Shown here one piece after another: positions 1 to 64,000 of a stretch of DNA of 64,000 bases (position 1 is its first letter; every line of letters begins with the position of its first letter). The stretch is from Levilactobacillus lindianensis (GTDB taxonomy: Bacteria; Bacillota; Bacilli; Lactobacillales; Lactobacillaceae): contig NZ_RHOD01000003.1 in assembly GCF_003946095.1 (NCBI RefSeq), positions 62,001-126,000 on the forward strand. The letters run 5' to 3'. Both the position numbers and the translations under genes were made by a program. The notes under the pieces are model-generated. The model saw only the letters and a list, made by a program, of their open reading frames with translations. It made no database searches and had not been told where the DNA came from.

Positions 1-969
1 GAGAACTTTATTGCGACCTTTCCGACGGTAGCTGACCTTGCTCAGGCACCAGAAGCCACCTTACTGAAGGCCTGGCAGGGGCTGGGTTACTACTCTCGAG
101 CGCGTAACCTTCAACGTGCGGCGCGGCAATTAATGACGGATTATCATGGGCAGTGGCCCCAAACGGCGGCTGAGTTGGAAGACTTAATTGGAGTCGGTCC
201 CTACACGGCCAGCGCCATCGCCAGCATTGCCTTTGATCAGGTCGTGCCGGCGGTGGACGGCAATGCTTTTCGGGTGTTTGCGCGGTTGTTAATGATTGAC
301 GCCGACATCGCCAAGCCAAAGACGCGTGCCCTCTTTACCGATATTATTCAACCGATCGTGGATCCCCAACGTCCAGGAGCCTTTAATCAGGCAATCATGG
401 ACCTGGGGTCGAGCTACATGACCGCTAAGAATCCGGACCCAGAGCAGTCCCCAGTCCGGCGATTCGATGCCTCCTATCGTGCGGGTCGGGTGTTAGATTT
501 TCCAGTGAAGACCAAGGCTCCTCGTCCCAAATTGATGCCCTATTATGGTCTGATTATCCATTCACCAGCGGGGTATTTATTGACCCAACGGAGCAGTCAA
601 GAGATGCTGACGGGTTATTGGAGTTTTCCTCTCGTTAAGCGCGCCGACCTGCGCGACCAGGACAGACCGACCGAGACGACCGAAGAGGCCGATCTAGCGG
701 TCTTACAGGAAAAGTGGGCACAAGAGAATCAACTGACGTTAGACTTAAAACCACTCGGTGGCCGTCAGGTTAGCCATACCTATACGCACCAGCGTTGGCA
801 GGTGAAGCTACTCGTGGCGGAACTGACGACGACACCGACACTGGACTTTCTTCCGGGTCGCTGGGTGGCTGCCGATCACGTGACAGCGTTACCACTACCT
901 AAGGTTCAAGAAAAGATGATGGCCCGCTATGAACAACAGATTGGGCAACCGGTATTCCAAGAGAATTAG
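1..969 (+). CDS. mutY: A/G-specific adenine glycosylase MutY, 5' end missing
   Basis: Removes adenine mispaired with 8-oxoguanine in base excision repair. The frame is open from base 1, so about 50 N-terminal residues, including the catalytic Glu helix, lie outside the window; 322 residues are visible. They include the family segment around GLGYYSRARNL, the helix-hairpin-helix LIGVGPYTASA at visible residues 62-72, the catalytic Asp in PAVDGNAFRV, and a C-terminal NUDIX-like domain that recognises 8-oxoG (from YYGLIIHSPAGYLLTQR). The usual C-X6-C-X2-C-X5-C iron-sulfur loop after MDLG is present in length but has no cysteine: Met, Pro, Ser and Asp occupy the four positions (about 418-468). The enzyme is therefore a cluster-less MutY. 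Confidence 0.95.
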   Translation, partial: ENFIATFPTVADLAQAPEATLLKAWQGLGYYSRARNLQRAARQLMTDYHGQWPQTAAELEDLIGVGPYTASAIASIAFDQVVPAVDGNAFRVFARLLMIDADIAKPKTRALFTDIIQPIVDPQRPGAFNQAIMDLGSSYMTAKNPDPEQSPVRRFDASYRAGRVLDFPVKTKAPRPKLMPYYGLIIHSPAGYLLTQRSSQEMLTGYWSFPLVKRADLRDQDRPTETTEEADLAVLQEKWAQENQLTLDLKPLGGRQVSHTYTHQRWQVKLLVAELTTTPTLDFLPGRWVAADHVTALPLPKVQEKMMARYEQQIGQPVFQEN

Positions 970-1096
970 TTTCGCTTCGTGTAAAGTTGCAGTATTATCA
1001 AAGTAATCAATGATTCGGCGTGGTCAATGACTTTGACCACGATGACTGTTAAGAAATTTGGCATTCGTGTGGGTCGTTACGAGGGGGTACTTAATC

Positions 1097-1417
1097 ATGC
1101 AAACTGTGTTTGATGTTCTCAAGTCCATATCTGTGAATCATCAAGAAGTCGAAAGCCATCAGGTGGTTGTAACCGATGCGAAAGGTAAACCTAATGGGTT
1201 ATTGACCGACTTGCTTCATGATTTAATTAACAATGCATTGCTCTTTGTCTCGCTCAAGGAGATGGCGACTGCGCCAGCATTAATCGAACGGCTGAGAAGC
1301 CATACGCCGCTCCCTGACGACGTATTGAGTGAGTACAGTAAGATTCTAACGGAACCGTGTTACGGGTTGAATTTCGCGCCACAGAAGGCTCAAATTGAGC
1401 TGATTGTGCGACGGTAG
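1097..1417 (+). CDS. Small hypothetical protein, 106 aa
   Basis: I do not recognise the family. The ATG at 1097 follows GAGGGGG with good spacing and is preferred over in-frame upstream codons. The product is soluble and probably helical, with no signal peptide or membrane segment; its middle (DLLHDLINNALLF) is amphipathic. It ends immediately before the ribosome binding site of the hydrolase gene, so the two are likely co-transcribed. Its size and helix content recall small bacteriocin-immunity-type proteins, but I see no diagnostic motif and do not call it that. Confidence 0.7.
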   Translation: MQTVFDVLKSISVNHQEVESHQVVVTDAKGKPNGLLTDLLHDLINNALLFVSLKEMATAPALIERLRSHTPLPDDVLSEYSKILTEPCYGLNFAPQKAQIELIVRR

Positions 1418-1427
1418 GAGGGATAGC

Positions 1428-2036
1428 GTGACGGACGACTTAATTGAAACGGCTCCGGGGGCCAATACCGCGCCACCGGTCTTGCTCTTACAGGGAACTG
1501 GCGGGACTAATGAAGAAATGTTGACGTTTGGTCGTCGGTTGGCGCCACAAAGCCCGCTGATCACGATTGGTGGTCGGCTGGGTGAAGGCGCCCAGCGGCA
1601 GTATTTCCAACAGACCGCGGCTGGTCCCGTTGACCCCCAGCAGGTTGCCCATGAATCGGACTGGTTGGGTGCCAGCATCCGCCAGGTCTGTCAGAACCAT
1701 CGCTGGGAGGTGGACCAGTTAATTACGGTGGGCTATTCTAATGGGGCCGCGATGGCCGCCTATGGATTGCGGACCGGTGATCTGCCTGGGGCCACGGCGG
1801 TTTTATTTCACCCGTTATGGCTCGCTGCTCCCCAGATTGTGAGTCGGCCAAAATTAAATATTTGGTTATCTGCAGGGCAACGTGACCCGCTAGTTTCAGT
1901 GGCCACGGTGCAACAAGTTGCGGCGGATTGTCGGCGGACAAAAGCCGCGGTAACCCTTTACCAGACCGGCGGGAGCCACATGCTGACACCGCAGGAAGTC
2001 AGCGCCGCTAAAGCATGGTTGGGTGAAAACGATTAA
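1428..2036 (+). CDS. Alpha/beta hydrolase (carboxylesterase / dienelactone hydrolase-like), 202 aa
   Basis: Cytoplasmic serine hydrolase of the phospholipase/carboxylesterase group. The likely triad is Ser in the elbow GYSNGAA (near residue 104), Asp in GQRDPLV and His in GGSHML near the C-terminus; LLLQGTGGTNEEM holds the oxyanion-type HG-like loop. The GTG start at 1428 is chosen because AGGAGGG sits 5-6 bases upstream, overlapping the stop of the previous gene, which suggests coupling. The natural substrate cannot be read from the sequence. The family normally cleaves short-chain esters. Confidence 0.85.
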   Translation: MTDDLIETAPGANTAPPVLLLQGTGGTNEEMLTFGRRLAPQSPLITIGGRLGEGAQRQYFQQTAAGPVDPQQVAHESDWLGASIRQVCQNHRWEVDQLITVGYSNGAAMAAYGLRTGDLPGATAVLFHPLWLAAPQIVSRPKLNIWLSAGQRDPLVSVATVQQVAADCRRTKAAVTLYQTGGSHMLTPQEVSAAKAWLGEND

Positions 2037-2138
2037 GGGCATGTGCCAAAAAAGATTTAAAAATCGAGCACTTCTCATTTGCTATTTTGGAGAATACCTG
2101 TTATTCTATTGATAATGTATTTATGGTTCGGAAGTTTT

Positions 2139-2174
2139 AAAGGCTCGACGTTCTTATAAGAATGGCTCCTTTTT
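2139..2174 (+). promoter_or_regulatory. Inverted repeat in the long 5' leader of the cold shock gene
   Basis: Within the roughly 100-base leader upstream of the csp gene, the 12-base palindrome TTCTTATAAGAA is enclosed by AAAGG/CCTTT. Cold shock mRNAs commonly carry a structured leader that controls stability and translation at low temperature. The structure is seen; the role is inferred. Confidence 0.4.
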
Positions 2175-2232
2175 ACCCCAGCTTTCAAATGCAAATAATA
2201 TTGCGCTATGCGCACACGGAGGTTTCATTCTT

Positions 2233-2436
2233 ATGGAACAAGGTACTGTTAAATGGTTTAACGCTGATAAAGGTTACGGCTTCATCACTTTGGAAAACGG
2301 CTCAGACGTGTTCGTTCACTTCTCAGCTATCAACAGTGAAGGCTTCAAGACGCTTGAAGAAGGCCAACACGTATCCCTTGATGTAGAACAAGGCGACCGT
2401 GGCCCACAAGCTGCTAACGTATCGGTTGTCGACTAA
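2233..2436 (+). CDS. csp: Cold shock protein (CspA family), 67 aa
   Basis: Single-stranded nucleic acid binding OB-fold protein acting as an RNA chaperone. It shows the hallmark start [15 protein letters not shown] (RNP1) and DVFVHFSAI (RNP2), and has the full family length with no extension. The codon use is strongly optimised, consistent with high expression. The ATG lies 8 bases after the AGGAGG-like GGAGG of ACACGGAGG. It is a single gene with its own leader and a strong terminator just downstream. Confidence 0.97.
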
Positions 2437-2461
2437 TTTACATTAGCCTAAATCGTGTCGT

Positions 2462-2494
2462 AAAAACCACTAACTTCGGTTAGTGGTTTTTTTA
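2462..2494 (+). terminator. Intrinsic terminator after the csp gene
   Basis: The stem AAACCACTAAC/GTTAGTGGTTT with a TTCG tetraloop is followed by a run of seven T. Confidence 0.93.
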
Positions 2495-2587
2495 TGCCTA
2501 TTTAGTTATCGCGTGAAAGGCGAATTACTTGTAAAGTTTGGTTAGTCAGTTTACGATAAGATTAATAAAATTAGGCGGTGATTTTGA

Positions 2588-2830
2588 ATGAGTGAAAAGG
2601 TTTTTAACCAAGCAAAGTTAGCCAAATTCGACGGACAGGATGGCCAGCCAGCCTATGTGGCCGTTGATGGTGTGGTCTATGATGTGTCTAACGTTGATGC
2701 CTGGCAGGATGGCAAGCACCATGGCAACTTGGCCGGTCAGGAACTGACCAGCGTGATCGATGGCCAATCGCCACACGGTCGTAAGGTCTTGGCAAAACTT
2801 CCCGTGGTAGGCAAGTATCAGGACGACTAG
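2588..2830 (+). CDS. Cytochrome b5-like heme-binding domain protein, 80 aa
   Basis: A free-standing cytochrome b5 fold domain. The conserved GVVYDVSN strand is followed by KHHGNLAGQELT, where the His corresponds to the first axial heme ligand (HPGG in classical cytochrome b5), and then SPHGRKVLAKLPVVG, which carries the second His. No signal peptide or membrane anchor is present, so it is cytosolic. Lactobacilli generally do not make heme, so it would need exogenous heme or may bind another ligand. The start is supported by GGCGGTG upstream of the ATG. It is monocistronic. Confidence 0.85.
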   Translation: MSEKVFNQAKLAKFDGQDGQPAYVAVDGVVYDVSNVDAWQDGKHHGNLAGQELTSVIDGQSPHGRKVLAKLPVVGKYQDD

Positions 2831-2866
2831 GATCTAGTGGTCGGCAAATATAGAGATAGTCTAAAT

Positions 2867-2909
2867 TAGGCGCCGTGAGCGAAAATGCTCACGACGCCTA
2901 ATTTTAATT
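2867..2909. terminator. Hairpin between the cytochrome b5-like gene and tRNA-Arg, probably bidirectional
   Basis: TTAGGCGCCGTGAGC pairs with GCTCACGACGCCTAA over about 15 bp. The flanking sequence is T-rich on the + strand (ATTTTAATT). It lies between two converging transcription units. Confidence 0.75.
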
Positions 2910-2931
2910 CGTTCTGATGATCCCTGAAAGA

Positions 2932-3005
2932 TGTCGCAAGAGAGATTCGAACCCTCGACCTACGGTTTAGAAGACCGTTGCTCTATCCAGCTGAGCTATT
3001 GCGAC
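2932..3005 (-). tRNA. tRNA-Arg (anticodon TCT)
   Basis: Read on the minus strand, the acceptor stem GTCGCAA/TTGCGAC closes a 74-base cloverleaf with a D-loop (AGCTCAGCTGGATAGAGC), an anticodon stem ACGGT/ACCGT around the loop CTTCTAA (anticodon TCT, reading AGA), and a T arm GAGGGTTCGAATCTCTC. CCA is not encoded. Confidence 0.97.
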
Positions 3006-3169
3006 CTAATTGAAGTCTGCTCGACAACTTCTTAATTATAGAGAAGCCAACGCGACCTGTCAATTACTGTTGGGAATTGCCGAGGACCGTTAACCCCCAT
3101 TTAATTTTGTAGGATTAACTTACTAGCTGGGTGAAATCTCAAGAATTTTTAATTTTTGATCAAAATCGC

Positions 3170-3198
3170 TTGCAATGTTCCTGTAACATTACGATAAT
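3170..3198 (+). promoter_or_regulatory. Sigma-A-type promoter for the small membrane protein gene
   Basis: TTGCAA, a 17-base spacer and GATAAT. The spacer and downstream sequence carry two TGTAAC repeats that could be a regulator site. The first codon of the small gene follows about 37 bases after the -10. Confidence 0.6.
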
Positions 3199-3234
3199 AT
3201 AACTGTAACCTAAAAGTTGACGGGGGGAATTGCT

Positions 3235-3384
3235 ATGCATGCACTAGTTATTATTTTATTCATTATTGGTTTAGCGGCGGGTGGTCAGTTGTATCTCAAC
3301 AACCGAGAGGCTTTCCGAAAAAATAGTAAGCATCTCGCTACCCGAAACAAGTTACACGACGATTCTGACCGTCGTTTGATCTAA
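3235..3384 (+). CDS. Small single-pass membrane protein, 49 aa
   Basis: A short gene with its own promoter, a strong GGGGGG ribosome binding site 7 bases before ATG, and a hairpin after the stop. The product starts MHALVIILFIIGLAAGG (one membrane helix), followed by a short charged cytoplasmic tail rich in Arg, Lys and Asp. I know no family. Transcription and translation signals on both sides make it a credible gene. Confidence 0.7.
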   Translation: MHALVIILFIIGLAAGGQLYLNNREAFRKNSKHLATRNKLHDDSDRRLI

Positions 3385-3401
3385 CTGAATTTTCATTTAG
3401 C

Positions 3402-3436
3402 AGTGACCGGAGTATTGATTCTGGTCACTTTTCTTA
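3402..3436 (+). terminator. Intrinsic terminator after the small membrane protein gene
   Basis: AGTGACC pairs with GGTCACT over a 14-base loop, followed by TTTTCTT. Confidence 0.7.
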
Positions 3437-3549
3437 TACGCATTTTTAATGAAAGGGCTAGATTGTCGGGCTAACCGGGCGCCAAGTCCCCAGGCCGTGG
3501 TGTTTTGTGATAAAGTGAGGCTACAATCAAGGATAGAAAGGGCGTTTAC

Positions 3550-4248
3550 GTGACAATGAAGACGTTAGTATTGGTCGCTCATCCTCACCTGGCGGATTCG
3601 AGCAGTCAGCAATTTCTAAAAGAAAGTCTCCCGGATTCGGGAGTGGTTTGGGAGTGGTTGGATGGTCAGCAGGTCCTTGACGTGGATCAGGAACAAACGC
3701 AGTTGCGGCAGGCTGACCGAGTCATTTTTCAGTTTCCGCTTTACTGGTTTGCGGCGCCGGCGAGTCTCAAGCAGTGGGAGGATACAGTTCTGACCCGGAA
3801 GTTTGTCTACGGTGATCATCGCTACCCGTTGGCGGGTAAAGAGCTTGGCGTTGTCGTGACGACGGGGATGCCTGGTAAGGCCTTCCAACGCGGCGGGGCC
3901 GAGGGCCTCACCTTAGATGCAGCCTTAGCCCCATTAGCGGCAGTCGCACAACGCGCCAAGATGACGTGGTTGCCAACCTTCGCCATTCACCAATTTGGCT
4001 ACTTAACTGAGACAGAGAAGCTGCAGTTGGTCGTTCGTTATCAACGTTACTTGACGCAGTCTCAGCCGGATAGTTTGACGACGCGTCAAGCGTGGTTTGC
4101 CGAACGATTACCAGGCATGATTGATCGACTCCCCGTGGACCAGCAGGCGGCAGGTAAACTAATTGCCAGCGTCTTCGATCAGAAGAGCGCGGACTTAGAC
4201 CAATTGACGGATACCCTGGCACTGATAAAGGAGCAGAGTGATGACTGA
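3550..4248 (+). CDS. NAD(P)H:quinone-type flavodoxin-fold oxidoreductase, 232 aa
   Basis: A flavodoxin-like fold protein of the NAD(P)H dehydrogenase (quinone)/YwrO-KefF group that uses FMN or FAD. The N-terminus KTLVLVAHPHLADSSSQ is the cofactor phosphate-binding loop, and FQFPLYWFAAPASLKQWED is the family signature, with the WEDTVLTRKFVYG region after it. The usual family length is about 180-200 residues; here an extra C-terminal helical region brings it to 232. A GTG start at 3550 is favoured because the AAAGGG site lies 7 bases upstream, although the ATG at 3556 is possible. The likely role is two-electron reduction of quinones or electrophiles. It overlaps the next small gene by 8 bases. 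Confidence 0.85.
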   Translation: MTMKTLVLVAHPHLADSSSQQFLKESLPDSGVVWEWLDGQQVLDVDQEQTQLRQADRVIFQFPLYWFAAPASLKQWEDTVLTRKFVYGDHRYPLAGKELGVVVTTGMPGKAFQRGGAEGLTLDAALAPLAAVAQRAKMTWLPTFAIHQFGYLTETEKLQLVVRYQRYLTQSQPDSLTTRQAWFAERLPGMIDRLPVDQQAAGKLIASVFDQKSADLDQLTDTLALIKEQSDD

Positions 4249-4420
4249 AAATGCAGCTTGGCTAAATGAACAGATTGACCACTTGGCCCAGCAACAGGCT
4301 AAGTTTACTGATCGCGCCTTTTGGCTGGCCCTAAAGGACCTGATCGCTGAACAAGATCGACGAGCCGATCAGCTGGGCGGCGAGGTAGACGGCCGGACTT
4401 GGAGCCCGGATCAGTGGTAA
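4241..4420 (+). CDS. Small hypothetical acidic protein, 59 aa
   Basis: Starts at the ATG inside the end of the oxidoreductase gene (8-base overlap) after AAAGGAG, so translation is probably coupled. The product is a short soluble helical protein rich in Gln, Asp and Trp (TRAFWLALKDLI-like core, ending WSPDQW). I recognise no family. The context suggests an accessory to the flavoprotein, which is inference only. Confidence 0.65.
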   Translation: MTENAAWLNEQIDHLAQQQAKFTDRAFWLALKDLIAEQDRRADQLGGEVDGRTWSPDQW

Positions 4421-4435
4421 ATGGTCGCCTAAATA

Positions 4436-4466
4436 AAAGGGCCACGACAATAGTCGTGACCCAAAA
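4436..4466 (-). terminator. Intrinsic terminator of the ThiD/PdxK-type kinase gene
   Basis: On the minus strand GGGTCACGAC/GTCGTGGCCC with a TATT loop is followed by TTTTATTTA. Confidence 0.85.
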
Positions 4467-4486
4467 TTCAACAGGTTTAATCTAGA

Positions 4487-5302
4487 TTAGAAGTCTTGTT
4501 TCATGGCAGCCCAGTGGTTAATCGGGCCGAACTTGTGACCAACCTCAACAGGGTTTCCAATTGCCGTGTTCACGAACTGCTTGGCAATCATGATGGCATC
4601 CTTCATTGGTGTCGCTTTGGCAAGCTCGGCAGTGATACAAGCGGAGAGGGAGTCACCAGTACCGTTCACCCGGTCGGTGTCATGGTAGGGTTCGCTCAAC
4701 CAGAAGCTTTCGCCAGATTCTAAGAGGACGAAGTCTTTGACGTGCGTCTGGTTTTCCTTGGCGTGGCTGCCCTTGGCAATGACGTTTTTGGCACCCATCT
4801 TTTGCATCTTGCGGGCAGCTTCTTCCATATCGGCATCGTTGTTGATGGTCATTTCAGCAATCTTCTGCGCCTCATAGAAGTTGGGTGTCAGTACCGTCGC
4901 CAGTGGCAATAGTTCGGTTCGAAGGGTGTTAAAGGCGCTCTCTTCCAGGAGTTGGTTACCGTGCTTGGTCATGATGACAGGATCCACGACTAGGGGACCG
5001 AAGTCAGCAGCCTGATAGTTTTTGACGACATTGCGGATCAATTCGGAATCGGCGAGCATCCCGGTCTTAGTGGCCTTGATGTGGTAATCGTCGGCGAGGT
5101 CCTTGAATTCTTGGTCAATGAAGTCCGTCGGCATGGGGACGCTGGCGTGGATGCCGTAAGAATTACCAGCGACACAGGCTGTGATGACTGAGGCACCATG
5201 GACGTGGCGGGCAAAGAAAGTATGTAGGTCGGCTTGCATGCCGGCACTACCATCGCTATCAGACCCAGCGATGGTGAGGGCTTGTGGAAATGAGTTGACC
5301 AT
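4487..5302 (-). CDS. Bifunctional hydroxymethylpyrimidine kinase/phosphomethylpyrimidine kinase (ThiD/PdxK type), 271 aa
   Basis: A ribokinase-fold kinase that phosphorylates HMP/HMP-P in thiamine biosynthesis or pyridoxal in B6 salvage. The N-terminal signature ALTIAGSDSDGSAGMQADLHTF matches the ThiD/PdxK group, and RVNGTGDSLSACITAELAKA near residue 215 holds the anion hole GTGD with the catalytic Asp. The length is normal. It stands alone, with no thiamine genes and no visible TPP riboswitch upstream, so salvage of pyrimidine or pyridoxine is as likely as de novo synthesis. The start has GGAGG about 11 bases upstream. Confidence 0.88.
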   Translation of the reverse strand: MVNSFPQALTIAGSDSDGSAGMQADLHTFFARHVHGASVITACVAGNSYGIHASVPMPTDFIDQEFKDLADDYHIKATKTGMLADSELIRNVVKNYQAADFGPLVVDPVIMTKHGNQLLEESAFNTLRTELLPLATVLTPNFYEAQKIAEMTINNDADMEEAARKMQKMGAKNVIAKGSHAKENQTHVKDFVLLESGESFWLSEPYHDTDRVNGTGDSLSACITAELAKATPMKDAIMIAKQFVNTAIGNPVEVGHKFGPINHWAAMKQDF

Positions 5303-5407
5303 AAGAATGAGACCTCCAGTGTTTTAAGAATGGGTCTAGCATAGCATAAGTGATTGGAAGCACGCTATTAAGTCCCTCTATAAATAAATCTATGAGGAGT
5401 GATGACC

Positions 5408-5704
5408 ATGCCTAAAGCCTTACGTCAGTTGATTTTCTGGTGGGTCATGGGGGGTGCCGTGAGCTGGTATGCCATCGTGGGATCGGTGACGGTGGTCTAT
5501 CGAATCTTTTCCAACGAACCGGTAACTTTATCGGTTGGGATCGGATTATCTGTGATAAGCTTAATAGGGTTAAGTCGTGCCGCCAAGCGTGGTTCAGCGT
5601 GGGGGCTCGTACCCTCAACTGTGATCGCCATCGCCTTGCTTTTGGGATTGGTGGCGGATGCCACGTTATTGGGGCTCGGTGCGACGATCCCGGGTTTTTA
5701 TTAG
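5408..5704 (+). CDS. Small integral membrane protein, 98 aa
   Basis: Three predicted membrane helices (near residues 8-30, 40-55 and 67-92) separated by short loops, one with the basic turn SRAAKRGS. ATG 5408 sits 8 bases after GAGGAG and is preferred to the closer GTG/ATG codons. It ends 36 bases before the cytosine deaminase start and is probably in the same transcript. It is too short for a known permease, and I recognise no family. Confidence 0.7.
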   Translation: MPKALRQLIFWWVMGGAVSWYAIVGSVTVVYRIFSNEPVTLSVGIGLSVISLIGLSRAAKRGSAWGLVPSTVIAIALLLGLVADATLLGLGATIPGFY

Positions 5705-5740
5705 GTGAAAAATAGAATTGTAGGAGGTCGATTAACGCCC

Positions 5741-6976
5741 ATGTTAATTCAACAAGGTCTTATCGAAAATGCAACACAACCGCAAGATATTCGGATTGAG
5801 GATGGCAAGTTTACGGCAATTGCCGATCATTTAACAGCAAAAGATCACGAGCAAGTGATTGATGCGCACGGTAAATTGATTTTGCCACCATTTGTTGATC
5901 CTCACGTTCATTTGGACAGTACCATGACGGCCGGTGACCCAGAGTGGAACCAATCCGGAACCTTATTCGATGGTATCCGCATTTGGTCGGAACGGAAGAA
6001 GACGCTCAGCATTGAAGACGTCAAAACCCGTTCACGCCGAGCTTTGGAACTTCAAGCCTCGCATGGGGTGCAGTTCGTGCGGTCTCACGTGGACGTCACC
6101 GACCCCAACCTTACGGCATTGAAAGCCTTAATTGAGGTTCGTGATGAGGTTAAAGACTTTATTGAATTACAATTAGTGGCCTTTCCCCAAGAAGGGATTC
6201 TCTCCTTCCCCCATGGGAAAGAATTGATGGAACAAGCTGCGAAGTTAGGTGTCGATGTGATTGGGGCAATTCCGCATTTCGAATTCACCCGTGAATACAG
6301 TGTGGAATCCCTTCACTTCGCCGTTGAACTGGCGCAGAAGTATGGGAAATTAGTCGACGCCCACTGTGACGAAATCGATGACCCAGCTTCTCGTGGCCTG
6401 GAAACGTTGGCAACGTTAGCCTTAGAGACTGGCTTGGGCGATCAAGTGACGGCCAGTCACACCACGGCAATGGGCTCGTACAACAATGCCTATGCCTACA
6501 AATTGATGCGTCTCTTACAGATGTCACACATTAATATGATCTCTAACCCATTGATTAACACCCACTTGGGTGGCCGCTTCGACACGTATCCTAAGCGTCG
6601 TGGTTTGACCCGCGTGAAGGAATTGAACGCTGCCGGGGTTAACGTCGCCTTTGGGGAAGATGACATCAAGGATCCATGGTACCCAATGGGTGACGGGAAC
6701 ATGTTGGATGCCCTGCACATGGGGATTCATGTGACGCAGATGATGGGCTACGATGACATCATGGGGTCTTACAAGTTCGTTACGACGAACGGGGCCAAAG
6801 CCATGCACGTCGGGGACCGCTACGGCATCACCGTTGGCAAGCCTGCTAACCTGGTTATTATGAACAACGATAACTTCTACAATGCTCTGAACCAACGTTC
6901 CGAGGTACTTTACTCGATTCACCACGGTAAGGTGATTGTGAAGACCGATCCTAAGCAGGTTCATCTGGACCTTTAA
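5741..6976 (+). CDS. codA: Cytosine deaminase, 411 aa
   Basis: A metal-dependent amidohydrolase that converts cytosine to uracil and ammonia in pyrimidine salvage; related members accept isoguanine or other aminopyrimidines. It has the metal site HVHLD (about residue 60), HCDE in KLVDAHCDEIDD, SHTTAMGSYNN, and the CodA-type GEDDIKDPWYPMGDGNML near residue 308. The length and architecture (small beta domain, TIM barrel, terminal beta strands VGKPANLVIM) match E. coli CodA. The ATG at 5741 follows AGGAGG with a long 13-base gap; an in-frame GTG at 5705 directly after the previous stop is an alternative. No cytosine permease is adjacent unless the small upstream protein has that role. Confidence 0.92.
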   Translation: MLIQQGLIENATQPQDIRIEDGKFTAIADHLTAKDHEQVIDAHGKLILPPFVDPHVHLDSTMTAGDPEWNQSGTLFDGIRIWSERKKTLSIEDVKTRSRRALELQASHGVQFVRSHVDVTDPNLTALKALIEVRDEVKDFIELQLVAFPQEGILSFPHGKELMEQAAKLGVDVIGAIPHFEFTREYSVESLHFAVELAQKYGKLVDAHCDEIDDPASRGLETLATLALETGLGDQVTASHTTAMGSYNNAYAYKLMRLLQMSHINMISNPLINTHLGGRFDTYPKRRGLTRVKELNAAGVNVAFGEDDIKDPWYPMGDGNMLDALHMGIHVTQMMGYDDIMGSYKFVTTNGAKAMHVGDRYGITVGKPANLVIMNNDNFYNALNQRSEVLYSIHHGKVIVKTDPKQVHLDL

Positions 6977-6989
6977 TCTTAAATTAACC

Positions 6990-7028
6990 AACGACCTTTT
7001 CTGCCTAACGGCGGAGAGGTCGTTTTTT
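6990..7028 (+). terminator. Intrinsic terminator after codA
   Basis: AACGACCT...AGGTCGTT with an inner GCC/GGC pairing and a TTTTTT tail. Confidence 0.85.
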
Positions 7029-7032
7029 AGTC

Positions 7033-7072
7033 AAAAAAGGCGCTCCGGAAAACTCCGGAACGCTTGTTTGAG
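7033..7072 (-). terminator. Intrinsic terminator of the 158-codon hypothetical gene
   Basis: On the minus strand GCGTTCCGGA/TCCGGAGCGC is followed by CTTTTTT. It faces the codA terminator. Confidence 0.88.
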
Positions 7073-7078
7073 TCACAC

Positions 7079-7552
7079 CTATTTGCGGGTGTGTTTAGTT
7101 TTTTTAACAGTAATGACACTGGCCGGTTCGGCAGGTGCCGCTGGTTTACGCTGGGCTTGCTTCATTTCGCGCAATTCGGTCTTCAAGGCTTCAAGCTCAT
7201 CAACGTGGTGGGCCTTCCATTCTTTGTAAGAACTGGCAGAGTCCGTATCGTTGGGCTTCAAGCCCATGTTGAGCCAGAAGCACGCTTCGGATAAACTAGA
7301 AAAGTTGTGAATCCAAAGGGTCTGGCCGTTGTCAGAATCAAAGGCAACGTAGGAACGGTAATGTTTCTTCAGGAACGTGTGACGTCGAATCTTGAAAGCC
7401 TCGCGCTTTCTGGTCATCCGGTAATCGGGTAAAATGTATTGGCCGGAGGTGGACAGCTGGGGAAAACGTTCGTCACGTTGTTCTCGCTGATCCTTAAGCA
7501 TTGCGCGGGCTTGGTCGACGGTGATAAGTGAAGCGTGGATTGGATTCTTCAT
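7079..7552 (-). CDS. Hypothetical protein, 157 aa, with basic coiled tail
   Basis: No recognised family. The N-terminal half is mixed alpha/beta with a run of basic and aromatic residues (RMTRKREAFKIRRHTFLKKH), and FDSDNGQTLWIHNFSS is a possible beta core. Residues about 108-135 form a charged helix (HHVDELEALKTELREMKQAQ), and the tail is rich in Lys, Pro and Ala, so a nucleic acid-binding role is possible but unproven. The ATG at 7552 has GGGGG about 8 bases upstream. It is a single-gene unit with its own terminator. Confidence 0.7.
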   Translation of the reverse strand: MKNPIHASLITVDQARAMLKDQREQRDERFPQLSTSGQYILPDYRMTRKREAFKIRRHTFLKKHYRSYVAFDSDNGQTLWIHNFSSLSEACFWLNMGLKPNDTDSASSYKEWKAHHVDELEALKTELREMKQAQRKPAAPAEPASVITVKKTKHTRK

Positions 7553-7822
7553 CAAAAACCCCCTTAAATAATTGAAAAAAATACAGGTACTGACAGTCTC
7601 CGGCCAATACTCACACTGTCTAGGTTATCATAATATAAAAGTTATGAAAACAATTTAAGCTTTTAAATTAATCTTTTTTAAGTAATAATAGATTTTCAAA
7701 AACTTTCAGGTGAGTTACCGGGGATGATAACGGCACCATAAACTTGGCAATTGTGGATTTACGGGATTGCGGGTAAAGTATGGTAAACTAGCTTAGATTA
7801 GTTTGAAAGCGGAGGGATTTAG

Positions 7823-8653
7823 GTGGCACAGAAATATTATGCGGTGCGTAAGGGTAAGAAACCAGGCATTTATCGCACTTGGCCAGAGACACAGCGCCAG
7901 GTAAATGGCTTTTCTGGCGCTCAGTATAAGAGTTTTGGGACGGCAGCCGAAGCACAGGCATTTATGACAGGCCAGGCCGAGGCCAAGTCCACCACGAAGC
8001 GGCGTCAGGCGACGCCTACTTCGGCGGCGCCGATTGATGCGGACATCACCGTGTATACGGATGGGGGATCGCGAAATACAGGCAACGTTGCTGGCGGACA
8101 CGTTCGGGCTGAGGATAAGGCGGCTTGGGCTTATCGAATCGAATTACCTGATCGCGTAGAGAAGGGCTCCGACGGTGAGTTCGGTGCGACCAACAATCGA
8201 ATGGAAATCATGGCTTTTCAAAACGCGCTGCAACACCTGGTTGATCTGGGTGTGACCGATCAGAAGATTTGCTTTGTTCTGGACTCACGGTACGTGCTGA
8301 ATGCCGTGACTCAGGGCTGGTTGGCTGGCTGGAAACGTCGCGGCTGGAAGCGTAGTGCGGGGCCATTGGCTAACGCCGAGTTGTGGCAAGAGGTGGACCG
8401 CTTGCTACCCCAATTCGCCCACTTGAGTTATCAGTGGACGAAGGGCCATGCGACGAACCAAGGAAACGTTTTTGTGGATCATCTGTTGAATGAAACCATG
8501 GACCGGATGAGTGCCGGTAATCAGACGCAAATAAAGGCGCCAGCGACACCAACGACTAAGACGTCAGCGACGCCGAAACATGGCCAGACGATGGCCCAAT
8601 CGGTTGCCGATCTGAGCCGCAGTTTACAGGATTTTCCATTTCTTGATAATTAA
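7823..8653 (+). CDS. rnhA: Ribonuclease HI with N-terminal hybrid-binding domain, 276 aa
   Basis: Degrades the RNA strand of RNA:DNA hybrids. Residues 1-50 are the RNase H1 N-terminal (caulimovirus viroplasmin-like) hybrid-binding module, with YYAVRKGKKPGIYRTW and YKSFGTAAEAQAF. The catalytic domain carries the DEDD residues: VYTDGGS, NNRMEIMAF, VLDSRYV and NVFVDHLLN, plus a WTKGHATNQGN active-site loop. A Thr/Ala-rich tail follows. The GTG start at 7823 lies after GGAGGGATTTAG. A diversified loop between the first Asp and the Glu lengthens the domain slightly. Confidence 0.93.
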   Translation: MAQKYYAVRKGKKPGIYRTWPETQRQVNGFSGAQYKSFGTAAEAQAFMTGQAEAKSTTKRRQATPTSAAPIDADITVYTDGGSRNTGNVAGGHVRAEDKAAWAYRIELPDRVEKGSDGEFGATNNRMEIMAFQNALQHLVDLGVTDQKICFVLDSRYVLNAVTQGWLAGWKRRGWKRSAGPLANAELWQEVDRLLPQFAHLSYQWTKGHATNQGNVFVDHLLNETMDRMSAGNQTQIKAPATPTTKTSATPKHGQTMAQSVADLSRSLQDFPFLDN

Positions 8654-8686
8654 GGGTATAATGAAACCTAAGGAATACATGCGGAT

Positions 8687-8734
8687 AACCTAATTTGGGG
8701 GACTAGACTGTTCTGTCAGTCTCGGTTATAGGTT
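8687..8734 (+). promoter_or_regulatory. Nested inverted repeat in the leader of the VOC gene
   Basis: AACCTA/TAGGTT encloses AGACTG/CAGTCT with a TTCTGT loop, downstream of a TATAAT at 8657-8662 and upstream of the VOC gene. No T run follows, so it is not a terminator. It may be a leader structure or an operator. Confidence 0.4.
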
Positions 8735-8767
8735 CAAAAAATTAAGTCAGTGAATGGGGTACCGAGG

Positions 8768-9217
8768 ATGCAAGCAAAATTAATTCCATATTTGGAATTT
8801 GAAAATGCCAAAGAGGCTATCACCTACTATGAGCGGGTGTTTGGTGCGACTGATGCCTATCGGATTAGCCCGACGGCAGATGAGGTCGAACAATTTGGCC
8901 TAGAACCAACGATGAATCTGGACGAAATGACAATGAGTGGTGGATTTCGGGTCATGGGCCTAGATATTCAGTGTGCGGATGCCTTGATGGGGCAACCAAC
9001 CTCGTCAACCTTAGTATCCTTGATGATTGCGGTTGATGAACAGGATTCAGAAGGGGTTAAGACCCTGACGGATCTGTATCAACGCCTACTCAAATCGGAT
9101 ATCAAAGTGATCAGTCCATTTACGACGCAAAGCGCCGGTGGCAAAATGGGACAGGTGGTTGATGCCTATGGAATCACTTGGATTCTGCGGGAACAACCGA
9201 TGCTGTTGGATAATTAA
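8768..9217 (+). CDS. VOC family (glyoxalase/PhnB-like) protein, 149 aa
   Basis: A vicinal oxygen chelate fold protein of the PhnB/3-demethylubiquinone-like group. It begins QAKLIPYLEFENAKEAITYYERVFGA, the standard first beta-alpha unit, and ends GGKMGQVVDAYGITWIL, the PhnB-type C-terminal motif. The canonical metal ligands are not obvious, as is common in this subgroup, so an enzymatic role is uncertain. ATG 8768 follows GGGGT with 7 bases of spacing. It is monocistronic, with a hairpin in its leader and a terminator after it. Confidence 0.85.
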   Translation: MQAKLIPYLEFENAKEAITYYERVFGATDAYRISPTADEVEQFGLEPTMNLDEMTMSGGFRVMGLDIQCADALMGQPTSSTLVSLMIAVDEQDSEGVKTLTDLYQRLLKSDIKVISPFTTQSAGGKMGQVVDAYGITWILREQPMLLDN

Positions 9218-9229
9218 CGAATTTTAGTG

Positions 9230-9259
9230 AGTCGTGGTGATATTTGCCATGGCTTTTTT
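9230..9259 (+). terminator. Terminator after the VOC gene
   Basis: AGTCGTGG pairs (two wobble pairs) with CCATGGCT and is followed by TTTTTT. Confidence 0.65.
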
Positions 9260-9439
9260 GTTTTGAATGACACTGGTGTTGGTCGTCTACGGCCAGACAG
9301 TATGGTCCCCTGCAAGCGTGACAGGTTAGAGACGCGGGGGTATCCAGTGATTGTTATTCGATGGGCCATCACTGTGACTTGATTTGGGGGCCGAGCCACT
9401 CGCGTGTTATCATGAAACGCAAGAGGAGTGATTCAAGAT

Positions 9440-10048
9440 ATGGCAACGGAACGAGAAAAGATGACGGCGGGACAACCGTATGAACAATTTGACAAGGAAC
9501 TTATCGCACGGCGGATGGTGGCGCGCAAACAATTGCGGGCGGTTAACCAGCTGGATGACAACGCAGAAAGAAATAACGGTTATCGGCAATTAATCGAAGA
9601 CACCGGCGACGACTTCTTCGTTGAGGCGGGGTTTAAGTTTGATTACGGTTGGAACATCCACATCGGGAATCATTTCTATGGAAACTATGACATGACGTTC
9701 TTAGACACTTGTCCGATTACGATTGGGGAAAATTGTTACTTTGGCCCTAACATTGGGCTCTACACGCCGGTTCATCCCCTAAATGCCATGGCTCGCAAGA
9801 ATGATGTTGAGATGGGGGCGCCGATTACCATTGGCAACAATGCTTGGCTAGGTGGCCGGGTTACGATTCTTCCTGGCGTTACCTTGGGAGACAACGTGGT
9901 CGTTGGTGCGGGATCGGTTGTCACGAAATCCTTTGGGGATAACGTGGTCATCGTTGGTAATCCGGCTCGGGCCATTAAGAAAATTGATAATGGTGAAGCT
10001 GGAAATGCCGCTGCGAAGGCTCGCTGGGCAGATAAGCTCGGGGATTAG
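9440..10048 (+). CDS. Maltose/galactoside O-acetyltransferase family protein, 202 aa
   Basis: A left-handed beta-helix (hexapeptide repeat) acetyl-CoA-dependent sugar O-acetyltransferase. The N-terminal mac domain is clear (ATEREKMTAGQPYEQFDKEL), then hexapeptide coils follow (ITIGENCYFGPNIGLYT), with the catalytic His in YTPVHPLNAM and the terminal coil GNNAWLGGRVTILPGVTLGDN. The length matches Maa/LacA. It is thought to acetylate non-metabolisable sugars for export; the true substrate is unknown. ATG 9440 lies 11 bases after GAGGAG. It is a single gene. Confidence 0.9.
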   Translation: MATEREKMTAGQPYEQFDKELIARRMVARKQLRAVNQLDDNAERNNGYRQLIEDTGDDFFVEAGFKFDYGWNIHIGNHFYGNYDMTFLDTCPITIGENCYFGPNIGLYTPVHPLNAMARKNDVEMGAPITIGNNAWLGGRVTILPGVTLGDNVVVGAGSVVTKSFGDNVVIVGNPARAIKKIDNGEAGNAAAKARWADKLGD

Positions 10049-10188
10049 GTCGAAATGACCGTCGACGTAAATTCTAATCAAATTCTTAGATTCCTATCAT
10101 GATAGGGCGTGTAACCGCTTTAATTTCCATTTAAAAATCTTATTGTAGTGCTAGATTTTACTAATCATTGCTTCCGCGTATAATAGAT

Positions 10189-10360
10189 TGTGGATATCGC
10201 TTTAAGAGATTTGCGAAGGCAATTTGTATACAACCGTTAGGCGCTGTACAGGTGGCTTGTAAGACGACCTGGAAACAGCGCTTTTTTCGTACAATCTCTT
10301 CTGAATCGATGCCGCTGAGAGTCCATCGGATTTCTCAGGAATCAAATGAGGAGGATTATT
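10189..10360 (+). promoter_or_regulatory. Structured leader with internal terminator upstream of the BCCT transporter
   Basis: A TATAAT at 10189-10194 precedes a roughly 165-base leader. GCGCTGT/ACAGCGC (about 10240-10280), with an inner CAGGT/ACCTG helix, is followed by TTTTTT, forming an intrinsic terminator before the gene. AAGAGATT at 10204 can pair with AATCTCTT at 10293, enclosing that hairpin. Beyond it a second set of alternatives (CTGAGA/TCTCAG and ATCGATG/CATCGGAT) runs up to the AGGAGG. This is the layout of a transcription attenuator. I could not match it to a known riboswitch class. Confidence 0.55.
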
Positions 10361-10361
10361 T

Positions 10362-11975
10362 ATTTTAGCGCGTAAAAATATTGATAAGTTAGTATTCGTA
10401 CCAACCATCGTTTTATTTGTACTCGCGTCATTGTTATTCATTTTGGGCGGTGGCCAGTTACAAGCCACGCTGAGTTCCATCTTGAATTGGATTGATACTC
10501 GCATGTCATGGGCTTATATGATGGTGTACGTGGTCAACTTTTTATTTTTTATGTATTTGGCATTTGGTAAATTTGGTAAGGTAAAACTTGGTGATCCAGA
10601 GGACAAACCCCACTACAGTAACTTTCAGTGGGGGTCCATGGTTTTCGCTACGGCGATCGATGCTAGTATCTTGATGCTGTCCATCGTGGACCCGTTGCGT
10701 TACTTACAACACCCAGCATTTGGATTGAAGCCCTTCTCTGGGCAGGCCTACAGCGCCGCACATATGTTAGGGCAGTTCAACTGGGGGCCTATGGCTTGGA
10801 TGATGTTTGCTCCAGCCACTATTGCAATTGCTTACGTCCTATACGTTAAGCATGCCAAGGTTCAACGGGTCAGTGCCGCCATCACCAGTCTGCAAGGTGA
10901 CGGTAAGGGCAAAGTCATTGCCCGGCACGTCGTGGACTTCTTGGTGGTCTTTGGTATCATGGGTGGAATTGGATCGTCCGTTGGGATGGAAATTCCTATT
11001 ATCTCCAAGGTTTTAAGCCGGCTTACCGGTGTTCAAGACAATTTGATGCTAAAAATTGAACTCTTTATCATTCTGTTTATTCTGTTTGCGGTCACAGTCT
11101 TCCATGGGTTAAATGGTGGGATCAACCGCTTAAGCTCCGCTCATATTTGGACGGCGCTAGGACTATTAGCGATTATTTTAATTATTGGACCGACAGTTTA
11201 CATTTTAAATTCTGAAACAAATAGTATTGGTTTAATGGCTCAGAAGTTTGTGGCCATGTCAACCAACACCTTACCTAATGGGGGGAATAGTACCGCTCAG
11301 CAGGAAACCATTTTCTACTGGGGCTGGTGGCTCTCCTACATGCCCGTCATGGGACTCTTCATTGCCCGGATCTCTAAGGGCCGGACGATTCGTCAAGTCC
11401 TCGTGGGGATGTTAACGTATGGGGCTTTAGGATGCATGAGTTTCTACGCGATCTTTGGGGGTTACTCCCTGTGGTTACAGCGTACCGGGGCCGTCAACTT
11501 GGTTCACATTTTAAATACGCAGGGTCAAGCTGCCGTGGTTGCCACGGTGATTGCGACATTGCCATTTAAGATGATTATCCTGGCACTGTACTGTATCTCT
11601 TGTTTCATCTTCTTGGCTACGACGATCTCATCGTCAGCCTTCATCGTGTCGTCCTTCACCAGTCTTCACTTGGATGACGGCGAAGAACCAAGTCGTTGGA
11701 ACCGGATGATCTGGGTCGTCGTCTTCATCATCTTCTCCTTTGGGATTGTGATGGTTGGGGGCTTCAAGACCGTGCAAACGGTCTCCACGATTGCTGGATT
11801 CCCACTGATGTTTGTCTGTGTGCTGTTGTTACATTCCATCTGGCACATGTTGGCTGCCAAGCCAAAGACGGCACCAGTGGTCGTCCCACAGCCAGTGGTT
11901 GTTCGCCGGATTACGGTTGAATTGCCTCGTGCCGTTCGCGGGCCAATGATCTTGTCACCGGATCACGCGAGATAG
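10362..11975 (+). CDS. BCCT family transporter (betaine/carnitine/choline type), about 537 aa, probable AUU start
   Basis: A multi-pass secondary transporter for quaternary ammonium compounds, likely involved in osmoprotection. Twelve or so hydrophobic helices are present; HYSNFQWGSMVFATAIDASIL and SIVDPLRYLQHP match the BCCT core, where the region preceding the substrate site is conserved. No ATG, GTG or TTG is found at a sensible place: the strong AGGAGG at 10349-10354 is followed 7 bases later by ATT TTA GCG CGT AAA, and the next standard codon (TTG 10431) would remove the first membrane helix. An AUU start at 10362 fits best, or else there is a sequence error. The C-terminal tail after residue 480 is cytoplasmic and Pro/Val-rich. 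Confidence 0.85.
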   Translation: MLARKNIDKLVFVPTIVLFVLASLLFILGGGQLQATLSSILNWIDTRMSWAYMMVYVVNFLFFMYLAFGKFGKVKLGDPEDKPHYSNFQWGSMVFATAIDASILMLSIVDPLRYLQHPAFGLKPFSGQAYSAAHMLGQFNWGPMAWMMFAPATIAIAYVLYVKHAKVQRVSAAITSLQGDGKGKVIARHVVDFLVVFGIMGGIGSSVGMEIPIISKVLSRLTGVQDNLMLKIELFIILFILFAVTVFHGLNGGINRLSSAHIWTALGLLAIILIIGPTVYILNSETNSIGLMAQKFVAMSTNTLPNGGNSTAQQETIFYWGWWLSYMPVMGLFIARISKGRTIRQVLVGMLTYGALGCMSFYAIFGGYSLWLQRTGAVNLVHILNTQGQAAVVATVIATLPFKMIILALYCISCFIFLATTISSSAFIVSSFTSLHLDDGEEPSRWNRMIWVVVFIIFSFGIVMVGGFKTVQTVSTIAGFPLMFVCVLLLHSIWHMLAAKPKTAPVVVPQPVVVRRITVELPRAVRGPMILSPDHAR

Positions 11976-12078
11976 AGTGTGAGCGAACACGTTTCCGAGG
12001 CCGCCAGCATCCGGAGCACTCGGCGAGAGTCGAGCCCTTCCATCTGACAGTTCTCGGTAAATCAAACTTAACAAAAAC

Positions 12079-12128
12079 AAGAGTCACCAGCACCTCTCCG
12101 TAAAGGAAAGGTTACTGGTGACTCTTTT
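12079..12128. terminator. Bidirectional terminator between the BCCT gene and the DUF805 gene
   Basis: AAGAGTCACCAG pairs with CTGGTGACTCTT; TTTTCG follows on the + strand and TTTTTGTT on the minus strand. Confidence 0.88.
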
Positions 12129-12152
12129 CGTTTCAAGCTAATTAAGAGGAGA

Positions 12153-13463
12153 CTAGTTTAATTTCAAAGTCGTATCAAAGTTCTTCGCAAAGCTATTGTC
12201 GTTCTCGTCATCAGTATCATAGAAGGCGTCCCATTTCAAACGAATGGAAGTGAGACTGGCAACTGACTTGAGGTTTGGCAGGAGGAAGTAGACGTTCCCG
12301 TCCTTAATGGTGCCCTTATTGAGATCACCATCAAAGGTGTCACTCAGACTCATGTCGGAATTGACTTGTTGGCCGAGATTAGTGTTCAACGTGGCTTGCG
12401 TCGGATAGGCGGCGATGTCGCGACCAGCCTTGATCTTGAAATGAACGGCAACGACACCATTGAAGGCTTTCTGCTGATCACTTTCAGCGAGTTTAACGGC
12501 CTCGGCGGTCTTAGCGACCTCGACCTTATCGATGGCAAAAGTAGACTTCGCCCAGCTACTATTTTGGTAAGCCTGGTGGTAGGTCTTCTGCTGACTGAGA
12601 CGAACTTGGGAATCACGAAGCGTCAGACTCCCGCCTTTCGTGGCATCGTTTGTGGCGGACTCAGCTGGGGTAGCGGTGGTCTGACTGGCAATGACCGCGG
12701 TTCGAGTAATCGTGCTCAGCGAGGCATAGGAGCCGGCAAAGACGAGTGACAGTACCGCTAGAATGGTCCAAGGCCACCACGTCCTGGTCCAATGCGGCGA
12801 AGCTGGTGAGGTTGTGAAGCGGTTGTCCGCCACGACTGCGGGTTGCGTCAGTAGCACCAGCAAGATAATGGGACCCACAGTGGGAATCAGGGATAGCCAG
12901 AGGAAGTGGCCGGACCGGTTGGTGTCATGTAATCGTCGAATGGTAGCCGTGAATTGGATGACGCTCAGGACGGCGACGACCGCCCCAATTAACAGAAAGG
13001 CAATCGTTTTCCCCGGAGATAGGACGAGGCCTTTGGAAAAGAAAACCAGACTGAAGAGAACTGTCACAACGAGACTGATCAGCACAATATCCAGATAGAG
13101 CCACCAGTAGTCTGCCCGTGAGAAGCGGCCCTTAATTGTAAAGGCCGCTTTGACGCCACGGTCGAAAGCGCTGGCCATATTGGGCCTATCACTCGTCGGC
13201 GTCGGTTCTGAGATTGGGGTGAAGACGACGGTTGGGCCCGGTCCTGAGTCGGATTGGGCTGTGTCCGCGTTCGTTTCTAGCGTTGACTCTTGGTCTGAGG
13301 TCGTCTTTGGCGCCGAGTCATGTTTTACTGACTTTTCTGGCGCCGAAGAGGATTCAAGATCTGTTGTGGGTTGCTTAGCCCCACAGCTCGGGCAGAACGT
13401 GGCTTCGGTGGGAATCTTCTGACCACAGTGTAGACAAAACTTAAAATTGGGTTCAGTTGGCAT
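12153..13463 (-). CDS. Zinc-ribbon, DUF805 membrane protein with C-terminal extracellular domain, 436 aa
   Basis: Three parts are visible. Residues 8-30 form a zinc ribbon with two CxxC pairs (FCLHCGQK and FCPSCGAK), followed by a low-complexity Ser/Thr linker. A DUF805 module with four membrane helices starts at AAFTIKGRFSRADYWWLY and includes the signature IRRLHDTNRSGHFLW. After another helix, a roughly 180-residue extracytoplasmic domain resembles DUF5068/DUF4352-type folds (FNGVVAVHFKIKAGRDI). The ATG at 13463 is 7 bases after GGAGGT and preferred over an upstream ATG. The function is unknown; the domain order suggests an envelope sensor or stress protein. It is monocistronic. Confidence 0.85.
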   Translation of the reverse strand: MPTEPNFKFCLHCGQKIPTEATFCPSCGAKQPTTDLESSSAPEKSVKHDSAPKTTSDQESTLETNADTAQSDSGPGPTVVFTPISEPTPTSDRPNMASAFDRGVKAAFTIKGRFSRADYWWLYLDIVLISLVVTVLFSLVFFSKGLVLSPGKTIAFLLIGAVVAVLSVIQFTATIRRLHDTNRSGHFLWLSLIPTVGPIILLVLLTQPAVVADNRFTTSPASPHWTRTWWPWTILAVLSLVFAGSYASLSTITRTAVIASQTTATPAESATNDATKGGSLTLRDSQVRLSQQKTYHQAYQNSSWAKSTFAIDKVEVAKTAEAVKLAESDQQKAFNGVVAVHFKIKAGRDIAAYPTQATLNTNLGQQVNSDMSLSDTFDGDLNKGTIKDGNVYFLLPNLKSVASLTSIRLKWDAFYDTDDENDNSFAKNFDTTLKLN

Positions 13464-13656
13464 TGGGGGCACCTCCATAGGCTAGAAACAGGTTGTAAAG
13501 GCAAGTTTAATTAAACCATACACTAGCTGGTTTAGAATTAAAAGGTTTAGTTATTGTCTTTGTTTCCTATGTCAAAATTTTACGGGACAGGCGGCTTCTT
13601 TCCCGTCAGATATGATACAATGGGCTCGTGTTACCAATCATTGCAGGAGGGGTTTT

Positions 13657-14115
13657 ATGGCAGACGAAAGTAATAATCCACTATTTTTCCGGCGGATATT
13701 AATCACGATTGACGAGGACGACCGGCCGTCGACGAGTCGGGCTTTCCGGTTCGCGTTGACGATGGCCCGGGACTATCAGGCTCATCTGGGGATTGCCTCC
13801 GTACTTGAGAACAATGATATCAGTATTTATGAGTCCTTGATGCCCGACAAACTCAACCAAAAGCGCGATCACTTGAAGGCAATTGTCCAAGACTATGCCA
13901 ATAGAGCGAAGGCTTTTGGGGTTGAAGATGTCCGGTCAATCGTGGGTGAGGGTGGCGATGTCGATGACGTCATTCTTCAAAAGATTGTACCGGAATTCAA
14001 ACCCGATCTGATCGTTTCGGGAGCCGACGTTGACTTTGCCAGCCACGGTCGTCCCGGAGCTATCGGGTTACGCCTGGCGAAGAAGTCCGACGTTTCAGTT
14101 ATTGTTATTCGATAA
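13657..14115 (+). CDS. Universal stress protein UspA family, 152 aa
   Basis: Alpha/beta Usp fold starting FFRRILITIDEDDRPSTSRAFRFAL. The ATP-binding signature G-2X-G-9X-G(S/T) seen in nucleotide-binding members is replaced here by SGADVDFASHGRPGAIGLRL, so this copy probably does not bind ATP in the standard way. ATG 13657 has AGGAGG 9 bases upstream. It is a single gene with a -10-like TATGAT upstream and a strong terminator downstream. A second, ATP-type Usp is encoded at 40327-40755. Confidence 0.9.
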   Translation: MADESNNPLFFRRILITIDEDDRPSTSRAFRFALTMARDYQAHLGIASVLENNDISIYESLMPDKLNQKRDHLKAIVQDYANRAKAFGVEDVRSIVGEGGDVDDVILQKIVPEFKPDLIVSGADVDFASHGRPGAIGLRLAKKSDVSVIVIR

Positions 14116-14121
14116 ACAAAT

Positions 14122-14160
14122 AATGGTTCACCGTCTCGTTTTAGGCGGTGAACCATTTTA
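14122..14160 (+). terminator. Intrinsic terminator after the usp gene
   Basis: AATGGTTCACCG/CGGTGAACCATT followed by TTAG. Confidence 0.85.
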
Positions 14161-14207
14161 GGATCAGTTATAATAGTGTTAGAAAGCGGTTTGAAGGGGG
14201 AGAGCAC

Positions 14208-14885
14208 ATGCGAAGACCACAACGACCAGGATTCTTATTCGACCTCCACGGTGTCCTAGCCGACTCGTGGCAGTATCACCTGCGATCATGGCAGACGATT
14301 GCCACCGAGTTAGACATACCCTGGACGGGAGCGTTATCGGCAAAATTGCCGGGGATGAGTCGATCTGACTCACTGGGGGCCATATTGGCCTCTGTCGGCC
14401 GTCAGGGGGACTTTAATGCCCGTCAGCGGCAAATGATCACGGATCATGAAAATGCGCTGTACAAGCAGTATGTGGCCGCTCTGACGCCGGCAAATTGTCT
14501 GCCGGGGATTCCAGCGTTTCTCCAGGAATTGACAGCGGCCGGCTATCCACTGGCGGTGGCCTCGGCCTCCACCAATGCTGCCAGTGAGATTGATCATCTG
14601 GGGTTGCGGGCGTATTTCCGCTACATTGTGGATGCCCGGAAACTGCAGGCTAGTAAACCCGCCCCGGACGTCTATCTGGCGGCGGCCAAGTTAGTTGACC
14701 GTCGCCCCGCGGACTGCGTTGCCTTTGAAGACACGGTGACCGGGGTTCAATCGGCCGTGGCTGCCGGTTGTCGCGTGGTAGGAATCAATCGGCAGTCCTT
14801 AGCAGGTGCGACAGTCATGGTCGCGCAAACTAGTGACCTTAGTCTGCCAGCTTTGCAGCGGGCACTCGATCTGCCAGATGTTTAA
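14208..14885 (+). CDS. Beta-phosphoglucomutase-like HAD protein with Asp-to-His change, 225 aa
   Basis: HAD superfamily protein with the beta-PGM cap signature MSRSDSL, motif II ASAST, motif III Lys in ASKPAPDVYL and motif IV FEDTVTGVQSAV. These match beta-phosphoglucomutase, which interconverts beta-glucose 1- and 6-phosphate in maltose use. Motif I reads FDLHGVLADS: the nucleophile Asp12 is kept but the second Asp, the general acid/base of phosphatases and mutases, is His14 (codon CAC). That change should strongly alter activity. No maltose phosphorylase gene is adjacent. ATG 14208 follows GGGGGAGAG. The 3' end overlaps the convergent DUF488 gene by 47 bases. Confidence 0.85.
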   Translation: MRRPQRPGFLFDLHGVLADSWQYHLRSWQTIATELDIPWTGALSAKLPGMSRSDSLGAILASVGRQGDFNARQRQMITDHENALYKQYVAALTPANCLPGIPAFLQELTAAGYPLAVASASTNAASEIDHLGLRAYFRYIVDARKLQASKPAPDVYLAAAKLVDRRPADCVAFEDTVTGVQSAVAAGCRVVGINRQSLAGATVMVAQTSDLSLPALQRALDLPDV

Positions 14886-15231
14886 GTAGAAATTCTTTTA
14901 AAATGATAGCCTGGTTGTGTTCCTCGTCCTTGGCGCCGTATAATAAAATCACGTCTTGATCGGGGAGTTGTTCGGCGATCAGGTCTAAGAAGGCCGGTAG
15001 CGCTTCGTTGGCTTCAATTTCCGCCACGTAGCGTTTTTTGAATTCTGGAAACTTCTCAGGCTCATGATTGAACCATTTGCGCAACTCAGTTGTAGGACCC
15101 ATTTCCTTTTCCCATGAGGCCAATTGGGCATTCACTTTTGAAATGCCACGTGGCCAGAGCCGATCAACTAATACCCGGTACCCGTTGAGATCAGCGGGCT
15201 TCGTATAAATTCTTTCACACTTAATTGCCAT
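14839..15231 (-). CDS. DUF488 family protein, 130 aa
   Basis: Starts CERIYTKPADLNGYRVLVDRLWPRGISK, the clear signature of the DUF488 (YeaO-like) family; the RLWPRG motif and downstream LYGAKDEEHNQA region are typical. Its biochemical role is unknown; members are short cytosolic proteins. The last 47 bases overlap the 3' end of the HAD gene on the other strand, so no terminator separates the converging genes. Confidence 0.9.
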   Translation of the reverse strand: MAIKCERIYTKPADLNGYRVLVDRLWPRGISKVNAQLASWEKEMGPTTELRKWFNHEPEKFPEFKKRYVAEIEANEALPAFLDLIAEQLPDQDVILLYGAKDEEHNQAIILKEFLLKHLADRVPAAKLAD

Positions 15232-15283
15232 AAGGAATCATCTCCATGATTCCATTCTAACATAGCCAAACGGGAGGTAAATG

Positions 15284-15910
15284 ATGTCAGATGCATTAAC
15301 AGATTTTTTCACGGGACGGCCGACGCCGCAGATTGCCCAGGACTTACTGGGGCACGAGTTGGTCTATCAAACACCAGCTGGGACCATGAGTGGGTGGATT
15401 GTTGAAGCTGAGGCTTATCTCGGTGAACAGGACACGGCGGCCCACGCCTTTAACGGGCGATACACCGCGGCCAATGCGGCGCTTTATGATGCACCGGGAA
15501 CGATCTACATTTACATCCTCCGCGGCTACTACATGTTCGATGTGGCTACGCAGGCTGAAGGGACCCCTCAGGGGATCTTGATTCGCGGACTTGAACCGCA
15601 TGAGGGTCTTGATTTGATGCAACAAAATCGGGACAAGCCAGTGCCCGATGTGACCAATGGTCCTGGGAAATTGATGGCTGCCTTGGGGATTCAGTCCAAG
15701 GACTTGAACCGCACGATGCTGGGAGCCCAGAACCTGACGATTACGCCAACCGCAACCCGAACGCCCCGAAAAGTAGCGGCGACGTCGCGAGTCGGTGTGT
15801 CTGCAGGGAGCTGGCAGGACCGGCCGTTGCGCTTCACCGTAGCCGGTAACCCCTTTGTTTCCGGTAGCCGCAAGCGTGACTGGGACCGCGAAAATCACGG
15901 GTGGAAATAG
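15284..15910 (+). CDS. DNA-3-methyladenine glycosylase (AAG/MPG family), 208 aa
   Basis: Excises alkylated purines in base excision repair. It has the AAG fold signature: QDLLGHELVY, the catalytic Glu in GWIVEAEAYLGEQDTAAHA, the intercalating region with YIYILRGYYMFDV, and NGPGKLMAALGI followed by the C-terminal RVGVSAGSW strand. The length is standard for the bacterial family. ATG 15284 is favoured over ATG 15281 by spacing from GGGAGG. It is transcribed divergently from the DUF488 gene. Confidence 0.93.
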   Translation: MSDALTDFFTGRPTPQIAQDLLGHELVYQTPAGTMSGWIVEAEAYLGEQDTAAHAFNGRYTAANAALYDAPGTIYIYILRGYYMFDVATQAEGTPQGILIRGLEPHEGLDLMQQNRDKPVPDVTNGPGKLMAALGIQSKDLNRTMLGAQNLTITPTATRTPRKVAATSRVGVSAGSWQDRPLRFTVAGNPFVSGSRKRDWDRENHGWK

Positions 15911-16034
15911 GTTAGGCTGGACTGCATGTACCTAAGGATAACCGCTATGCTCGCCTTTTAAGGACTTAGCGACTATTTTTCAACTTGAACGAAAGGTTGT
16001 GTGGGTTAAGCTTTCACAAGAGGAACTGATAGTG

Positions 16035-16238
16035 ATGGATGAAATTACATCTTTTGAATATTCTACGGGGCCCAAGGCCTTGGAATCGAATATTTACGAA
16101 TACAAGGTTGACGGGAAGAAGGTACTTAAGATTGATTACCCCGATAACAATGGGTTTATCGCGGTGCATAAACAGAATGGCGAGACGGAATATTTTAAGG
16201 CGCCGTATATGAAATTTTCTACAACTAAGTCAAATTAA
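16035..16238 (+). CDS. Small hypothetical protein, 67 aa
   Basis: A short beta-rich soluble protein (YEYKVDGKKVLKIDYPDN, then FIAVHKQNGETEYFKAPYM) resembling a compact beta-sheet domain. I recognise no family. Start ATG 16035 or GTG 16032; AGAGGA lies upstream. A strong hairpin terminator follows directly, which supports it as a gene. Confidence 0.7.
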   Translation: MDEITSFEYSTGPKALESNIYEYKVDGKKVLKIDYPDNNGFIAVHKQNGETEYFKAPYMKFSTTKSN

Positions 16239-16242
16239 AAAT

Positions 16243-16299
16243 GGGCTCGAATCTTTATCATCCTTGTGTCAGGGATCGTAGAGATTCGAGCCTATTTAC
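16243..16299. terminator. Bidirectional terminator between the 67-codon gene and menG/ubiE
   Basis: GGGCTCGAATCT pairs with AGATTCGAGCCT around a 27-base loop with further pairing. It sits between convergent genes. Confidence 0.75.
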
Positions 16300-16310
16300 T
16301 TAGCAGATCT

Positions 16311-17030
16311 TCAACGATAGGGCTTCGTTCCCCAATGGACCGCAGCGGCCCCAAGATTGAAGCGTTCATAGTGGACTTGTGTTAATCCAGCCGCCTCAAA
16401 CATCGCCACCAACTCGGTCACGGAGACGAAGCGATGCGTCGAGCTTTGGAGGTAGTTGTAGGCCTGGTAGTGATGAACCAAGCGGCCCATCAGGGGAACC
16501 ACGTGACCAAAGTAGAGTTGCCAGCCGGCGTGTACCAATCGGTTGTCAGGTTGTGAGGTTTCGAGGCAGACCACCTGGCCGCCGGGCTTGACCACCCGCG
16601 CCATCTCACGGAGCACCTGGTTAGCGTCAGGGACGTTACGCAGGCCGAAGCCAATCGTGACGACGTTGAAGCTGTTATCCGGATAGGGCAAATGCATGGC
16701 ATCACCCTGACGCAAGGTCACGCGGTCTTGCAACCTAGCTGATCGCACCTTGTGGGTGGCTTCCTGAAGCATGACTGAACTGAAGTCCAGTCCGACTACC
16801 TGGCCACCTGGGCCCACCGCTTGGGCCAGGGCCAAGGTCCAGTCGCCTGTGCCACAGCAGAGGTCTAAGGCGAAGTCTCCAGGTCGAATCGTCATCAGGT
16901 CCATGACACGTTTGCGCCAGATCCGGTGGGTTCCCAGGCTAATGAGGCCATTCATCTGGTCGTATTGTGGTGCGATATGGTCGAAGATCGTTTGGACGGT
17001 ATCTTCTGATGTTTGGTTGGTTAAGGTCAT
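16311..17030 (-). CDS. menG: Demethylmenaquinone methyltransferase (UbiE/MenG), 239 aa
   Basis: An S-adenosylmethionine-dependent C-methyltransferase for the last step of menaquinone synthesis. It contains the UbiE motifs IFDHIAPQYDQMNGLISLGTHRIWRK, the SAM-binding DLCCGTGDWTLALA, FNVVTIGFGLRNVPDANQVLREM, and the C-terminal FNLGAAAVHWGTKP. The length is standard. AGGAGG lies 9 bases before the ATG. No other menaquinone genes are in the window; incomplete menaquinone pathways are common in lactobacilli, so it may act on imported precursors. Confidence 0.93.
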   Translation of the reverse strand: MTLTNQTSEDTVQTIFDHIAPQYDQMNGLISLGTHRIWRKRVMDLMTIRPGDFALDLCCGTGDWTLALAQAVGPGGQVVGLDFSSVMLQEATHKVRSARLQDRVTLRQGDAMHLPYPDNSFNVVTIGFGLRNVPDANQVLREMARVVKPGGQVVCLETSQPDNRLVHAGWQLYFGHVVPLMGRLVHHYQAYNYLQSSTHRFVSVTELVAMFEAAGLTQVHYERFNLGAAAVHWGTKPYR

Positions 17031-17104
17031 TTGTGATTGCCTCCTGGCTAGTACGACGTGTTATCAATACCTTCAGTGTAAAACAAAAGAGTGAGAAGTA
17101 AGAC

Positions 17105-17136
17105 AAAAGAGTGAGAATCAAAACTGATTCTCACTC
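17105..17136 (-). terminator. Intrinsic terminator after map
   Basis: On the minus strand GAGTGAGAATC/GATTCTCACTC is followed by TTTTGTCTT. It lies just upstream of the menG promoter region. Confidence 0.85.
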
Positions 17137-17165
17137 CAAATTGAAGGTCTGATTAGATTTTAAAG

Positions 17166-17960
17166 TTAAAGTTGGTACTTCTTGTCGATCTCGTCGCCTT
17201 GAGAGGTGAGGATCTTAGGACCATCATCGGTGATAACCAGGGTGTGTTCGTATTGGGCGGACAGAGACCCATCGGCTGTGACGTAGTAGTCCCAAGACTT
17301 GTCGGCGGTTTGGCGCGTGGCAATCTCCCAAGTTCCCAGGTTAATCATGGGTTCGATGGTGATGGTCATGCCGGCCCGTAACCGCAGTCCCTTACCGGCT
17401 TCACCGTAGTTGGGAACGTTAGGTTGTTCGTGCATCGTGGGTTGGATACCGTGGCCGATTAACTCCCGGACATCTCCCATGTGCTCCTGACCTTCCGTGT
17501 AGGCTTGGATGGCATGACCAATGTCACCGATCCGGTTGCCGACAACGGCTTGGTCGATCCCTAGGTACAGAGACTTCTTGGTGACGTCCATCAGGTGTTG
17601 GGCTTCTGGACTGATCTGACCAACCGCGTAGGTCCAGCAAGAGTCACTTTCAAAGCCGTCCAGGTTGACGGTCATGTCGACGGCGACGATGTCGCCTTCC
17701 TTGAGTAAGAGCTCCTTACGAGGAATGGCGTGGGCCACTTCGTCGTTGACACTGACACAGGTGGCGTACTTGTAGCCTTCAAAGCCCTTTTCGGAAGGGG
17801 TGGCGCCGTGTTCCTCAATGTACTTGTTGGCAAACCGTTCGATTTCCCAGCTAGAAATTCCGGGTTTAATGATGTCGCGTAATCCCTTGTGGACACCGGC
17901 TAAAACGGCTCCGGACTCCGCCATTTTTTCAATTTCACGTGCTGATTTAATGGTTATCAA
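17166..17960 (-). CDS. map: Type I methionine aminopeptidase, 264 aa
   Basis: Removes the initiator methionine from nascent proteins. The pita-bread fold metal ligands are visible: Asp in VAVDMTVNLDGFESD (two Asp), His in GHGIQPTMHEQPNVPNY, Glu in TIEPMINLG and Glu in QYEHTLVI. HGIQ replaces the usual HGIG. It uses a TTG start at 17960 with GGAGGTAACACG upstream. Monocistronic, with its own terminator. Confidence 0.95.
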   Translation of the reverse strand: MITIKSAREIEKMAESGAVLAGVHKGLRDIIKPGISSWEIERFANKYIEEHGATPSEKGFEGYKYATCVSVNDEVAHAIPRKELLLKEGDIVAVDMTVNLDGFESDSCWTYAVGQISPEAQHLMDVTKKSLYLGIDQAVVGNRIGDIGHAIQAYTEGQEHMGDVRELIGHGIQPTMHEQPNVPNYGEAGKGLRLRAGMTITIEPMINLGTWEIATRQTADKSWDYYVTADGSLSAQYEHTLVITDDGPKILTSQGDEIDKKYQL

Positions 17961-18150
17961 CGTGTTACCTCCTCAAAATTTCGTCTGATTACAATCAAGA
18001 TTGAGTGACTACTTACGTGCGAATAAGTCCGTAAATGTAAGTCGGTAACTCGGAACCAGACATTTTCATACAATACTAATTTACACCTAATTGGTTATTT
18101 AGGCGAACCGCGACCTTGATTCGACCAAGCCGAAAGCCTGTGCCGGGCTA

Positions 18151-18312
18151 TTAATCCTGCTGATCAAAGAAGTGAGTTTTAATCACGCGGCCGACGATCA
18201 GGATTAACAGGCCTATCAGGGTGAACTTGAAGTCCGTCACGAAGCAATAGACCAACCAAGCCAACAGACTGAATAGAACGATGAATATCAGTTCGTCAAT
18301 GATGATCCTCAT
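18151..18312 (-). CDS. Small two-helix membrane protein, 53 aa
   Basis: Starts MRIIIDELIFIVLFSLLAW and contains two hydrophobic stretches (about residues 8-24 and 29-43), then a basic/polar tail ending KTHFFDQQD. AAAGGA lies 12 bases upstream of the ATG, which is a long spacing. The gene follows another tiny gene in the same direction. I know no family. Confidence 0.6.
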   Translation of the reverse strand: MRIIIDELIFIVLFSLLAWLVYCFVTDFKFTLIGLLILIVGRVIKTHFFDQQD

Positions 18313-18349
18313 ACGCGAATAATTCCTTTCAAGTGTGGTTGACGGCAGA

Positions 18350-18383
18350 AACGAGCTTGAGACGACCGTCCCAAGCTCGTTTT
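18350..18383. terminator. Hairpin after the 58-codon gene
   Basis: AACGAGCTTG/CAAGCTCGTT. It has a short T run on either strand, so termination is plausible but weak. Confidence 0.5.
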
Positions 18384-18410
18384 GCGTCGCGACCTTACTG
18401 GAAGGTGGGA

Positions 18411-18587
18411 CTATTCGGCAGTTAGCCGGTCAATTTTGCCGTTGTCAATCTGGGTTAAGATCCGCTTAGCTTCCGTGATACGGGCGTCACAAAGGAAGTT
18501 CATGGCGTTGTCTTTTTCGTCCTTAGCGCGGTTCATTTGTTCGGTTAAAAAATTAATCTCGTCATGTAAATAGGCTACTAAGTCCAT
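18411..18587 (-). CDS. Small coiled, charged protein, 58 aa
   Basis: A helical soluble protein (LVAYLHDEINFLTEQMNRAK, then DARITEAKRILTQI) with heptad-like spacing, suggesting a short coiled coil. AGAGGG lies 6-7 bases before ATG. It is followed by a hairpin and the 53-codon membrane gene, possibly one unit. I recognise no family. Confidence 0.65.
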   Translation of the reverse strand: MDLVAYLHDEINFLTEQMNRAKDEKDNAMNFLCDARITEAKRILTQIDNGKIDRLTAE

Positions 18588-18789
18588 ACTTTACCCTCTC
18601 TTTATCGTGTCATGTTTGTGTTCGCAGAGTCGTAACCACCAATTACATTTATTGTACCAAAGTTTACCCCATAAGTAACTCGATTGCTTAGACCAATCAC
18701 GGGGCGCGTCAGTTTACAGCTCGTGAGAAAAGGACTACGATGGACATCAGTTGATAATGTTTCTAAAGTAGAGAATGGGGAGCGAGCGA

Positions 18790-20205
18790 ATGGAGAAGGC
18801 AATTGATTTACAGGGAAAGTCATACAATCATTTAGCGTTCATCTGGACGTTATTGGCAGGAACCTTTACCATGTCGATTAGCCAGTCGTCCTTATCGACG
18901 GCCTATCCGACCTTGATGCGATACTTCAACGTACCGGCATCGACGATTCAATGGTTGACGACGGGATTCATGTTGGTGATGGTGGTGATGATGCCCATCA
19001 GTCCCTGGATGTTAAATAATGTCCGATTCCCAGTCATGTTTGTCAGTGTTTTGGCCTTATTTGATATTGGAACCTTTATTATTTATTTGGCGCCAAGTTT
19101 TGGTTTGATGATGTTAGGCCGGGTGATGGAAGCCATGGCCGTGGGGATTATGTTCCCGTCGTATCAAACGGTGATGTTGCGAATTACTCCGGAAAAACAG
19201 CGGGGGAGCGTCATGGGGATGGCAGGACTTGTTATGGGTTCGGCGTTAGCCGTGGGACCGATTATCTCAGGGATTGTGCTGCGTTATACCACGTGGCAAG
19301 GGCTCTTTGTGGTCTTTATGGTGATCATCACCATAGTCTTCGTGATTGCCCTCAAGACGATTAAGGACGTCATGCCCCAAGCCACGTCACGCCTGGATTA
19401 TTGGTCTGTCTTAAGTAGCATTGGTTTCATTGGCATTCTGTATGTCGTCAATCAAATTGGTAAAGCCAATGCCAACTGGGCTCTCATGCTGGGCTTATTA
19501 GTAGTCAGTGTTCTGGCGGTGACATTCTTCGTTTGGCGTCAATTTAACGTTGAGACACCTCTTCTGGATTTGCGGGTCCTCAAGACATTTAACTTTGACC
19601 TGGCCGTTCTCTTGACGGGGGCCTCCTATATTGCGCTGATCGTCGTGACCATCATCTTCCCTTTGTATTACCAAGAGGTGCTGGGGATTTCACCCTTTGC
19701 CTCAGGGATGGCACTGGTGCCTGGCGCGATTGTCCTGAGCCTGTTAAATCCACTGACGGGGAAGCTGGCCGACCGGATTGGTTTTAAGGCCACCATGCTG
19801 ACGGGGATGAGCATGATTGTCGTCGGCTGGCTCTGGCTGAGTCTGGTCGGTGGTCGCCAATCATTACTGGCGATGGTGCTGACGGCCGCGTTAATTGAAG
19901 GGGGCAATGCCTTCGTCATGATGCCCGCGGTTACCTTAGGCGCCAACTCCTTACCAGATAAGTTGATCTCTCATGGGACGGCCGTCATTACCACGGTGCG
20001 GCAAATTCTGGGGTCGACTGGAGTTGCTGTGGCAACTTTGGTGTTGGCCACGGTTACCAGCAGCCATGCCAAGGTGGGCAGTGCCACAGCGGCGACGCTT
20101 GCCGGGTATCGTGCCGTGTTCCTGACCTTCCTGGGTGTCGCCATTGTTGGCTGGATCTTTGCGGTCATGTTGCGTGACGGCCGGAAGTCGGTTGCTACCA
20201 AATAA
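18790..20205 (+). CDS. MFS multidrug-type exporter (DHA2/EmrB-like), 471 aa
   Basis: A 14-helix major facilitator of the drug:H+ antiporter-2 class. It has the motif C-like VMGSALAVGPIISGIVL in helix 5, TIQWLTTGFMLVMVVMMPISPWM early in the protein, and LGRVMEAMAVGIMFP in the helix 4 region. The length suits DHA2. ATG 18790 follows GGGGAGCGAGCGA. It stands alone, with no TetR or MarR neighbour. The substrate is unknown. A very strong terminator follows. Confidence 0.9.
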   Translation: MEKAIDLQGKSYNHLAFIWTLLAGTFTMSISQSSLSTAYPTLMRYFNVPASTIQWLTTGFMLVMVVMMPISPWMLNNVRFPVMFVSVLALFDIGTFIIYLAPSFGLMMLGRVMEAMAVGIMFPSYQTVMLRITPEKQRGSVMGMAGLVMGSALAVGPIISGIVLRYTTWQGLFVVFMVIITIVFVIALKTIKDVMPQATSRLDYWSVLSSIGFIGILYVVNQIGKANANWALMLGLLVVSVLAVTFFVWRQFNVETPLLDLRVLKTFNFDLAVLLTGASYIALIVVTIIFPLYYQEVLGISPFASGMALVPGAIVLSLLNPLTGKLADRIGFKATMLTGMSMIVVGWLWLSLVGGRQSLLAMVLTAALIEGGNAFVMMPAVTLGANSLPDKLISHGTAVITTVRQILGSTGVAVATLVLATVTSSHAKVGSATAATLAGYRAVFLTFLGVAIVGWIFAVMLRDGRKSVATK

Positions 20206-20242
20206 GTTCAGCACTAATTTATGAAGTTAGCAGATAGTTGAT

Positions 20243-20289
20243 AAATTGGACCCCTTGAGTGGTAATGCTACTCAAGGGGTCCAATTTTT
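20243..20289 (+). terminator. Strong intrinsic terminator after the MFS exporter gene
   Basis: AAATTGGACCCCTTGAGT pairs with ACTCAAGGGGTCCAATTT and is followed by a T run. The roughly 200 bases from here to 20493 hold nothing else I can support. Confidence 0.93.
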
Positions 20290-20492
20290 GTCATACGCTT
20301 TTTTGACGACAATTGGCTTAAGAATTCGTTGGCCTGTCTAGACGCCATGTTGCTAAAATTGACAGCTTAGAGTTCAGAAATAGGTACCAATTCAAGTTGA
20401 CGGTCATCTTGATTACTACGATTTGTCGAAGAGGTTATGGACACGATGGATCTTAGCCGCAGGCGGCTTTTTACGCTAGTTTCAACAAGGAC

Positions 20493-20933
20493 CTAATCTA
20501 CACGTTCAAAGACTTCGCAGAGACAGGGAATCTGTTCGTTAAATGGTTCATCGGATTCGTTCCGGTACTCTTGGGTAAAGACAGCGCGGTGAACGCGACG
20601 CCAGTAGGCCAGTGTGCGGTCGCCTTCCCCTTCATGGTAGGCATGCTCGGCCGTGACGTGGTCAAAGGGCATCTCCTCGACCACCTTCGTTTGCGTCACG
20701 CAAACCGGTTGATCGTGGCCATCGAGGATAACGTTGTATTCACCCACGGAGGGGCGAGCCTCATCTGGTTCATAGAGCCCCAGGGCAGAGGTCGTGGCAG
20801 TTTTCTGGCCAATGGCGACCAGATGCGCGAGATCGTCCGCGTCTTCATAGCCAAAGGGGTAGGCATCGTAGTGGTTTGTCGTTACTTCTGGGTGGCGGGA
20901 CTTAAAGTCCTGCCAGAATTCGTCAATTGTCAT
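20493..20933 (-). CDS. ASCH domain protein, 146 aa
   Basis: ASCH (PUA-related) fold protein. DEFWQDFKSRHP, GQKTATTSALGLYE and VGEYNVILDGHDQPVCVTQTKVV are typical of the YqfB/ASCH group; ADDLAHLVAIGQKTAT carries the conserved substrate pocket. Members bind RNA or hydrolyse modified nucleosides, but the role here is unknown. It is the last gene of a three-gene operon behind the SDR gene (23-base gap with AGGAGG), which does not obviously explain its function. Confidence 0.85.
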   Translation of the reverse strand: MTIDEFWQDFKSRHPEVTTNHYDAYPFGYEDADDLAHLVAIGQKTATTSALGLYEPDEARPSVGEYNVILDGHDQPVCVTQTKVVEEMPFDHVTAEHAYHEGEGDRTLAYWRRVHRAVFTQEYRNESDEPFNEQIPCLCEVFERVD

Positions 20934-20956
20934 CAGGTGGGTCCTCCTAAAAATTT

Positions 20957-21778
20957 TTAGTGGGTTTCGGCAAAGCCGCGACGGCCGCCAGGCTTCGGAA
21001 TTTGGTTTTGCATCATGACGCTGAAGCCACCGTCAATGGCGAGGCTAGTAGCGTTGACGTAGCTCGACCGGTCACTGACCAAAAAGAGAATGGCGTTGGC
21101 GATATCGTCGGTTGTCCCGATGCGCTTGCTGGCAGTTAACTTCTTGCGGCCATTTTCAACTTCAGGATCTGCGTAGAAGGCGGCGGACATGGGGGTCTTG
21201 ACCAGGCAAGGTTCGAGAACGTTACTCCGAATGCCGAACATCCCCCATTCGGCCGCGACCTGCTTGGAAAGCATGTTAACGCCGGCTTTGCTGGTACTGT
21301 ATGCGCCACTGTAGGTTTCGGGGATGTCGCTGGCAACCGTAGAGATGTGGACGAAGGTCCCGTGCTTCTGGGCGATCATGACCTTCCCAAATTCGTGGGT
21401 GATGAGGTAGTAACCATTCAAATTGACGTCTAAGACTTGTTTCCAGGTTGCATAGTCCAGATCTTCAAGAGGATCGAATTTCAAGATGCCGGCGGTGTTG
21501 ATCACGACATCGACGCGATTGAAAGTTGCTTGGACCTGAGCGACGGCGGCCTTGACGCTACTCTCGTCGGTGACGTCACAGCTGACGGCCAACGTCTGAA
21601 CGTTGAAGTCCTGAGTCAGTTTCGTCGTAAATTTAGTTGTGGGGTCATCTTCCCGATCCAACACGACGACCTTCGCTCCTTGTTCAGCGAGGGCGGCACA
21701 AATCTTGGTGCCCATGCCCCCAACTGCCCCGGTAACGACACAAACTTTATCGCATAAGCCTAACCATTCTGTTGTCAT
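20957..21778 (-). CDS. Short-chain dehydrogenase/reductase, 273 aa
   Basis: Classical SDR. It has the Rossmann motif TGAVGGMG, an acidic Asp (VVVLDRED) pointing to NAD(H), NTAG, the catalytic Ser in HISTVAS and YSTSK with Tyr and Lys. The start codon overlaps the stop of the quinate/shikimate dehydrogenase gene (TAATG), so the two are co-translated. By context it is likely a hydroxy-acid or polyol dehydrogenase acting on a cyclohexane carboxylate. This is inference. Confidence 0.88.
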   Translation of the reverse strand: MTTEWLGLCDKVCVVTGAVGGMGTKICAALAEQGAKVVVLDREDDPTTKFTTKLTQDFNVQTLAVSCDVTDESSVKAAVAQVQATFNRVDVVINTAGILKFDPLEDLDYATWKQVLDVNLNGYYLITHEFGKVMIAQKHGTFVHISTVASDIPETYSGAYSTSKAGVNMLSKQVAAEWGMFGIRSNVLEPCLVKTPMSAAFYADPEVENGRKKLTASKRIGTTDDIANAILFLVSDRSSYVNATSLAIDGGFSVMMQNQIPKPGGRRGFAETH

Positions 21779-22650
21779 TATTGGTCCTCCTTAAATAGAT
21801 ATTCACGTACTTGTTCGATTGGCATTGCCTGGCCGGTCCACAATTTAAATGCTGCGGCACCTTGATTCAGTAACATGCCTTGCCCATTCAAGATGTGGGC
21901 AACGTTGGCCTGCAGAGCGACACGCATGAGCTTGGTTTCACTTGGTGCATAGACGGTATCGAAGACCGTCATGTTGGGGTGGAACCAGGCGGGGTTGGTC
22001 ACAAGGGCCTGGTCCACGAGCTTGCCCATCCCCAGACCGGTTGCGTCGACGTACAGGTCGCTCTGCGCGATGGCGTCTTGGAAGCGGTCCTGATGATCCA
22101 GGAGAGTAAATGTTGCGTGACAGTCAGTTTGTTCGTTGATTTCGGCGGCGATTCGTTGCGCATTAGCCACCGCGCCGTCGTTAATATTAAAGATATTGAG
22201 GGTTTTCAAGCCGGCTAGGGCGGCTTGAATGGCGATAGGTGTGCCTGCGCCGCCAACGCCGGCGAGTGTCATCGTCTGACCTTTGAGTGCGATGCCTTCG
22301 TCCTTTAAAGCATTGACGAAGCCAATCCCATCGGTGGTGTAGCCGGTGAGGTGGCCGTTGTGATTGACAACGGTGTTCACAGCTCCAATCAGCTTAGCGG
22401 CGGGGTCGAGTTCATCAAGCAGGGGGATCACGGCTTGCTTGAAGGGCATTGAAATGCTGGCCCCTAACATCTTAAAGGTGCGGATGGCGTCGATGGCTGC
22501 CGTGAGGTGCGCGGGTTCGACGTCGAAAGCCAGAAAGCGGGCGTTGATGTGGTCCGCCTCGAAAGCGAGATTGTGCATGGCTGGGGACTGTGAGTGACCA
22601 GCCGGGTGGGCAATGAGGCCCACTAGTGCTGTATGACCATCAATTTCCAT
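21778..22650 (-). CDS. Quinate/shikimate dehydrogenase-type AroE/YdiB family protein, 290 aa
   Basis: NAD(P)-dependent dehydrogenase of the AroE superfamily. Substrate site: SQSPAMHNLAF, the Lys in GASISMPFKQAV, NTVVN and TTDGIGF; cofactor site: LAGVGGAGTPIAIQAA. The absence of an NRT-type NADP motif and the SDR partner suggest a catabolic or reductive quinate/shikimate enzyme rather than the biosynthetic AroE. ATG 22650 lies 9 bases after AAGGAAG; an upstream in-frame extension has no ribosome site. It is the first gene of the operon with the SDR and ASCH genes, divergent from the PEPCK-like gene. Confidence 0.88.
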   Translation of the reverse strand: MEIDGHTALVGLIAHPAGHSQSPAMHNLAFEADHINARFLAFDVEPAHLTAAIDAIRTFKMLGASISMPFKQAVIPLLDELDPAAKLIGAVNTVVNHNGHLTGYTTDGIGFVNALKDEGIALKGQTMTLAGVGGAGTPIAIQAALAGLKTLNIFNINDGAVANAQRIAAEINEQTDCHATFTLLDHQDRFQDAIAQSDLYVDATGLGMGKLVDQALVTNPAWFHPNMTVFDTVYAPSETKLMRVALQANVAHILNGQGMLLNQGAAAFKLWTGQAMPIEQVREYLFKEDQ

Positions 22651-22798
22651 GACAGAAGACTTCCTTTCGAAACAAGTTCCATCTCCATCGTAATCCACGG
22701 CCAAACGGATTGCCACCGATGTTGCAAGAAGTCACTTTCCTCGGCTCGTAAAGTAAGCTAGAATGGCAAATAAGGATAGATCTGAAAGGAGACCGCTT

Positions 22799-24517
22799 AT
22801 GCAAACACCCGAATCATTAAACTTACCGTCATTCTATGCGAACCCGGACCGCAATGTGGCCGTGTTGAACTATAACGAACACTTCATTACCAGTATTTTC
22901 GACCTGGTGAATAGTCCCGAATTGGCTGGCTTCGTGAAGTTGTTCTTAGAGGAACAGCGTGATCGCACGCCGGATGCCGCCGATCCCCAAACGACTTTTG
23001 ATTTAGTTACACCAGATGTGTATCTCGCCACCATCAAGGCCGTTTTGACCGACCGGGTGGATGCGTTTGATCGCTTCAAGCCGGCCGAAATTCTGGCCAG
23101 CATCGAAGATCTTTATTCGTACTATCGGACCTATCTCCGAGTAGCCACGATGACGGTCACCCAAAATGACGTTGTGGCTAGTGAGTTCATGACGATTGAC
23201 CAGCGTTTCAATGACTTGGTTATTCGGTTGTACCGGACGATTGAGGAAAAATTACAGGGCCATCCCAACCACGTTTATCGGCAAGTCAGCGCTGGGTCGA
23301 GTGCCTGTGTGCTGTTACGGCGGTTGGCTTGGAATATGCCCGCTGGTTATGAAGGACTGAAGGACATTCGCTTCATCAGCCGGCTGATGTTACGGCCACC
23401 AATGATGTTGCATACCAAGAGCAACAAACGTAAGGGAACCTTCACCGCAACCCAAGTGAACCCCATGGAGAACTTTACCGGTACCGAAGATGACTGGTTC
23501 TGTTACCCAGCAAAGATTGGGGAGAGTCTGGCCTACCTGTACTTCCACCGCGACTATTTAGCTTCCGGCTTAGCCTTGGCCAACCTTTTCCAGTTGGCAG
23601 ATAGTACTGAGGTTGCCGCGCACAAACCAGATTTGGTGTTGTTGTTTGGGACCCCCGGGGTTGAGAGTGACACCGATCACGAGAACGGCCACTACTTCTA
23701 TGACGTTGCCAATGATATTTACGTCGGCCAAGTGCCTTACAATGACCAAACGACTTATTTTGGTTACATGAAGAAGATGTGTCTGACGTTGCATAACCTG
23801 CACATGATTGCGCAGAAGCGGTTGCCAATTCACGGGTCCATGGTGAAGATTACCTTTGCCAATGGTCAGACCAAGACGGTGGTCTTCTTCGGTGACTCTG
23901 GGGCCGGCAAGTCCGAATCTATCGAGGCGCTCCAAGAGGTGGCCGACGATCAGATCGTCAACATGGAAACCATATTCGATGACATGGGAAGCTTCACATT
24001 GAAGGGACAGGATCTTTACGCACAGGGGACCGAAACCGGGGCCTTTGTCCGCTTGGATGACCTCAGTAGTGAAGTGGCCTTCAACAACATGGACCGCGGA
24101 ATCTACATGAACCCTGAGCAAAAGAATGCTCGGGTTATCATCCCCGCCAATACCTGGCCACGTGTCGTGGCGCACCATCACATCGACATGTGGGTTTACG
24201 CCAATAACTACGATGATGCCGTGGGGATTCACCGTTTCGACGACCAGCAAACGGCCGAAGCTACCTTCGTGGCCGGCAAGCGTAAGGCGCTGGGGACGAC
24301 CGATGAGGTGGGGATGAGTACAACATTCTTTGCCAACCCGTTTGGCCCCGTCCAAGAACAAGCGGCGACCCAGCCCATCATCGATGCCGTCTTCGACCGA
24401 TTATTTGCCGATGACGTTTATGTCGGTGAAATCTACACCCATTTGGGCAATGATAAGTCCCAGGACAAGTTGAATGAGTCTGCCCGTAAACTCTTAGCGG
24501 TTTTGTTGGATCTCTAA
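22799..24517 (+). CDS. PEP carboxykinase (ATP)-like protein with HprK-type P-loop, 572 aa
   Basis: C-terminal half aligns with ATP-dependent PEP carboxykinases: TTYFGYMKKMCLTLHNL corresponds to the TEYAGEMKK block, then VVFFGDSGAGKSESIEAL in place of the usual FFGLSGTGKTT, a DDMGSF kinase-2 region and KNARVIIPANTWP in place of TNARVIYP. The P-loop GDSGAGKSES is the form seen in HPr kinases, which share this fold. The N-terminal 230 residues are not obviously PEPCK. The ATG lies 7 bases after AAAGGAG. It could be a diverged PEPCK or a protein/small-molecule kinase; substrate residues need a structure-based check. Single gene with a strong terminator. Confidence 0.75.
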   Translation: MQTPESLNLPSFYANPDRNVAVLNYNEHFITSIFDLVNSPELAGFVKLFLEEQRDRTPDAADPQTTFDLVTPDVYLATIKAVLTDRVDAFDRFKPAEILASIEDLYSYYRTYLRVATMTVTQNDVVASEFMTIDQRFNDLVIRLYRTIEEKLQGHPNHVYRQVSAGSSACVLLRRLAWNMPAGYEGLKDIRFISRLMLRPPMMLHTKSNKRKGTFTATQVNPMENFTGTEDDWFCYPAKIGESLAYLYFHRDYLASGLALANLFQLADSTEVAAHKPDLVLLFGTPGVESDTDHENGHYFYDVANDIYVGQVPYNDQTTYFGYMKKMCLTLHNLHMIAQKRLPIHGSMVKITFANGQTKTVVFFGDSGAGKSESIEALQEVADDQIVNMETIFDDMGSFTLKGQDLYAQGTETGAFVRLDDLSSEVAFNNMDRGIYMNPEQKNARVIIPANTWPRVVAHHHIDMWVYANNYDDAVGIHRFDDQQTAEATFVAGKRKALGTTDEVGMSTTFFANPFGPVQEQAATQPIIDAVFDRLFADDVYVGEIYTHLGNDKSQDKLNESARKLLAVLLDL

Positions 24518-24605
24518 ACTTTAGGGCTTACTCTTACTAACGAAATTTGCCCGTGATTTTTCGCAAGTTTTCGTGAAATAAATTTATTTATAGTGAATGG
24601 CAATG

Positions 24606-24655
24606 ATTGTCGGTCCGCTTCTCGCATGAATTGGGAAGCGGACCGACAATTTTTT
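24606..24655 (+). terminator. Strong terminator after the PEPCK-like gene
   Basis: ATTGTCGGTCCGCTTC pairs with GAAGCGGACCGACAAT, followed by TTTTTTG. Confidence 0.95.
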
Positions 24656-24660
24656 GTCTA

Positions 24661-24689
24661 AAAAAGGACGAGCAATAAGGCTCGTCCTA
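24661..24689 (-). terminator. Terminator of the acd-etfB-etfA operon
   Basis: On the minus strand AGGACGAGC/GCTCGTCCT is followed by TTTTTTAG. Confidence 0.9.
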
Positions 24690-24706
24690 GGAAAATCAAG
24701 CGGTGA

Positions 24707-25672
24707 TTAAACGAATTGGGCCAGTAATGCCGTCATGAAGGCATTAGCGTCACCAACGTAACCATAGTCGGCGACGTCGAAGATTGGCGCATTCGAATCT
24801 GAATTGACCGCAACGATGGTCTTAGCAGACTGCATGCCGACTAGGTATTGGACGGCACCGCTAATCCCAAAGTTCAAAATGAGATCGGGATGAATGGTAT
24901 TGCCACTCTGGCCGATCTGGTCGTCGTGGGTGAAGCGATCGAGGTCGGTCAGTGGACGGGACACCCCGATTCGCCCGCCAAGTTTTTCAGCTAACCGTGT
25001 AGCTGTATCAATGGTGGCGGTATTGGCTGCACCACGTCCCAGTGCGACGACGCGACTGGCGTCACCGACCGTCGTGGCTGTATTCACAACGGGAGTGGCC
25101 GTCTTAACTTGCAAGCGTTCGACCGGGTGAAAGGCGACAGTGACCGGGGTGAGTTCAGCAGTCCCGGTAGCAGGCTCAGCAACGAAGGTGTTCGGACGCA
25201 CGGTCGCCATTTGTGGCCGATGATCTGGACAAATAATTTCGCACATAATGTTGTCCCCGTATGAAGGCTTGGTTGCCACTAGTGTCTCGTCGTCGAAGCG
25301 CAGATCCAAACAATCAGCGGTTAATCCGGTCAACAACTTGGCCTGTAGCCGTGGGGCGATTGACCGACCCGTGATGGTCGCACCGAATAGAATGGAATTC
25401 GGCTGGTATTGCGCCACCAATTGGGCGAGGGCGTCGGCGTGTTCCGCGTCGGTTGCTGTTGGAAACCGGTCGTCACGCACGATGCGAATCTCGTCGGGGG
25501 CGTAAGGCTGAAGTTCTGTTTCGAGGTGATCGTTGGTGGCTTCAAAGAGGATCGCAACGGTGTGGAAACGGTCACCGGCTAATTGACGTGCCTTGGTCAG
25601 AAGCTGAAAGGTCGTTGGTTCAACGTGGTCTAAGCGGCGTTCCGCGATGACCCATAATTCTGGTTTTGACAT
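24707..25672 (-). CDS. etfA: Electron transfer flavoprotein alpha subunit, 321 aa
   Basis: FAD-binding EtfA that pairs with EtfB to move electrons between a flavin dehydrogenase and other carriers. The C-terminal FAD domain shows ALGRGAAN, the DQIGQSGNTIHPDL phosphate-binding loop, NFGISGAVQYLVGM and APIFDVADYGYVGD, all family signatures. The N-terminal domain is normal. No extra ferredoxin domain is present. The ATG has AGGAGG upstream, and the gene lies 13 bases behind etfB at the end of a three-gene operon with acyl-CoA dehydrogenase. Confidence 0.95.
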   Translation of the reverse strand: MSKPELWVIAERRLDHVEPTTFQLLTKARQLAGDRFHTVAILFEATNDHLETELQPYAPDEIRIVRDDRFPTATDAEHADALAQLVAQYQPNSILFGATITGRSIAPRLQAKLLTGLTADCLDLRFDDETLVATKPSYGDNIMCEIICPDHRPQMATVRPNTFVAEPATGTAELTPVTVAFHPVERLQVKTATPVVNTATTVGDASRVVALGRGAANTATIDTATRLAEKLGGRIGVSRPLTDLDRFTHDDQIGQSGNTIHPDLILNFGISGAVQYLVGMQSAKTIVAVNSDSNAPIFDVADYGYVGDANAFMTALLAQFV

Positions 25673-25685
25673 AGCAGATTCCTCC

Positions 25686-26483
25686 TTAGATTAATTGATG
25701 GGCCTTCAAGGCCTTAATAAGTTGGCTGGCAGCTTCTGTCGGTGTCCCGGTTAACGAGGTCAGTTCCCGTTTAGTGGGTTTAGGTTCATAGACTTTGGTG
25801 ACAATGGTTGGTGATCCGGCTTGCCCCAATCGACTATCATCCAGATCGAGATCATCGTGATGCCAAATGGTTAAAGGCTTTTCAAAACTGAGTTGAATGT
25901 TCCGCGGCGTGGGGTAACGCGGTGTGTTGAGCTCACTGCGCACCGTAACCACGGCTGGTAATTGCGCCACTAGGGTCTGCTTGGTGTCTTCCAGTAAGCG
26001 TTCCGCGGTAATTTCGTTGTCGCCACTTAGGCGGAGACTAGCGGCGTAAGTAATTTGTGGTTGGTGCAGAAATTCTGCAACGATCGGGCCAACCTGACCC
26101 GTATCCGCGTCGACGGCTTGGCGGCCGAAGAGCACGAGATCCACCTCACCAATCTGCTTGATGGCCTGGGCAATTACATAACCGGTGGCCAAGGTATCAG
26201 CCCCGGCAAAGGCCCGGTCTGAAAGGAGATAGCCGGCATCGGCACCCATAGCCATGCCTTCTCGCAGAGATTCGGCATAATCATCCGGTCCCATGCTGAG
26301 CAGCACCACTTTAGCGGGTGTCTGATCGGCGAGTTGTAGGGCCTGTTCAACGGCATTCTTATCGAATGGATTCATGATACCGGCGAGGCCGCGACGATCC
26401 AAATTATGGGTCTGCGGATCGATCGTCACCTCGTTGGTTTCGGGAACTTGTTTGATGCAAACAACAATTGTTTTAGGTTTCAT
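25686..26483 (-). CDS. etfB: Electron transfer flavoprotein beta subunit, 265 aa
   Basis: EtfB with the N-terminal KTIVVCIKQVPETNEV and the adenine nucleotide-binding region VDLVLFGRQAVDADTGQVGPIVAEFL. The GRQAVDADTGQVGP form resembles EtfB of electron-bifurcating complexes, which bind a second FAD where ordinary EtfB binds AMP; this is a sequence resemblance only. It sits between the dehydrogenase and etfA genes, with GGAGG before the ATG. Confidence 0.95.
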   Translation of the reverse strand: MKPKTIVVCIKQVPETNEVTIDPQTHNLDRRGLAGIMNPFDKNAVEQALQLADQTPAKVVLLSMGPDDYAESLREGMAMGADAGYLLSDRAFAGADTLATGYVIAQAIKQIGEVDLVLFGRQAVDADTGQVGPIVAEFLHQPQITYAASLRLSGDNEITAERLLEDTKQTLVAQLPAVVTVRSELNTPRYPTPRNIQLSFEKPLTIWHHDDLDLDDSRLGQAGSPTIVTKVYEPKPTKRELTSLTGTPTEAASQLIKALKAHQLI

Positions 26484-26494
26484 GAGGGGACCTC

Positions 26495-27616
26495 CTACTT
26501 GTTAAATTCGGCTTTGGCAATGGCGGAACGCATCTTTTCAACGGTTCCTTCGGCGATTTCCATCGCCCGCGCATCGCGGATCAGATGTTCAACGGGGTAC
26601 TCGCGACTGTAGCCGTAACCCGCCAAGATTTGCAAGGTGTCATCACCGGCACTAACGGCCGCGCGTGACCCGTGAGCCTTGGCCATAGCGGCTTCCTCAC
26701 TGTAGGGCTTGCCGGCAGCTTTGAGTTGGTCTGCCCGTTGGTAGAGAAGCTTCGTGGTTTCCTTGCGCATGGCAATGTCAGCGATCTTGCGATGGGTCAC
26801 CTGTAGGTCGGTGAGGGGCGTCTGGCCAGCCTTACGTTCCTTGGCATAATCCGTGGCGATCTTGAGATCATGCTCCATGATGCCGGTGAGGACGGCGCCC
26901 ATCAGAATACGGGCGTCATCGTGAGCGGAGTCACCGATGCGGCCACCGTCGCCGAGTTTACCTAAGAGGTGGTCGTCGTCTACGATAATGTGGTCCATGA
27001 CAATTTCGCCAACCGGCGTGCCGCGCAAGCCGATGAAGTCTTCCCGCTTCCCGAAGGAAAAGCCGGGCATGTCTTGATCAACCACAAAAACGGAAAGCTC
27101 TTGTGGGGCGGTCTTCACTAACACGCAGTAAACGGCAGCGAGGCCACCATTGGTAATCATAATTTTATCGCCGTTTAAGACCCAGTGATTGCCTTCTCTG
27201 GTGGCCGTGGAACTGATACCTAGAGGATTGGATCCCCCGCTGGCTTCAGTCATGGAAAAAGCAAAGATACGGTCGTTGGCGGTGGGGAGTAATTGTTTTT
27301 GGAGGGCGGGCGTCCCAAATTTAAGAATCTGGTCGACCGTCTTGAAGTGACCTTCAAGGGTCACGGCCGTACTGGCGTTACCCCGGGCAATATGGTTCAA
27401 AACACTGGCGGTGATTTCGGGACCAAATCCCGCACCACCAAATTCTTGAGGCAACATAATCCCCAGAAAACCGGTGTCTGTGAGGTGTTGAATGAATCCC
27501 TCAGGGAAGTCGCCGGCCTGGTCCATCGGCATATCTTGCGGACTAATTTCCCGTTCGGTATAGTCGTCGACCATTTGGAGTAGCAGTTTTTCGGCTGCCG
27601 CAGTCGTAGATGACAT
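26495..27616 (-). CDS. Acyl-CoA dehydrogenase family flavoprotein, 373 aa
   Basis: FAD enzyme that oxidises an acyl-CoA or reduces an enoyl-CoA with Etf as electron partner. It has the family segments PQEFGGAGFGPE, FSMTEASGGSNPLGI, GDKIMITNGG, and GYSREYPVEHLIRDARAMEIAEGT, where the Glu before GT is the usual catalytic base. The length is normal. It is the first gene of acd-etfB-etfA (12-16 base gaps), with AGGAGG before the ATG and a palindrome in the promoter region. Lactobacilli lack beta-oxidation, so enoate reduction as an electron sink is more likely. Confidence 0.93.
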   Translation of the reverse strand: MSSTTAAAEKLLLQMVDDYTEREISPQDMPMDQAGDFPEGFIQHLTDTGFLGIMLPQEFGGAGFGPEITASVLNHIARGNASTAVTLEGHFKTVDQILKFGTPALQKQLLPTANDRIFAFSMTEASGGSNPLGISSTATREGNHWVLNGDKIMITNGGLAAVYCVLVKTAPQELSVFVVDQDMPGFSFGKREDFIGLRGTPVGEIVMDHIIVDDDHLLGKLGDGGRIGDSAHDDARILMGAVLTGIMEHDLKIATDYAKERKAGQTPLTDLQVTHRKIADIAMRKETTKLLYQRADQLKAAGKPYSEEAAMAKAHGSRAAVSAGDDTLQILAGYGYSREYPVEHLIRDARAMEIAEGTVEKMRSAIAKAEFNK

Positions 27617-27698
27617 AAATATTCCTCCTATCAGACGATTGTCTTGTGTGAAACTGAACGTTTCGCCGTAAGTATAGCGAATAATCGATTGATAAGTC

Positions 27699-27713
27699 CA
27701 GGTAATTTACCTG
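27699..27713. promoter_or_regulatory. Palindromic operator candidate upstream of the acd-etf operon
   Basis: CAGGTAA-T-TTACCTG has perfect 7-base arms around one base. It lies just upstream of the likely acd promoter (TATACT on the minus strand, complementary to 27671-27676). Size and symmetry fit a dimeric TetR- or MarR-type repressor. Confidence 0.5.
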
Positions 27714-27741
27714 ATTATTGCTAGAAAATCGTGAGCGGGGG

Positions 27742-27807
27742 ACTAAACATTTTAGTAAAACATGGTGGCCGCCAGGTGTCGTTTAGGGTAGAATGAAAGC
27801 GAATTCA
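27742..27807 (+). promoter_or_regulatory. Probable pgcA promoter region with LacI-type site and cre-like site
   Basis: ACTAAA-CAT-TTTAGT (27742-27756) is an inverted repeat of the same core as the gal operator. A -10-like TAGAAT at 27789-27794 is followed directly by TGAAAGCGAATTCA (27794-27807), one base off the cre consensus. No good -35 is visible. Catabolite control of phosphoglucomutase along with gal genes is the inference. Confidence 0.5.
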
Positions 27808-28128
27808 TTTTTGAGGCTTAAAAAACCAGCCGCCAAAGATGGGTGAGTTTTGATGAGCTGGGCATGGGTGGTCATTTCAAATTGTGCAGCGCGTGACAAA
27901 GTAAATGTTGGATCACCGATTTACTGGATTTTTGTTGGAAATATCCCGGACGCGCTGGCCTCGATGAGCTAAACGGGGTATGATTTTAGATAGGCTCAAC
28001 GTTAACCGGGGAGGCGTCATCAGGTGGGCCAGAGTTGAGACGGTAATACGGGGCATCTCAAGCCTCGTCCAAGCATTAAAACGATGGCGTTATTAATCAG
28101 AATGTATAACTATTAAGGAGAGATAATC

Positions 28129-29859
28129 ATGAGTTGGCAAACAAATTACAAGACTTGGCAAGAACAACCCACAATGATTCCTTATATCCATGACGAATTG
28201 ACCGCCATGGCTGGGAATAACGAAGCCTTGGAGGCGGCCTTTAGCGGTCCGATGAGCTTTGGGACTGCCGGCATGCGGGGCGTCATGGGACCAGGTATCG
28301 GTCAGATGAATGTTTACACGGTGCGTCAGGCGACCGAAGGGGTGGCGCGTTACTTGGACACCTTAGACGATGCCACCAAGCAACGCGGGGTGGCCATTAG
28401 TTTTGACTCCCGTTACCATTCACGCGAGTTTGCCCATGAGGCGGCTCACGTTCTGGGCGCTCACAATATTCCTAGTTTTGTCTTTGATGACATGCGGCCC
28501 ACGCCAGAGTTGTCATTTGCCGTTCGGCATTTACAGACGGCCATGGGGATCATGATCACGGCTAGTCACAATCCTAAGCAATACAATGGGTTTAAGATTT
28601 ACGGACCAGATGGGGGCCAGATGCCACCCGTTGACTCGGACAAGATTACCGAATTTGTCCGGTCCGCCACCGACGTATTTGCCATTCAGGTGGCCGACGA
28701 ACGTGACTTACGCCAGAATAAGTTGCTGCGGATTATCGGCGAGGACGTCGACCAATCGTACTTGGCTAACGTGGCCAGTGTGACGATCAATGCCGACCTG
28801 ATTCAAAAGGTTGGGAAGACCATGAAGCTCATCTACACGCCACTCCACGGGACGGGTAAGGTGATTGGTGAACGCGCACTGCGCGCAGCCGGCTTTGAAA
28901 ACTTTACCATGGTGCCTGAACAGGCCATTGCCGATCCCGAATTCCCAACGGTTCCATTCCCGAACCCTGAGTTTGCGCAGGCCTTCGATATGGCGATTGC
29001 CTTGGGTAAGCAGGAAGGCGCCGACCTCTTGGTTGCGACCGACCCCGACGCCGATCGACTGGGAGCTGCAGTTCGCCAACCGAATGGGGATTACCAACTG
29101 TTGACTGGGAATCAGATTGCCTCAATCCTGTTGGCTTACATCTTGAAGGCACGTAAGGAAGCCGGACAGTTGCCAGCTAACGGTCGAGTGGTCAAGTCGA
29201 TCGTCTCGACGGAATTAGCCACCAAGATTGCGGCCGCTTACGGGATCGAAATGAAGAACGTCCTGACCGGGTTTAAGTTTATTGCCGAACAGATTCACCA
29301 GTACGAAACGCAGCACGACCATACCTTCCTCTTTGGTTTCGAGGAAAGTTATGGTTATCTGATCAAGCCATTCGTTCGAGACAAGGATGCCATTCAATCG
29401 ACGGTGCTGTTGGCTGAGGTTGCGGCGGATTACAAACAACGTGGCATGACGCTGTATGATGGGATTGAAGAACTCTACGCGACCTACGGCTACTATGCTG
29501 AGAAGACCACGGCCCAAGAGTTCCCTGGTGTTAATGGGGCGCAACAGATGGCGCACCTCATGACCGAGTTTAGAGAAAATGCGCCGCAGGACTTTGCTAA
29601 GGTGGCGATCACTGAGACCGAGGACTTCTCAACCAGTGTTAAGACTTCGGCTACGGGTGAAGCCAGCACAATTGATTTGCCCCAAGCCAATGTCTTGAAG
29701 TATTGGCTGGCCGACGGTACCTGGATTTGCATCCGGCCTTCCGGAACCGAGCCTAAAGTGAAGTTCTACATTGGGACGAGTGCCGAGACGGATCAAGCGG
29801 CACAAGAGAAGCTAACGACATTTGAAAAAGCATTGACGGCCTACGTGGAGTCAATTTAG
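28129..29859 (+). CDS. pgcA: Alpha-phosphoglucomutase/phosphomannomutase family, 576 aa
   Basis: Interconverts glucose 1- and 6-phosphate, linking the Leloir pathway to central carbon and cell-wall UDP-glucose synthesis. It has the phosphoserine loop MITASHNPKQYNG near residue 147, the metal loop DPDADRLGA, the sugar-binding GFEESYGYL and the C-terminal phosphate-binding RPSGTEPKVKFY. The length matches the Gram-positive PgcA group. AAGGAGAG lies upstream of the ATG. It lies directly before the gal cluster and supports its function. Confidence 0.95.
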   Translation: MSWQTNYKTWQEQPTMIPYIHDELTAMAGNNEALEAAFSGPMSFGTAGMRGVMGPGIGQMNVYTVRQATEGVARYLDTLDDATKQRGVAISFDSRYHSREFAHEAAHVLGAHNIPSFVFDDMRPTPELSFAVRHLQTAMGIMITASHNPKQYNGFKIYGPDGGQMPPVDSDKITEFVRSATDVFAIQVADERDLRQNKLLRIIGEDVDQSYLANVASVTINADLIQKVGKTMKLIYTPLHGTGKVIGERALRAAGFENFTMVPEQAIADPEFPTVPFPNPEFAQAFDMAIALGKQEGADLLVATDPDADRLGAAVRQPNGDYQLLTGNQIASILLAYILKARKEAGQLPANGRVVKSIVSTELATKIAAAYGIEMKNVLTGFKFIAEQIHQYETQHDHTFLFGFEESYGYLIKPFVRDKDAIQSTVLLAEVAADYKQRGMTLYDGIEELYATYGYYAEKTTAQEFPGVNGAQQMAHLMTEFRENAPQDFAKVAITETEDFSTSVKTSATGEASTIDLPQANVLKYWLADGTWICIRPSGTEPKVKFYIGTSAETDQAAQEKLTTFEKALTAYVESI

Positions 29860-29880
29860 AGAAGCGATTCGTAACATGGA

Positions 29881-29910
29881 GGTTCGGGAGAAAACGCCCG
29901 AGCCTTTTTT
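29881..29910 (+). terminator. Intrinsic terminator after pgcA
   Basis: GGTTCGGG/CCCGAGCC with a TTTTTT tail. Confidence 0.9.
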
Positions 29911-29952
29911 GAGTCGCGGAGGAAAGGAAACCAAAACTTGATATGACGGTAA

Positions 29953-29966
29953 TGTAAACGCTTTAA
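29953..29966 (+). promoter_or_regulatory. cre-like site upstream of the gal promoter
   Basis: TGTAAACGCTTTAA differs from the CcpA site consensus only at the next-to-last position. It lies 7 bases upstream of the -35 of the gal promoter, consistent with glucose repression. Confidence 0.6.
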
Positions 29967-29973
29967 ATAGTGA

Positions 29974-30002
29974 TTGACAGGCGAGGTAAAAGCGATTATG
30001 AT
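29974..30002 (+). promoter_or_regulatory. gal operon promoter
   Basis: TTGACA, a 17-base spacer, TATGAT; a near-consensus sigma-A promoter 48 bases before the galK start codon. Confidence 0.85.
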
Positions 30003-30006
30003 TAAT

Positions 30007-30026
30007 TCAGTAAAGTTTTACTAAAA
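30007..30026 (+). promoter_or_regulatory. GalR-type operator overlapping the gal transcription start
   Basis: AGTAAA-GT-TTTACT with extra flanking A/T symmetry lies right after the -10, where a LacI-family repressor would block transcription. Similar sequence recurs at 61025-61038. Confidence 0.65.
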
Positions 30027-30050
30027 TTTTGGATAAGGGAGTTAATCGCC

Positions 30051-31232
30051 ATGGATTTTGCTAGCCTGACAACTGAATACCAACACCACTTCAACGCTTC
30101 TCCCCAACGTCTCTTTTTTTCACCTGGCCGAATCAATCTCATCGGTGAATATACAGATTTCAATGGTGGCCACGTTTTTCCTGCAGCGATCAGTTTGGGT
30201 ACGTATGGTGCGTTTACTCCCCGTCCAGACCGAACCGTTCGGATGTATTCTGCCAACATTCCAGCGGCAGGCATGGTAACCTTTAGTTTAGATGACCTGA
30301 GCTATCAGCAAACGGCAGGCTGGACCAACTATCCCAAGGGGATGTTGTATGAGTTAGCTCAGCAGGGTCATTCGATCGAAACGGGATTTGACTTGTACGT
30401 GCATGGAAATTTACCAGATGGTGCGGGTCTCTCATCTTCGGCATCAATTGAAATGTTAATGGGTGTGATCTTAAAAAATGTCTATAATTTGGATGTGACG
30501 CAATTAGATCTGGTCAAGGCGGGTCAATTAGTGGAAAATGACTATATCGGATTGAATTCTGGCATCATGGACCAATTTGCCGTTGGGATGGGACGTCAGA
30601 ATCAAGCCGTGTTGTTAGATACCAACACGATGGCCTATCAGTATGCCCCAGTGGATCTGGGCGACTACGTGGTGGTTATCATGAATACCCAGAAACGACG
30701 CGAGTTAACGGATTCGAAGTACAATGAGCGACGTCAGCAGTGTGAAGAAGCGTTGCGGCGCTTGCAAGCGAAGCTGTCAATCACGTCACTCGGGGAGCTC
30801 AGTGAGCAGCAGTTCGACGAATCTGCCTATCTGATTAATGATGAGGTCTTGATTAAACGGGCCCGGCATGCAGTGTTTGAAAATCAACGAACGATGCGTG
30901 CTTTCGCAGCCTTACAGAATCATGATTTGGCAACGTTTGGCCATTTGGTCAATGCCTCACACGTGTCCTTGCATTATGACTTTGCCGTTTCTGGAACGGA
31001 ACTGGATACCCTAGTAGAAACAGCTTGGAAACAACCGGGTGTATTAGGTGCCCGTATGATTGGGGCTGGATTTGGTGGCTGTGCGATTGCTTTAGTTCAG
31101 CAAGATCACGTTGCTGATTTTGAAACAGTCGTGGGTGAGCAGTACGCCGCTAAGATTGGCCATCCGGCGGAGTTTTACCTGGCCGAAATTGCAGATGGAC
31201 CGAGAGAAGTTCAGAAGTCAGCGTTAATTTAG
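30051..31232 (+). CDS. galK: Galactokinase, 393 aa
   Basis: Phosphorylates galactose to galactose 1-phosphate, the first Leloir step. It has the GHMP galactokinase signature [19 protein letters not shown] near the N-terminus, the ATP loop [16 protein letters not shown] and the C-terminal [17 protein letters not shown]. The length is normal. AAGGGAG precedes the ATG. First gene of galKETR. Confidence 0.97.
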
Positions 31233-31245
31233 AGGAGGAATTACC

Positions 31246-32247
31246 ATGACAGTTTTAGTTTTAGGTGGTGCGGGGTACATTGGCTCACACGCGGTTGATC
31301 GCTTGATTCAGCGCGGATATGATGTGGCGGTGGTTGATAATCTCGTCACGGGGCACCGAGCAGCCGTTAACGCTAAGGCCCGGTTCTATCAAGGGGATGT
31401 CCGTGATAAGGCATTTCTTAATGGTGTTTTTGACCAGGAGAAGATCGAAGGCGTGATTCACTTTGCCGCCTTCTCAATTGTGCCAGAATCCATGGAAAAG
31501 CCACTGAAGTACTTTGACAACAATACGGCCGGCATGGTAACGCTCTTGGAGGTTATGAACCAGCACGACGTTAAGCGGATTGTCTTCTCTTCGACGGCGG
31601 CCACATATGGTGAGCCTAAGCAGATTCCAATTCGTGAAACGGACCCGCAAATTCCCACTAACCCCTACGGTGAAAGTAAGCTCATGATGGAAAAGATCAT
31701 GCATTGGGCCGATGAGGCCTACGGGATTAAGTTCATTGCGCTACGCTACTTCAATGTGGCCGGCGCCAAAGCGGACGGTAGCATTGGGGAAGATCATCAT
31801 CCAGAAACGCATTTGATCCCGATTATCTTGCAGGTAGCTGCGGGCGAACGACAGGAATTGGCAATCTTTGGGGATGATTATCCGACCCAGGACGGGACCA
31901 ACGTTCGCGACTACGTTCACGTCGTTGACCTGGTCGACGCCCATATTCTGGCATTGACTTATCTCAAGGATCACAATGTTAGCGATGCCTTTAACTTAGG
32001 ATCGTCGACTGGATTTTCTAACTTAGAGATGCTAGAGGCGGCACGACGGGTAACTGGCCAGCCTATTCCAGCTAAGATGGCCCCACGGCGCGCCGGTGAC
32101 CCTAGCACGCTGATTGCGGCCAGTGACAAGGCACGGGATGTGTTGAATTGGCAACCACAGTTCGATAATGTTGATGACATTATTCGCACGGCCTGGAACT
32201 GGAAACAAAAACATCCAGCTGGTTACGCAGACTTTCAGGAGGCGTAG
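31246..32247 (+). CDS. galE: UDP-glucose 4-epimerase, 333 aa
   Basis: Interconverts UDP-galactose and UDP-glucose. It has the NAD-binding [14 protein letters not shown], the catalytic pair in [12 protein letters not shown] and [17 protein letters not shown], and [18 protein letters not shown]. It follows galK by 13 bases with GAGGAGG before ATG, and lies 2 bases before galT. Confidence 0.97.
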
Positions 32248-32249
32248 TT

Positions 32250-33710
32250 ATGGAAGCAACTCTAGAGCAGTTTGTGGCTAAAATTATCGCGGCCCCGACC
32301 CCCTTCACCCGATTAGACCGGCAGTACGTTAGCAACCGGATCCTGGCGCTGATCGGGGATGGACCGATTCAATCGGCGACGGGAGAATCAGCAGTGGACT
32401 TGGTTGCGGCGCTAGTCGCCACGGCCGTGGAACATGACGTGATTAGTGGCGACGCCAGCTCACAAGATATTTTGGAATCGCAACTGATGGATCTCATGAC
32501 GCCGCTGCCGTCGACTCTGAATCAAGGATTCTGGGATCGTTATCAGCAGAGTCCCCAGTTGGCCACCGATTGGTTCTATCGGTTGAGTTGCGACAATAAC
32601 TATATTAAGACGCGAGACATTGCCAAGAACGTGGTCTTCGATGCTGCGACGGCGGCGGGTGACCTGGAAATTACCATTAACTTGTCGAAGCCAGAGAAGG
32701 ATCCTAAGGCCATTTTGGCCGCGAGAAACGCCCCAACCCAGACTTACCCTTTGGATCAGTTGTGTCTGTCTAACGAAGGTTATCGGGGGCGGTTAGGTTA
32801 TCCCGCCCGCAGTAGTCATCGCATTATCCGTCTGATGTTAGGCGGGGAGAGCTGGGGATTTCAATATTCGCCGTACGCCTACTTTAAGGAGCACGCGATT
32901 TTCCTTTCTGCCGAACACCGGCCAATGGTCATCAATCAACGAACAATTACAAATTTACTTGAAATCATCCAACAGTTTCCAACTTATTTTGTTGGTAGTA
33001 ATGCCGACCTGCCCATCGTGGGGGGATCCATGTTGGCCCATGACCACTATCAGGGGGGAAAGCATGTTTTCCCAATGATGAAAGCCCCAATCGATCGACC
33101 GGTTGATTTGGGAATAGTTGGTGTCACCGCTGGCGTGGTAAAATGGCCCATGACCGATATCCGATTACGGAGTGCGACCCCGGCGTCACTAGTTGCGGCA
33201 GCTGATCGCATTATGACAAAATGGCTGACTTATTCCGATGAATCCGTTGATGTTCGCGCCTTTACGGAGGGAATCCGCCACCACACAGTGACTCCGATCG
33301 CTTGGCGTGACGGATCAGCTTACGTGTTGGATCTCGTTTTGCGGGATAATCAGACATCAGCCAAGTATCCGGATGGCATCTTTCACCCGCACCAGGATGT
33401 TCAACACATTAAAAAAGAAAATATTGGTTTGATTGAAGTTATGGGCCGGGCTATCTTGCCGGCTCGCTTGAAGACAGAATTGGCGGAAGTCGCCAAGTAT
33501 GTCTGTCACCAGCCCAACCATATCGCGGCTTATCATCAGCCGTGGGCGGATGCACTCCTGGCGCAGCATGCCTTTAACCCAGACAATGCGACGGCGTTAA
33601 TCAGAGCAGCCGTCGGCCGGGTTTTCGCTCGGGTGTTATCGGATGCTGGGGTCTTTAAACAGGACAGTCAGGGGCAAGCCGCGCTCGATCGTTTTATAAA
33701 GCAGTTATAA
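32250..33710 (+). CDS. galT: UDP-glucose--hexose-1-phosphate uridylyltransferase, class II, 486 aa
   Basis: Transfers UMP between UDP-glucose and galactose 1-phosphate. This is the Firmicutes class II GalT, unrelated in motif layout to the E. coli enzyme: RLSCDNNYIKTRDIAKN, SNEGYRGRLGYPARSSHR, GSMLAHDHYQGGKHVFPM (His-rich active site) and PDGIFHPHQDVQHIKKENIGLIEVMG. The length is typical. TCAGGAGG upstream lies within the end of galE. Confidence 0.97.
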   Translation: MEATLEQFVAKIIAAPTPFTRLDRQYVSNRILALIGDGPIQSATGESAVDLVAALVATAVEHDVISGDASSQDILESQLMDLMTPLPSTLNQGFWDRYQQSPQLATDWFYRLSCDNNYIKTRDIAKNVVFDAATAAGDLEITINLSKPEKDPKAILAARNAPTQTYPLDQLCLSNEGYRGRLGYPARSSHRIIRLMLGGESWGFQYSPYAYFKEHAIFLSAEHRPMVINQRTITNLLEIIQQFPTYFVGSNADLPIVGGSMLAHDHYQGGKHVFPMMKAPIDRPVDLGIVGVTAGVVKWPMTDIRLRSATPASLVAAADRIMTKWLTYSDESVDVRAFTEGIRHHTVTPIAWRDGSAYVLDLVLRDNQTSAKYPDGIFHPHQDVQHIKKENIGLIEVMGRAILPARLKTELAEVAKYVCHQPNHIAAYHQPWADALLAQHAFNPDNATALIRAAVGRVFARVLSDAGVFKQDSQGQAALDRFIKQL

Positions 33711-34748
<1,038 letters not shown>

Positions 34749-34761
34749 TGGGATTAATTAA

Positions 34762-34805
34762 AATAGGAACCTGTAAGGATAATTACTTACAGGTTCCTAT
34801 TTTTA
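34762..34805 (+). terminator. Terminator of the gal operon
   Basis: AAATAGGAACCTGTAAG pairs with CTTACAGGTTCCTATTT and is followed by TTA. Confidence 0.9.
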
Positions 34806-34993
34806 GATCACTTTTAAGCAAGTTCCCCGACACGTCAGGGTATAGATGCCGAATCCTACCAGAATATGGCGGCGACTCAGTCACGAATAGGTAGTTTAAC
34901 AAACCAATCCGCCAAGTAACCATTTACATATAAACGTGCTAATTTATAGGTGTTGCGGGGATGTCGTAGAGACTTGGTTAGGAGGAAAGGAAA

Positions 34994-36157
34994 ATGCGAA
35001 AGACTATCAAGGCGTTGTGGCTGTTTGCAGCCTCAGGCTTGGCGCTAATCGCTTGGGTCGAGGTACCCGTAAACGCTGATGCAAAGGTCATCACGGGCAG
35101 TGGAACCAGCGCGGCTGATGCCACAATCGTGACGGATCCTACCGGTGTTGTGATGTCTCATACGGAAGTTTTACCCTCAAGTGGGGTTTACGATGTGAAA
35201 TACGAGTGGAAGATTGCCAATGATGTTTACGTGGCCAAGGGGGATAAGATGTTCTTCTACGCCCCCTTGAACGTTCGGGTTGATCGGACCCGGTCATTTG
35301 CCATGGCTAGTTATAACGGAACAGCAAAAGTAGGGTCAGTTACGGTTACCATGGATTCACACGTTGGTGTGGCAACCTTCAATAACTACTTTTCGACGCA
35401 TAGGTCTGATAAGGAAGGCTGGATTAGCTTTGAAGTTCGTGGCGCCGGTGAAGGCGGGGATGAAGAGACTCCTGGCGTTGAGGAACCCGGAACCGAAGAG
35501 CCTGGGACTGAAGAACCCGGAACTGAAGAACCTGGAATCGAAGAACCTGGAACCGAAGAACCCGGAACTGAGGAACCTGGAACCGAAGAACCTGGAACCG
35601 AGGAGCCTGGAACTGAGGAACCCGGAACTGAGGAACCCGGAACTGAAGAGCCCGGAACTGAGGAACCCGGAACTGAAGAGCCCGGAACTGAAGAGCCCGG
35701 AACTGAGGAACCCGGAACCGAGGAACCTGGAGAAGAGATTCCTGGCGTTGAAGAACCAGGCCATCCTGGCACCGAAATTCCAGAACCAGAATATCCTTGG
35801 GTTGAAGTTCCCGGGACGGAACACCCCGGTGAGGAAGTTCCTGGTGAGGAGATTCCCGGCGAAGATGATCCTGAAGTGACGGTTCCTGGTGGTGAAGAAT
35901 CAGGATCCACAGTCCCAGAACATCCTGGGACCACAGCGCCGCAGAAACCAGTCGTTCATCGTCCAACGACGACGTATACTGGTGGTCAAGGGGCCACAGC
36001 TCCTGTCACCGGTGCATCGTCGTCTTCAACCAAGCCGGCGACCTTACCCCAAACCGGTGATCGGCGTGCGACTAGTGCTGAAGTGACCGGGTTAGTCGTG
36101 TTATTGGCAACGCTAGTCATTGCTGGTGCCGCTGGCTTGCGGTCAAAGAAAGATTAA
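34994..36157 (+). CDS. LPQTG cell-wall anchored protein with EPGTE repeats, 387 aa
   Basis: Order of parts: signal peptide (residues 1-30, MRKTIKALWLFAASGLALIA, cut near VNADA), a beta-rich domain of about 115 residues (ITGSGTSAADATIVTD onward) like the Ig-type heads of Gram-positive adhesins, about 17 tandem EPGTE-type pentapeptides, a Pro/Glu/Gly stalk, LPQTG at 351-355, a membrane helix and a basic tail. Sortase A would link it to peptidoglycan, with the acidic stalk spanning the wall. GGAGGAAAGG precedes ATG. The ligand is unknown. No sortase gene is adjacent. Confidence 0.92.
   Translation: MRKTIKALWLFAASGLALIAWVEVPVNADAKVITGSGTSAADATIVTDPTGVVMSHTEVLPSSGVYDVKYEWKIANDVYVAKGDKMFFYAPLNVRVDRTRSFAMASYNGTAKVGSVTVTMDSHVGVATFNNYFSTHRSDKEGWISFEVRGAGEGGDEETPGVEEPGTEEPGTEEPGTEEPGIEEPGTEEPGTEEPGTEEPGTEEPGTEEPGTEEPGTEEPGTEEPGTEEPGTEEPGTEEPGTEEPGEEIPGVEEPGHPGTEIPEPEYPWVEVPGTEHPGEEVPGEEIPGEDDPEVTVPGGEESGSTVPEHPGTTAPQKPVVHRPTTTYTGGQGATAPVTGASSSSTKPATLPQTGDRRATSAEVTGLVVLLATLVIAGAAGLRSKKD
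35485..35740 (+). repeat. 15-base tandem repeat encoding EPGTE units
   Basis: About 16-17 copies of a 15-base unit (consensus GGAACTGAAGAACCC and variants), with synonymous changes at third positions and one Ile variant. Perfect period of 15 keeps all frames open, which produces long spurious reading frames on both strands. Copy number is likely to vary between strains. Confidence 0.95.
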
Positions 36158-36176
36158 ACTTGTTTCCCCCAACCGT

Positions 36177-36227
36177 TAAATAGCAGTCCAGACGCTAACC
36201 GGCAACTGTCGGGTACGTGCTATTTAG
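36177..36227 (+). terminator. Inverted repeat after the LPQTG protein gene
   Basis: TAAATAGCA/TGCTATTTA with an inner stem-loop. No clear T run, so termination is uncertain. Confidence 0.4.
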
Positions 36228-36247
36228 CTTACCAAAACCATATGGAC

Positions 36248-36289
36248 AAAAAACGTTGCGCTAGCTTGAAAGCCGGCACAACGTTTTTG
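36248..36289 (-). terminator. Intrinsic terminator after pepO
   Basis: On the minus strand AAAACGTTGTGCCGGC pairs imperfectly with AGCTAGCGCAACGTTTT, followed by TTTG. Confidence 0.8.
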
Positions 36290-36305
36290 ATTTTAATGTT
36301 TTAAA

Positions 36306-38261
36306 TTACCAGATCTTAACGCGGTCTGCTGGGGCCAAGTACATGGCATCACCAGGTTGCACATTGAAGGTCGTGAAGAAGTCGTCGAGGTTCTTGACTT
36401 GGACGTTGGCCCGCAACTTAGCGGGGGCGTGCACATCAATGGACAACAGGAGTTGCATGTATTCGGTCGTAGCCTTCATCCGCCAAACGTTGGCCCAGTT
36501 GATGAAGAAGGCCTGTAGGTCGACGTCATCGGCTGATTCGGCGGCTTCCAGCGCACAGCTTAAGCCACCACCATCAGCGATGTTTTCGGAAACGGTGAGC
36601 TTTCCGTTGACCTTCTGGCCGGCAAATTCGATGCCGTCAAATTCTTTGATCATGGCCTGTGCCAGGTCTTGGAAGTGCGCCAGATCGGCTTTGGTCCACC
36701 AGTTGTTGAGGTTCCCAAATTCATCGAATTGGGCCCCGTTGTTATCAAAGGCGTGAGAAATTTCGTGAGCGATGACGGCCCCGATCCCACCGTAGTTGGC
36801 ACTGCTGGATTGGTCCAGACTGTAGAATGGTTTCTGCAGAATGGCTGCGGGGAAGACAATTTCGTTATTGGTTGGAGAGTAGTAGGCGTTGACGGTGTTG
36901 GCACTCATTTCCCAACGGTCACGGTCTACGGGGTGACCCCAGTGGCCGAATTCGTCAGCCAGAGCTAACTCGCCGAAATGTTGAATGTTATCGAATAGTG
37001 ATTCGGTGGTATCGACGTGGAATTGTGAATAGAGTGGGTCGATTTGGTCAGGGTACCCAACCTTGATTGTCAATTTTTGTAATTTGACAATGGCTTTTTC
37101 GCGGGTCGCCGCACTCAACCAGTCGTTAGTCTTGAGCCGTTGTTGGTAAACATGGGTCATTTTCAGAACCATGTTGCGCACGTCGGCCTTAGCGGTTTCA
37201 CCGAAGTATTTCCGACCGTAGTAGTCCCCGACAACTTGGGAGAAGTTCCCGGTTGCCAAGTAAAAGGCGGCTTTTTCTGGTGAGCGGGCTTCTTTCTTAC
37301 CTGAGAGGGCACGGCTGTACGTCCCCCCAACCTGCCGGTATTCCTCGGTCAAGACGCCCGTGGCATCGAAGACGGTGCCTACCAGCATCCAACTCTTCAG
37401 GTTCTCAAAGTTAGCCGGTGTCAAAAGATCATTAGCCGCATCGAAAAAGGCCGGTTGTGGCAAGATGACTTCTGTTGGTGTGTCTTTTAAGACGGCGGTG
37501 AAGGCAGGGGTCAGGTCCAATTGGCTGACCTGGGCGTCAACGTCGCTGAGCGCGCGAGGGTTGTACATCTTCACGTAATCGGCAGCTTCCTCGGAAGACT
37601 TTACGTGAGGGGCAATCTGCGCGTCGAAGACCTTGGCTTGTTCGACAATAGTTGCGGCTTTTTCGGCGGTGTAGCCATTAAGCTCGAGCAGTTTCGTTGC
37701 CGTTTGCGTGAAGATAGGCAGGAGTTGCTTGGCTGCTGCATTGTCGGGTTCATAGTAGGTTTTGTCAGGCAGGAAGAGGTCCGGTGCGTCCACGAAGAGG
37801 GCGTAACGGCTGGTATCTTTCATGTCGGGTTCCACGCTAATCGTGATGGGAGTTGGAAGTCCCTTCTGATACCATTCTGCCAAATGATCACTGAGATCGG
37901 ACCAGTTTTGGAGGGCTTCGATTTTAGCCAACCAAGGCTTCAAAGGTGCCGTGCCCGTGGCTTCTCGTTTCTCGGCGTCGCTCGTCATGGCGTAGAGCTT
38001 TTTGAACTCGGCCATTTCGGGATTGGCGGGCTCGAGTTTACCGGCTAAGAGGTCGGCAAAGTCGCTCATTAAGGTCTTTTCGATGCCGTCAACCAGATCC
38101 ATGAAACCACCAGTCGAGGCATGATCACTCGGAATAGTGGCCGTTTTGGCCCATTCACCGTTGACAGCTTCATAAAGGTCTTGTTTCAAGAGTGCTGAAT
38201 TGACTTCACCAGCGGTCGTTCCGTTGGTAGAAGGTTGTGCTGAGAAATGGTTAAATCGCAT
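36306..38261 (-). CDS. pepO: M13 family endopeptidase PepO, 651 aa
   Basis: A zinc metallo-oligopeptidase of the neprilysin family that digests casein-type and other peptides in the cytoplasm. It shows AYYSPTNNEIVFPAAILQKPF, the zinc site VIAHEISHAFDNNGAQFD, and SENIADGGGLSCALEA with the third ligand Glu. No signal peptide, as in lactic acid bacterial PepO. ATG 38261 is chosen because AAGGAGG lies upstream; upstream in-frame sequence has no site. The C-terminus ends in the conserved RVKIW, which is one residue away from the normal W. Confidence 0.95.
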   Translation of the reverse strand: MRFNHFSAQPSTNGTTAGEVNSALLKQDLYEAVNGEWAKTATIPSDHASTGGFMDLVDGIEKTLMSDFADLLAGKLEPANPEMAEFKKLYAMTSDAEKREATGTAPLKPWLAKIEALQNWSDLSDHLAEWYQKGLPTPITISVEPDMKDTSRYALFVDAPDLFLPDKTYYEPDNAAAKQLLPIFTQTATKLLELNGYTAEKAATIVEQAKVFDAQIAPHVKSSEEAADYVKMYNPRALSDVDAQVSQLDLTPAFTAVLKDTPTEVILPQPAFFDAANDLLTPANFENLKSWMLVGTVFDATGVLTEEYRQVGGTYSRALSGKKEARSPEKAAFYLATGNFSQVVGDYYGRKYFGETAKADVRNMVLKMTHVYQQRLKTNDWLSAATREKAIVKLQKLTIKVGYPDQIDPLYSQFHVDTTESLFDNIQHFGELALADEFGHWGHPVDRDRWEMSANTVNAYYSPTNNEIVFPAAILQKPFYSLDQSSSANYGGIGAVIAHEISHAFDNNGAQFDEFGNLNNWWTKADLAHFQDLAQAMIKEFDGIEFAGQKVNGKLTVSENIADGGGLSCALEAAESADDVDLQAFFINWANVWRMKATTEYMQLLLSIDVHAPAKLRANVQVKNLDDFFTTFNVQPGDAMYLAPADRVKIW

Positions 38262-38369
38262 ACAAAAATCCTCCTTAAAATTAGTCGTTAGACACAGGTT
38301 AACCCATTTGCCTTTAAAAGGGAATTTTTTTATCATCATTTTTTAATAAAAGAGATCAAAAGCAATATT

Positions 38370-38402
38370 AACGGGGTCAAGACGCTCCGCCTTGACCCCG
38401 TT
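38370..38402. terminator. Hairpin after the marR-type gene
   Basis: AACGGGGTCAAG/CTTGACCCCGTT. Strong stem, weak T runs. Confidence 0.6.
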
Positions 38403-38409
38403 AATTGAG

Positions 38410-38913
38410 CTATTCGCCACCTAAAGCTTTGCGCTTAGCATGGAGTATCGGCCGCCGGAATTTCGGTCGAGTCCGATCCCAAATGGCGATGTTCTGTTGA
38501 TATTGCGTGAAGAAGTCGTTGATGTTCGCGGGCTTCATATTTGCTGGGATTTCCTCCCAAGTCCGTGCACTTTGCAGGAAGGCTTGACGGATGTCGTGTT
38601 CAACCGTGACGCCTTTAGTGGTCAGCCGAAGGTACTTGACTCTGCGATCATCCATCTTGGCTTCTTGTTCAACGAATCCGTCGAGCAGGAGTGCCCGTAA
38701 TTTTCGAGCCGCTGCCGAACGTGTCGTGTGTGTAGAGTCAGCCAGTTCACTTAACGTGATGTTTCGTTGTTCGTGGATTTGTTTCAGTAACAGGTACTGT
38801 TCGAAACTAACCGAGTATTGGCCGGTGATCTGTTCGGCCGCGTTGATCATGACTCGAAAAATTTCGCGGTACTGCCGTAAGAACGCTTCGAATACCCTTT
38901 CTTCGTTTTGCAT
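38410..38913 (-). CDS. MarR family transcriptional regulator, 167 aa
   Basis: Winged-helix MarR fold. Recognition region LSELADSTHTTRSAAARKLRALLLDGFVEQE and the wing KMDDRRVKYLRLTTKG are typical, and an extra C-terminal helix-rich tail of about 35 basic residues follows. It is likely autoregulated; inverted repeats sit upstream. The GGGGGGAG site precedes the ATG. Its neighbours, PepO and a lipoprotein, are separate units, so the target genes cannot be inferred. Confidence 0.9.
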   Translation of the reverse strand: MQNEERVFEAFLRQYREIFRVMINAAEQITGQYSVSFEQYLLLKQIHEQRNITLSELADSTHTTRSAAARKLRALLLDGFVEQEAKMDDRRVKYLRLTTKGVTVEHDIRQAFLQSARTWEEIPANMKPANINDFFTQYQQNIAIWDRTRPKFRRPILHAKRKALGGE

Positions 38914-38942
38914 GATACTCCCCCCTTGAAAACACTAGTGCT

Positions 38943-39010
38943 GGCATAACAATCTTTGCGTGACGAAATGACCACGCAACTTCACTACATCAGCATACCG
39001 TTATTATGCC
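38943..39010. repeat. Nested inverted repeats upstream of the MarR gene
   Basis: GGCATAA (38943-38949)/TTATGCC (39004-39010) enclose TGCGTG/CACGCA (38957-38978). A further palindrome CACTAGTG lies at 38934-38941 in the MarR leader. These may be MarR-type operators. The stretch 38914-39186 contains no gene I can support. Confidence 0.4.
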
Positions 39011-39185
39011 GCCTCAATGGGTGGGATAAAAATGATTGCGCTTAGACACGAATAGTTTGGCCTATTCAGTTTGTAATCTCAATTGTCGCTTCTGCGTTGG
39101 TTAAGCGATTTGAGAGGTATGGAATTGGCGCAGGAAACGAACGTGACCGGTCTGGCTTCTTATAATTGGGGACTTCAGCGCAAAC

Positions 39186-39220
39186 AAAAAGTCCGCGAAG
39201 TTTGTAGTCTTCGCGGACGC
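39186..39220 (-). terminator. Intrinsic terminator after the lipoprotein gene
   Basis: GTCCGCGAAG/CTTCGCGGAC, followed on the minus strand by TTTTTG. Confidence 0.9.
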
Positions 39221-39230
39221 ATTTAAGTTG

Positions 39231-40115
39231 TTATTTTGTCATGTAGATGTAGAGCGTATCGGTTGAGAAACCGGTGTTGAATTTGACACCCTTAGAAGTG
39301 ATGGTCTTGGTGGTCGTAGAAGAACTATTCTTCTTGGCGTCCTTCAAGACTTTCTTGAACTTCTTCATCACCGTCTTCGGTTCCGTGTCCAGGGTCGTTC
39401 CGAGTAAGGCAAAGGTGGTGCCGAACTTCTTTTGGCCAGTCTTTGCCTTCATCTGTTTGATGGGGGTCATCAGGGCTAATCCCATCAGCTTGCCATCTTG
39501 AACGTTGGCTCGAACCGTGGTGTACTTGGTGTCAACCAGGTTCTTGAGACCATCCTTAGTCGTGGTTGGCAGGAGCTCATCTTTGGCCTGGCGTTTAGCC
39601 GTGGCCATCTTGGCTTGTAGCTTTTTAGCTGCGGCTTGTTGCTGTTGAACAGCCACCGCGGCGGCTGCCGGGTCTGTTTGCGCCAGGGCAGTCAATTTTT
39701 TCTTGGCTGTGGCTTGGGTCTTCTGGGCCTGTTGCAACTGTTTTTGCGTCTTGGTTGGCAGGTAGCTGGCAATCATCATCTGATTGTACTTAGCCGCAAA
39801 CTTCTTGTAGTTTCCCAAGGACTTAACAGGGTAGACAGTCACGGACCTCTTCGCGTTCCCAGCACTGATCTTGACCGACTGTTTGGTCGTGGCGGCAGGA
39901 ACCTGGAAGAAGTAAGTGCCACTCTTGACGGCGACGGACTTCTTGGCTTGATTATCAATCTGGTAGTTGACGCGTTTGGTTTTGGCCGTGCCTTTGATAA
40001 CAGCGGTCAAAGCGGTTGGGCGGTAGCTACTCTTTTTGGTGGTTAGTTGGTCGTTTGAGCAGCCTGCGAGGGTTAGTGCGAGTAACCCTAGGGTGCCCAA
40101 CAAAAGCTTCTTCAT
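39231..40115 (-). CDS. Putative lipoprotein, 294 aa
   Basis: N-terminus KKLLLGTLGLLALTLAGCSN carries a lipobox (LAGC) for lipid attachment. The mature part begins with an Ig-like segment (TALTAVIKGTAKTKRVNYQ), then a long helical region rich in Gln, Ala and Lys (QKQLQQAQKTQATAKKKL to QQQQAAAKKLQAKM), likely coiled coil, and a C-terminal beta domain. I recognise no characterised family. An alternative start lies four codons upstream; the chosen one keeps a normal lipoprotein signal. Monocistronic. Confidence 0.8.
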   Translation of the reverse strand: MKKLLLGTLGLLALTLAGCSNDQLTTKKSSYRPTALTAVIKGTAKTKRVNYQIDNQAKKSVAVKSGTYFFQVPAATTKQSVKISAGNAKRSVTVYPVKSLGNYKKFAAKYNQMMIASYLPTKTQKQLQQAQKTQATAKKKLTALAQTDPAAAAVAVQQQQAAAKKLQAKMATAKRQAKDELLPTTTKDGLKNLVDTKYTTVRANVQDGKLMGLALMTPIKQMKAKTGQKKFGTTFALLGTTLDTEPKTVMKKFKKVLKDAKKNSSSTTTKTITSKGVKFNTGFSTDTLYIYMTK

Positions 40116-40326
40116 TATGTTATCCATCCCTCTAATTAATTTACTTGATACATCTTACCACAATCCGAATAAAAAGCGAGAATGAGAATTGGCTAACATT
40201 TTGACACGCTCTCTAAGAGTCTCGTGATAAATGGCTCAAAAGCCTTCCATACCGGGCTTTTTCCTGATATGATGAAGTTGTTGAAAGCGATACCACATAT
40301 ATGGTTTACTATGGAAAGGACGGGTT

Positions 40327-40755
40327 ATGATGTATGAACGCATTTTAGTACCAATGGATGGGAGCAAGAATGCCCATGCTGCTTTGGACGAGGCTATTAG
40401 GTTAGCGCAAAAGCTGGGTGCCAAATTGTTCATCGTGGCCGTCGCCAGTGATCAGACATATGCCCACTATGGCGCGGAATTTGGTAATGAGATTGTGACA
40501 CACTTCAAGAAGGCGGCCTCCAAGTTCTTAGATGGCGCCGTTCAGGAAGTTAAGGACGCGGGTATTCCCGTTGAAACTCACTTCATGACGGGTCTCGCTA
40601 AGCCATCCATCGCGCAGACATTTCCAGAAAAACTCCACACCGATCTCACTGTTATCGGCCGTTCTGGAGTTCACGGATTAGGCCGAGCCATCATGGGGTC
40701 AACCACGAGCTACGTGGTGCACCACTCAGAGACCAGCGTCTTGGTCGTTGATTAA
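40327..40755 (+). CDS. Universal stress protein UspA family, ATP-binding type, 142 aa
   Basis: Usp fold starting YERILVPMDGSKNAHAALDEAIRLA and holding the complete nucleotide signature GRSGVHGLGRAIMGSTTSYV (G-2X-G-9X-GST), so ATP binding is expected, unlike the Usp at 13657. AAAGGA lies 6 bases before the first of two ATG codons. A hairpin follows, and the gene stands alone. Confidence 0.93.
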   Translation: MMYERILVPMDGSKNAHAALDEAIRLAQKLGAKLFIVAVASDQTYAHYGAEFGNEIVTHFKKAASKFLDGAVQEVKDAGIPVETHFMTGLAKPSIAQTFPEKLHTDLTVIGRSGVHGLGRAIMGSTTSYVVHHSETSVLVVD

Positions 40756-40766
40756 ACAGATTATTA

Positions 40767-40800
40767 GGTAAGGGTCTGGGATAAATCCTAGGCCCTTTTG
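40767..40800 (+). terminator. Terminator after the usp gene
   Basis: GGGTCTGGGA/TCCTAGGCCC (one wobble), followed by TTTTG. Confidence 0.7.
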
Positions 40801-40820
40801 CGTTTTCAATTTGGCGCATA

Positions 40821-40852
40821 AAAAAAGAGACCGGAAAATTCCGGTCTCTTTT
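40821..40852. terminator. Bidirectional terminator before the 38-codon gene
   Basis: AAAAGAGACCGGAA/TTCCGGTCTCTTTT with A- and T-rich flanks on both sides; a T run of seven follows on the minus strand. Confidence 0.9.
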
Positions 40853-40868
40853 CAGTCAAAACGTGTGG

Positions 40869-40985
40869 TTACTTCTTATCCTTTAACCAACGTTGTAAGT
40901 TTGAAATGTCGTCGCGGCGCTTCCGGTCCTTTTTACGGTTAACCTTCCGCCGGCCTTGTACGCCATTTGGATGTGCTTTTCTCAT
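40869..40985 (-). CDS. Small, highly basic protein, 38 aa
   Basis: Product MRKAHPNGVQGRRKVNRKK... is more than one third Arg/Lys, and ends with LQRWLKDKK. It has GCGAGGG 8 bases before ATG and a strong terminator after it. Its charge suggests binding to RNA or ribosomes, but I can name no family. The gene is short but its signals are good. Confidence 0.7.
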   Translation of the reverse strand: MRKAHPNGVQGRRKVNRKKDRKRRDDISNLQRWLKDKK

Positions 40986-41209
40986 TGTATGAACCCTCGC
41001 TTAATTAAAATAACAATCGACTGTTATTGTACTGTTTTTTTTCAGGGAATGCAAGGCTTCCGGCGTAATCCTTGATGATTAACACCCTAGTAAGGTTGCT
41101 AGAGTAGGGATTACTGTGATTTTATTAAAGTTTATATGGAAGGAGAAGCCGCCCCTGAAAGAGTGTTATATTGAATGATAACACGGCAAGTTGAGAAGGG
41201 ACAGGGAAT

Positions 41210-42328
41210 ATGCAAAAAAGATTACATAGGAGTCGGACGACGATGCTTGTCGCCTGGGTGGTGGTGATTGCCATTGGCGGATTGCTCGTCTGGGTGACCC
41301 AACACAACGCCCGGTGGTATCACGAACCCATCGTGCAGGTCACGCAGGTCCAGGCGCGGCCGGGAACAACCGTGGAAGATGACTTTCACAATCAGGATGT
41401 TCAGACCAAACAGGTTCTGACTGCGCGGGTTCTCAACGGCCAGTATGCCGGTAAGACGCTGACGCTAAACAATGTTTACTCGCGATCGAAGGCGATGGAC
41501 CAGCGTTATCGCGTGGACAGTCAACTCTTCGTCACCTTACATCACCACCACGGTGATCTGAGCGGAACCGTGAAGGACTTGAAACGTGATGGGCCGCTGG
41601 TCTTGATGCTGTGGGTTGTCGTGGGATTGCTCTTACTCATCATGCAGTTCAGTGGCTTCATGGCCTTTCTCAGCGTGGCTTTGAATGGCGTACTCTTCCT
41701 ATTGGCCATTTTTCTAAATGGATCGACTCAGGGAGCCCGGGTTCTCTGGATCTTTGGGAGCCTGGCGATTGTGTTTGCCGCCTTGACCTTGTGGTTGGTG
41801 TTGGGAACAACACGGCAAATGCTAATCACGCTGATGACGACGCTCGGTGGGACTGCCTTAGCGCTGCTGATTGCACTGTTAGTCTTTCATTTCACCCATG
41901 AAAAGGGGATGTACTACGAGGCCATGGAGTACGTCACGCAACTTCCTCGACCTTTGTTCTTAGCGGAAACGTTGTTGGGGTCGCTGGGGGCGGTCATGGA
42001 TGAGTCGACCGATATTATATCGTCTCTATTTGCGCTGAAACGGGAACGCCCGGAACTAAGTGCGGCGCAAGTCTTCAAATCCGGTCGGCAGATTGGAAGC
42101 ACCATCATGGGTTCATTAATTAACGTCCTCTTCTTTATCTTCGTGGCGGATACCTTTCCCATGGGAATTCTGTATCTGCGAAATGGGAACAGTTGGGGGT
42201 ACACGTTTGCGATGAACATGTCGATGGGAGTTGTTCAAAGCCTCATCAGTGGCATTGGGATTGTTTTGGCCGTTCCCCTGGCTAGTTTCCTGGCCAGTCG
42301 GTTGATGACAAAGAAGGTGACACTATGA
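41210..42328 (+). CDS. YibE/F family membrane protein (YibE-type), 372 aa
   Basis: An N-terminal membrane anchor (residues 12-30), an extracytoplasmic domain of about 110 residues rich in beta strands, then seven or so helices. The core segment PRPLFLAETLLGSLGAVMDESTDIISSL is the YibE/F hallmark; MMFGSTIMGSLINVLFF-like helices follow. ATGs of the partner gene overlap the stop (ATGA). The family has no proven function; its paired genes suggest a two-component transporter or channel. Confidence 0.88.
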   Translation: MQKRLHRSRTTMLVAWVVVIAIGGLLVWVTQHNARWYHEPIVQVTQVQARPGTTVEDDFHNQDVQTKQVLTARVLNGQYAGKTLTLNNVYSRSKAMDQRYRVDSQLFVTLHHHHGDLSGTVKDLKRDGPLVLMLWVVVGLLLLIMQFSGFMAFLSVALNGVLFLLAIFLNGSTQGARVLWIFGSLAIVFAALTLWLVLGTTRQMLITLMTTLGGTALALLIALLVFHFTHEKGMYYEAMEYVTQLPRPLFLAETLLGSLGAVMDESTDIISSLFALKRERPELSAAQVFKSGRQIGSTIMGSLINVLFFIFVADTFPMGILYLRNGNSWGYTFAMNMSMGVVQSLISGIGIVLAVPLASFLASRLMTKKVTL

Positions 42329-43119
42329 GTACCATCACTGTGTTAGGTTTAGTTCTCTTATTATTAATGGCTTTGGTTGGTGGTAAGGCGGGGATCCAGT
42401 CCTTCTTGGCGTTAATCCTAAACTTTGGGCTGTTGTTCCTTGCAATGGTCTTAGTAGCCTTCCAATTTCCGGCGCTAACGGTGACCTTAGTGGTTGGCCT
42501 ATTGGTATTGGCCCTAACCATCTTCATGAGCAGTGGGGACGACTTGTCCAGTACCGTGGCTTTTATTGCTTCGGCTATCGTGCTTGTCGGGCTAATCTTG
42601 GTGATCGTTCCCGTCGAGCATTGGGCCATGGCCCAGGGATTCGGTCCCGAGGATAGTGAAGACCTCGAGGGCCTTTCCGTCCTAGTCGGGGTCAGTTTTA
42701 CCCAGGTTGCCATCGCCACGGCAATTCTAAGCACCCTAGGAGCTATTGCAGAGGCCGCTATGGCAATTGCCGCAGGATTAGGCGAAATCCTAGAACAACA
42801 CCCTCAGGTGGACACTAAGAGCCTCCTACGGGATGGTATCGATGTGGGTAAGCAAATTATCGGGACCACCTTCAATACCCTGTTCTTTGGGTTCTTCGGG
42901 GGCTTTTTGGCGCTGTTCATCTGGTTTACCGGTGTGCACTATTCATTTGGGGAGATTCTAAATGACAAGGTCTTCGTGGCCGAGATTCTCATGATTCTCT
43001 TTGCCATGGTCAGTGTGATTCTGACGGTGCCAATCACCACCTGGGTTATGGCCCGGGCAGTGGCTGGTCAACGGCGCCACCAGGCAGCTGTTATGACCAA
43101 AAAGGATGATCGGAAATAG
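42325..43119 (+). CDS. YibE/F family membrane protein (YibF-type), 264 aa
   Basis: Overlaps the end of the previous gene by 4 bases. It has about seven helices and repeats the family core (ATAILSTLGAIAEAAMAIAAGL and IGTTFNTLFFGFFGGFLAL). No extracytoplasmic domain is present. Together with its partner it likely forms one membrane complex. A basic cytoplasmic tail follows, then a terminator. Confidence 0.88.
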   Translation: MSTITVLGLVLLLLMALVGGKAGIQSFLALILNFGLLFLAMVLVAFQFPALTVTLVVGLLVLALTIFMSSGDDLSSTVAFIASAIVLVGLILVIVPVEHWAMAQGFGPEDSEDLEGLSVLVGVSFTQVAIATAILSTLGAIAEAAMAIAAGLGEILEQHPQVDTKSLLRDGIDVGKQIIGTTFNTLFFGFFGGFLALFIWFTGVHYSFGEILNDKVFVAEILMILFAMVSVILTVPITTWVMARAVAGQRRHQAAVMTKKDDRK

Positions 43120-43167
43120 ACAGTGAGCTTTAAAGTTATTATGCGTTACAGTAGCGGTGTGAAATTA

Positions 43168-43209
43168 AGCCACAAACCATTCAATTAACAAGAATGGCTT
43201 GTGGCTTTT
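43168..43209 (+). terminator. Terminator after the YibE/F pair
   Basis: AGCCACAAACCATTC pairs with GAATGGCTTGTGGCT; TTTTC follows. Confidence 0.88.
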
Positions 43210-43300
43210 CTGTGCCCTTAGAGTGGGAACGTCTGATTGCCAAAAGTGATTACGATCTCAGCCGGAGGACACCAGACGACCTTCTGGTTCTAGGCTAAAT

Positions 43301-43338
43301 AAAAAGGACGTTACCCTCGGCTAGAGAGGTAACATCCT
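43301..43338 (-). terminator. Terminator after the amidase gene
   Basis: On the minus strand AGGATGTTACC/GGTAACGTCCT is followed by TTTTTATTT. Confidence 0.85.
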
Positions 43339-43360
43339 GATTTAATCTTTAATTTAATGA

Positions 43361-44389
43361 CTAGTTGTTAGAACTTGAGGAGCTAGATGCACTGGCGGAA
43401 GTAGCGGTCGCCGTTTCGACGTCCTTAACCCCAGTTAAGTTGCCACTGTATACCCAGTAACGGGTCTTGCTGTTCTTAGAAGGCCGGATACGGTACCAAG
43501 TGGTTGACTTGTACTTCTGACCAACTTGGTCGATGTAGTAGGTCTTACCAACTTTAGGTGAAATCTTGGACCAGCTAAGTTTCTTAACGTTCTTAGCGGC
43601 ACCCTTTAGCTTGTTGTAAAGGCGGAAGTTCTTGTACTTCTTGCTTAACTTACCTTGCTTGTTGACGTTGGTGTAAGTCGCACTGACCAATTTTACATGA
43701 CTCATGTTCATGTCATTGTAGTACTGTCTAACCAATTGATAGAAGGCAGCCATGGTGTACTTCTGACCGAAGTACTTGCGACCATTTGCGGCGTAATAAC
43801 CAATTGGATCGGTATGGCTGGAACCGCCGAGCTTCTTAGCTACGGAGGCGTGAGACCAGACCGTTCCCTTACCGTCGTAAGCCGCGTCGTTAGGCTTTAA
43901 GTTGTATTCATTTAAGAGGTAGGCGGTGTACCAGGCAGCATTGTTAACTTCCTTGGCAAAGGCCTTCTTGCTGTGAACTTCAACTTGTTCGAATTGAACG
44001 TAACGCGCATTACCTGGGTAACCGACACCCCAAGCGAGGTAGTCCGTGTTCGCGATGTTAACAATCTTTGACGCATCCACGAAACTGTGAACGAAGGCGT
44101 TTTGGTAGTTACGTTTCATGTAAGCGACTTCGTTAGTCAGTGTGGAAGAAGGGTTGGCCGTTTCGTGAACGACAACACCTTCGGGCTTACCCTTACCATG
44201 CCGGTACTTGTACTTAGGGAACCCTTTCCAAATGGACTTCGTCACCTTAGCGTGACCAATGTTCTTGCTGCTAATATAATCGTTTACTTTGGAACTAGCA
44301 TTGGCCGTGGTTGACGTGGCAAGAACTCCCGTCGCCCCTAAAACAGCCAGAGCTGTTAAAACTACTTTGTGCATCTTCACCCTGATCAT
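43361..44389 (-). CDS. Secreted N-acetylmuramoyl-L-alanine amidase (Amidase_2) with SH3-like repeats, about 342 aa
   Basis: Signal peptide (MHKVVLTALAVLGATGV...ANASS) followed by an amidase_2 domain with zinc ligands in VVVHETANP, and SHTDPIGYYAANG near residue 195, then two SH3/GW-like wall-binding units (LVSATYTNVNKQGKLSKKYK; YYIDQVGQKYKSTTWYRI) and a Ser-rich tail. It cleaves the bond between muramic acid and the stem peptide during turnover or lysis. Start is ambiguous: ATG 44389 abuts GAGGG, while GTG 44380 and ATG 44374 have better spacing. Confidence 0.9.
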   Translation of the reverse strand: MIRVKMHKVVLTALAVLGATGVLATSTTANASSKVNDYISSKNIGHAKVTKSIWKGFPKYKYRHGKGKPEGVVVHETANPSSTLTNEVAYMKRNYQNAFVHSFVDASKIVNIANTDYLAWGVGYPGNARYVQFEQVEVHSKKAFAKEVNNAAWYTAYLLNEYNLKPNDAAYDGKGTVWSHASVAKKLGGSSHTDPIGYYAANGRKYFGQKYTMAAFYQLVRQYYNDMNMSHVKLVSATYTNVNKQGKLSKKYKNFRLYNKLKGAAKNVKKLSWSKISPKVGKTYYIDQVGQKYKSTTWYRIRPSKNSKTRYWVYSGNLTGVKDVETATATSASASSSSSSNN

Positions 44390-44605
44390 CCCTCAAATCT
44401 TTTTAGTCATTACGCAACCAGTTGACTGGTTGCTCAGTCGATATTCTTCGTTATCAACTATAACCATAATTTTTAGCCCCGACAACCGGCTGACGGGGTA
44501 GGCACCGTAATATTACGATGGTAATAATGACTCTATCGGGGTTTGATCGAGGTGTTTTCAAATAGATTAAAACTTAGCGACACCTGTAATGTAGCTGTAA
44601 CATTG

Positions 44606-45109
44606 CTATGACAGCGGTTTCGCCTGATCGGCCGACCATTTTGAACCGTTGGTATTAAGGTGTAACTTTTGCTGACATTCTGGACAAATGCCATAGACTT
44701 CTACGTGATTGCTGGTAACCAGGTAGCCAGTTTGCGCACTGGCCGCTTGATTTAGCGCATGCTCAATCCGCGGAAAGTCGGGAGCAAAGACGTCAGTAAT
44801 TTTGCCACAATTTTCGCAGATGACGTGATAGTGAGGTCGGCCAAAAAAGTCGTAACGTAGGCCACCATTGTCATTGGGGAGCTCGATCACGATACCGAGT
44901 TCGACGAAGAGATTTAACGTATTGTACACCGTGGCCATACTGAGATTAGGCAGTTGGTCCGTGAGGGCGGAAAAGATGGTCTCCACCGCGGGGTGATTGT
45001 GATGCGTCACCAGGTACGTCAGGATGACTTGCCGTTGGGGTGTCACGCGCACGTGGTGATCCTTTAAGGTTTGTAAGGCCTGGTTGAGTAACTGGGTCTG
45101 ATTAGCCAT
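44606..45109 (-). CDS. perR: Fur-family regulator, PerR-type, 167 aa
   Basis: Winged helix plus dimerisation domain. RVTPQRQVILTYL and NLSMATVYNTLNLFVELG form the DNA-binding part; HYHVICENCGKITDV and VYGICPECQQK carry the structural zinc CxxC pairs, and Asp in RYDFFG and the His residues match the metal-sensing site of PerR. It most likely senses peroxide via Mn/Fe. A PerR box-like sequence lies upstream, consistent with autoregulation, and a second precedes the VIT1 genes. The 5' gene order perR | vit1 vit1 supports metal control. Confidence 0.85.
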   Translation of the reverse strand: MANQTQLLNQALQTLKDHHVRVTPQRQVILTYLVTHHNHPAVETIFSALTDQLPNLSMATVYNTLNLFVELGIVIELPNDNGGLRYDFFGRPHYHVICENCGKITDVFAPDFPRIEHALNQAASAQTGYLVTSNHVEVYGICPECQQKLHLNTNGSKWSADQAKPLS

Positions 45110-45127
45110 ACTGATCCCTCCTTTAAT

Positions 45128-45142
45128 TTATAATCACTCTAG
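45128..45142 (-). promoter_or_regulatory. PerR box-like sequence in front of perR
   Basis: TTATAAT-C-ACTCTAG has one perfect half of the 7-1-7 PerR consensus (TTATAAT-N-ATTATAA) 19-33 bases upstream of the start codon. Confidence 0.4.
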
Positions 45143-45281
45143 TTTGCCTCTATTAAACCACACTTTGACTGAATAGCCAGTTAAAAGCTTAAGAGAAGCA
45201 GGCGTGATGCTTCGTGATTTGGACTTTGAAACAAGTGATTTACTTTTGGCGAAATGAGCGTACAATGAATTTGAATTTAGT

Positions 45282-45296
45282 TAATAATAATTCTAA
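45282..45296 (+). promoter_or_regulatory. PerR box-like sequence upstream of the VIT1 genes
   Basis: TAATAAT-A-ATTCTAA differs from the PerR consensus at two positions, one per arm. It is about 85 bases upstream of the first VIT1 gene. Confidence 0.45.
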
Positions 45297-45380
45297 AGTA
45301 GAATCAAATGTTACTCACACCTAACTTTTAATTCTAAGAGTGTTAAACTGAATTTAAGACATATCTGGGGGCAGAGAATA

Positions 45381-46067
45381 ATGACAAAAAAGAAAAAGTC
45401 AGCAACATTGGCCGAACGGATCAACGTTTTACGAGCAAGCGTGATGGGGGCCAATGATGGGATCCTCTCCGTGGCGGGCATCGTCGTGGGGGTTGCGGGT
45501 GCGGCTACGAGTAGCTTCGCAATCTTTATTTCTGGGATTGCGGGCATGATCGCCGGTACGGTATCCATGGCGATGGGGGAGTACGTCTCCGTTAATACGC
45601 AGAAGGACGCCCAGCGTAAGGCAATTGAAACCCAAACCGTGGCTTTAGATAATGACTATGACAGCGAGTATAACTTCGTGCGTGATAAGTATGTGGCCAC
45701 TGGTATCAAGCCGGAACTGGCAGACCAAGCGACCAAGGAAATGATGGCGGAGGATCCCGTGAAAACCACGGTGCGCGAGCGTTTTGGTTTTAACGTGGGG
45801 GAATATACCAATCCGTTCTCTGCGGCGATTGCCTCGATGATTTCATTTCCGACGGGGTCAATCTTACCGCTGGTCTCGATTAGTTTGTTGCCGAAGAGCT
45901 GGCGGATTGCCGGGACTTTCGTGGCGGTCATCATTGCCCTCTCAATTACGGGGTATGTGGCTGCAATCTTAGGAAATGCCGATCGCTGGCATGGGACTCG
46001 CCGCAACGTGATTGCGGGGATCTTGACGATGCTGGTAACGTATGGCATCGGGCACTTGTTTGCATAG
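45381..46067 (+). CDS. VIT1/CCC1 family transporter, 228 aa
   Basis: Ferrous iron/manganese transporter fold. It has the family opening RINVLRASVMGANDGILSVAGIVVGVAGA, SFAIFISGIAGMIAGTVSMAMGEYVSVNTQKDA, a cytosolic metal-binding helix region, then three C-terminal helices. In bacteria the group exports or stores Fe/Mn. It is 15 bases before a paralogue, so the pair may form one operon. Confidence 0.92.
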   Translation: MTKKKKSATLAERINVLRASVMGANDGILSVAGIVVGVAGAATSSFAIFISGIAGMIAGTVSMAMGEYVSVNTQKDAQRKAIETQTVALDNDYDSEYNFVRDKYVATGIKPELADQATKEMMAEDPVKTTVRERFGFNVGEYTNPFSAAIASMISFPTGSILPLVSISLLPKSWRIAGTFVAVIIALSITGYVAAILGNADRWHGTRRNVIAGILTMLVTYGIGHLFA

Positions 46068-46082
46068 GGGAGGCGGACAGTT

Positions 46083-46790
46083 ATGGCAACGAATGAACAA
46101 GCACGTGTTAAGAAGCAAAAGCAACATCAAACGATGGATGAAAAATTAAATACCTTGCGAGCCGGTGTCTTAGGCTCGAACGATGGGATCTTAACTGTTG
46201 TTGGGGTGCTCTTCAGTGTGGCGGCCGCGACCAGCAATCAATTTACCATTTTCATTGCGGGCCTGTCAGACCTGTTAGCCTGTGCCTTCTCGATGGCTTC
46301 GGGCGAGTATGCCTCCGTTAGCACGCAAAAGGATACGGAAAAATCGGCGGTAGCCCAGGAAGCCAAGTTACTCGAAACTAACTTTGACGATCAAGTTGCC
46401 GCGGTACAAAAGTTCTATGAGGAGCGTGGCGTGACGCCGGAGACATCGCTGGCTATCGCCCAAGACCTGATGCAAAAGGACGCCCTCGCCACGGTTGTGA
46501 ACGTCAAGGATGACATTCAGTTGGGGCATTACATGAATCCTTGGGATGCCGCCTTTTCTTCACTCTTTGCGGCTGGTCTAGGGGGAACCTTCCCACTGAT
46601 CGCCATGACCCTGTTCTCAGTGACTTGGCAGTGGCCCGCAACCATCATCGCCGTTATTTTATCGGTGGCCTTGACTGGGTTTCTGAGTGCTAAATTAGGA
46701 CATGGATTAGTTAAGACAGCCATTATCAGAAACGTTATTGTGGGAATTATTACCATGTTCATTCACTATTATGTGGGACAACTCTTCTAA
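46083..46790 (+). CDS. VIT1/CCC1 family transporter, paralogue, 235 aa
   Basis: Same layout as the upstream gene: LNTLRAGVLGSNDGILTVVGVLFSVAAA, FSMASGEYASVSTQKDTEKSAV, a long cytoplasmic helix and a final membrane bundle. GGGGAGGCG lies upstream. It diverges enough from its neighbour (different helix and N-terminal basic stretch RVKKQKQHQ) that the duplication is old. A heteromeric carrier is possible. Confidence 0.92.
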   Translation: MATNEQARVKKQKQHQTMDEKLNTLRAGVLGSNDGILTVVGVLFSVAAATSNQFTIFIAGLSDLLACAFSMASGEYASVSTQKDTEKSAVAQEAKLLETNFDDQVAAVQKFYEERGVTPETSLAIAQDLMQKDALATVVNVKDDIQLGHYMNPWDAAFSSLFAAGLGGTFPLIAMTLFSVTWQWPATIIAVILSVALTGFLSAKLGHGLVKTAIIRNVIVGIITMFIHYYVGQLF

Positions 46791-46875
46791 GTAAACTATT
46801 GCTGCTTTCTTAGCGCATTGCCAGATACCAAGTGTACAATGGGCCAATATCTTTTTTTGAAAGTGAGGAATTTGG

Positions 46876-48468
46876 TTGAAGCGCAAGATGAGTTTATTTT
46901 CTTTAGTCATGCTAACGCTGAGTGCCATCATTGGTTCGGGTTGGTTGTTTGGTGCGGGTATGGCCGCCCAGATCGCCGGCCCGGCTGCCATCCTATCTTG
47001 GATTTTGGGGGCCATCATCATTGGCCTGATTGCATTGAATTATATTGAATTGGGGACGATGTTTCCTACGAGCGGCGGGATGAGCCAGTATGCGGCCTTC
47101 TCTCACGGCCCCTTGTTGGGGTTCGTTGCCGGCTGGGCCAACTGGTTGTCGTTACTGACAATTATTCCAATTGAAGCCGTAGCGGCTGTGCAGTACATGA
47201 GTTCTTGGCCGTGGTCCTGGGCCAACTGGACGCGGGGTTTTTTAAAGAATGGCGACATTACGAATCAGGGACTGCTGATTGTGTTCCTGTTCATCCTAGC
47301 ATTTACGTTACTAAACTTTTGGTCAGTTAAATTACTGACGCGATTTACGAGTTTTATCTCCATTTTCAAATTGGGGATTCCAACGTTAACAATTATCGTG
47401 TTAATGGCGACTGGTTTTCAGTCCGGGAATTTTGGGCACACCGCGGGCTTTATGCCTAACGGGAGTGCGGCAATTTTCTCTGCGACGACGGCTGCGGGGA
47501 TTATCTTCTCGTACAATGCCTTTCAAACGACGATCAATATGGGAAACGAGATTGAGCACCCAGAACGCAACATTCTCTGGGGGATTGTGATTGCCTTTAG
47601 TATCAGCGCGGTTATCTACACGATGCTTCAGGTTGCCTTCATTGGTGCGGTTCCAGGACACTATTTGGCCCATGGCTGGCAAGGGGTTAATTTCGAATCA
47701 CCCTTCGCTAATCTGGCGATTCTGATGAACCTGGGCTGGCTGTCGACTCTGCTTTATTTGGATGCCTTCGTGTCACCATTTGGGACCGGAGTTTCCTTCG
47801 TGGCGACCACCAGTCGGGCTTTAGCGGCCATGACCGGAACCAAACACATGCCTACCAAGCTGGGTGAATTGAATCGAAAATATCAGACGCCACGCCGCGC
47901 CATGGTGGTGAATATGATTCTGGGAGTCGTTCTAGTAGCGGGCTTTCGGAATTGGAGTGCCTTGTCCAATGTCATTTCGACGTCGACGCTGATTGCCTAT
48001 CTGACGGGACCAGTGACGGTGACTACGCTCCGACATAATGCGCCGGAATTTAGTCGGCCGTTTAAGCTCTGGGGCTTACAACTGTGGGCCCCACTGTCTT
48101 ATGTTTTGGCGAGCCTGGCCATTTACTGGGCTAAGTGGCCAACAACGATTGAGGTCTTTGGGGTTATTGCCCTGGGCCTCATCTGTTACGTGTACTACGA
48201 ATTTCGACAACCTGCCGGCTGGACAGCCCTACGTGCCAGCTTGAAGGGGAGTCGATGGTTGTTAGCCGAAATGATTTGGCTCACCATCATGTCGGCCGTG
48301 GGCAGTCATGAATTTGGGGGTCACGGCTGGTTCCCTTATCCGCTGGATTTCTTGGCGGTCACCCTGGGTAGTTTAATCTGTTACTATCTTGGCGTTCATG
48401 ATGGCTACCAGAGTGAATCTTTCGGGATTGCGCAGGAGCTGAATCAGCGTGTGACAGAAACTGAATAA
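46876..48468 (+). CDS. APC family amino acid permease, 530 aa
   Basis: Twelve-helix amino acid-polyamine-organocation carrier. SAIIGSGWLFGAGMAAQIAG is the substrate-binding first helix, and FSYNAFQTTINMGNEIEHPERN is the sixth-helix region. A TTG start at 46876 is likely, 7 bases after GAGG; the next ATG lies four codons in. The C-terminal 60 residues form extra helices. The substrate cannot be read, though amino acid uptake or exchange is expected. A terminator follows. Confidence 0.92.
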   Translation: MKRKMSLFSLVMLTLSAIIGSGWLFGAGMAAQIAGPAAILSWILGAIIIGLIALNYIELGTMFPTSGGMSQYAAFSHGPLLGFVAGWANWLSLLTIIPIEAVAAVQYMSSWPWSWANWTRGFLKNGDITNQGLLIVFLFILAFTLLNFWSVKLLTRFTSFISIFKLGIPTLTIIVLMATGFQSGNFGHTAGFMPNGSAAIFSATTAAGIIFSYNAFQTTINMGNEIEHPERNILWGIVIAFSISAVIYTMLQVAFIGAVPGHYLAHGWQGVNFESPFANLAILMNLGWLSTLLYLDAFVSPFGTGVSFVATTSRALAAMTGTKHMPTKLGELNRKYQTPRRAMVVNMILGVVLVAGFRNWSALSNVISTSTLIAYLTGPVTVTTLRHNAPEFSRPFKLWGLQLWAPLSYVLASLAIYWAKWPTTIEVFGVIALGLICYVYYEFRQPAGWTALRASLKGSRWLLAEMIWLTIMSAVGSHEFGGHGWFPYPLDFLAVTLGSLICYYLGVHDGYQSESFGIAQELNQRVTETE

Positions 48469-48478
48469 ACGTCTGACA

Positions 48479-48511
48479 AGAGGCGGTTAGGTGAAGCTAA
48501 CCGCCTCTTTT
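48479..48511 (+). terminator. Terminator after the amino acid permease gene
   Basis: AGAGGCGGTTAG/CTAACCGCCTCT with TTTTG. Confidence 0.93.
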
Positions 48512-48530
48512 GTACGCTCTGGCGATATTA

Positions 48531-48580
48531 AAAAGCGAGACCGGGTAATTTGGCGTTTGTCCCGGTCTCGCTTTATTTTT
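48531..48580 (-). terminator. Terminator after the GNAT-like gene
   Basis: On the minus strand AAAGCGAGACCGGG/CCCGGTCTCGCTTT with a T-rich tail. Confidence 0.9.
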
Positions 48581-48587
48581 TAAAATT

Positions 48588-49043
48588 TTAATGTTGGGCG
48601 CGCCAGATCCATTGCTGGTCTTCGCGTTGAAAACCCACCGCCGTTAACGCCGTCTGGGCTAGGCGGTGGTCATCGACTAGGGTGAGCTGGGTTAGTTGTA
48701 ATTCATCGTGACCAAAGGCAATCAAGCGACGCAGGATTTCTTCCTGATCGGTCGGTGTGAACTTGGGACCGACGACCTGGAGCGCGCAGCGGTGAGCCGG
48801 AATTTCGAGGTCGGTGAAACCGCCCCAGCCCGTGAGTTTATGTGTTTGCCGCCGTTCGATGCCCCACGTGAGAGCCGTGCGGTTCATTGTGGCGTGCATG
48901 GTCGCATTGACCCAGTCGGCGGCAGTCGCCAGATCCTGACTGGTCAGGGTGGCAACGTTCTTTAATTTGAATTGGGTGAGCCAGTCGAATCGAAAACTAG
49001 GCGTAAGGAGCGGGTGGTAACCTTCGAAGCTAGACATCTTCAA
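48588..49043 (-). CDS. GNAT-like acetyltransferase, 151 aa
   Basis: Looks like a member of the RimJ/RimL-type N-acetyltransferase fold, with the variable N-terminus (ATAADWVNATMHATMNRTALTWGIERRQT), a central beta sheet around LTGWGGFTDLEIPAHRCALQVV and the final AQTALTAVGFQRED. A TTG start at 49043 fits AAAGGA 6 bases upstream; ATG 49037 is a possible alternative. Acceptor unknown. Weak similarity, so only a fold-level call. Confidence 0.65.
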   Translation of the reverse strand: MKMSSFEGYHPLLTPSFRFDWLTQFKLKNVATLTSQDLATAADWVNATMHATMNRTALTWGIERRQTHKLTGWGGFTDLEIPAHRCALQVVGPKFTPTDQEEILRRLIAFGHDELQLTQLTLVDDHRLAQTALTAVGFQREDQQWIWRAQH

Positions 49044-49177
49044 GTGAGTCCTTTCTGAACCAAATTACTCCTATTGTACCGGTAAATTGCACGGTTGGCT
49101 AGGGACTTATTCGGTGTATACCAGTCAGCTGTGCTATACTTGAAAGTAGATATTGGTAAGTTGAAAGGGGTAGCACA

Positions 49178-50218
49178 ATGACGGAAGATTTTTATATTGG
49201 AACTTACACCAAGCGGATTAGCCGCGGAATTTACCGGGTAAGCGTGGATACCAAGAAGCCAGAGCTCACTGACTGTGAGTGGTTAGCCTCGGCAGGTAGT
49301 CCAACTTACATCGCTAAGGCCGACGCCAAACGTTTGTACGTCATCAACAAGAAGGAAACCGATGGCCAGACACAGGGTGGTTTAATCATCTATGATGTCT
49401 CCGAAGAAAAGCCCCGGGCCATTCAACAAGTGCTCACCCATGGGGCCTCACCGGCATACGTTGCCGTCGATGAAGATCGTCAACTGGTGTATACCGCGAA
49501 TTATCATCGTGGTACGGTCACGGTTTACGCGGTTGCTGATGACGGAACGTTGTTGAAGACGGACCAAGTTGTGGACGATGATCCAGTCGGCCCAGCACCA
49601 GAACAGGCTGATGGCCCACATCCACATTTTGCCAACCTGACACCGGACAACCGGTTAGTGGCTTGCGATTTGGGGACCGACCGGGTTTACCTGTATGACG
49701 TATCCGACGATGGTAAGTTGTCGGCTGTTAGCACGTTAGAAATGCCTGCCGGCTTTGGCCCACGGCACATCGTGTTCGATGCTTCCAAGAATGTTGCCTA
49801 CCTGGTTGGTGAGTTGAGTAGCAATGTTGCGACGCTGGCTTATGATGCCGCGGCTGGTAAATTTACAGTTAAGGGGATTGTCTCCGCTATTCCTGATGAC
49901 TGGACGGCCCATAACGGTTCCGCTGCTATTCGTTTGAGTAGCGATGGTCGCTTCCTCTACGTGTCTAACCGTGGTCAGAACACCCTGGCCGTCTTTAGCA
50001 CTGACGATGAAGGTCAGTTAACACGGATTCAGAATATCTCAACGGAAGGTGACTTCCCACGTGACTTCAACTGGACCCATGATGAGAAGTTTGTCATCGT
50101 CGTTAACCAAAACTCTGACAATGCTTCCCTGTACACCCGTGATGCACAGAGTGGTCAATTAACCTTGGTTCAGAAGGACTTTATGGTTCCTGAAGGGGTT
50201 TGTGTTTTACCTGCCTAG
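49178..50218 (+). CDS. Lactonase family protein (YbhE-type 6-phosphogluconolactonase-like), 346 aa
   Basis: A seven-bladed beta-propeller of the Pgl/YkgB family, with FYIGTYTKRISRGIYRVSVD at the start, ADGPHPHFANLTPDN in the middle blade, GFGPRHIVFDASKNVAYL and FPRDFNWTHDEKFVIVVNQ. In heterofermenters such a lactonase supports the phosphoketolase route by hydrolysing 6-phosphogluconolactone. AAAGGGG precedes the ATG. It stands alone, upstream of the large folded element. Confidence 0.9.
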   Translation: MTEDFYIGTYTKRISRGIYRVSVDTKKPELTDCEWLASAGSPTYIAKADAKRLYVINKKETDGQTQGGLIIYDVSEEKPRAIQQVLTHGASPAYVAVDEDRQLVYTANYHRGTVTVYAVADDGTLLKTDQVVDDDPVGPAPEQADGPHPHFANLTPDNRLVACDLGTDRVYLYDVSDDGKLSAVSTLEMPAGFGPRHIVFDASKNVAYLVGELSSNVATLAYDAAAGKFTVKGIVSAIPDDWTAHNGSAAIRLSSDGRFLYVSNRGQNTLAVFSTDDEGQLTRIQNISTEGDFPRDFNWTHDEKFVIVVNQNSDNASLYTRDAQSGQLTLVQKDFMVPEGVCVLPA

Positions 50219-50236
50219 GTTTTTAGGCGGATGTGT

Positions 50237-50426
50237 TATCAGCGCCTTCGGGCTAGTGAAAATGAGTCCGGAACGCTGTGGGCGCACGCACGGAGCCGAA
50301 GTGCGGTCTCCGTGCTTAGGTTCGAGCCTCTGCGAGTCTCAAACCTAGCAGTTTCCTAAGCGACAAGGTTCGTCACTAAGGAAACTCCCACGGCTGGGCT
50401 CATTTTCACCAGCTCTGCGGCTGATA
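50237..50426. repeat. 190 bp multi-armed inverted-repeat element
   Basis: Outer stem: TATCAGC/GCTGATA, then CTAGTGAAAATGAG/CTCATTTTCACCAG (13 of 14 paired), then GCTGTGGG/CCCACGGC. Inside are three further hairpins: GCACGGAG/CTCCGTGC, TAGGTTcGAG/CTCaAACCTA and AGTTTCCT/AGGAAACT. The helix layout looks like a folded RNA or a mobile repeat of the genome. No coding sequence or T run lies within it. It is not a standard terminator, tRNA or known riboswitch that I can name. Confidence 0.75.
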
Positions 50427-50448
50427 TTAGTTTAAAACCAAATGCAAA

Positions 50449-50492
50449 GACGTCGTGCAATTATCTTGAAGATAACTGTACGACGCCTTTTT
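50449..50492. terminator. Intrinsic terminator beyond the folded element
   Basis: GACGTCGTGCAATTATCTT pairs with AAGATAACTGTACGACGCC, followed by TTTTTC. It serves the + strand lactonase transcript and probably the convergent minus-strand operon. Confidence 0.88.
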
Positions 50493-50518
50493 CAAATCTA
50501 AATGTTTAAAAATGGTGT

Positions 50519-51073
50519 TTAATATTGGTGTTTCTGGGCAACGTCTCGCATGAGGTGCCAAGCCTTGTACAACGCGAAGAAGACACTTTCAACGATAAGA
50601 AAGCCCCAGGAATCTAAGCTGGGCGCGCCCCAAAAGGTTGGAATTAAAATTAGAACAATCACGACGCCAATTAAAGTTGACTTGATCTGACCTGCGGAAT
50701 AGGCAGCAGGCTTAGTCAAGAAGGGATACAAGATGATCCCGAGCATACTGACAATGGCTAGTACCTTAAGGAACCAAGCTAGACGAATCGTTAATAGAAA
50801 CAGGCTGATGCCAATGACAAGGCCGTTGCGAATTAAACGATGGCTGGTCTTTTCTGGTTGCGGCCGTTGGGCTTGTGCCATGAAGGCCTGAAGTGTCGTA
50901 GCGTTAACCTTATAGATTGTTGCGAGTCGCGGAATCATGGCCGGTGTGGGAGTCATGAGATTGATTTCCCATAAGATCACGGTCAGCGATGAAACTCCCA
51001 AACTTCTGGCGGCTTCTTGCCGTGTTAATCCGCGATTGCGACGCACCGATTTTAGAATCTTTCCCAAATCCAT
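50519..51073 (-). CDS. XRE-type HTH protein with membrane helices, 184 aa
   Basis: Residues 1-62 form an XRE helix-turn-helix: LGKILKSVRRNRGLTRQEAARSLGVSSLTVILWE, followed by a helical stretch and then four hydrophobic segments in the C-terminal two-thirds. A membrane-bound regulator of this layout could couple envelope signals to DNA. ATG 51073 is favoured over an upstream one because GAGGATAATCGGT gives a ribosome site. It lies 13 bases after the next membrane protein gene, so these two are an operon. Confidence 0.8.
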   Translation of the reverse strand: MDLGKILKSVRRNRGLTRQEAARSLGVSSLTVILWEINLMTPTPAMIPRLATIYKVNATTLQAFMAQAQRPQPEKTSHRLIRNGLVIGISLFLLTIRLAWFLKVLAIVSMLGIILYPFLTKPAAYSAGQIKSTLIGVVIVLILIPTFWGAPSLDSWGFLIVESVFFALYKAWHLMRDVAQKHQY

Positions 51074-51086
51074 ACCGATTATCCTC

Positions 51087-51344
51087 TTAGTCTTGCTTAT
51101 CTTCACGGTAGGTATTGCGAATGATATTAACAATTAAGGTTGGCACCATGAGTAAAGTGTAGATGATAGCCAGCCCATTAATTAAAAGCGTCCACCAGGT
51201 AGTTTCCCCGAAAACCCACACGATGGCCTCTAAAATCGCAACTGGCCAGAACGATAAGACCAGTAGTTGCCCCCATTTGGAATAACGCTGAGTGGCTTTA
51301 TTGTAGCCTAATAGATGCAGCCAATTTCCCCGATTAATTTTCAT
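51087..51344 (-). CDS. Small membrane protein, 85 aa
   Basis: Two membrane helices (about residues 27-44 and 49-72) flanked by charged ends. AAAGGGG precedes the ATG. Lies just upstream of the XRE protein gene and may bind it or be controlled by it. I know no family. Confidence 0.7.
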   Translation of the reverse strand: MKINRGNWLHLLGYNKATQRYSKWGQLLVLSFWPVAILEAIVWVFGETTWWTLLINGLAIIYTLLMVPTLIVNIIRNTYREDKQD

Positions 51345-51436
51345 ATGACGTTCCCCTTTCCCTAATAAATTCAGTATAGCACGTCACTTGAGGGGTGAAC
51401 CGTTTAGGGGGACAATCTTAAAGATTCCGCTTAGTT

Positions 51437-52354
51437 TTAGCTGGGATAATGAATTTTAAAGTAGGCGGCCATCGTTTGGAGGTGGTGTTCCAGACTGAGA
51501 CGTTTAACCACGCCGAGCCCAGGAAAGTGTTGGCTGGCGTGATAGTCGGCCAATGCCAAAGCCGCGGGTGTTTGCACAGCAGCTGGTTGTGCAGGTAACC
51601 AGGACGCGAGTTTGGCGACGGCCTGAAAGAATTTTTCCTTGGGATGGCGGAAATCCTCGCGATCGTCGGAGACGAATCGATGGATTCGGAGTTGGTCACC
51701 GGCAAAGTAGGTTAGGTGGAGGGTCACGGCGCGAGCCGGATAGCCGTGTTCACTGTAGTGGGCGCCACCGATTGTATAGTCACTGATACTGGTATAACCG
51801 TCGAGGCGGGCTTGCTGCCAGTCTTCGCTGAAGAAGCCATCTGTGATATCAGCATAACTGCGATCGTGTTCAGGCACCCAGGCATGGTCAAACAGACTAC
51901 CGCTAGGTCGCGTCAGTAGCCGGCGAATACGGGCCTCCGGTGGCACGAGTAAGTGGGTGGGGGCGTCCAGCCAACCAGCATGGCTAGCCGCAAGGAGTTC
52001 GTCATATTGGCGCGCAACCAGTAATGTTTGATGATCCGGTGTTGCCTGCAAGTCCTCGGGGATGATGGTGGGCGTTAAAATGTGACCCACGATGAGATTG
52101 GAATTGTCGGCATAGCGTCGCCAATCATAAAGTTTTTGCTGAGTGAGGGCGTAGTCGCTGACGGTGGGATTAGCAATGACGACCAGTGGTTGATCGTGCT
52201 CAACAAAGGCCGCGACCGTTTGGGGCAAGGTCCGAATGTCGCGGACGGGTTCAATGATGGGGATAATGTTCCGTGGTAGAACGTGTTGCTGGGCAATGTT
52301 CTTTAAGGCTAGTAGGTCATACTGCCGACCCCGAAAGTAAGGAAAGTAGATCAT
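51437..52354 (-). CDS. sce7725/Beta-family-like protein, 305 aa
   Basis: Begins MIYFPYFRGRQYDLLALKNIAQ and continues NIIPIIEPVRDIRTLPQTVAA, the layout of sce7725-type proteins, which are TIM-barrel-like and of unknown role. The middle (LIVGHILTPTIIPEDL) and SISDYTIGGAHYSEHGYPARAVTLHLTY are consistent. The start overlaps the stop of the upstream nuclease-like gene by 4 bases (ATGA), so it is translated with it. The relatives often pair with nuclease-fold proteins. The function is unknown. Confidence 0.6.
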   Translation of the reverse strand: MIYFPYFRGRQYDLLALKNIAQQHVLPRNIIPIIEPVRDIRTLPQTVAAFVEHDQPLVVIANPTVSDYALTQQKLYDWRRYADNSNLIVGHILTPTIIPEDLQATPDHQTLLVARQYDELLAASHAGWLDAPTHLLVPPEARIRRLLTRPSGSLFDHAWVPEHDRSYADITDGFFSEDWQQARLDGYTSISDYTIGGAHYSEHGYPARAVTLHLTYFAGDQLRIHRFVSDDREDFRHPKEKFFQAVAKLASWLPAQPAAVQTPAALALADYHASQHFPGLGVVKRLSLEHHLQTMAAYFKIHYPS

Positions 52355-53043
52355 AATCGTTGCTCCTTGAGTTGTTGCTGGAGATCGTGGCGTTCTAAGT
52401 TTAGAGCATCAATTTCACTCTGCAGAGCCGTCACCGCTGCCGATTGGGTATCGTCGATGAACTGGTCGTAGAAGTTGGCTTCCGGATCGTAGACGTCATA
52501 GTGTTGGTGGCGTTTTTTCAGTTCCTGATAGAGGCGCTCGGTACTGTATTGTTTGAGTCCGGTGGCCATTTGTTTGGCCTTGCCGACTTCTCGGGCCTGT
52601 GAGGCAATGAACCGGGTGGTTAGTTCGGATTCAGAAACCTGCAGTTCTTGGCGACGAGGTGGACGGACAACGGTCAGATAGCCCGGCGTGCTGGGAGTTT
52701 CCGTGGCGGTTGCAAGCATTTCCTTATTGAAAGGTCGGTAAATCAGCACCCCAATATGGGCGGGGATCTCGTCAGCGACTGCCTGATAGAGCTTTAATGG
52801 CAAAACAAAATAGTTGTAGTGGCCCACAAAGGAGAGCTTGGCCTTGGAGTGAAAGTCGGATTTGGTGACCTTGAGTTCATAACACCGCCACTCAATTTCG
52901 CCACTCGACAGTTCTTGATAACTCAGGGTATCCACGATGCCTTGATCGGCGGGCATCGTGACCTCTTCGACGGCAAAGGCCCCTGCTTCACGACAATAGG
53001 CGTAGAGGGTGTTTTCTAGTTCAAGTGTTAATTTTGTTTTCAT
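52351..53043 (-). CDS. PD-(D/E)XK nuclease-fold protein, MmcB-like, 230 aa
   Basis: Residues 26-80 have the layout of a restriction-endonuclease fold: EEVTMPADQGIVDTLSY with Asp38, then CYELKVTKSDFHSK with the ELK (E56-x-K58) motif, then SFVGHYNYFVLP, matching the MmcB/DUF group of DNA repair-like proteins. The C-terminal 70 residues are a long helix (QSEIDALNLERHDLQQQLKEQ), likely coiled coil. The start overlaps the helicase gene stop (TGATG) and its stop overlaps the sce7725-like start. A DNA-acting partner to the helicase is the inference. Confidence 0.6.
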   Translation of the reverse strand: MKTKLTLELENTLYAYCREAGAFAVEEVTMPADQGIVDTLSYQELSSGEIEWRCYELKVTKSDFHSKAKLSFVGHYNYFVLPLKLYQAVADEIPAHIGVLIYRPFNKEMLATATETPSTPGYLTVVRPPRRQELQVSESELTTRFIASQAREVGKAKQMATGLKQYSTERLYQELKKRHQHYDVYDPEANFYDQFIDDTQSAAVTALQSEIDALNLERHDLQQQLKEQRL

Positions 53044-55403
53044 CAGGATACCTCCGGATGCCAGAAATTATGAACGGCACTGGTGAGTTGTTCCGGTCGG
53101 TAGAGCCGCTGGAAGTGTTGCCAGTGTTGGGGATACAGGTGTGTGTAGCGGGGACTGCTGAAACGCTGATCCATGAGGAGAATGATGCCGACGTCTTTGG
53201 ACCCGCGAATCAGTCGACCCGCAGCTTGGAAGACGTTGTTCAGACCGGGTAGTTGATAGGCAAACGCGAAACCTTGATGTGACTGTTGGTCGAAGTAATC
53301 CCGTAGCAAGTCCGTTTCAGGATTGATACCCGGGAGTCCCACGCTGACGACGCCGACGCCAATCAGACGGTCGGCCTTGAGATCAATTCCTTCCGCGAAG
53401 ATCCCACCCAAGAGGGCAAACCCGACCAGCGTGGTTTGCGGATTGGCGGTGAAGCTTGCCAAAAAGGCGGCTCGATCGGCTTCGGCCATCTGCGCCTGTT
53501 GGACGACCGTTTTTAAGTGCGGGTACGCCATCGAAAAGGCTTGGCTGACGTCGAGAAGGTAGTGGTAGGACGGCAGAAAGATCAGATAGTTTCCCGTCTT
53601 ACCATCGACTAAGGTCTTGATGGCCAAGAGAATATTGGCGAGGTTGGCGTCACGTTGTTTATAGGTTGTTTGAATGTAGTTTGTGACAAAGATGGCCTGA
53701 TGCTGGGGCTTGAACGGTGAGGTAAGTTGATAGGCCAGGCTATCCTCGTCACCGCCCAGGACGCGTTGATAATAGTCCATGGGTGAGAGGGTGGCTGAGA
53801 AGAGAACTGCCCCGTGACCCAGAGCCAGACTATCTGACAGGAAAGCACTGGGATCGAGACAGAGCTGTTTGAGCGTGATGTTGCCATCTGCGATGGTGAG
53901 TCGCATACGGTAGGTGTCGTCGTAGTAGTCGCCGATCCGTTGATAGCTGATAGCCGCAAAATAGTAATCCAGAATAGCTTGGGTAAAAGGGGTGTGCGGT
54001 TGGTCGACGAGCCAGTCATGAATGGCCTCCACCAGTCGGCTGAGATCGTGGTCGATTGCCTCGGGAGGTGTTAGGAAGGTACTGTCATCGCGGCCGTCGG
54101 CCAGGAGTGGGGCCGCAATATCACTAAAGGTGGCCCGGAGATCTTGTAGGCGCCGGCGTAGCTTCGGCGTGGCTTGATCCAGGTCACGACTTTGTTCGAT
54201 GAGCTGATCGAGGGGCCGTGTGGTCAACTCAGCGGAGTACATATCGCGCGACCGGCTGACCAAGTTGTGGGCCTCATCGATCAGAAAGAAGTTGTCGGGA
54301 TCCTCAGTCGTGAAGAACCGTTGTAAGTGGACTTGGGGATCGAAGAGGTAGTTGTAGTCGCCAATGATGACATCACAAAAGAGGCTTGCATCCAATTGAA
54401 ATTCAAAGGGATCAAGGGTGTGTTTGCGGGCGTAAGCTTCAATCACGGGGCGAGTCAGCTGATCGTTATTTTGAATCAGATCTAAGAGAGCTGGCTTTAG
54501 TCGATCGTAATAGCCTAACATGTAAGGATTTTCTTCGGGTAACAGGTCGGCCTCTTCGGGAAAGGTGATCTTGGCCTTGGCCGTCAGGGTGATACTCTTG
54601 AGCAATAGGCCTTGAGAGGCCATGAGATCGAGGGCTTCTTCGGCGACGGATCGGGTACTCTGTTTGGCAGTCAGATAGAAGATTCGCTGGATGATGCCTT
54701 CACCAATGGCTTTAATCGTGGGGAAAAGTGTTGAAATGGTTTTCCCAGTCCCGGTTGGTGCTTCGGCGAAGAGGCGTTTGTTGGTGAGAATCGTCTTGTA
54801 AACGGCGACGGCAAGCTCGCGTTGCCCCGGTCGATACTGGCCGAAGGGGAAGGTGAGCTGCTGAATGGTGGGGTCGCGACGATCACGGAGGTCCGCTCGG
54901 AATTTGAGCCAGGTAACGTACTCGTCGATGACTTTGTCAAAAAACGCCTGGGCTTCCTGTCGCGTGATGGTCTGATCCGTTTGTGTGGTGGTTTCCGTGT
55001 TCGTTTGAAAGTAGGTCAGGGTGAGCTTGACCTGATCCAAGTCGGGCTCGTGGTCCATCAAGAGGTAAGCGTAAAGCTTAACTTGTCCCCAATAAAGGGT
55101 GAGAGTGTTCGTGCTAAGGTTGGCAAAGACAGTTTCCGAGGTCTTGATTTCCTCGATACTGGCCTGGTCACCCGTTAACGTCACGCCGTCTGCGCTTCCA
55201 TGAAGCAGGTACTCATTGTCGTTGAGCGTGAGCGTCTTATCCAGATAGTATTCCTTCTGGTAGTCGGCACCACGCTGTTTCTGTAGGCGACGATGGATGC
55301 GGGCCCCTAACAATGCCGTATTTTGACTGTTGCTGGTCGTGCCCAGGTCGCCGGTTCGTAAAGTAAATTCGATTAATTCGCGTACCCCTAATTTGATTGG
55401 CAT
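53043..55403 (-). CDS. XPD/DinG-family helicase with N-terminal PD-(D/E)XK nuclease domain, lacking Fe-S cysteines, 786 aa
   Basis: SF2 DNA helicase. An N-terminal RecB/Cas4-like nuclease domain has D72 (HGSADGV) and E85-I-K87 (IEEIKTS). Helicase motifs: APTGTGKT at 215-222, LIDEAHN around 374-380 (DEAH), LFSATLSPMDYYQ and the C-terminal QAAGRLIRGSKDVG. In XPD/DinG relatives four cysteines between motifs I and II bind a [4Fe-4S] cluster; here all are lost (KAKIT, LL, EN, LDPFE; about residues 280-331). One Cys remains at 343. First gene of a coupled operon with two unknown proteins. Confidence 0.92.
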   Translation of the reverse strand: MPIKLGVRELIEFTLRTGDLGTTSNSQNTALLGARIHRRLQKQRGADYQKEYYLDKTLTLNDNEYLLHGSADGVTLTGDQASIEEIKTSETVFANLSTNTLTLYWGQVKLYAYLLMDHEPDLDQVKLTLTYFQTNTETTTQTDQTITRQEAQAFFDKVIDEYVTWLKFRADLRDRRDPTIQQLTFPFGQYRPGQRELAVAVYKTILTNKRLFAEAPTGTGKTISTLFPTIKAIGEGIIQRIFYLTAKQSTRSVAEEALDLMASQGLLLKSITLTAKAKITFPEEADLLPEENPYMLGYYDRLKPALLDLIQNNDQLTRPVIEAYARKHTLDPFEFQLDASLFCDVIIGDYNYLFDPQVHLQRFFTTEDPDNFFLIDEAHNLVSRSRDMYSAELTTRPLDQLIEQSRDLDQATPKLRRRLQDLRATFSDIAAPLLADGRDDSTFLTPPEAIDHDLSRLVEAIHDWLVDQPHTPFTQAILDYYFAAISYQRIGDYYDDTYRMRLTIADGNITLKQLCLDPSAFLSDSLALGHGAVLFSATLSPMDYYQRVLGGDEDSLAYQLTSPFKPQHQAIFVTNYIQTTYKQRDANLANILLAIKTLVDGKTGNYLIFLPSYHYLLDVSQAFSMAYPHLKTVVQQAQMAEADRAAFLASFTANPQTTLVGFALLGGIFAEGIDLKADRLIGVGVVSVGLPGINPETDLLRDYFDQQSHQGFAFAYQLPGLNNVFQAAGRLIRGSKDVGIILLMDQRFSSPRYTHLYPQHWQHFQRLYRPEQLTSAVHNFWHPEVS

Positions 55404-55557
55404 CCGATCGCCACCTCCTTTTGCTGATAATCAGCATACCACATTTTGCGGTCTGTTTGAACGCGTGTTCGTGATTGGTTAGCAGGTGTGAAAAGTGAGT
55501 CGCGGGGATTGGCAAAATCTATGAAATCGCTTACAATAGAGAGCGAGGTGATATTGG

Positions 55558-55824
55558 ATGAAAACAATTGGCTTTCCGCTACACGAAGAAATAACTGAAA
55601 TTGATGAAGCGTCTGCGCTTCAACGGATTTGTCAACGACACACAAGTAAAGCCACGATTAGGGTTCGTGACATCGAAATTAATCCCAGAGAACAAGTTGA
55701 GATGGCAACGCTTAGTCAGTATGGTGGGAAATTCATTCGAATCGTGACGGATGGGCCTGACGAAGCCCAACTGGCGACCGCCATTCATCAGCAGTTCGTC
55801 AAGGACCAGTATTGTGACTACTAA
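55558..55824 (+). CDS. Hypothetical protein with weak HPr-like fold resemblance, 88 aa
   Basis: The C-terminal half aligns without gaps to HPr phosphocarrier over about 40 residues (IRVRDIEINPREQVEMATL and IRIVTDGPDEAQLATAI), but there is no HARP-type active-site histidine, and the position of the regulatory Ser is Glu. If it is an HPr relative it cannot act as a phosphocarrier. The ATG follows GAGGTGATATTGG. It is divergent from the helicase operon and precedes another small gene. Confidence 0.45.
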   Translation: MKTIGFPLHEEITEIDEASALQRICQRHTSKATIRVRDIEINPREQVEMATLSQYGGKFIRIVTDGPDEAQLATAIHQQFVKDQYCDY

Positions 55825-55887
55825 GCCTTGACCCACTCGTTTGGATTCGTTAAGCTCGACTTAATGAAATGAAGCGAGGGATGCATC

Positions 55888-56091
55888 ATGAATGAAGAAC
55901 AGGTCGACAGGCTCTGTCAAATCGCCCCGAAGTATGGGCTACACTTAGCTCATAAGGGATTGATCATTACTGAAATTAACGGGCAGACCACATCATTTGA
56001 TGCGGCAACTTATATGCCTGACCAACTGATTGACATGCTGTCAAAGATTATCGCCACGCAAATGAAGGCGGACCTGTGGCAGTGGAAATAG
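55888..56091 (+). CDS. Small hypothetical protein, 67 aa
   Basis: Mixed alpha/beta product (KYGLHLAHKGLIITEINGQTTSF; DQLIDMLSKIIATQMK). GCGAGGGATGCATC precedes the ATG. I see no family. A terminator lies right after it and it is 63 bases downstream of the preceding gene, so the pair may share a transcript. Confidence 0.65.
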   Translation: MNEEQVDRLCQIAPKYGLHLAHKGLIITEINGQTTSFDAATYMPDQLIDMLSKIIATQMKADLWQWK

Positions 56092-56102
56092 CAATAGCTT
56101 AA

Positions 56103-56142
56103 AAAATTGGACCGCGACGTTTTTGTCGTGGCCCAATTTTTT
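56103..56142. terminator. Bidirectional terminator between the small genes and the 116-codon gene
   Basis: AAAATTGG...CCAATTTT with an inner CCGCGAC/GTCGTGG pairing; A and T runs flank both sides. Confidence 0.88.
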
Positions 56143-56171
56143 ATGGTTCAATGTCTATTGTTTCAAACGTG

Positions 56172-56522
56172 CTATTCTTCTTCCCAGCGATCGAAGTCCT
56201 GGGCATGGCTGGCAAGATAGGCTATGGCCTCTTGTCCGAGTTGTTGGCTTTCTTGATCAAAGTTTTGGTTGTCAGCGTCACCCTCGGCGTCAGCTTCGTC
56301 GCGTAGGAATCCCGCAGCGAGGTCTAAGTACTTGGTGCGACGGCCGATCCCATTGTCTTTAAAGAGATCGTCGAGCTTAGTCAGATCGTCCTTGGCAGCG
56401 GTAGAAACGCGCTGTGCTAGATCAGGTTGCTTACCTAATTTGATGGCGGCGTAGTCCATGAGAAAGTCGTTCATATCAACGATGATGGCCTGCCGTGCTT
56501 GCTTTTCACTTTTTTTTGCCAC
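56172..56522 (-). CDS. Hypothetical acidic protein, 116 aa
   Basis: A helical soluble protein with basic N-terminus (AKKSEKQARQAIIVDMNDFLMDYAAIKLG) and a strongly acidic C-terminus. It starts with GTG and contains an A8 run in codons 2-4 that is prone to slippage. I recognise no family. It stands alone with its own terminator. Confidence 0.65.
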   Translation of the reverse strand: MAKKSEKQARQAIIVDMNDFLMDYAAIKLGKQPDLAQRVSTAAKDDLTKLDDLFKDNGIGRRTKYLDLAAGFLRDEADAEGDADNQNFDQESQQLGQEAIAYLASHAQDFDRWEEE

Positions 56523-56712
56523 TTATGCTCACCCCTTAGTTTCATTTTAGTCATTCTAGCGAAATCACGCAATTATTCTCCTTGCGTGATTGGTGGTCGG
56601 GTTCACCGGCGATCCAATGATGTAGGAGATTACGAGGTAAAACGTTAACATATCATCGAATTAATCATGACAATAATCGTGTTTGGGTGTTAACTAACTG
56701 GTTATTAGAAAA

Positions 56713-56750
56713 TTTATACGGATTCCCCCAACATTTACCGAAAATTTACA
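56713..56750 (+). promoter_or_regulatory. PhoP box-like direct repeats upstream of pstS
   Basis: TTTATA (56713), TTTACC (56734) and TTTACA (56745), in 11-base steps with a degenerate copy at 56723. This is the spacing of Gram-positive PhoP binding sites. A -10-like TATATT follows about 20 bases later. The region 56523-56871 has no gene, and also carries two TTAAC elements that could extend the box. Confidence 0.6.
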
Positions 56751-56871
56751 CGATTGCGACGATTACTATATATTCATCGCTTAGAATCAGGGTTGTAAGT
56801 TAAGGGGAGGCATTCGGGGTGCAAGTTGACTTTGGATGGTTCTACTATCTCAAAGACATGGAGTGACAGAG

Positions 56872-57762
56872 ATGAATAAGGGATCAAAGTTAGCAATGGG
56901 GATTGCAGCAATTAGTTTGCTTTTAGTTGGGTGTGGCAAAGCCACAAGTTCAACTGGCAGTAAGGAAAGTAGCGCAGCACTTTCAGGTAAAGTGACTGCC
57001 GTGGGGTCAACGGCTTTACAACCGTTAGCTGCCAAGGCGGGGACTAACTTCACCGCTAAGAACACCAAGGTTAACTTGACCGTTCAAGGTGGGGGTTCCG
57101 GAACTGGGCTGAGCCAAGTCCAAGCCGGTGCGGTTTCGATTGGTGATTCTGACATTTTTGCCGAAGAAAAAGACGGCATCAAGGCTGACAAATTGACGGA
57201 CCATAAGGTTGCCGTCGTGGGGATGGCCCCAGTTGTCAACAAAGATTCCGGAGTTAAGAACTTAAAGATGGCACAATTGAAGCAAATCTTTACCGGTAAG
57301 ATTACCAACTGGAAGGAAGTTGGCGGTAAGGACGAGAAGATTGTTATCATCAACCGAGCACAAGGTAGTGGGACTCGTGCAACCTTTGAAAATGCCGTAT
57401 TAAAGGGCGCTGACGCTGTAAAGTCTCAAGAACAAGATTCCAACGGTGCCGTACAAAAGATCGTTTCCACGACACCAGGGGCCATCAGTTACTTGGCCTT
57501 CTCATACTTCACCAACAAGCTCCAAGCTGTTTCTATCGACAACGTTACGCCAACGGACAACAACGTTGAAACGAACAAGTGGAAGATCTGGTCTTACGAA
57601 CACATGTACACGAAGGGCACGCCTGACAAGGCAACGACTGCCTTCCTGAAGTACATGGATTCCAAGACGGTTCAAGATAGCTTGGTTAAGGACATGGGGT
57701 ACATCAGTATCCATGACATGAAAGTAACGAAGGACGCTAAGGGTGTCGTTACCCAGAACTAA
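56872..57762 (+). CDS. pstS: Phosphate ABC transporter substrate-binding lipoprotein PstS, 296 aa
   Basis: Lipobox LLLVGC (signal GSKLAMGIAAISLLLVG) anchors it outside the membrane. Phosphate-site residues appear in VGSTALQPLA, QGGGSGTGLSQV and INRAQGSGTRATFENAVL. The length is normal. ATG 56872 follows GGAG. It is the first gene of pstSCAB and is separated from pstC by a hairpin-plus-T-run, which would limit downstream expression. Confidence 0.97.
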   Translation: MNKGSKLAMGIAAISLLLVGCGKATSSTGSKESSAALSGKVTAVGSTALQPLAAKAGTNFTAKNTKVNLTVQGGGSGTGLSQVQAGAVSIGDSDIFAEEKDGIKADKLTDHKVAVVGMAPVVNKDSGVKNLKMAQLKQIFTGKITNWKEVGGKDEKIVIINRAQGSGTRATFENAVLKGADAVKSQEQDSNGAVQKIVSTTPGAISYLAFSYFTNKLQAVSIDNVTPTDNNVETNKWKIWSYEHMYTKGTPDKATTAFLKYMDSKTVQDSLVKDMGYISIHDMKVTKDAKGVVTQN

Positions 57763-57796
57763 GCATCCGGGATATATTTAGAAGATGTTGAAATGG

Positions 57797-57831
57797 GGTG
57801 AAGGTGCGGTCGAAGCACTTTCACCTTTTTT
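57797..57831 (+). terminator. Internal terminator between pstS and pstC
   Basis: GGTGAAGGTGC pairs with GCACTTTCACC (one wobble) around a 7-base loop, followed by TTTTTT. Readthrough would give more PstS than permease. Confidence 0.85.
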
Positions 57832-57850
57832 AAAAGGGGGGAGTCAACTT

Positions 57851-58804
57851 ATGGAGCAAACAAATTTTCAACTTAAGAAACAAGATACCCAATCACAGGA
57901 ATGGTCCAAACGGTTACACCACGCAACCCGAGCGACTCGCGAGGATTGGATTGGCCGGGGAATCAGTTACCTCTGTATTGGGGTAATTATCCTGGTCGTT
58001 GCGTCAATGTTGTGGTTTATCACCTCAAAAGGGATTGCCACCTTTACGCAAAATCACGTCAGCCTCTGGAAGTTCTTGTCTGGGACTGATTGGTCACCAA
58101 GTCAGGGCAAAATTGGGGCGTTACCGATGATTGTGGGGTCCTTTGCCGTGACGTTTGCCGCCGCAATTGTGGCGACACCATTCGCCGTCGGCACGGCGAT
58201 TTTCATGACAGAAATTTCACCTAACAAGGGCCGGAAGTTTCTCCAACCCGTGATTGAATTACTAGTTGGGATTCCTTCTGTGGTTTACGGGTTCATCGGG
58301 CTGGCAGTCGTCGTGCCATTCATGCGGCACTTGGTGGGCGGTTCCGGATTCGGAATTATTTCAGCCACCTTCGTGTTGTTTGTGATGGTCTTGCCAACGA
58401 TTACATCAATGACGGTGGATAGCCTGCGAGCGGTTCCTCGGTATTACAAGGAAGCTTCACTGGCTCTGGGAGCGACGCGCTGGCAGACGGTTTCTAAGGT
58501 GATTTTACGGTCGGCAACGCCCGGGATCTTAACCGCCGTGATCTTCGGGATGGCCCGGGCTTTTGGGGAAGCCTTAGCCGTTCAGATGGTGATCGGGAAT
58601 GCGGCCGTAATGCCGAAGAATTTGATCTCGGCAGCTTCAACGCTGACGAGTCAGTTAACGACTGGAATTGGGGACACCATTGATGGGACGTTACCCAATA
58701 ATGCTTTGTGGTCACTAGCTCTGATTCTGTTACTCATGTCACTATTCTTCAACGCCCTGGTACGGGTCATTGCAAAGAGGGGGCAACTCAAACATGAACG
58801 CTAA
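57851..58804 (+). CDS. pstC: Phosphate ABC transporter permease PstC, 317 aa
   Basis: Six-helix permease with an N-terminal cytoplasmic extension of about 45 residues. The EAA-type loop DSLRAVPRYYKEASLALGATRWQTV couples to PstB. The ATG follows GGGGGGAG at 57851; a longer frame upstream is not translated from a good site. It ends 11 bases into pstA. Confidence 0.95.
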   Translation: MEQTNFQLKKQDTQSQEWSKRLHHATRATREDWIGRGISYLCIGVIILVVASMLWFITSKGIATFTQNHVSLWKFLSGTDWSPSQGKIGALPMIVGSFAVTFAAAIVATPFAVGTAIFMTEISPNKGRKFLQPVIELLVGIPSVVYGFIGLAVVVPFMRHLVGGSGFGIISATFVLFVMVLPTITSMTVDSLRAVPRYYKEASLALGATRWQTVSKVILRSATPGILTAVIFGMARAFGEALAVQMVIGNAAVMPKNLISAASTLTSQLTTGIGDTIDGTLPNNALWSLALILLLMSLFFNALVRVIAKRGQLKHER

Positions 58805-59681
58805 ACGTAAAGACATGATTGCCACGGTCATCATTGATCTGATTGTCGCCATTGTGGTGGGAATTCTTTTCTTCCTATTGGCCTACATTCTCATCAAGGG
58901 GCTGCCGCATGTTAGCTGGAGTTTCTTGACGGGTGCTACAGACTCCTTTGATGGTAGCGGGGGGATTGGGGTTCAATTGTTCAATTCCTTCTACCTGTTG
59001 GTCTTGACCATGTTGATTTCTATTCCAATTTCATTGGGTGCTGGGATTTATCTGGCCGAATATGCGAAGGACAACTGGCGGACCAGCCTGATCCGATCGG
59101 CCATTGAAGTTCTTAGTTCCCTGCCATCCGTGGTCGTGGGGTTGTTCGGATTCTTACTCTTTGTGGTTAAGTTCAAGATTGGCTTTTCCGTTATCTCGGG
59201 GGCGATTGCCTTGACGTTCTTTAACTTACCGCTGTTAACGCGGAATATTGAAGAGTCGCTCAGTGCGGTGCCACGTAGTCAGCGAGAAGCTGGTTTCTCC
59301 TTGGGGCTATCTAAATGGAAGACCGAAGTGGGGATCATTCTCCCGGTGGCACTTCCTGGGATCGTAACCGGGGTGGTTCTGAGTGCTGGCCGAGTGTTTG
59401 GGGAAGCCGCTGCCTTGATTTACACGGCTGGGCAAAGCGCACCGGTCACTAACTTCGCCGATTGGAACCCAATGGATGCCGCGAGTCCGCTCAATCCATT
59501 CCGACCAGCCGAAACATTGGCTGTTCACATTTGGAAAATGAACACAGAAGGTTTAGCGAGCAATGCAGCGGCCTTGTCCGCCGCCGCTTCCGCCGTTCTG
59601 ATCATTGCCGTGTTGCTCTTTAACTTGGGTGCACGAGTTCTCGGGTCGTACCTGTATCGTCGGGTTACGGCTAGCAAGTAG
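58794..59681 (+). CDS. pstA: Phosphate ABC transporter permease PstA, 295 aa
   Basis: Six-helix permease with the family opening GGIGVQLFNSFYLL and the coupling loop ESLSAVPRSQREAGFSLGLSKWKT. ATG 58794 overlaps the end of pstC by 11 bases, after GAGGGGGCAACTC, so translation is coupled. Confidence 0.95.
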   Translation: MNAKRKDMIATVIIDLIVAIVVGILFFLLAYILIKGLPHVSWSFLTGATDSFDGSGGIGVQLFNSFYLLVLTMLISIPISLGAGIYLAEYAKDNWRTSLIRSAIEVLSSLPSVVVGLFGFLLFVVKFKIGFSVISGAIALTFFNLPLLTRNIEESLSAVPRSQREAGFSLGLSKWKTEVGIILPVALPGIVTGVVLSAGRVFGEAAALIYTAGQSAPVTNFADWNPMDAASPLNPFRPAETLAVHIWKMNTEGLASNAAALSAAASAVLIIAVLLFNLGARVLGSYLYRRVTASK

Positions 59682-59692
59682 GGGGTGTGACG

Positions 59693-60496
59693 ATGCTTAA
59701 ACAATATTCATTTGATAAGACGGCTGTTCAGACGTTTGACGCGCAGACTTCGCTGGCGCTGAAGACAGAGGACTTACAGGTCTTCTACGGCACCAATCAT
59801 GCCATGCACGATGCTAATCTGGCCTTTCCCAAGAACCAAATTACGGCGCTCATTGGGGCCTCGGGCTCTGGGAAGTCCACCTACCTGCGTTCTTTGAATC
59901 GGATGAACGATACGATCGCGACGGTGACGGGAAAGATCTGGTATCACGGGGTCGACATCAACGAGCCCAACGTGAATATCTATGAGATTCGTCGACACAT
60001 TGGGATGGTGTTTCAACGACCCAACCCGTTTGCCAAGTCTATTCGAGAAAACATTACCTACGCCTTACGGGCGAATGGGGTGAAGAACAAAGCCGAGCTA
60101 TCGGAACGTATCGAAAAGAGTTTGCGTGGGGCTGCGCTTTGGGATGAGGTGAAAGATAGCCTCGACAAGAGTGCCCTGTCCCTTTCTGGGGGGCAACAAC
60201 AACGGTTATGCATTGCCCGTTCGATTGCCATGGCACCGGATGTGTTGCTGTTGGATGAACCTTGTAGTGCCTTGGACCCGATCTCGACAGTTAAGGTTGA
60301 GGAGACGCTCCTAGAGTTGCAGAAGCAGTACACGATTATCATCGTGACGCATAACATGCAACAGGCCGCACGGATCAGTAGTCAGTGTGCGTTCTTCCAT
60401 CTCGGACACGTCATGGAATACACGCCAACCGGGACGATGTTTAGCAACCCGCAGATCCCAGTAACGCAAGACTATATTTCTGGAAGCTTTGGGTAG
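59693..60496 (+). CDS. pstB: Phosphate ABC transporter ATP-binding protein PstB, 267 aa
   Basis: ABC ATPase: Walker A GASGSGKST, Q-loop FQRPNPFAKSI (PstB-type), signature LSGGQQQRLCIARS, Walker B VLLLDEPCSALDP and H-loop ITHNMQQA-like VTHNMQQAARIS. ATG 59693 fits GTAGGGGG spacing better than GTG 59687. A terminator follows and no phoU is adjacent, although many lactic acid bacteria keep phoU after pstB. Confidence 0.97.
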   Translation: MLKQYSFDKTAVQTFDAQTSLALKTEDLQVFYGTNHAMHDANLAFPKNQITALIGASGSGKSTYLRSLNRMNDTIATVTGKIWYHGVDINEPNVNIYEIRRHIGMVFQRPNPFAKSIRENITYALRANGVKNKAELSERIEKSLRGAALWDEVKDSLDKSALSLSGGQQQRLCIARSIAMAPDVLLLDEPCSALDPISTVKVEETLLELQKQYTIIIVTHNMQQAARISSQCAFFHLGHVMEYTPTGTMFSNPQIPVTQDYISGSFG

Positions 60497-60517
60497 TTAT
60501 TTTTAGAGAGGTTAGTT

Positions 60518-60548
60518 AGGTCTGAGACAGAGGTCTCAGACCTTTTTT
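60518..60548 (+). terminator. Terminator of the pst operon
   Basis: AGGTCTGAGAC/GTCTCAGACCT with a TTTTTT tail. Confidence 0.95.
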
Positions 60549-60805
60549 GCGTTCTAAACGTCTATCGTCGAAACGTGCGACAAAAGGCTTCAACGCCGCT
60601 TACCCCCGATAGACAAGCAGTCCAATACCGAGATTATTCACCTATCGACGTTAGTGCGCTTTGACTACCCGCCTTGTGTCCCCCGTCCTTTTTTAATCAC
60701 GGCCAGCTGAAAGGTAACAAAGTAGCGAGAGTAAAGAGACTACAAAACGTTTTACTTGTTGAGGATCGCGTTGCATTGGTATTTACCAATGTTTTCAAAT
60801 GAAAA

Positions 60806-60836
60806 TTTACTAAAATAGTCTAAAAGTTTTAGTAAA
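60806..60836. promoter_or_regulatory. Upstream LacI-type inverted repeat of the symporter-sulfatase operon
   Basis: TTTACTAAAA and TTTTAGTAAA are perfect 10-base inverted arms 11 bases apart, about 70 bases upstream of the -35. Core matches the gal operator. Confidence 0.5.
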
Positions 60837-60903
60837 AGGATGCACGTCCTGATTTAACGGGATTTACAGTTCTTAAAAGACCAGTGATCTGGTCAAAATG
60901 TAA

Positions 60904-60932
60904 TTGACAGCGCTTTCATAGCTCGGTATGAT
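60904..60932 (+). promoter_or_regulatory. Promoter with overlapping cre site for the symporter-sulfatase operon
   Basis: TTGACA (60904-60909), 17 bases, TATGAT (60927-60932): a near-consensus promoter. TGACAGCGCTTTCA (60905-60918) matches the CcpA cre consensus at every defined position and overlaps the -35, so strong catabolite repression is expected. Confidence 0.85.
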
Positions 60933-61024
60933 TCTAGTATCAAGACGGCAGTTTAGCCATTATTTGTTGGCAAAAGTGCAGTAGGAAGGTGAATGTTCGG
61001 CCAGATTATTATCGGAAGTTATTA

Positions 61025-61038
61025 AGTAAAGTTTTAGT
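61025..61038. promoter_or_regulatory. Second LacI-type operator in the symporter leader
   Basis: AGTAAA-GT-TTTAGT is nearly the gal operator sequence. It lies 93 bases downstream of the -10, in the long leader before the symporter gene, and could pair with the upstream site by looping. Confidence 0.5.
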
Positions 61039-61145
61039 GAATGCTACATAGGAGGGTATGACGCCCTCATCGAAATGACATCAATTGGGAACACAGCCAC
61101 GTTCGCTGACGGTAACGGGAGTGAACAACTTAAGGAGGAACTGTT

Positions 61146-62909
61146 GTGGGATTTTGGACGCTAGGTTCATTCATCTTATTTACGCTACTGGTTGCGCTAA
61201 TTTCGTGGTTAAAGACTCGAAGTAACGACTTAACTTCCAGTACAGGTTACTTTCTCGGTGGTCGTAGTCTCTCCGGTATTTTTATTGCTGGGTCACTATT
61301 GCTCACCAATCTCTCTGCAGAGCAGCTGGTTGGTTTAAACGGGAATGGGTTTAGTAGCGGATTGTCATCCATGGCTTGGGAAATTACCTCTGGGGTGACG
61401 TTGGTTCTGATGACGCTGGTCTTTCTACCGAAGTATCTTAAAGGTGGGTTTACGACGGTGCCGGAGTTTTTGGAAAAACGTTATGACAAAGGAACCCGAA
61501 ACATTGTCACGGCGCTGTTTTTAACCAGTCTGACAGTGGTTACTCTGCCAACTGTGCTCTATGCCGGTGGCCTTGCCATCACGTCACTCTTTGATTTAAC
61601 CGATATTTTCCATATTACGGAGTTACAATCTCTCACACTAGTTATTGTCCTCATTGGGGTGTTAGGGAGTTCTTATGCCATTATTGGGGGACTTAAAGCG
61701 GTAGCCGTTTCCGATACGATTAACGGGGTCGGTTTACTGGCTGGTGGGTTCTTGATTCCAATTCTAGGATTTTTCAAACTCGGTGGTGGTCACTTCTGGG
61801 ATGGGGTCAACAAGCTAATCGTTGAACACCCAGAAAAGATGAATGCCGTGACTAATACCGGGGCCACACCGTTTCTGTCGATCTTTACCGGGGTCCTTTT
61901 AGTCAACACCTTCTACTGGTGTACGAACCAGGAAATTGTCCAACGAGCCTTCGCCGCTAAAGACTTGCGGGAAGGGCAGAAGGGAGTTCTGTACGCGGGA
62001 TTTATCAAGGTATTTGTTCCGATTATCCTGGTGATTCCGGGGATCATTGCCTTTCATCTTTATGGCTCCAAGATTCCGAGTCAAGACATGGCCTATGCCT
62101 ACTTGGTTCGAGACATCTTGCCTGGGCCGCTACTGGGATTCTTCGGTGCCGTGTTGTTTGGGGCCGTACTGAGTGCCTTTAACGGGGCGTTGAATTCCGC
62201 TTCGACAATGTTTTGTATTAACATCTACAAGCCAATCTTCAAACCGGATATTGATGACAAGAAGCTGGTCAAGATTGGTCGAATCTTTGGAATCTTCATC
62301 GTCATCTTTGCTATCTTTGTCGCCCCCAACATTGCCAAGGCGCCAGAAGGTCTCTACATCTTTATGAAGAGTGTCATGGGATACTTTAACATTCCAACGT
62401 TGGTTGTGGTTCTGATGGGCTTCTTTACGAAACGGACGCCTGCTATTGGGGCCAAGTTAGCGATTCTATTCTTCCTAGTTTCCTACACGCTTTACAAGTT
62501 TGTTTTCAAATTCGATATCAATTACCTCCACGTTTACGGGATTCTATTCCTCTGCTGTATCGCCATCATGTTGATTGCTGGCTGGATTCACCCACGACCA
62601 ACACCTTACGAATTGCACGATGTGAAGTTAGTTGATTTGACACCATGGAAGCTGGCACGTCCACTGTCAGCAGTTATTATCACAGTTGTGGTTTATGTCT
62701 ATACCGTCTTCTCACCAATTGGGATTGTCTTCCACAAGCACTATGGCATGAGATTAGCAGTGATTACCCTTATCTTTGCCGCAATTGCCACGACATTATT
62801 CTTAGTTATCAACAAGTACTTTAACCATGTTCAGGTTCCGGAAAGCGAGGAAAATGAGAATGAAGAAGAACAAACAGGTCATCTTGATCATGACGGATAC
62901 AACGCGTAA
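61146..62909 (+). CDS. Sodium:solute symporter (SSS family), 587 aa
   Basis: A 13- to 14-helix SGLT-type carrier. GYFLGGRSLSGIFIAGSLLLTNLSAEQLVGLNGNGF is the first-helix region and AYAIIGGLKAVAVSDTING-like segments follow. LNSASTMF lies in the sodium-binding helix 8 area. The GTG start at 61146 has AAGGAGGAACTG upstream. The C-terminal tail is acidic and cytoplasmic. It overlaps the sulfatase start by 50 bases, so its cargo probably is the sulfatase substrate or product. Confidence 0.9.
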   Translation: MGFWTLGSFILFTLLVALISWLKTRSNDLTSSTGYFLGGRSLSGIFIAGSLLLTNLSAEQLVGLNGNGFSSGLSSMAWEITSGVTLVLMTLVFLPKYLKGGFTTVPEFLEKRYDKGTRNIVTALFLTSLTVVTLPTVLYAGGLAITSLFDLTDIFHITELQSLTLVIVLIGVLGSSYAIIGGLKAVAVSDTINGVGLLAGGFLIPILGFFKLGGGHFWDGVNKLIVEHPEKMNAVTNTGATPFLSIFTGVLLVNTFYWCTNQEIVQRAFAAKDLREGQKGVLYAGFIKVFVPIILVIPGIIAFHLYGSKIPSQDMAYAYLVRDILPGPLLGFFGAVLFGAVLSAFNGALNSASTMFCINIYKPIFKPDIDDKKLVKIGRIFGIFIVIFAIFVAPNIAKAPEGLYIFMKSVMGYFNIPTLVVVLMGFFTKRTPAIGAKLAILFFLVSYTLYKFVFKFDINYLHVYGILFLCCIAIMLIAGWIHPRPTPYELHDVKLVDLTPWKLARPLSAVIITVVVYVYTVFSPIGIVFHKHYGMRLAVITLIFAAIATTLFLVINKYFNHVQVPESEENENEEEQTGHLDHDGYNA

Positions 62910-64000
62910 GGATATGGTCGGGTGTTATAACGACAAGATGGTGACGCCTAACATTGATAAGTTGGCTTCTGAAGGACTGCGTTACGAGAACGCTTATTCC
63001 TGCCAACCGGTCTGTGGACCTGCACGGTCGGCCATCTTTACGGGGACGTTCCCACATTCTAATGGGATGGTCACCAATAGTTATGCGATGGGAATGAACG
63101 TCAAGACCATCGGGCAGCGGTTGACAGATAATGGCATTCACACGGGATACGTCGGTAAATATCACTTGGATGGTGGGGATTACTTTGGTCTCGGTGTTTG
63201 TCCTGAAGGTTGGGATAAGAAGTATTGGTTTGACCAGAAGATGTATTTGGAAGAACTGACCGATGAGATGCGAGTTAAGTCGCGGCAATCCGAAACGTCT
63301 TATGAAGATTGGTTGACGGAGGACTTTACCTATGCCCACAAGGTGACCAATCGTGCCGTAGGCTTCCTGGAAGAAAACGTGAATACGGATTTCTTCCTCA
63401 CGGTCTCCTATGATGAGCCGCATGGCCCAAGTATCTGTCCGGCGCCTTACAATACCATGTATGCCGACTTTAAGTTCAGCGACTATCCCAACTACTCGGA
63501 TGATCTGATGGACAAACCGCTTCTCCAGCAACTGTGGGCGGGGAAAGACATTAACAAGCCAGTTTCCGAGTTAAACAAGCCTTCCAAAGGATTGGCCTTG
63601 TTCTTAGGGTGTAACACGTTCGTGGACCACGAGATTGGCCGGGTTACCAAGGTGTTGGAAGAAAAGTATCCGGACGCACTGATTATCTACACCTCTGATC
63701 ATGGGGACATGCTAGGGTCGCATAAGTTACAAATGAAGAACGCTGCGGCCTATCGAGAAATTGCCAATATTCCATTGATTATTAAAGGTGGCCAAAAGGG
63801 GAAGGTTACGGATGCCCCAGCGTCACACATTGATTTAGTGCCAACGATTATGGATTATATGGGCCTACCAATTCCTAAGTTACTTGAAGGAAAGAGTATG
63901 TTGCCACAAATCATGGACAGTGATGTGGTCATTAACAAAAATGTTTATACTGAATGGACCCGTTATGAAGTGGACCACGATGGTTTCGGTGGGATGCAAA
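62860..64000 (+). CDS. Sulfatase family enzyme, 3' end beyond the window
   Basis: Alkaline phosphatase-superfamily sulfatase. It starts ILIMTDTTRKDMVGC with the metal Asp, has CGPAR at 52-56, the C-x-P-x-R motif in which Cys is converted to formylglycine, followed by FTGTFPHSNG, and the second metal region IIYTSDHGDMLG. About 380 residues are visible. ATG 62860 follows GCGAGG by 9 bases; it overlaps the symporter gene. It needs a maturase, which is not in the window. Sulfatases are uncommon in lactobacilli, so sulfated carbohydrate use is a possible role. Confidence 0.93.
   Translation, partial: MKKNKQVILIMTDTTRKDMVGCYNDKMVTPNIDKLASEGLRYENAYSCQPVCGPARSAIFTGTFPHSNGMVTNSYAMGMNVKTIGQRLTDNGIHTGYVGKYHLDGGDYFGLGVCPEGWDKKYWFDQKMYLEELTDEMRVKSRQSETSYEDWLTEDFTYAHKVTNRAVGFLEENVNTDFFLTVSYDEPHGPSICPAPYNTMYADFKFSDYPNYSDDLMDKPLLQQLWAGKDINKPVSELNKPSKGLALFLGCNTFVDHEIGRVTKVLEEKYPDALIIYTSDHGDMLGSHKLQMKNAAAYREIANIPLIIKGGQKGKVTDAPASHIDLVPTIMDYMGLPIPKLLEGKSMLPQIMDSDVVINKNVYTEWTRYEVDHDGFGGMQ

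Follow-up and report, generated by a model that had tools for sequence, protein, structure and literature searches.

A putative LexA-controlled operon of Levilactobacillus lindianensis most likely represents an undescribed DNA-damage repair unit

Gene organization and predicted products

The window analyzed here is a stretch of 64,000 nt from Levilactobacillus lindianensis (contig NZ_RHOD01000003.1), which carries on its minus strand three overlapping open reading frames, referred to as HEL, MMCB, and SCE, together with the following features:

55458..55471, minus strand: LexA/DinR (SOS) box CGAACACGCGTTCA, with one mismatch to CGAACRNRYGTTYG, 68 nt 5' of the HEL start
55456..55461, minus strand: putative -35 element TTCAAA, a weak hexamer read by eye and overlapping the SOS box
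55433..55438, minus strand: putative extended -10 element TGG TATGCT, read by eye, 17 nt from the -35 element
55414..55419, minus strand: ribosome-binding site AGGAGG of HEL, read from the sequence
53043..55403, minus strand: HEL, 786 aa, PD-(D/E)XK nuclease fused to an XPD/DinG-family 5'-3' helicase (domain searches, homologue alignment, full-length homologue PDB 9kqh)
54864..55403, minus strand: HEL residues 1-180, Cas4/RecB-type nuclease domain (H37, D72, E85-x-K87, Q107xxxY111)
53112..54863, minus strand: HEL residues 181-764, helicase core (Walker A 215-222, DEAH 376-379)
52351..53043, minus strand: MMCB, 230 aa, MmcB-fold PD-(D/E)XK nuclease (residues ~1-130) with a C-terminal long helix/coiled coil
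51437..52354, minus strand: SCE, 305 aa, sce7725 family protein (NF033831, 2e-80), predicted (beta/alpha)8 TIM barrel

The HEL and MMCB genes overlap by 1 nt (TGATG), the MMCB and SCE genes by 4 nt (ATGA), as already read in the initial annotation, and because the genes overlap, their translation is probably coupled. The overlaps are kept in the named homologous loci, with a spacing of -4 nt between MMCB and SCE in 73 of 80 and an overlap of HEL with MMCB in 70 of 74. The three genes recur in the same order across the Lactobacillaceae, which removes the concern that the trio might not be conserved together.

The predicted fusion of an SF2 helicase to a PD-(D/E)XK nuclease is borne out by a Pfam match of HEL to the XPD/DinG-type helicases (PF13307, 5e-36) and by the nuclease residues listed above, which are invariant in 35 homologues. 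HEL contains XPD/Rad3-type helicase motifs and the DEAD_2 and Helicase_C_2 domains, and a full-length homologue of solved structure is available (PDB 9kqh, E 1.2e-149). The four cysteine positions of the Fe-S cluster are occupied by T280, L287, N292, and D331 in HEL; the cysteines are lost in most lactobacilli examined and retained in the non-lactobacillar homologues and in L045/L112, making HEL a natural experiment on an XPD-family helicase which has lost its Fe-S cluster cysteines. PADLOC labels HEL as 'typeIV_DinG', but an assignment as CasDinG of type IV CRISPR systems was rejected with a score of 18.4 of the 400 bits set for the curated Csf4 model, and none of the nine flanking genes scanned is a Csf gene. 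Annotation tools would mislabel HEL as a type IV CRISPR component.

The second PD-(D/E)XK-like protein with an ExK motif was likewise correctly recognized: E10, D38, and E56-x-K58 of MMCB are invariant in the homologue alignment, and its predicted model adopts a PD-(D/E)XK fold with PDB entry 3dnx as best match (Z 15.0, rmsd 3.2 over 142 residues; next match Z 8.2), which we take to be the MmcB/DUF1052-type protein SPO1766 of Silicibacter pomeroyi. By sequence, MMCB of the window does not match the Pfam MmcB family (PF06319), which gives weak matches in 3 of 37 MMCB relatives (best value 8.8e-5), and PDB sequence searches with the MMCB and SCE profiles yielded no matches. An identity of MMCB with sce7726 (NF033832) was discarded as unproven, as there is no NCBIfam match and hhalign returns a probability of 7.5%, although both proteins look like PD-(D/E)XK members. 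MMCB relatives are present in Bacillus Herelleviridae phages; a scan of viral contigs with MMCB revealed no relatives, and 3dnx was not reached by sequence from a phage MmcB-like protein.

SCE had been labeled 'sce7725/Beta-family-like', of which the first part stands, with a score of 270.8 bits where NCBIfam sce7725 (NF033831) requires 60, while Pfam gives no 'Beta protein' match. In the predicted model, the conserved residues R8, E35, N62, D156, D192, and H226 are placed at the C-terminal strand ends or close to them, where TIM barrels usually have their active site. The chemistry of SCE could not be derived from its structure, since the PDB matches are generic, unrelated metabolic TIM barrels at Z values of ~9-10, none of them specific. 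A function as tRNA-guanine transglycosylase, which gave the longest alignment (~235 residues, Z ~9), was not adopted because its Z value is tied with those of unrelated barrels. TIM-barrel endonucleases of the Nfo/UvdE type are not among the structure matches listed, and the one clear match in a viral structure library is an uninformative, uncharacterized Gordonia phage protein. In the papers searched, sce7725 and sce7726 are mentioned only incidentally. Taken together, the proposed composition of two nuclease folds, a motor, and an uncharacterized partner in a tightly coupled operon holds, and the operon is conserved.

The SOS box and its conservation

The box is of the CGAACN4GTTCG type and overlaps the putative -35 element, and as judged from the sequence, the operon is very probably under LexA (SOS) control. 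The operon promoter escaped a scan for consensus promoters, and its -35 and -10 elements were assigned by eye; the hexamers TATGCT or TATGAT recur in the Levilactobacillus promoters of the homologous operons compared, and the box is kept at about -66 in the operons of this genus. In the same genome, boxes of this type also stand before lexA, uvrB, and the dinB-type polymerase and addB-like genes, all recognized from their sequences, and the set obtained with the genome's own box motif also takes in parE and tag-like genes.

With up to two mismatches to CGAACN4GTTYG allowed within 155 bp upstream, 66 of 80 homologous operons have a box, compared with 37 of 382 neighboring control genes (Fisher p ~5e-39, a value overstating independence because the loci are related). 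It is missing from most Secundilactobacillus operons, from Lapidilactobacillus, and from part of Lacticaseibacillus. The spacer varies between kept arms in the homologous loci compared, which were picked by their box arms, so that the invariance of the arms is partly by construction and information comes from the spacer and flanks alone. HEL is located apart from the MMCB-SCE pair in two Companilactobacillus genomes (L328/L107 and L329/L094), and there each of the two units has a box. The literature search retrieved no paper placing this operon in a LexA regulon. The initial annotation mentioned neither the SOS box nor the loss of the Fe-S cysteines, nor did it recognize MMCB-SCE as a core with a separable helicase.

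Distribution and core unit

HEL, MMCB, and SCE each occur in a single copy, show synteny at the genus level, and have housekeeping genes as neighbors. No defence genes were found among the neighbors of the operon, which therefore lies outside the kind of defence neighborhood that the initial annotation had proposed to look for; the MMCB-SCE pair also occurs as one plasmid copy in E. faecium. The Enterococcaceae and allied Lactobacillales lack HEL and retain the MMCB-SCE pair, which is preceded by the box in 15 of 16 cases, as opposed to none of 13 operons of the sce7726 type (p 2e-7). The SCE proteins split cleanly into two lineages by partner (support 100/99), one linked to MmcB-type proteins and the only one to carry the SOS box, the other occurring together with sce7726 and a RES-domain protein. 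Because the helicase-less pair of the Enterococcaceae keeps the box and the sce7726-type sister lineage lacks it, the core unit appears to be an SOS-regulated pair of an MmcB-fold PD-(D/E)XK nuclease and an sce7725 TIM barrel, and HEL, the fusion of an XPD-type helicase with a Cas4/RecB-type nuclease, seems to be an addition made by the lactobacilli. The uncharacterized sce7725 family of lactobacilli and enterococci, including E. faecium, thereby gains a regulatory context and a testable role.

Possible function and relation to known systems

Of the two options named initially, DNA repair or anti-phage activity, the conserved LexA box, the single-copy state, and the genus-level synteny favor the former, while the latter is without direct support. 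The three genes most likely form a previously undescribed unit for the repair of DNA damage and not one for defence against phages. The best explanation of the sequence data is a LexA-repressed, damage-induced repair operon, to which we assign a probability of about 0.6, and a role in DNA repair involving roughly these parts is rated somewhat better than even. The biochemical roles of the three proteins may be envisaged as follows. RecA filaments would trigger self-cleavage of LexA, allowing HEL, MMCB, and SCE to be made together. MMCB would incise beside a replication-blocking lesion, with the sce7725 TIM barrel as its catalytic partner, possibly docked via the coiled-coil tail of MMCB, and HEL, as accessory motor of the MMCB-SCE core in lactobacilli, would unwind or translocate 5'-3' on damaged DNA, while its fused Cas4/RecB-type nuclease would trim a single-stranded flap or end. 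The best reading is that the operon, once induced by damage, would serve to incise and process blocking lesions, perhaps crosslinks. Caulobacter mmcB encodes an SOS-regulated PD-(D/E)XK endonuclease conferring resistance to mitomycin C and cisplatin (PMC9578287), and by analogy, interstrand crosslinks or bulky adducts would be the first candidates, the exact substrate, crosslink or other, being a guess.

A narrower alternative within the repair reading is a general action on forks or recombination intermediates (R-loops, D-loops, G-quadruplexes), like that of DinG and FANCJ and with no special link to crosslinks. HEL does belong to the XPD/DinG/FANCJ superfamily, and SOS control is compatible with any fork-repair function; however, MMCB has its closest fold relative among the MmcB-type proteins, the studied one of which confers resistance to mitomycin C, and the Enterococcaceae keep the unit without a helicase, making this alternative the less likely one.

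It appears improbable that the operon encodes an SOS-induced system against phages or mobile elements, in which the entry of a phage or plasmid would cause damage and so derepress a nuclease complex destroying foreign DNA. Pointing in this direction are the toxin-like RES proteins in the operons of the SCE sister clade, one of which (L032) lies among genes of an integrating-conjugative element, a weak match of sce7726 to the PADLOC model 'cll', the PADLOC label of HEL, and the MMCB relatives in Herelleviridae. Yet the operon is neither patchy nor mobile nor part of a defence island, contains no RES effector, and falls far short of the curated Csf4 cut-off, and the SOS box is confined to the lineage separated from these RES-associated proteins. 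A self-destruction module degrading the DNA of heavily damaged cells would agree with two nucleases under LexA control and with the SOS-induced toxins known in bacteria, but is very improbable given a distribution resembling that of a vertically kept gene set, the lack of a cognate inhibitor gene, and a helicase-nuclease fusion typical of repair enzymes. Even less credible is SCE as a metabolic enzyme linked incidentally to the nucleases, as its spread of structural matches might suggest, in view of the conserved overlap with MMCB, the co-occurrence of the pair in Lactobacillaceae and Enterococcaceae, and the pairing with a PD-(D/E)XK-like protein in the sister clade as well.

Going beyond the damage-induced repair operon favored here, it may tentatively be proposed, as a rather doubtful extension, that the sce7725 TIM barrel is an unrecognized DNA-processing enzyme in obligate complex with the MmcB-fold nuclease, providing the Lactobacillales with a UvrABC-independent pathway for crosslinks or bulky lesions. 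If true, a single SOS-induced operon, MMCB-SCE(-HEL), would supply the activities for incision, unwinding, and end processing, and the lineage with sce7726 and RES proteins would have turned the sce7725 family to defence.

Among known systems, DinG and CasDinG of type IV CRISPR share the helicase superfamily with HEL (PADLOC PDLC01439, 1.9e-111). The stand-alone XPD-type helicases of Firmicutes with an N-terminal PD-(D/E)XK domain, represented by PDB 9kqh ('DNA 5'-3' helicase'), correspond to HEL in the whole end-to-end architecture and in the nuclease and helicase motifs, but retain the Fe-S cysteines absent from HEL of the window (each of the four positions in 20-21 of 21), have no MMCB or SCE neighbors, and mostly lack an SOS box. 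The sce7726-sce7725-RES operons of other Firmicutes and Proteobacteria also encode an sce7725 protein (NF033831) beside a PD-(D/E)XK-like protein, but the latter is sce7726 instead of MMCB, the SCE proteins form a separate clade, and a RES protein is present instead of an SOS box; these operons look more like defence than repair systems. Caulobacter MmcB (PMC9578287) has the PD-(D/E)XK nuclease and the LexA control in common with MMCB, which differs in falling below the Pfam MmcB cut-off, in its long coiled-coil tail, and in its coupling to an sce7725 protein and a helicase. MmcB-type repair thereby gains a possible Gram-positive counterpart.

Architecture and conservation of the operon

The tightly coupled trio proposed in the initial annotation was recovered in the window sequence as three minus-strand reading frames overlapping at both junctions, by 1 nt at TGATG between the helicase-nuclease (HEL) and the MmcB-like protein (MMCB), and by 4 nt at ATGA between MMCB and the sce7725 family protein (SCE).

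55471-55458, operon strand (minus): LexA/DinR box CGAACACGCGTTCA, 68 nt before HEL, overlapping a putative -35 element
53043-55403, minus strand: HEL, 786 aa ORF
52351-53043, minus strand: MMCB, 230 aa ORF
51437-52354, minus strand: SCE, 305 aa ORF

The 4-nt overlap of MMCB and SCE recurs in 73 of 80 named homologous loci, and HEL overlaps MMCB in 70 of 74. MMCB is present in 83 of the 301 sampled family genomes, and nearly all fetched MMCB loci carry HEL upstream and SCE downstream, showing that the trio is conserved across genomes. The flanks are conserved within a genus and differ from genus to genus, and the source genome is assigned to Levilactobacillus from named close relatives such as L. 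humaensis, L. paucivorans, and L. brevis. At locus L040 (genome G003), HEL is split into two ORFs (376 + 419 aa) next to intact MMCB and SCE genes. The operon is followed directly, on its own strand, by an overlapping pair (50519-51344) that codes for a membrane-tailed HTH regulator and a small membrane protein; this pair did not cluster with genes at the loci of relatives used for comparison.

Protein families and predicted active sites

HEL contains Helicase_C_2 and DEAD_2 domains and is homologous over its full length to a solved "DNA 5'-3' helicase" (9kqh, E 1.2e-149). The residues H37, D72, E85-x-K87, and Q107xxxY111 of its N-terminal nuclease are invariant among 35 homologues; an alanine occupies the position in the 9kqh chain where D72 is expected, suggesting that the depositors inactivated this nuclease. 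The four XPD-type Fe-S cysteines are kept in 20-21 of 21 homologues outside the family and, as judged from the alignment, are gone from most lactobacilli examined, being retained in two relatives (L045 and L112). The corresponding region of the window HEL (residues 280-331, 54411-54566) carries T, L, N, and D at the four positions.

The second protein had been described as PD-(D/E)XK-like with an ExK motif and a tail, which agrees with its invariant E10, D38, and E56-x-K58 and with an AlphaFold model (pLDDT 89) in which a PD-(D/E)XK core is followed by a long helix at the C-terminus. The top structural match of this model is 3dnx (SPO1766; Z 15.0, rmsd 3.2, 142 residues), with the runner-up at Z 8.2. 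Because just 3 of 37 MMCB relatives touch the Pfam MmcB model by sequence (best 8.8e-5), the protein is named MmcB-like rather than a Pfam MmcB member. Relatives also occur in Bacillus Herelleviridae phages, one of them annotated as MmcB-like.

The sce7725-like nature of the third protein is borne out by a family score of 270.8 bits against a cut-off of 60. Its very confidently predicted TIM barrel (pLDDT 96) gives matches scattered across unrelated TIM barrels. Active sites of TIM barrels lie at the C-terminal ends of the strands, and the conserved R8, E35, N62, D156, D192, and H226 are placed at or near these ends by alignment and model secondary structure; we infer that SCE is an enzyme.

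SOS box and operon core

The LexA box of Bacillus subtilis and Staphylococcus aureus is CGAACN4GTTCG (PMC9578287). The box pattern of the operon also precedes lexA, uvrB, dinB-type and umuC-type polymerase genes, addB/rexB, parE, and tag in the same genome, all identified by recognition of their sequences. In this genome, SOS-type boxes stand before genes outside the classical SOS set: a TrmK-like methyltransferase gene, parE, an unknown gene that has two of them, and one for a secreted or membrane protein (L149, L150, L152, L159). Within 155 bp, a box with at most two mismatches was found at 66 of the 80 named loci versus 37 of 382 neighbouring genes, and with at most one mismatch at 58 versus 14. 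Three apparently negative Levilactobacillus loci (L251, L252, L253) have the box farther upstream of HEL, at about 325-694 nt instead of about 66, possibly by insertion between promoter and gene. Position and spacer of the box vary from genus to genus: it overlaps the putative -35 in Levilactobacillus and immediately precedes the putative -10 in Companilactobacillus and Lactiplantibacillus. The box is absent from most Secundilactobacillus operons, from those of Lapidilactobacillus, and from some in Lacticaseibacillus; Secundilactobacillus keeps the operon itself (L048, L049, L061-L067, L070), with nearly the whole genus lacking the box. A divergent gene for an HPr-like protein of 88 aa (55558-55824) shares the box-containing intergenic region and could be co-regulated with the operon.

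The core of the operon is the MMCB-SCE pair. HEL is commoner than MMCB (164 versus 83 of 301 genomes) and mostly lacks the box when away from the pair; in a phylum-wide sample HEL is a stand-alone gene, again mostly without the box. Enterococcaceae and other Lactobacillales, for example E. faecium, carry the pair without HEL and still have the box in 15 of 16 cases, and two Companilactobacillus genomes with HEL set apart from MMCB-SCE have it at both units (L328/L107 in G175; L329/L094 in G288). A contig deposited as "Listeria phage LM 4-14-1" (OR848224.1, L031) matches Enterococcus faecium DNA in gene order (amidase, amino-acid ABC transporter, MMCB, SCE, GNAT; cf. L348); its label as a Listeria phage is probably wrong.

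Proposed function and relation to known systems

Between DNA repair and anti-phage activity, both initially considered for two nucleases with a motor and a partner, the SOS control, two intact nuclease sites, the DNA helicase, and the lack of a defence context point to DNA repair. The main functional rival, less likely but possible, is an SOS-induced defence system, as suggested by the RES gene of a sister operon, sce7726-sce7725-RES. This separate operon occurs sporadically in other Firmicutes, in a few Lactobacillales, and in a Salmonella integrative element, and has the box in 0 of 13 cases; the SCE tree splits MMCB-linked and sce7726/RES-linked kinds in one step (support 100/99). Its recurrent trio of sce7726 (PD-(D/E)XK-like), sce7725 (TIM barrel), and a HEPN/RES-domain protein (L230, L241, L243, L246, L162-L169, L032, L033) may be a system for defence or a toxin system.

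For repair, LexA cleavage would lead to co-expression of the three proteins, with HEL unwinding and trimming DNA, MMCB incising it, and SCE acting as a catalytic partner. Of this scheme, the sequences support the box, gene overlap, motifs, predicted folds, and co-inheritance; induction, complex formation, substrates, and order of events are inferred.

All parts of the trio are of known kinds; neither their SOS-controlled combination nor a fixed link of sce7725 with an MmcB-like nuclease was found in the open-licence literature searched. The nearest studied analogue is mmcB of Caulobacter, an SOS-regulated PD-(D/E)XK endonuclease, which confers resistance to mitomycin C and cisplatin and for which a role in crosslink removal has been proposed (PMC9578287).
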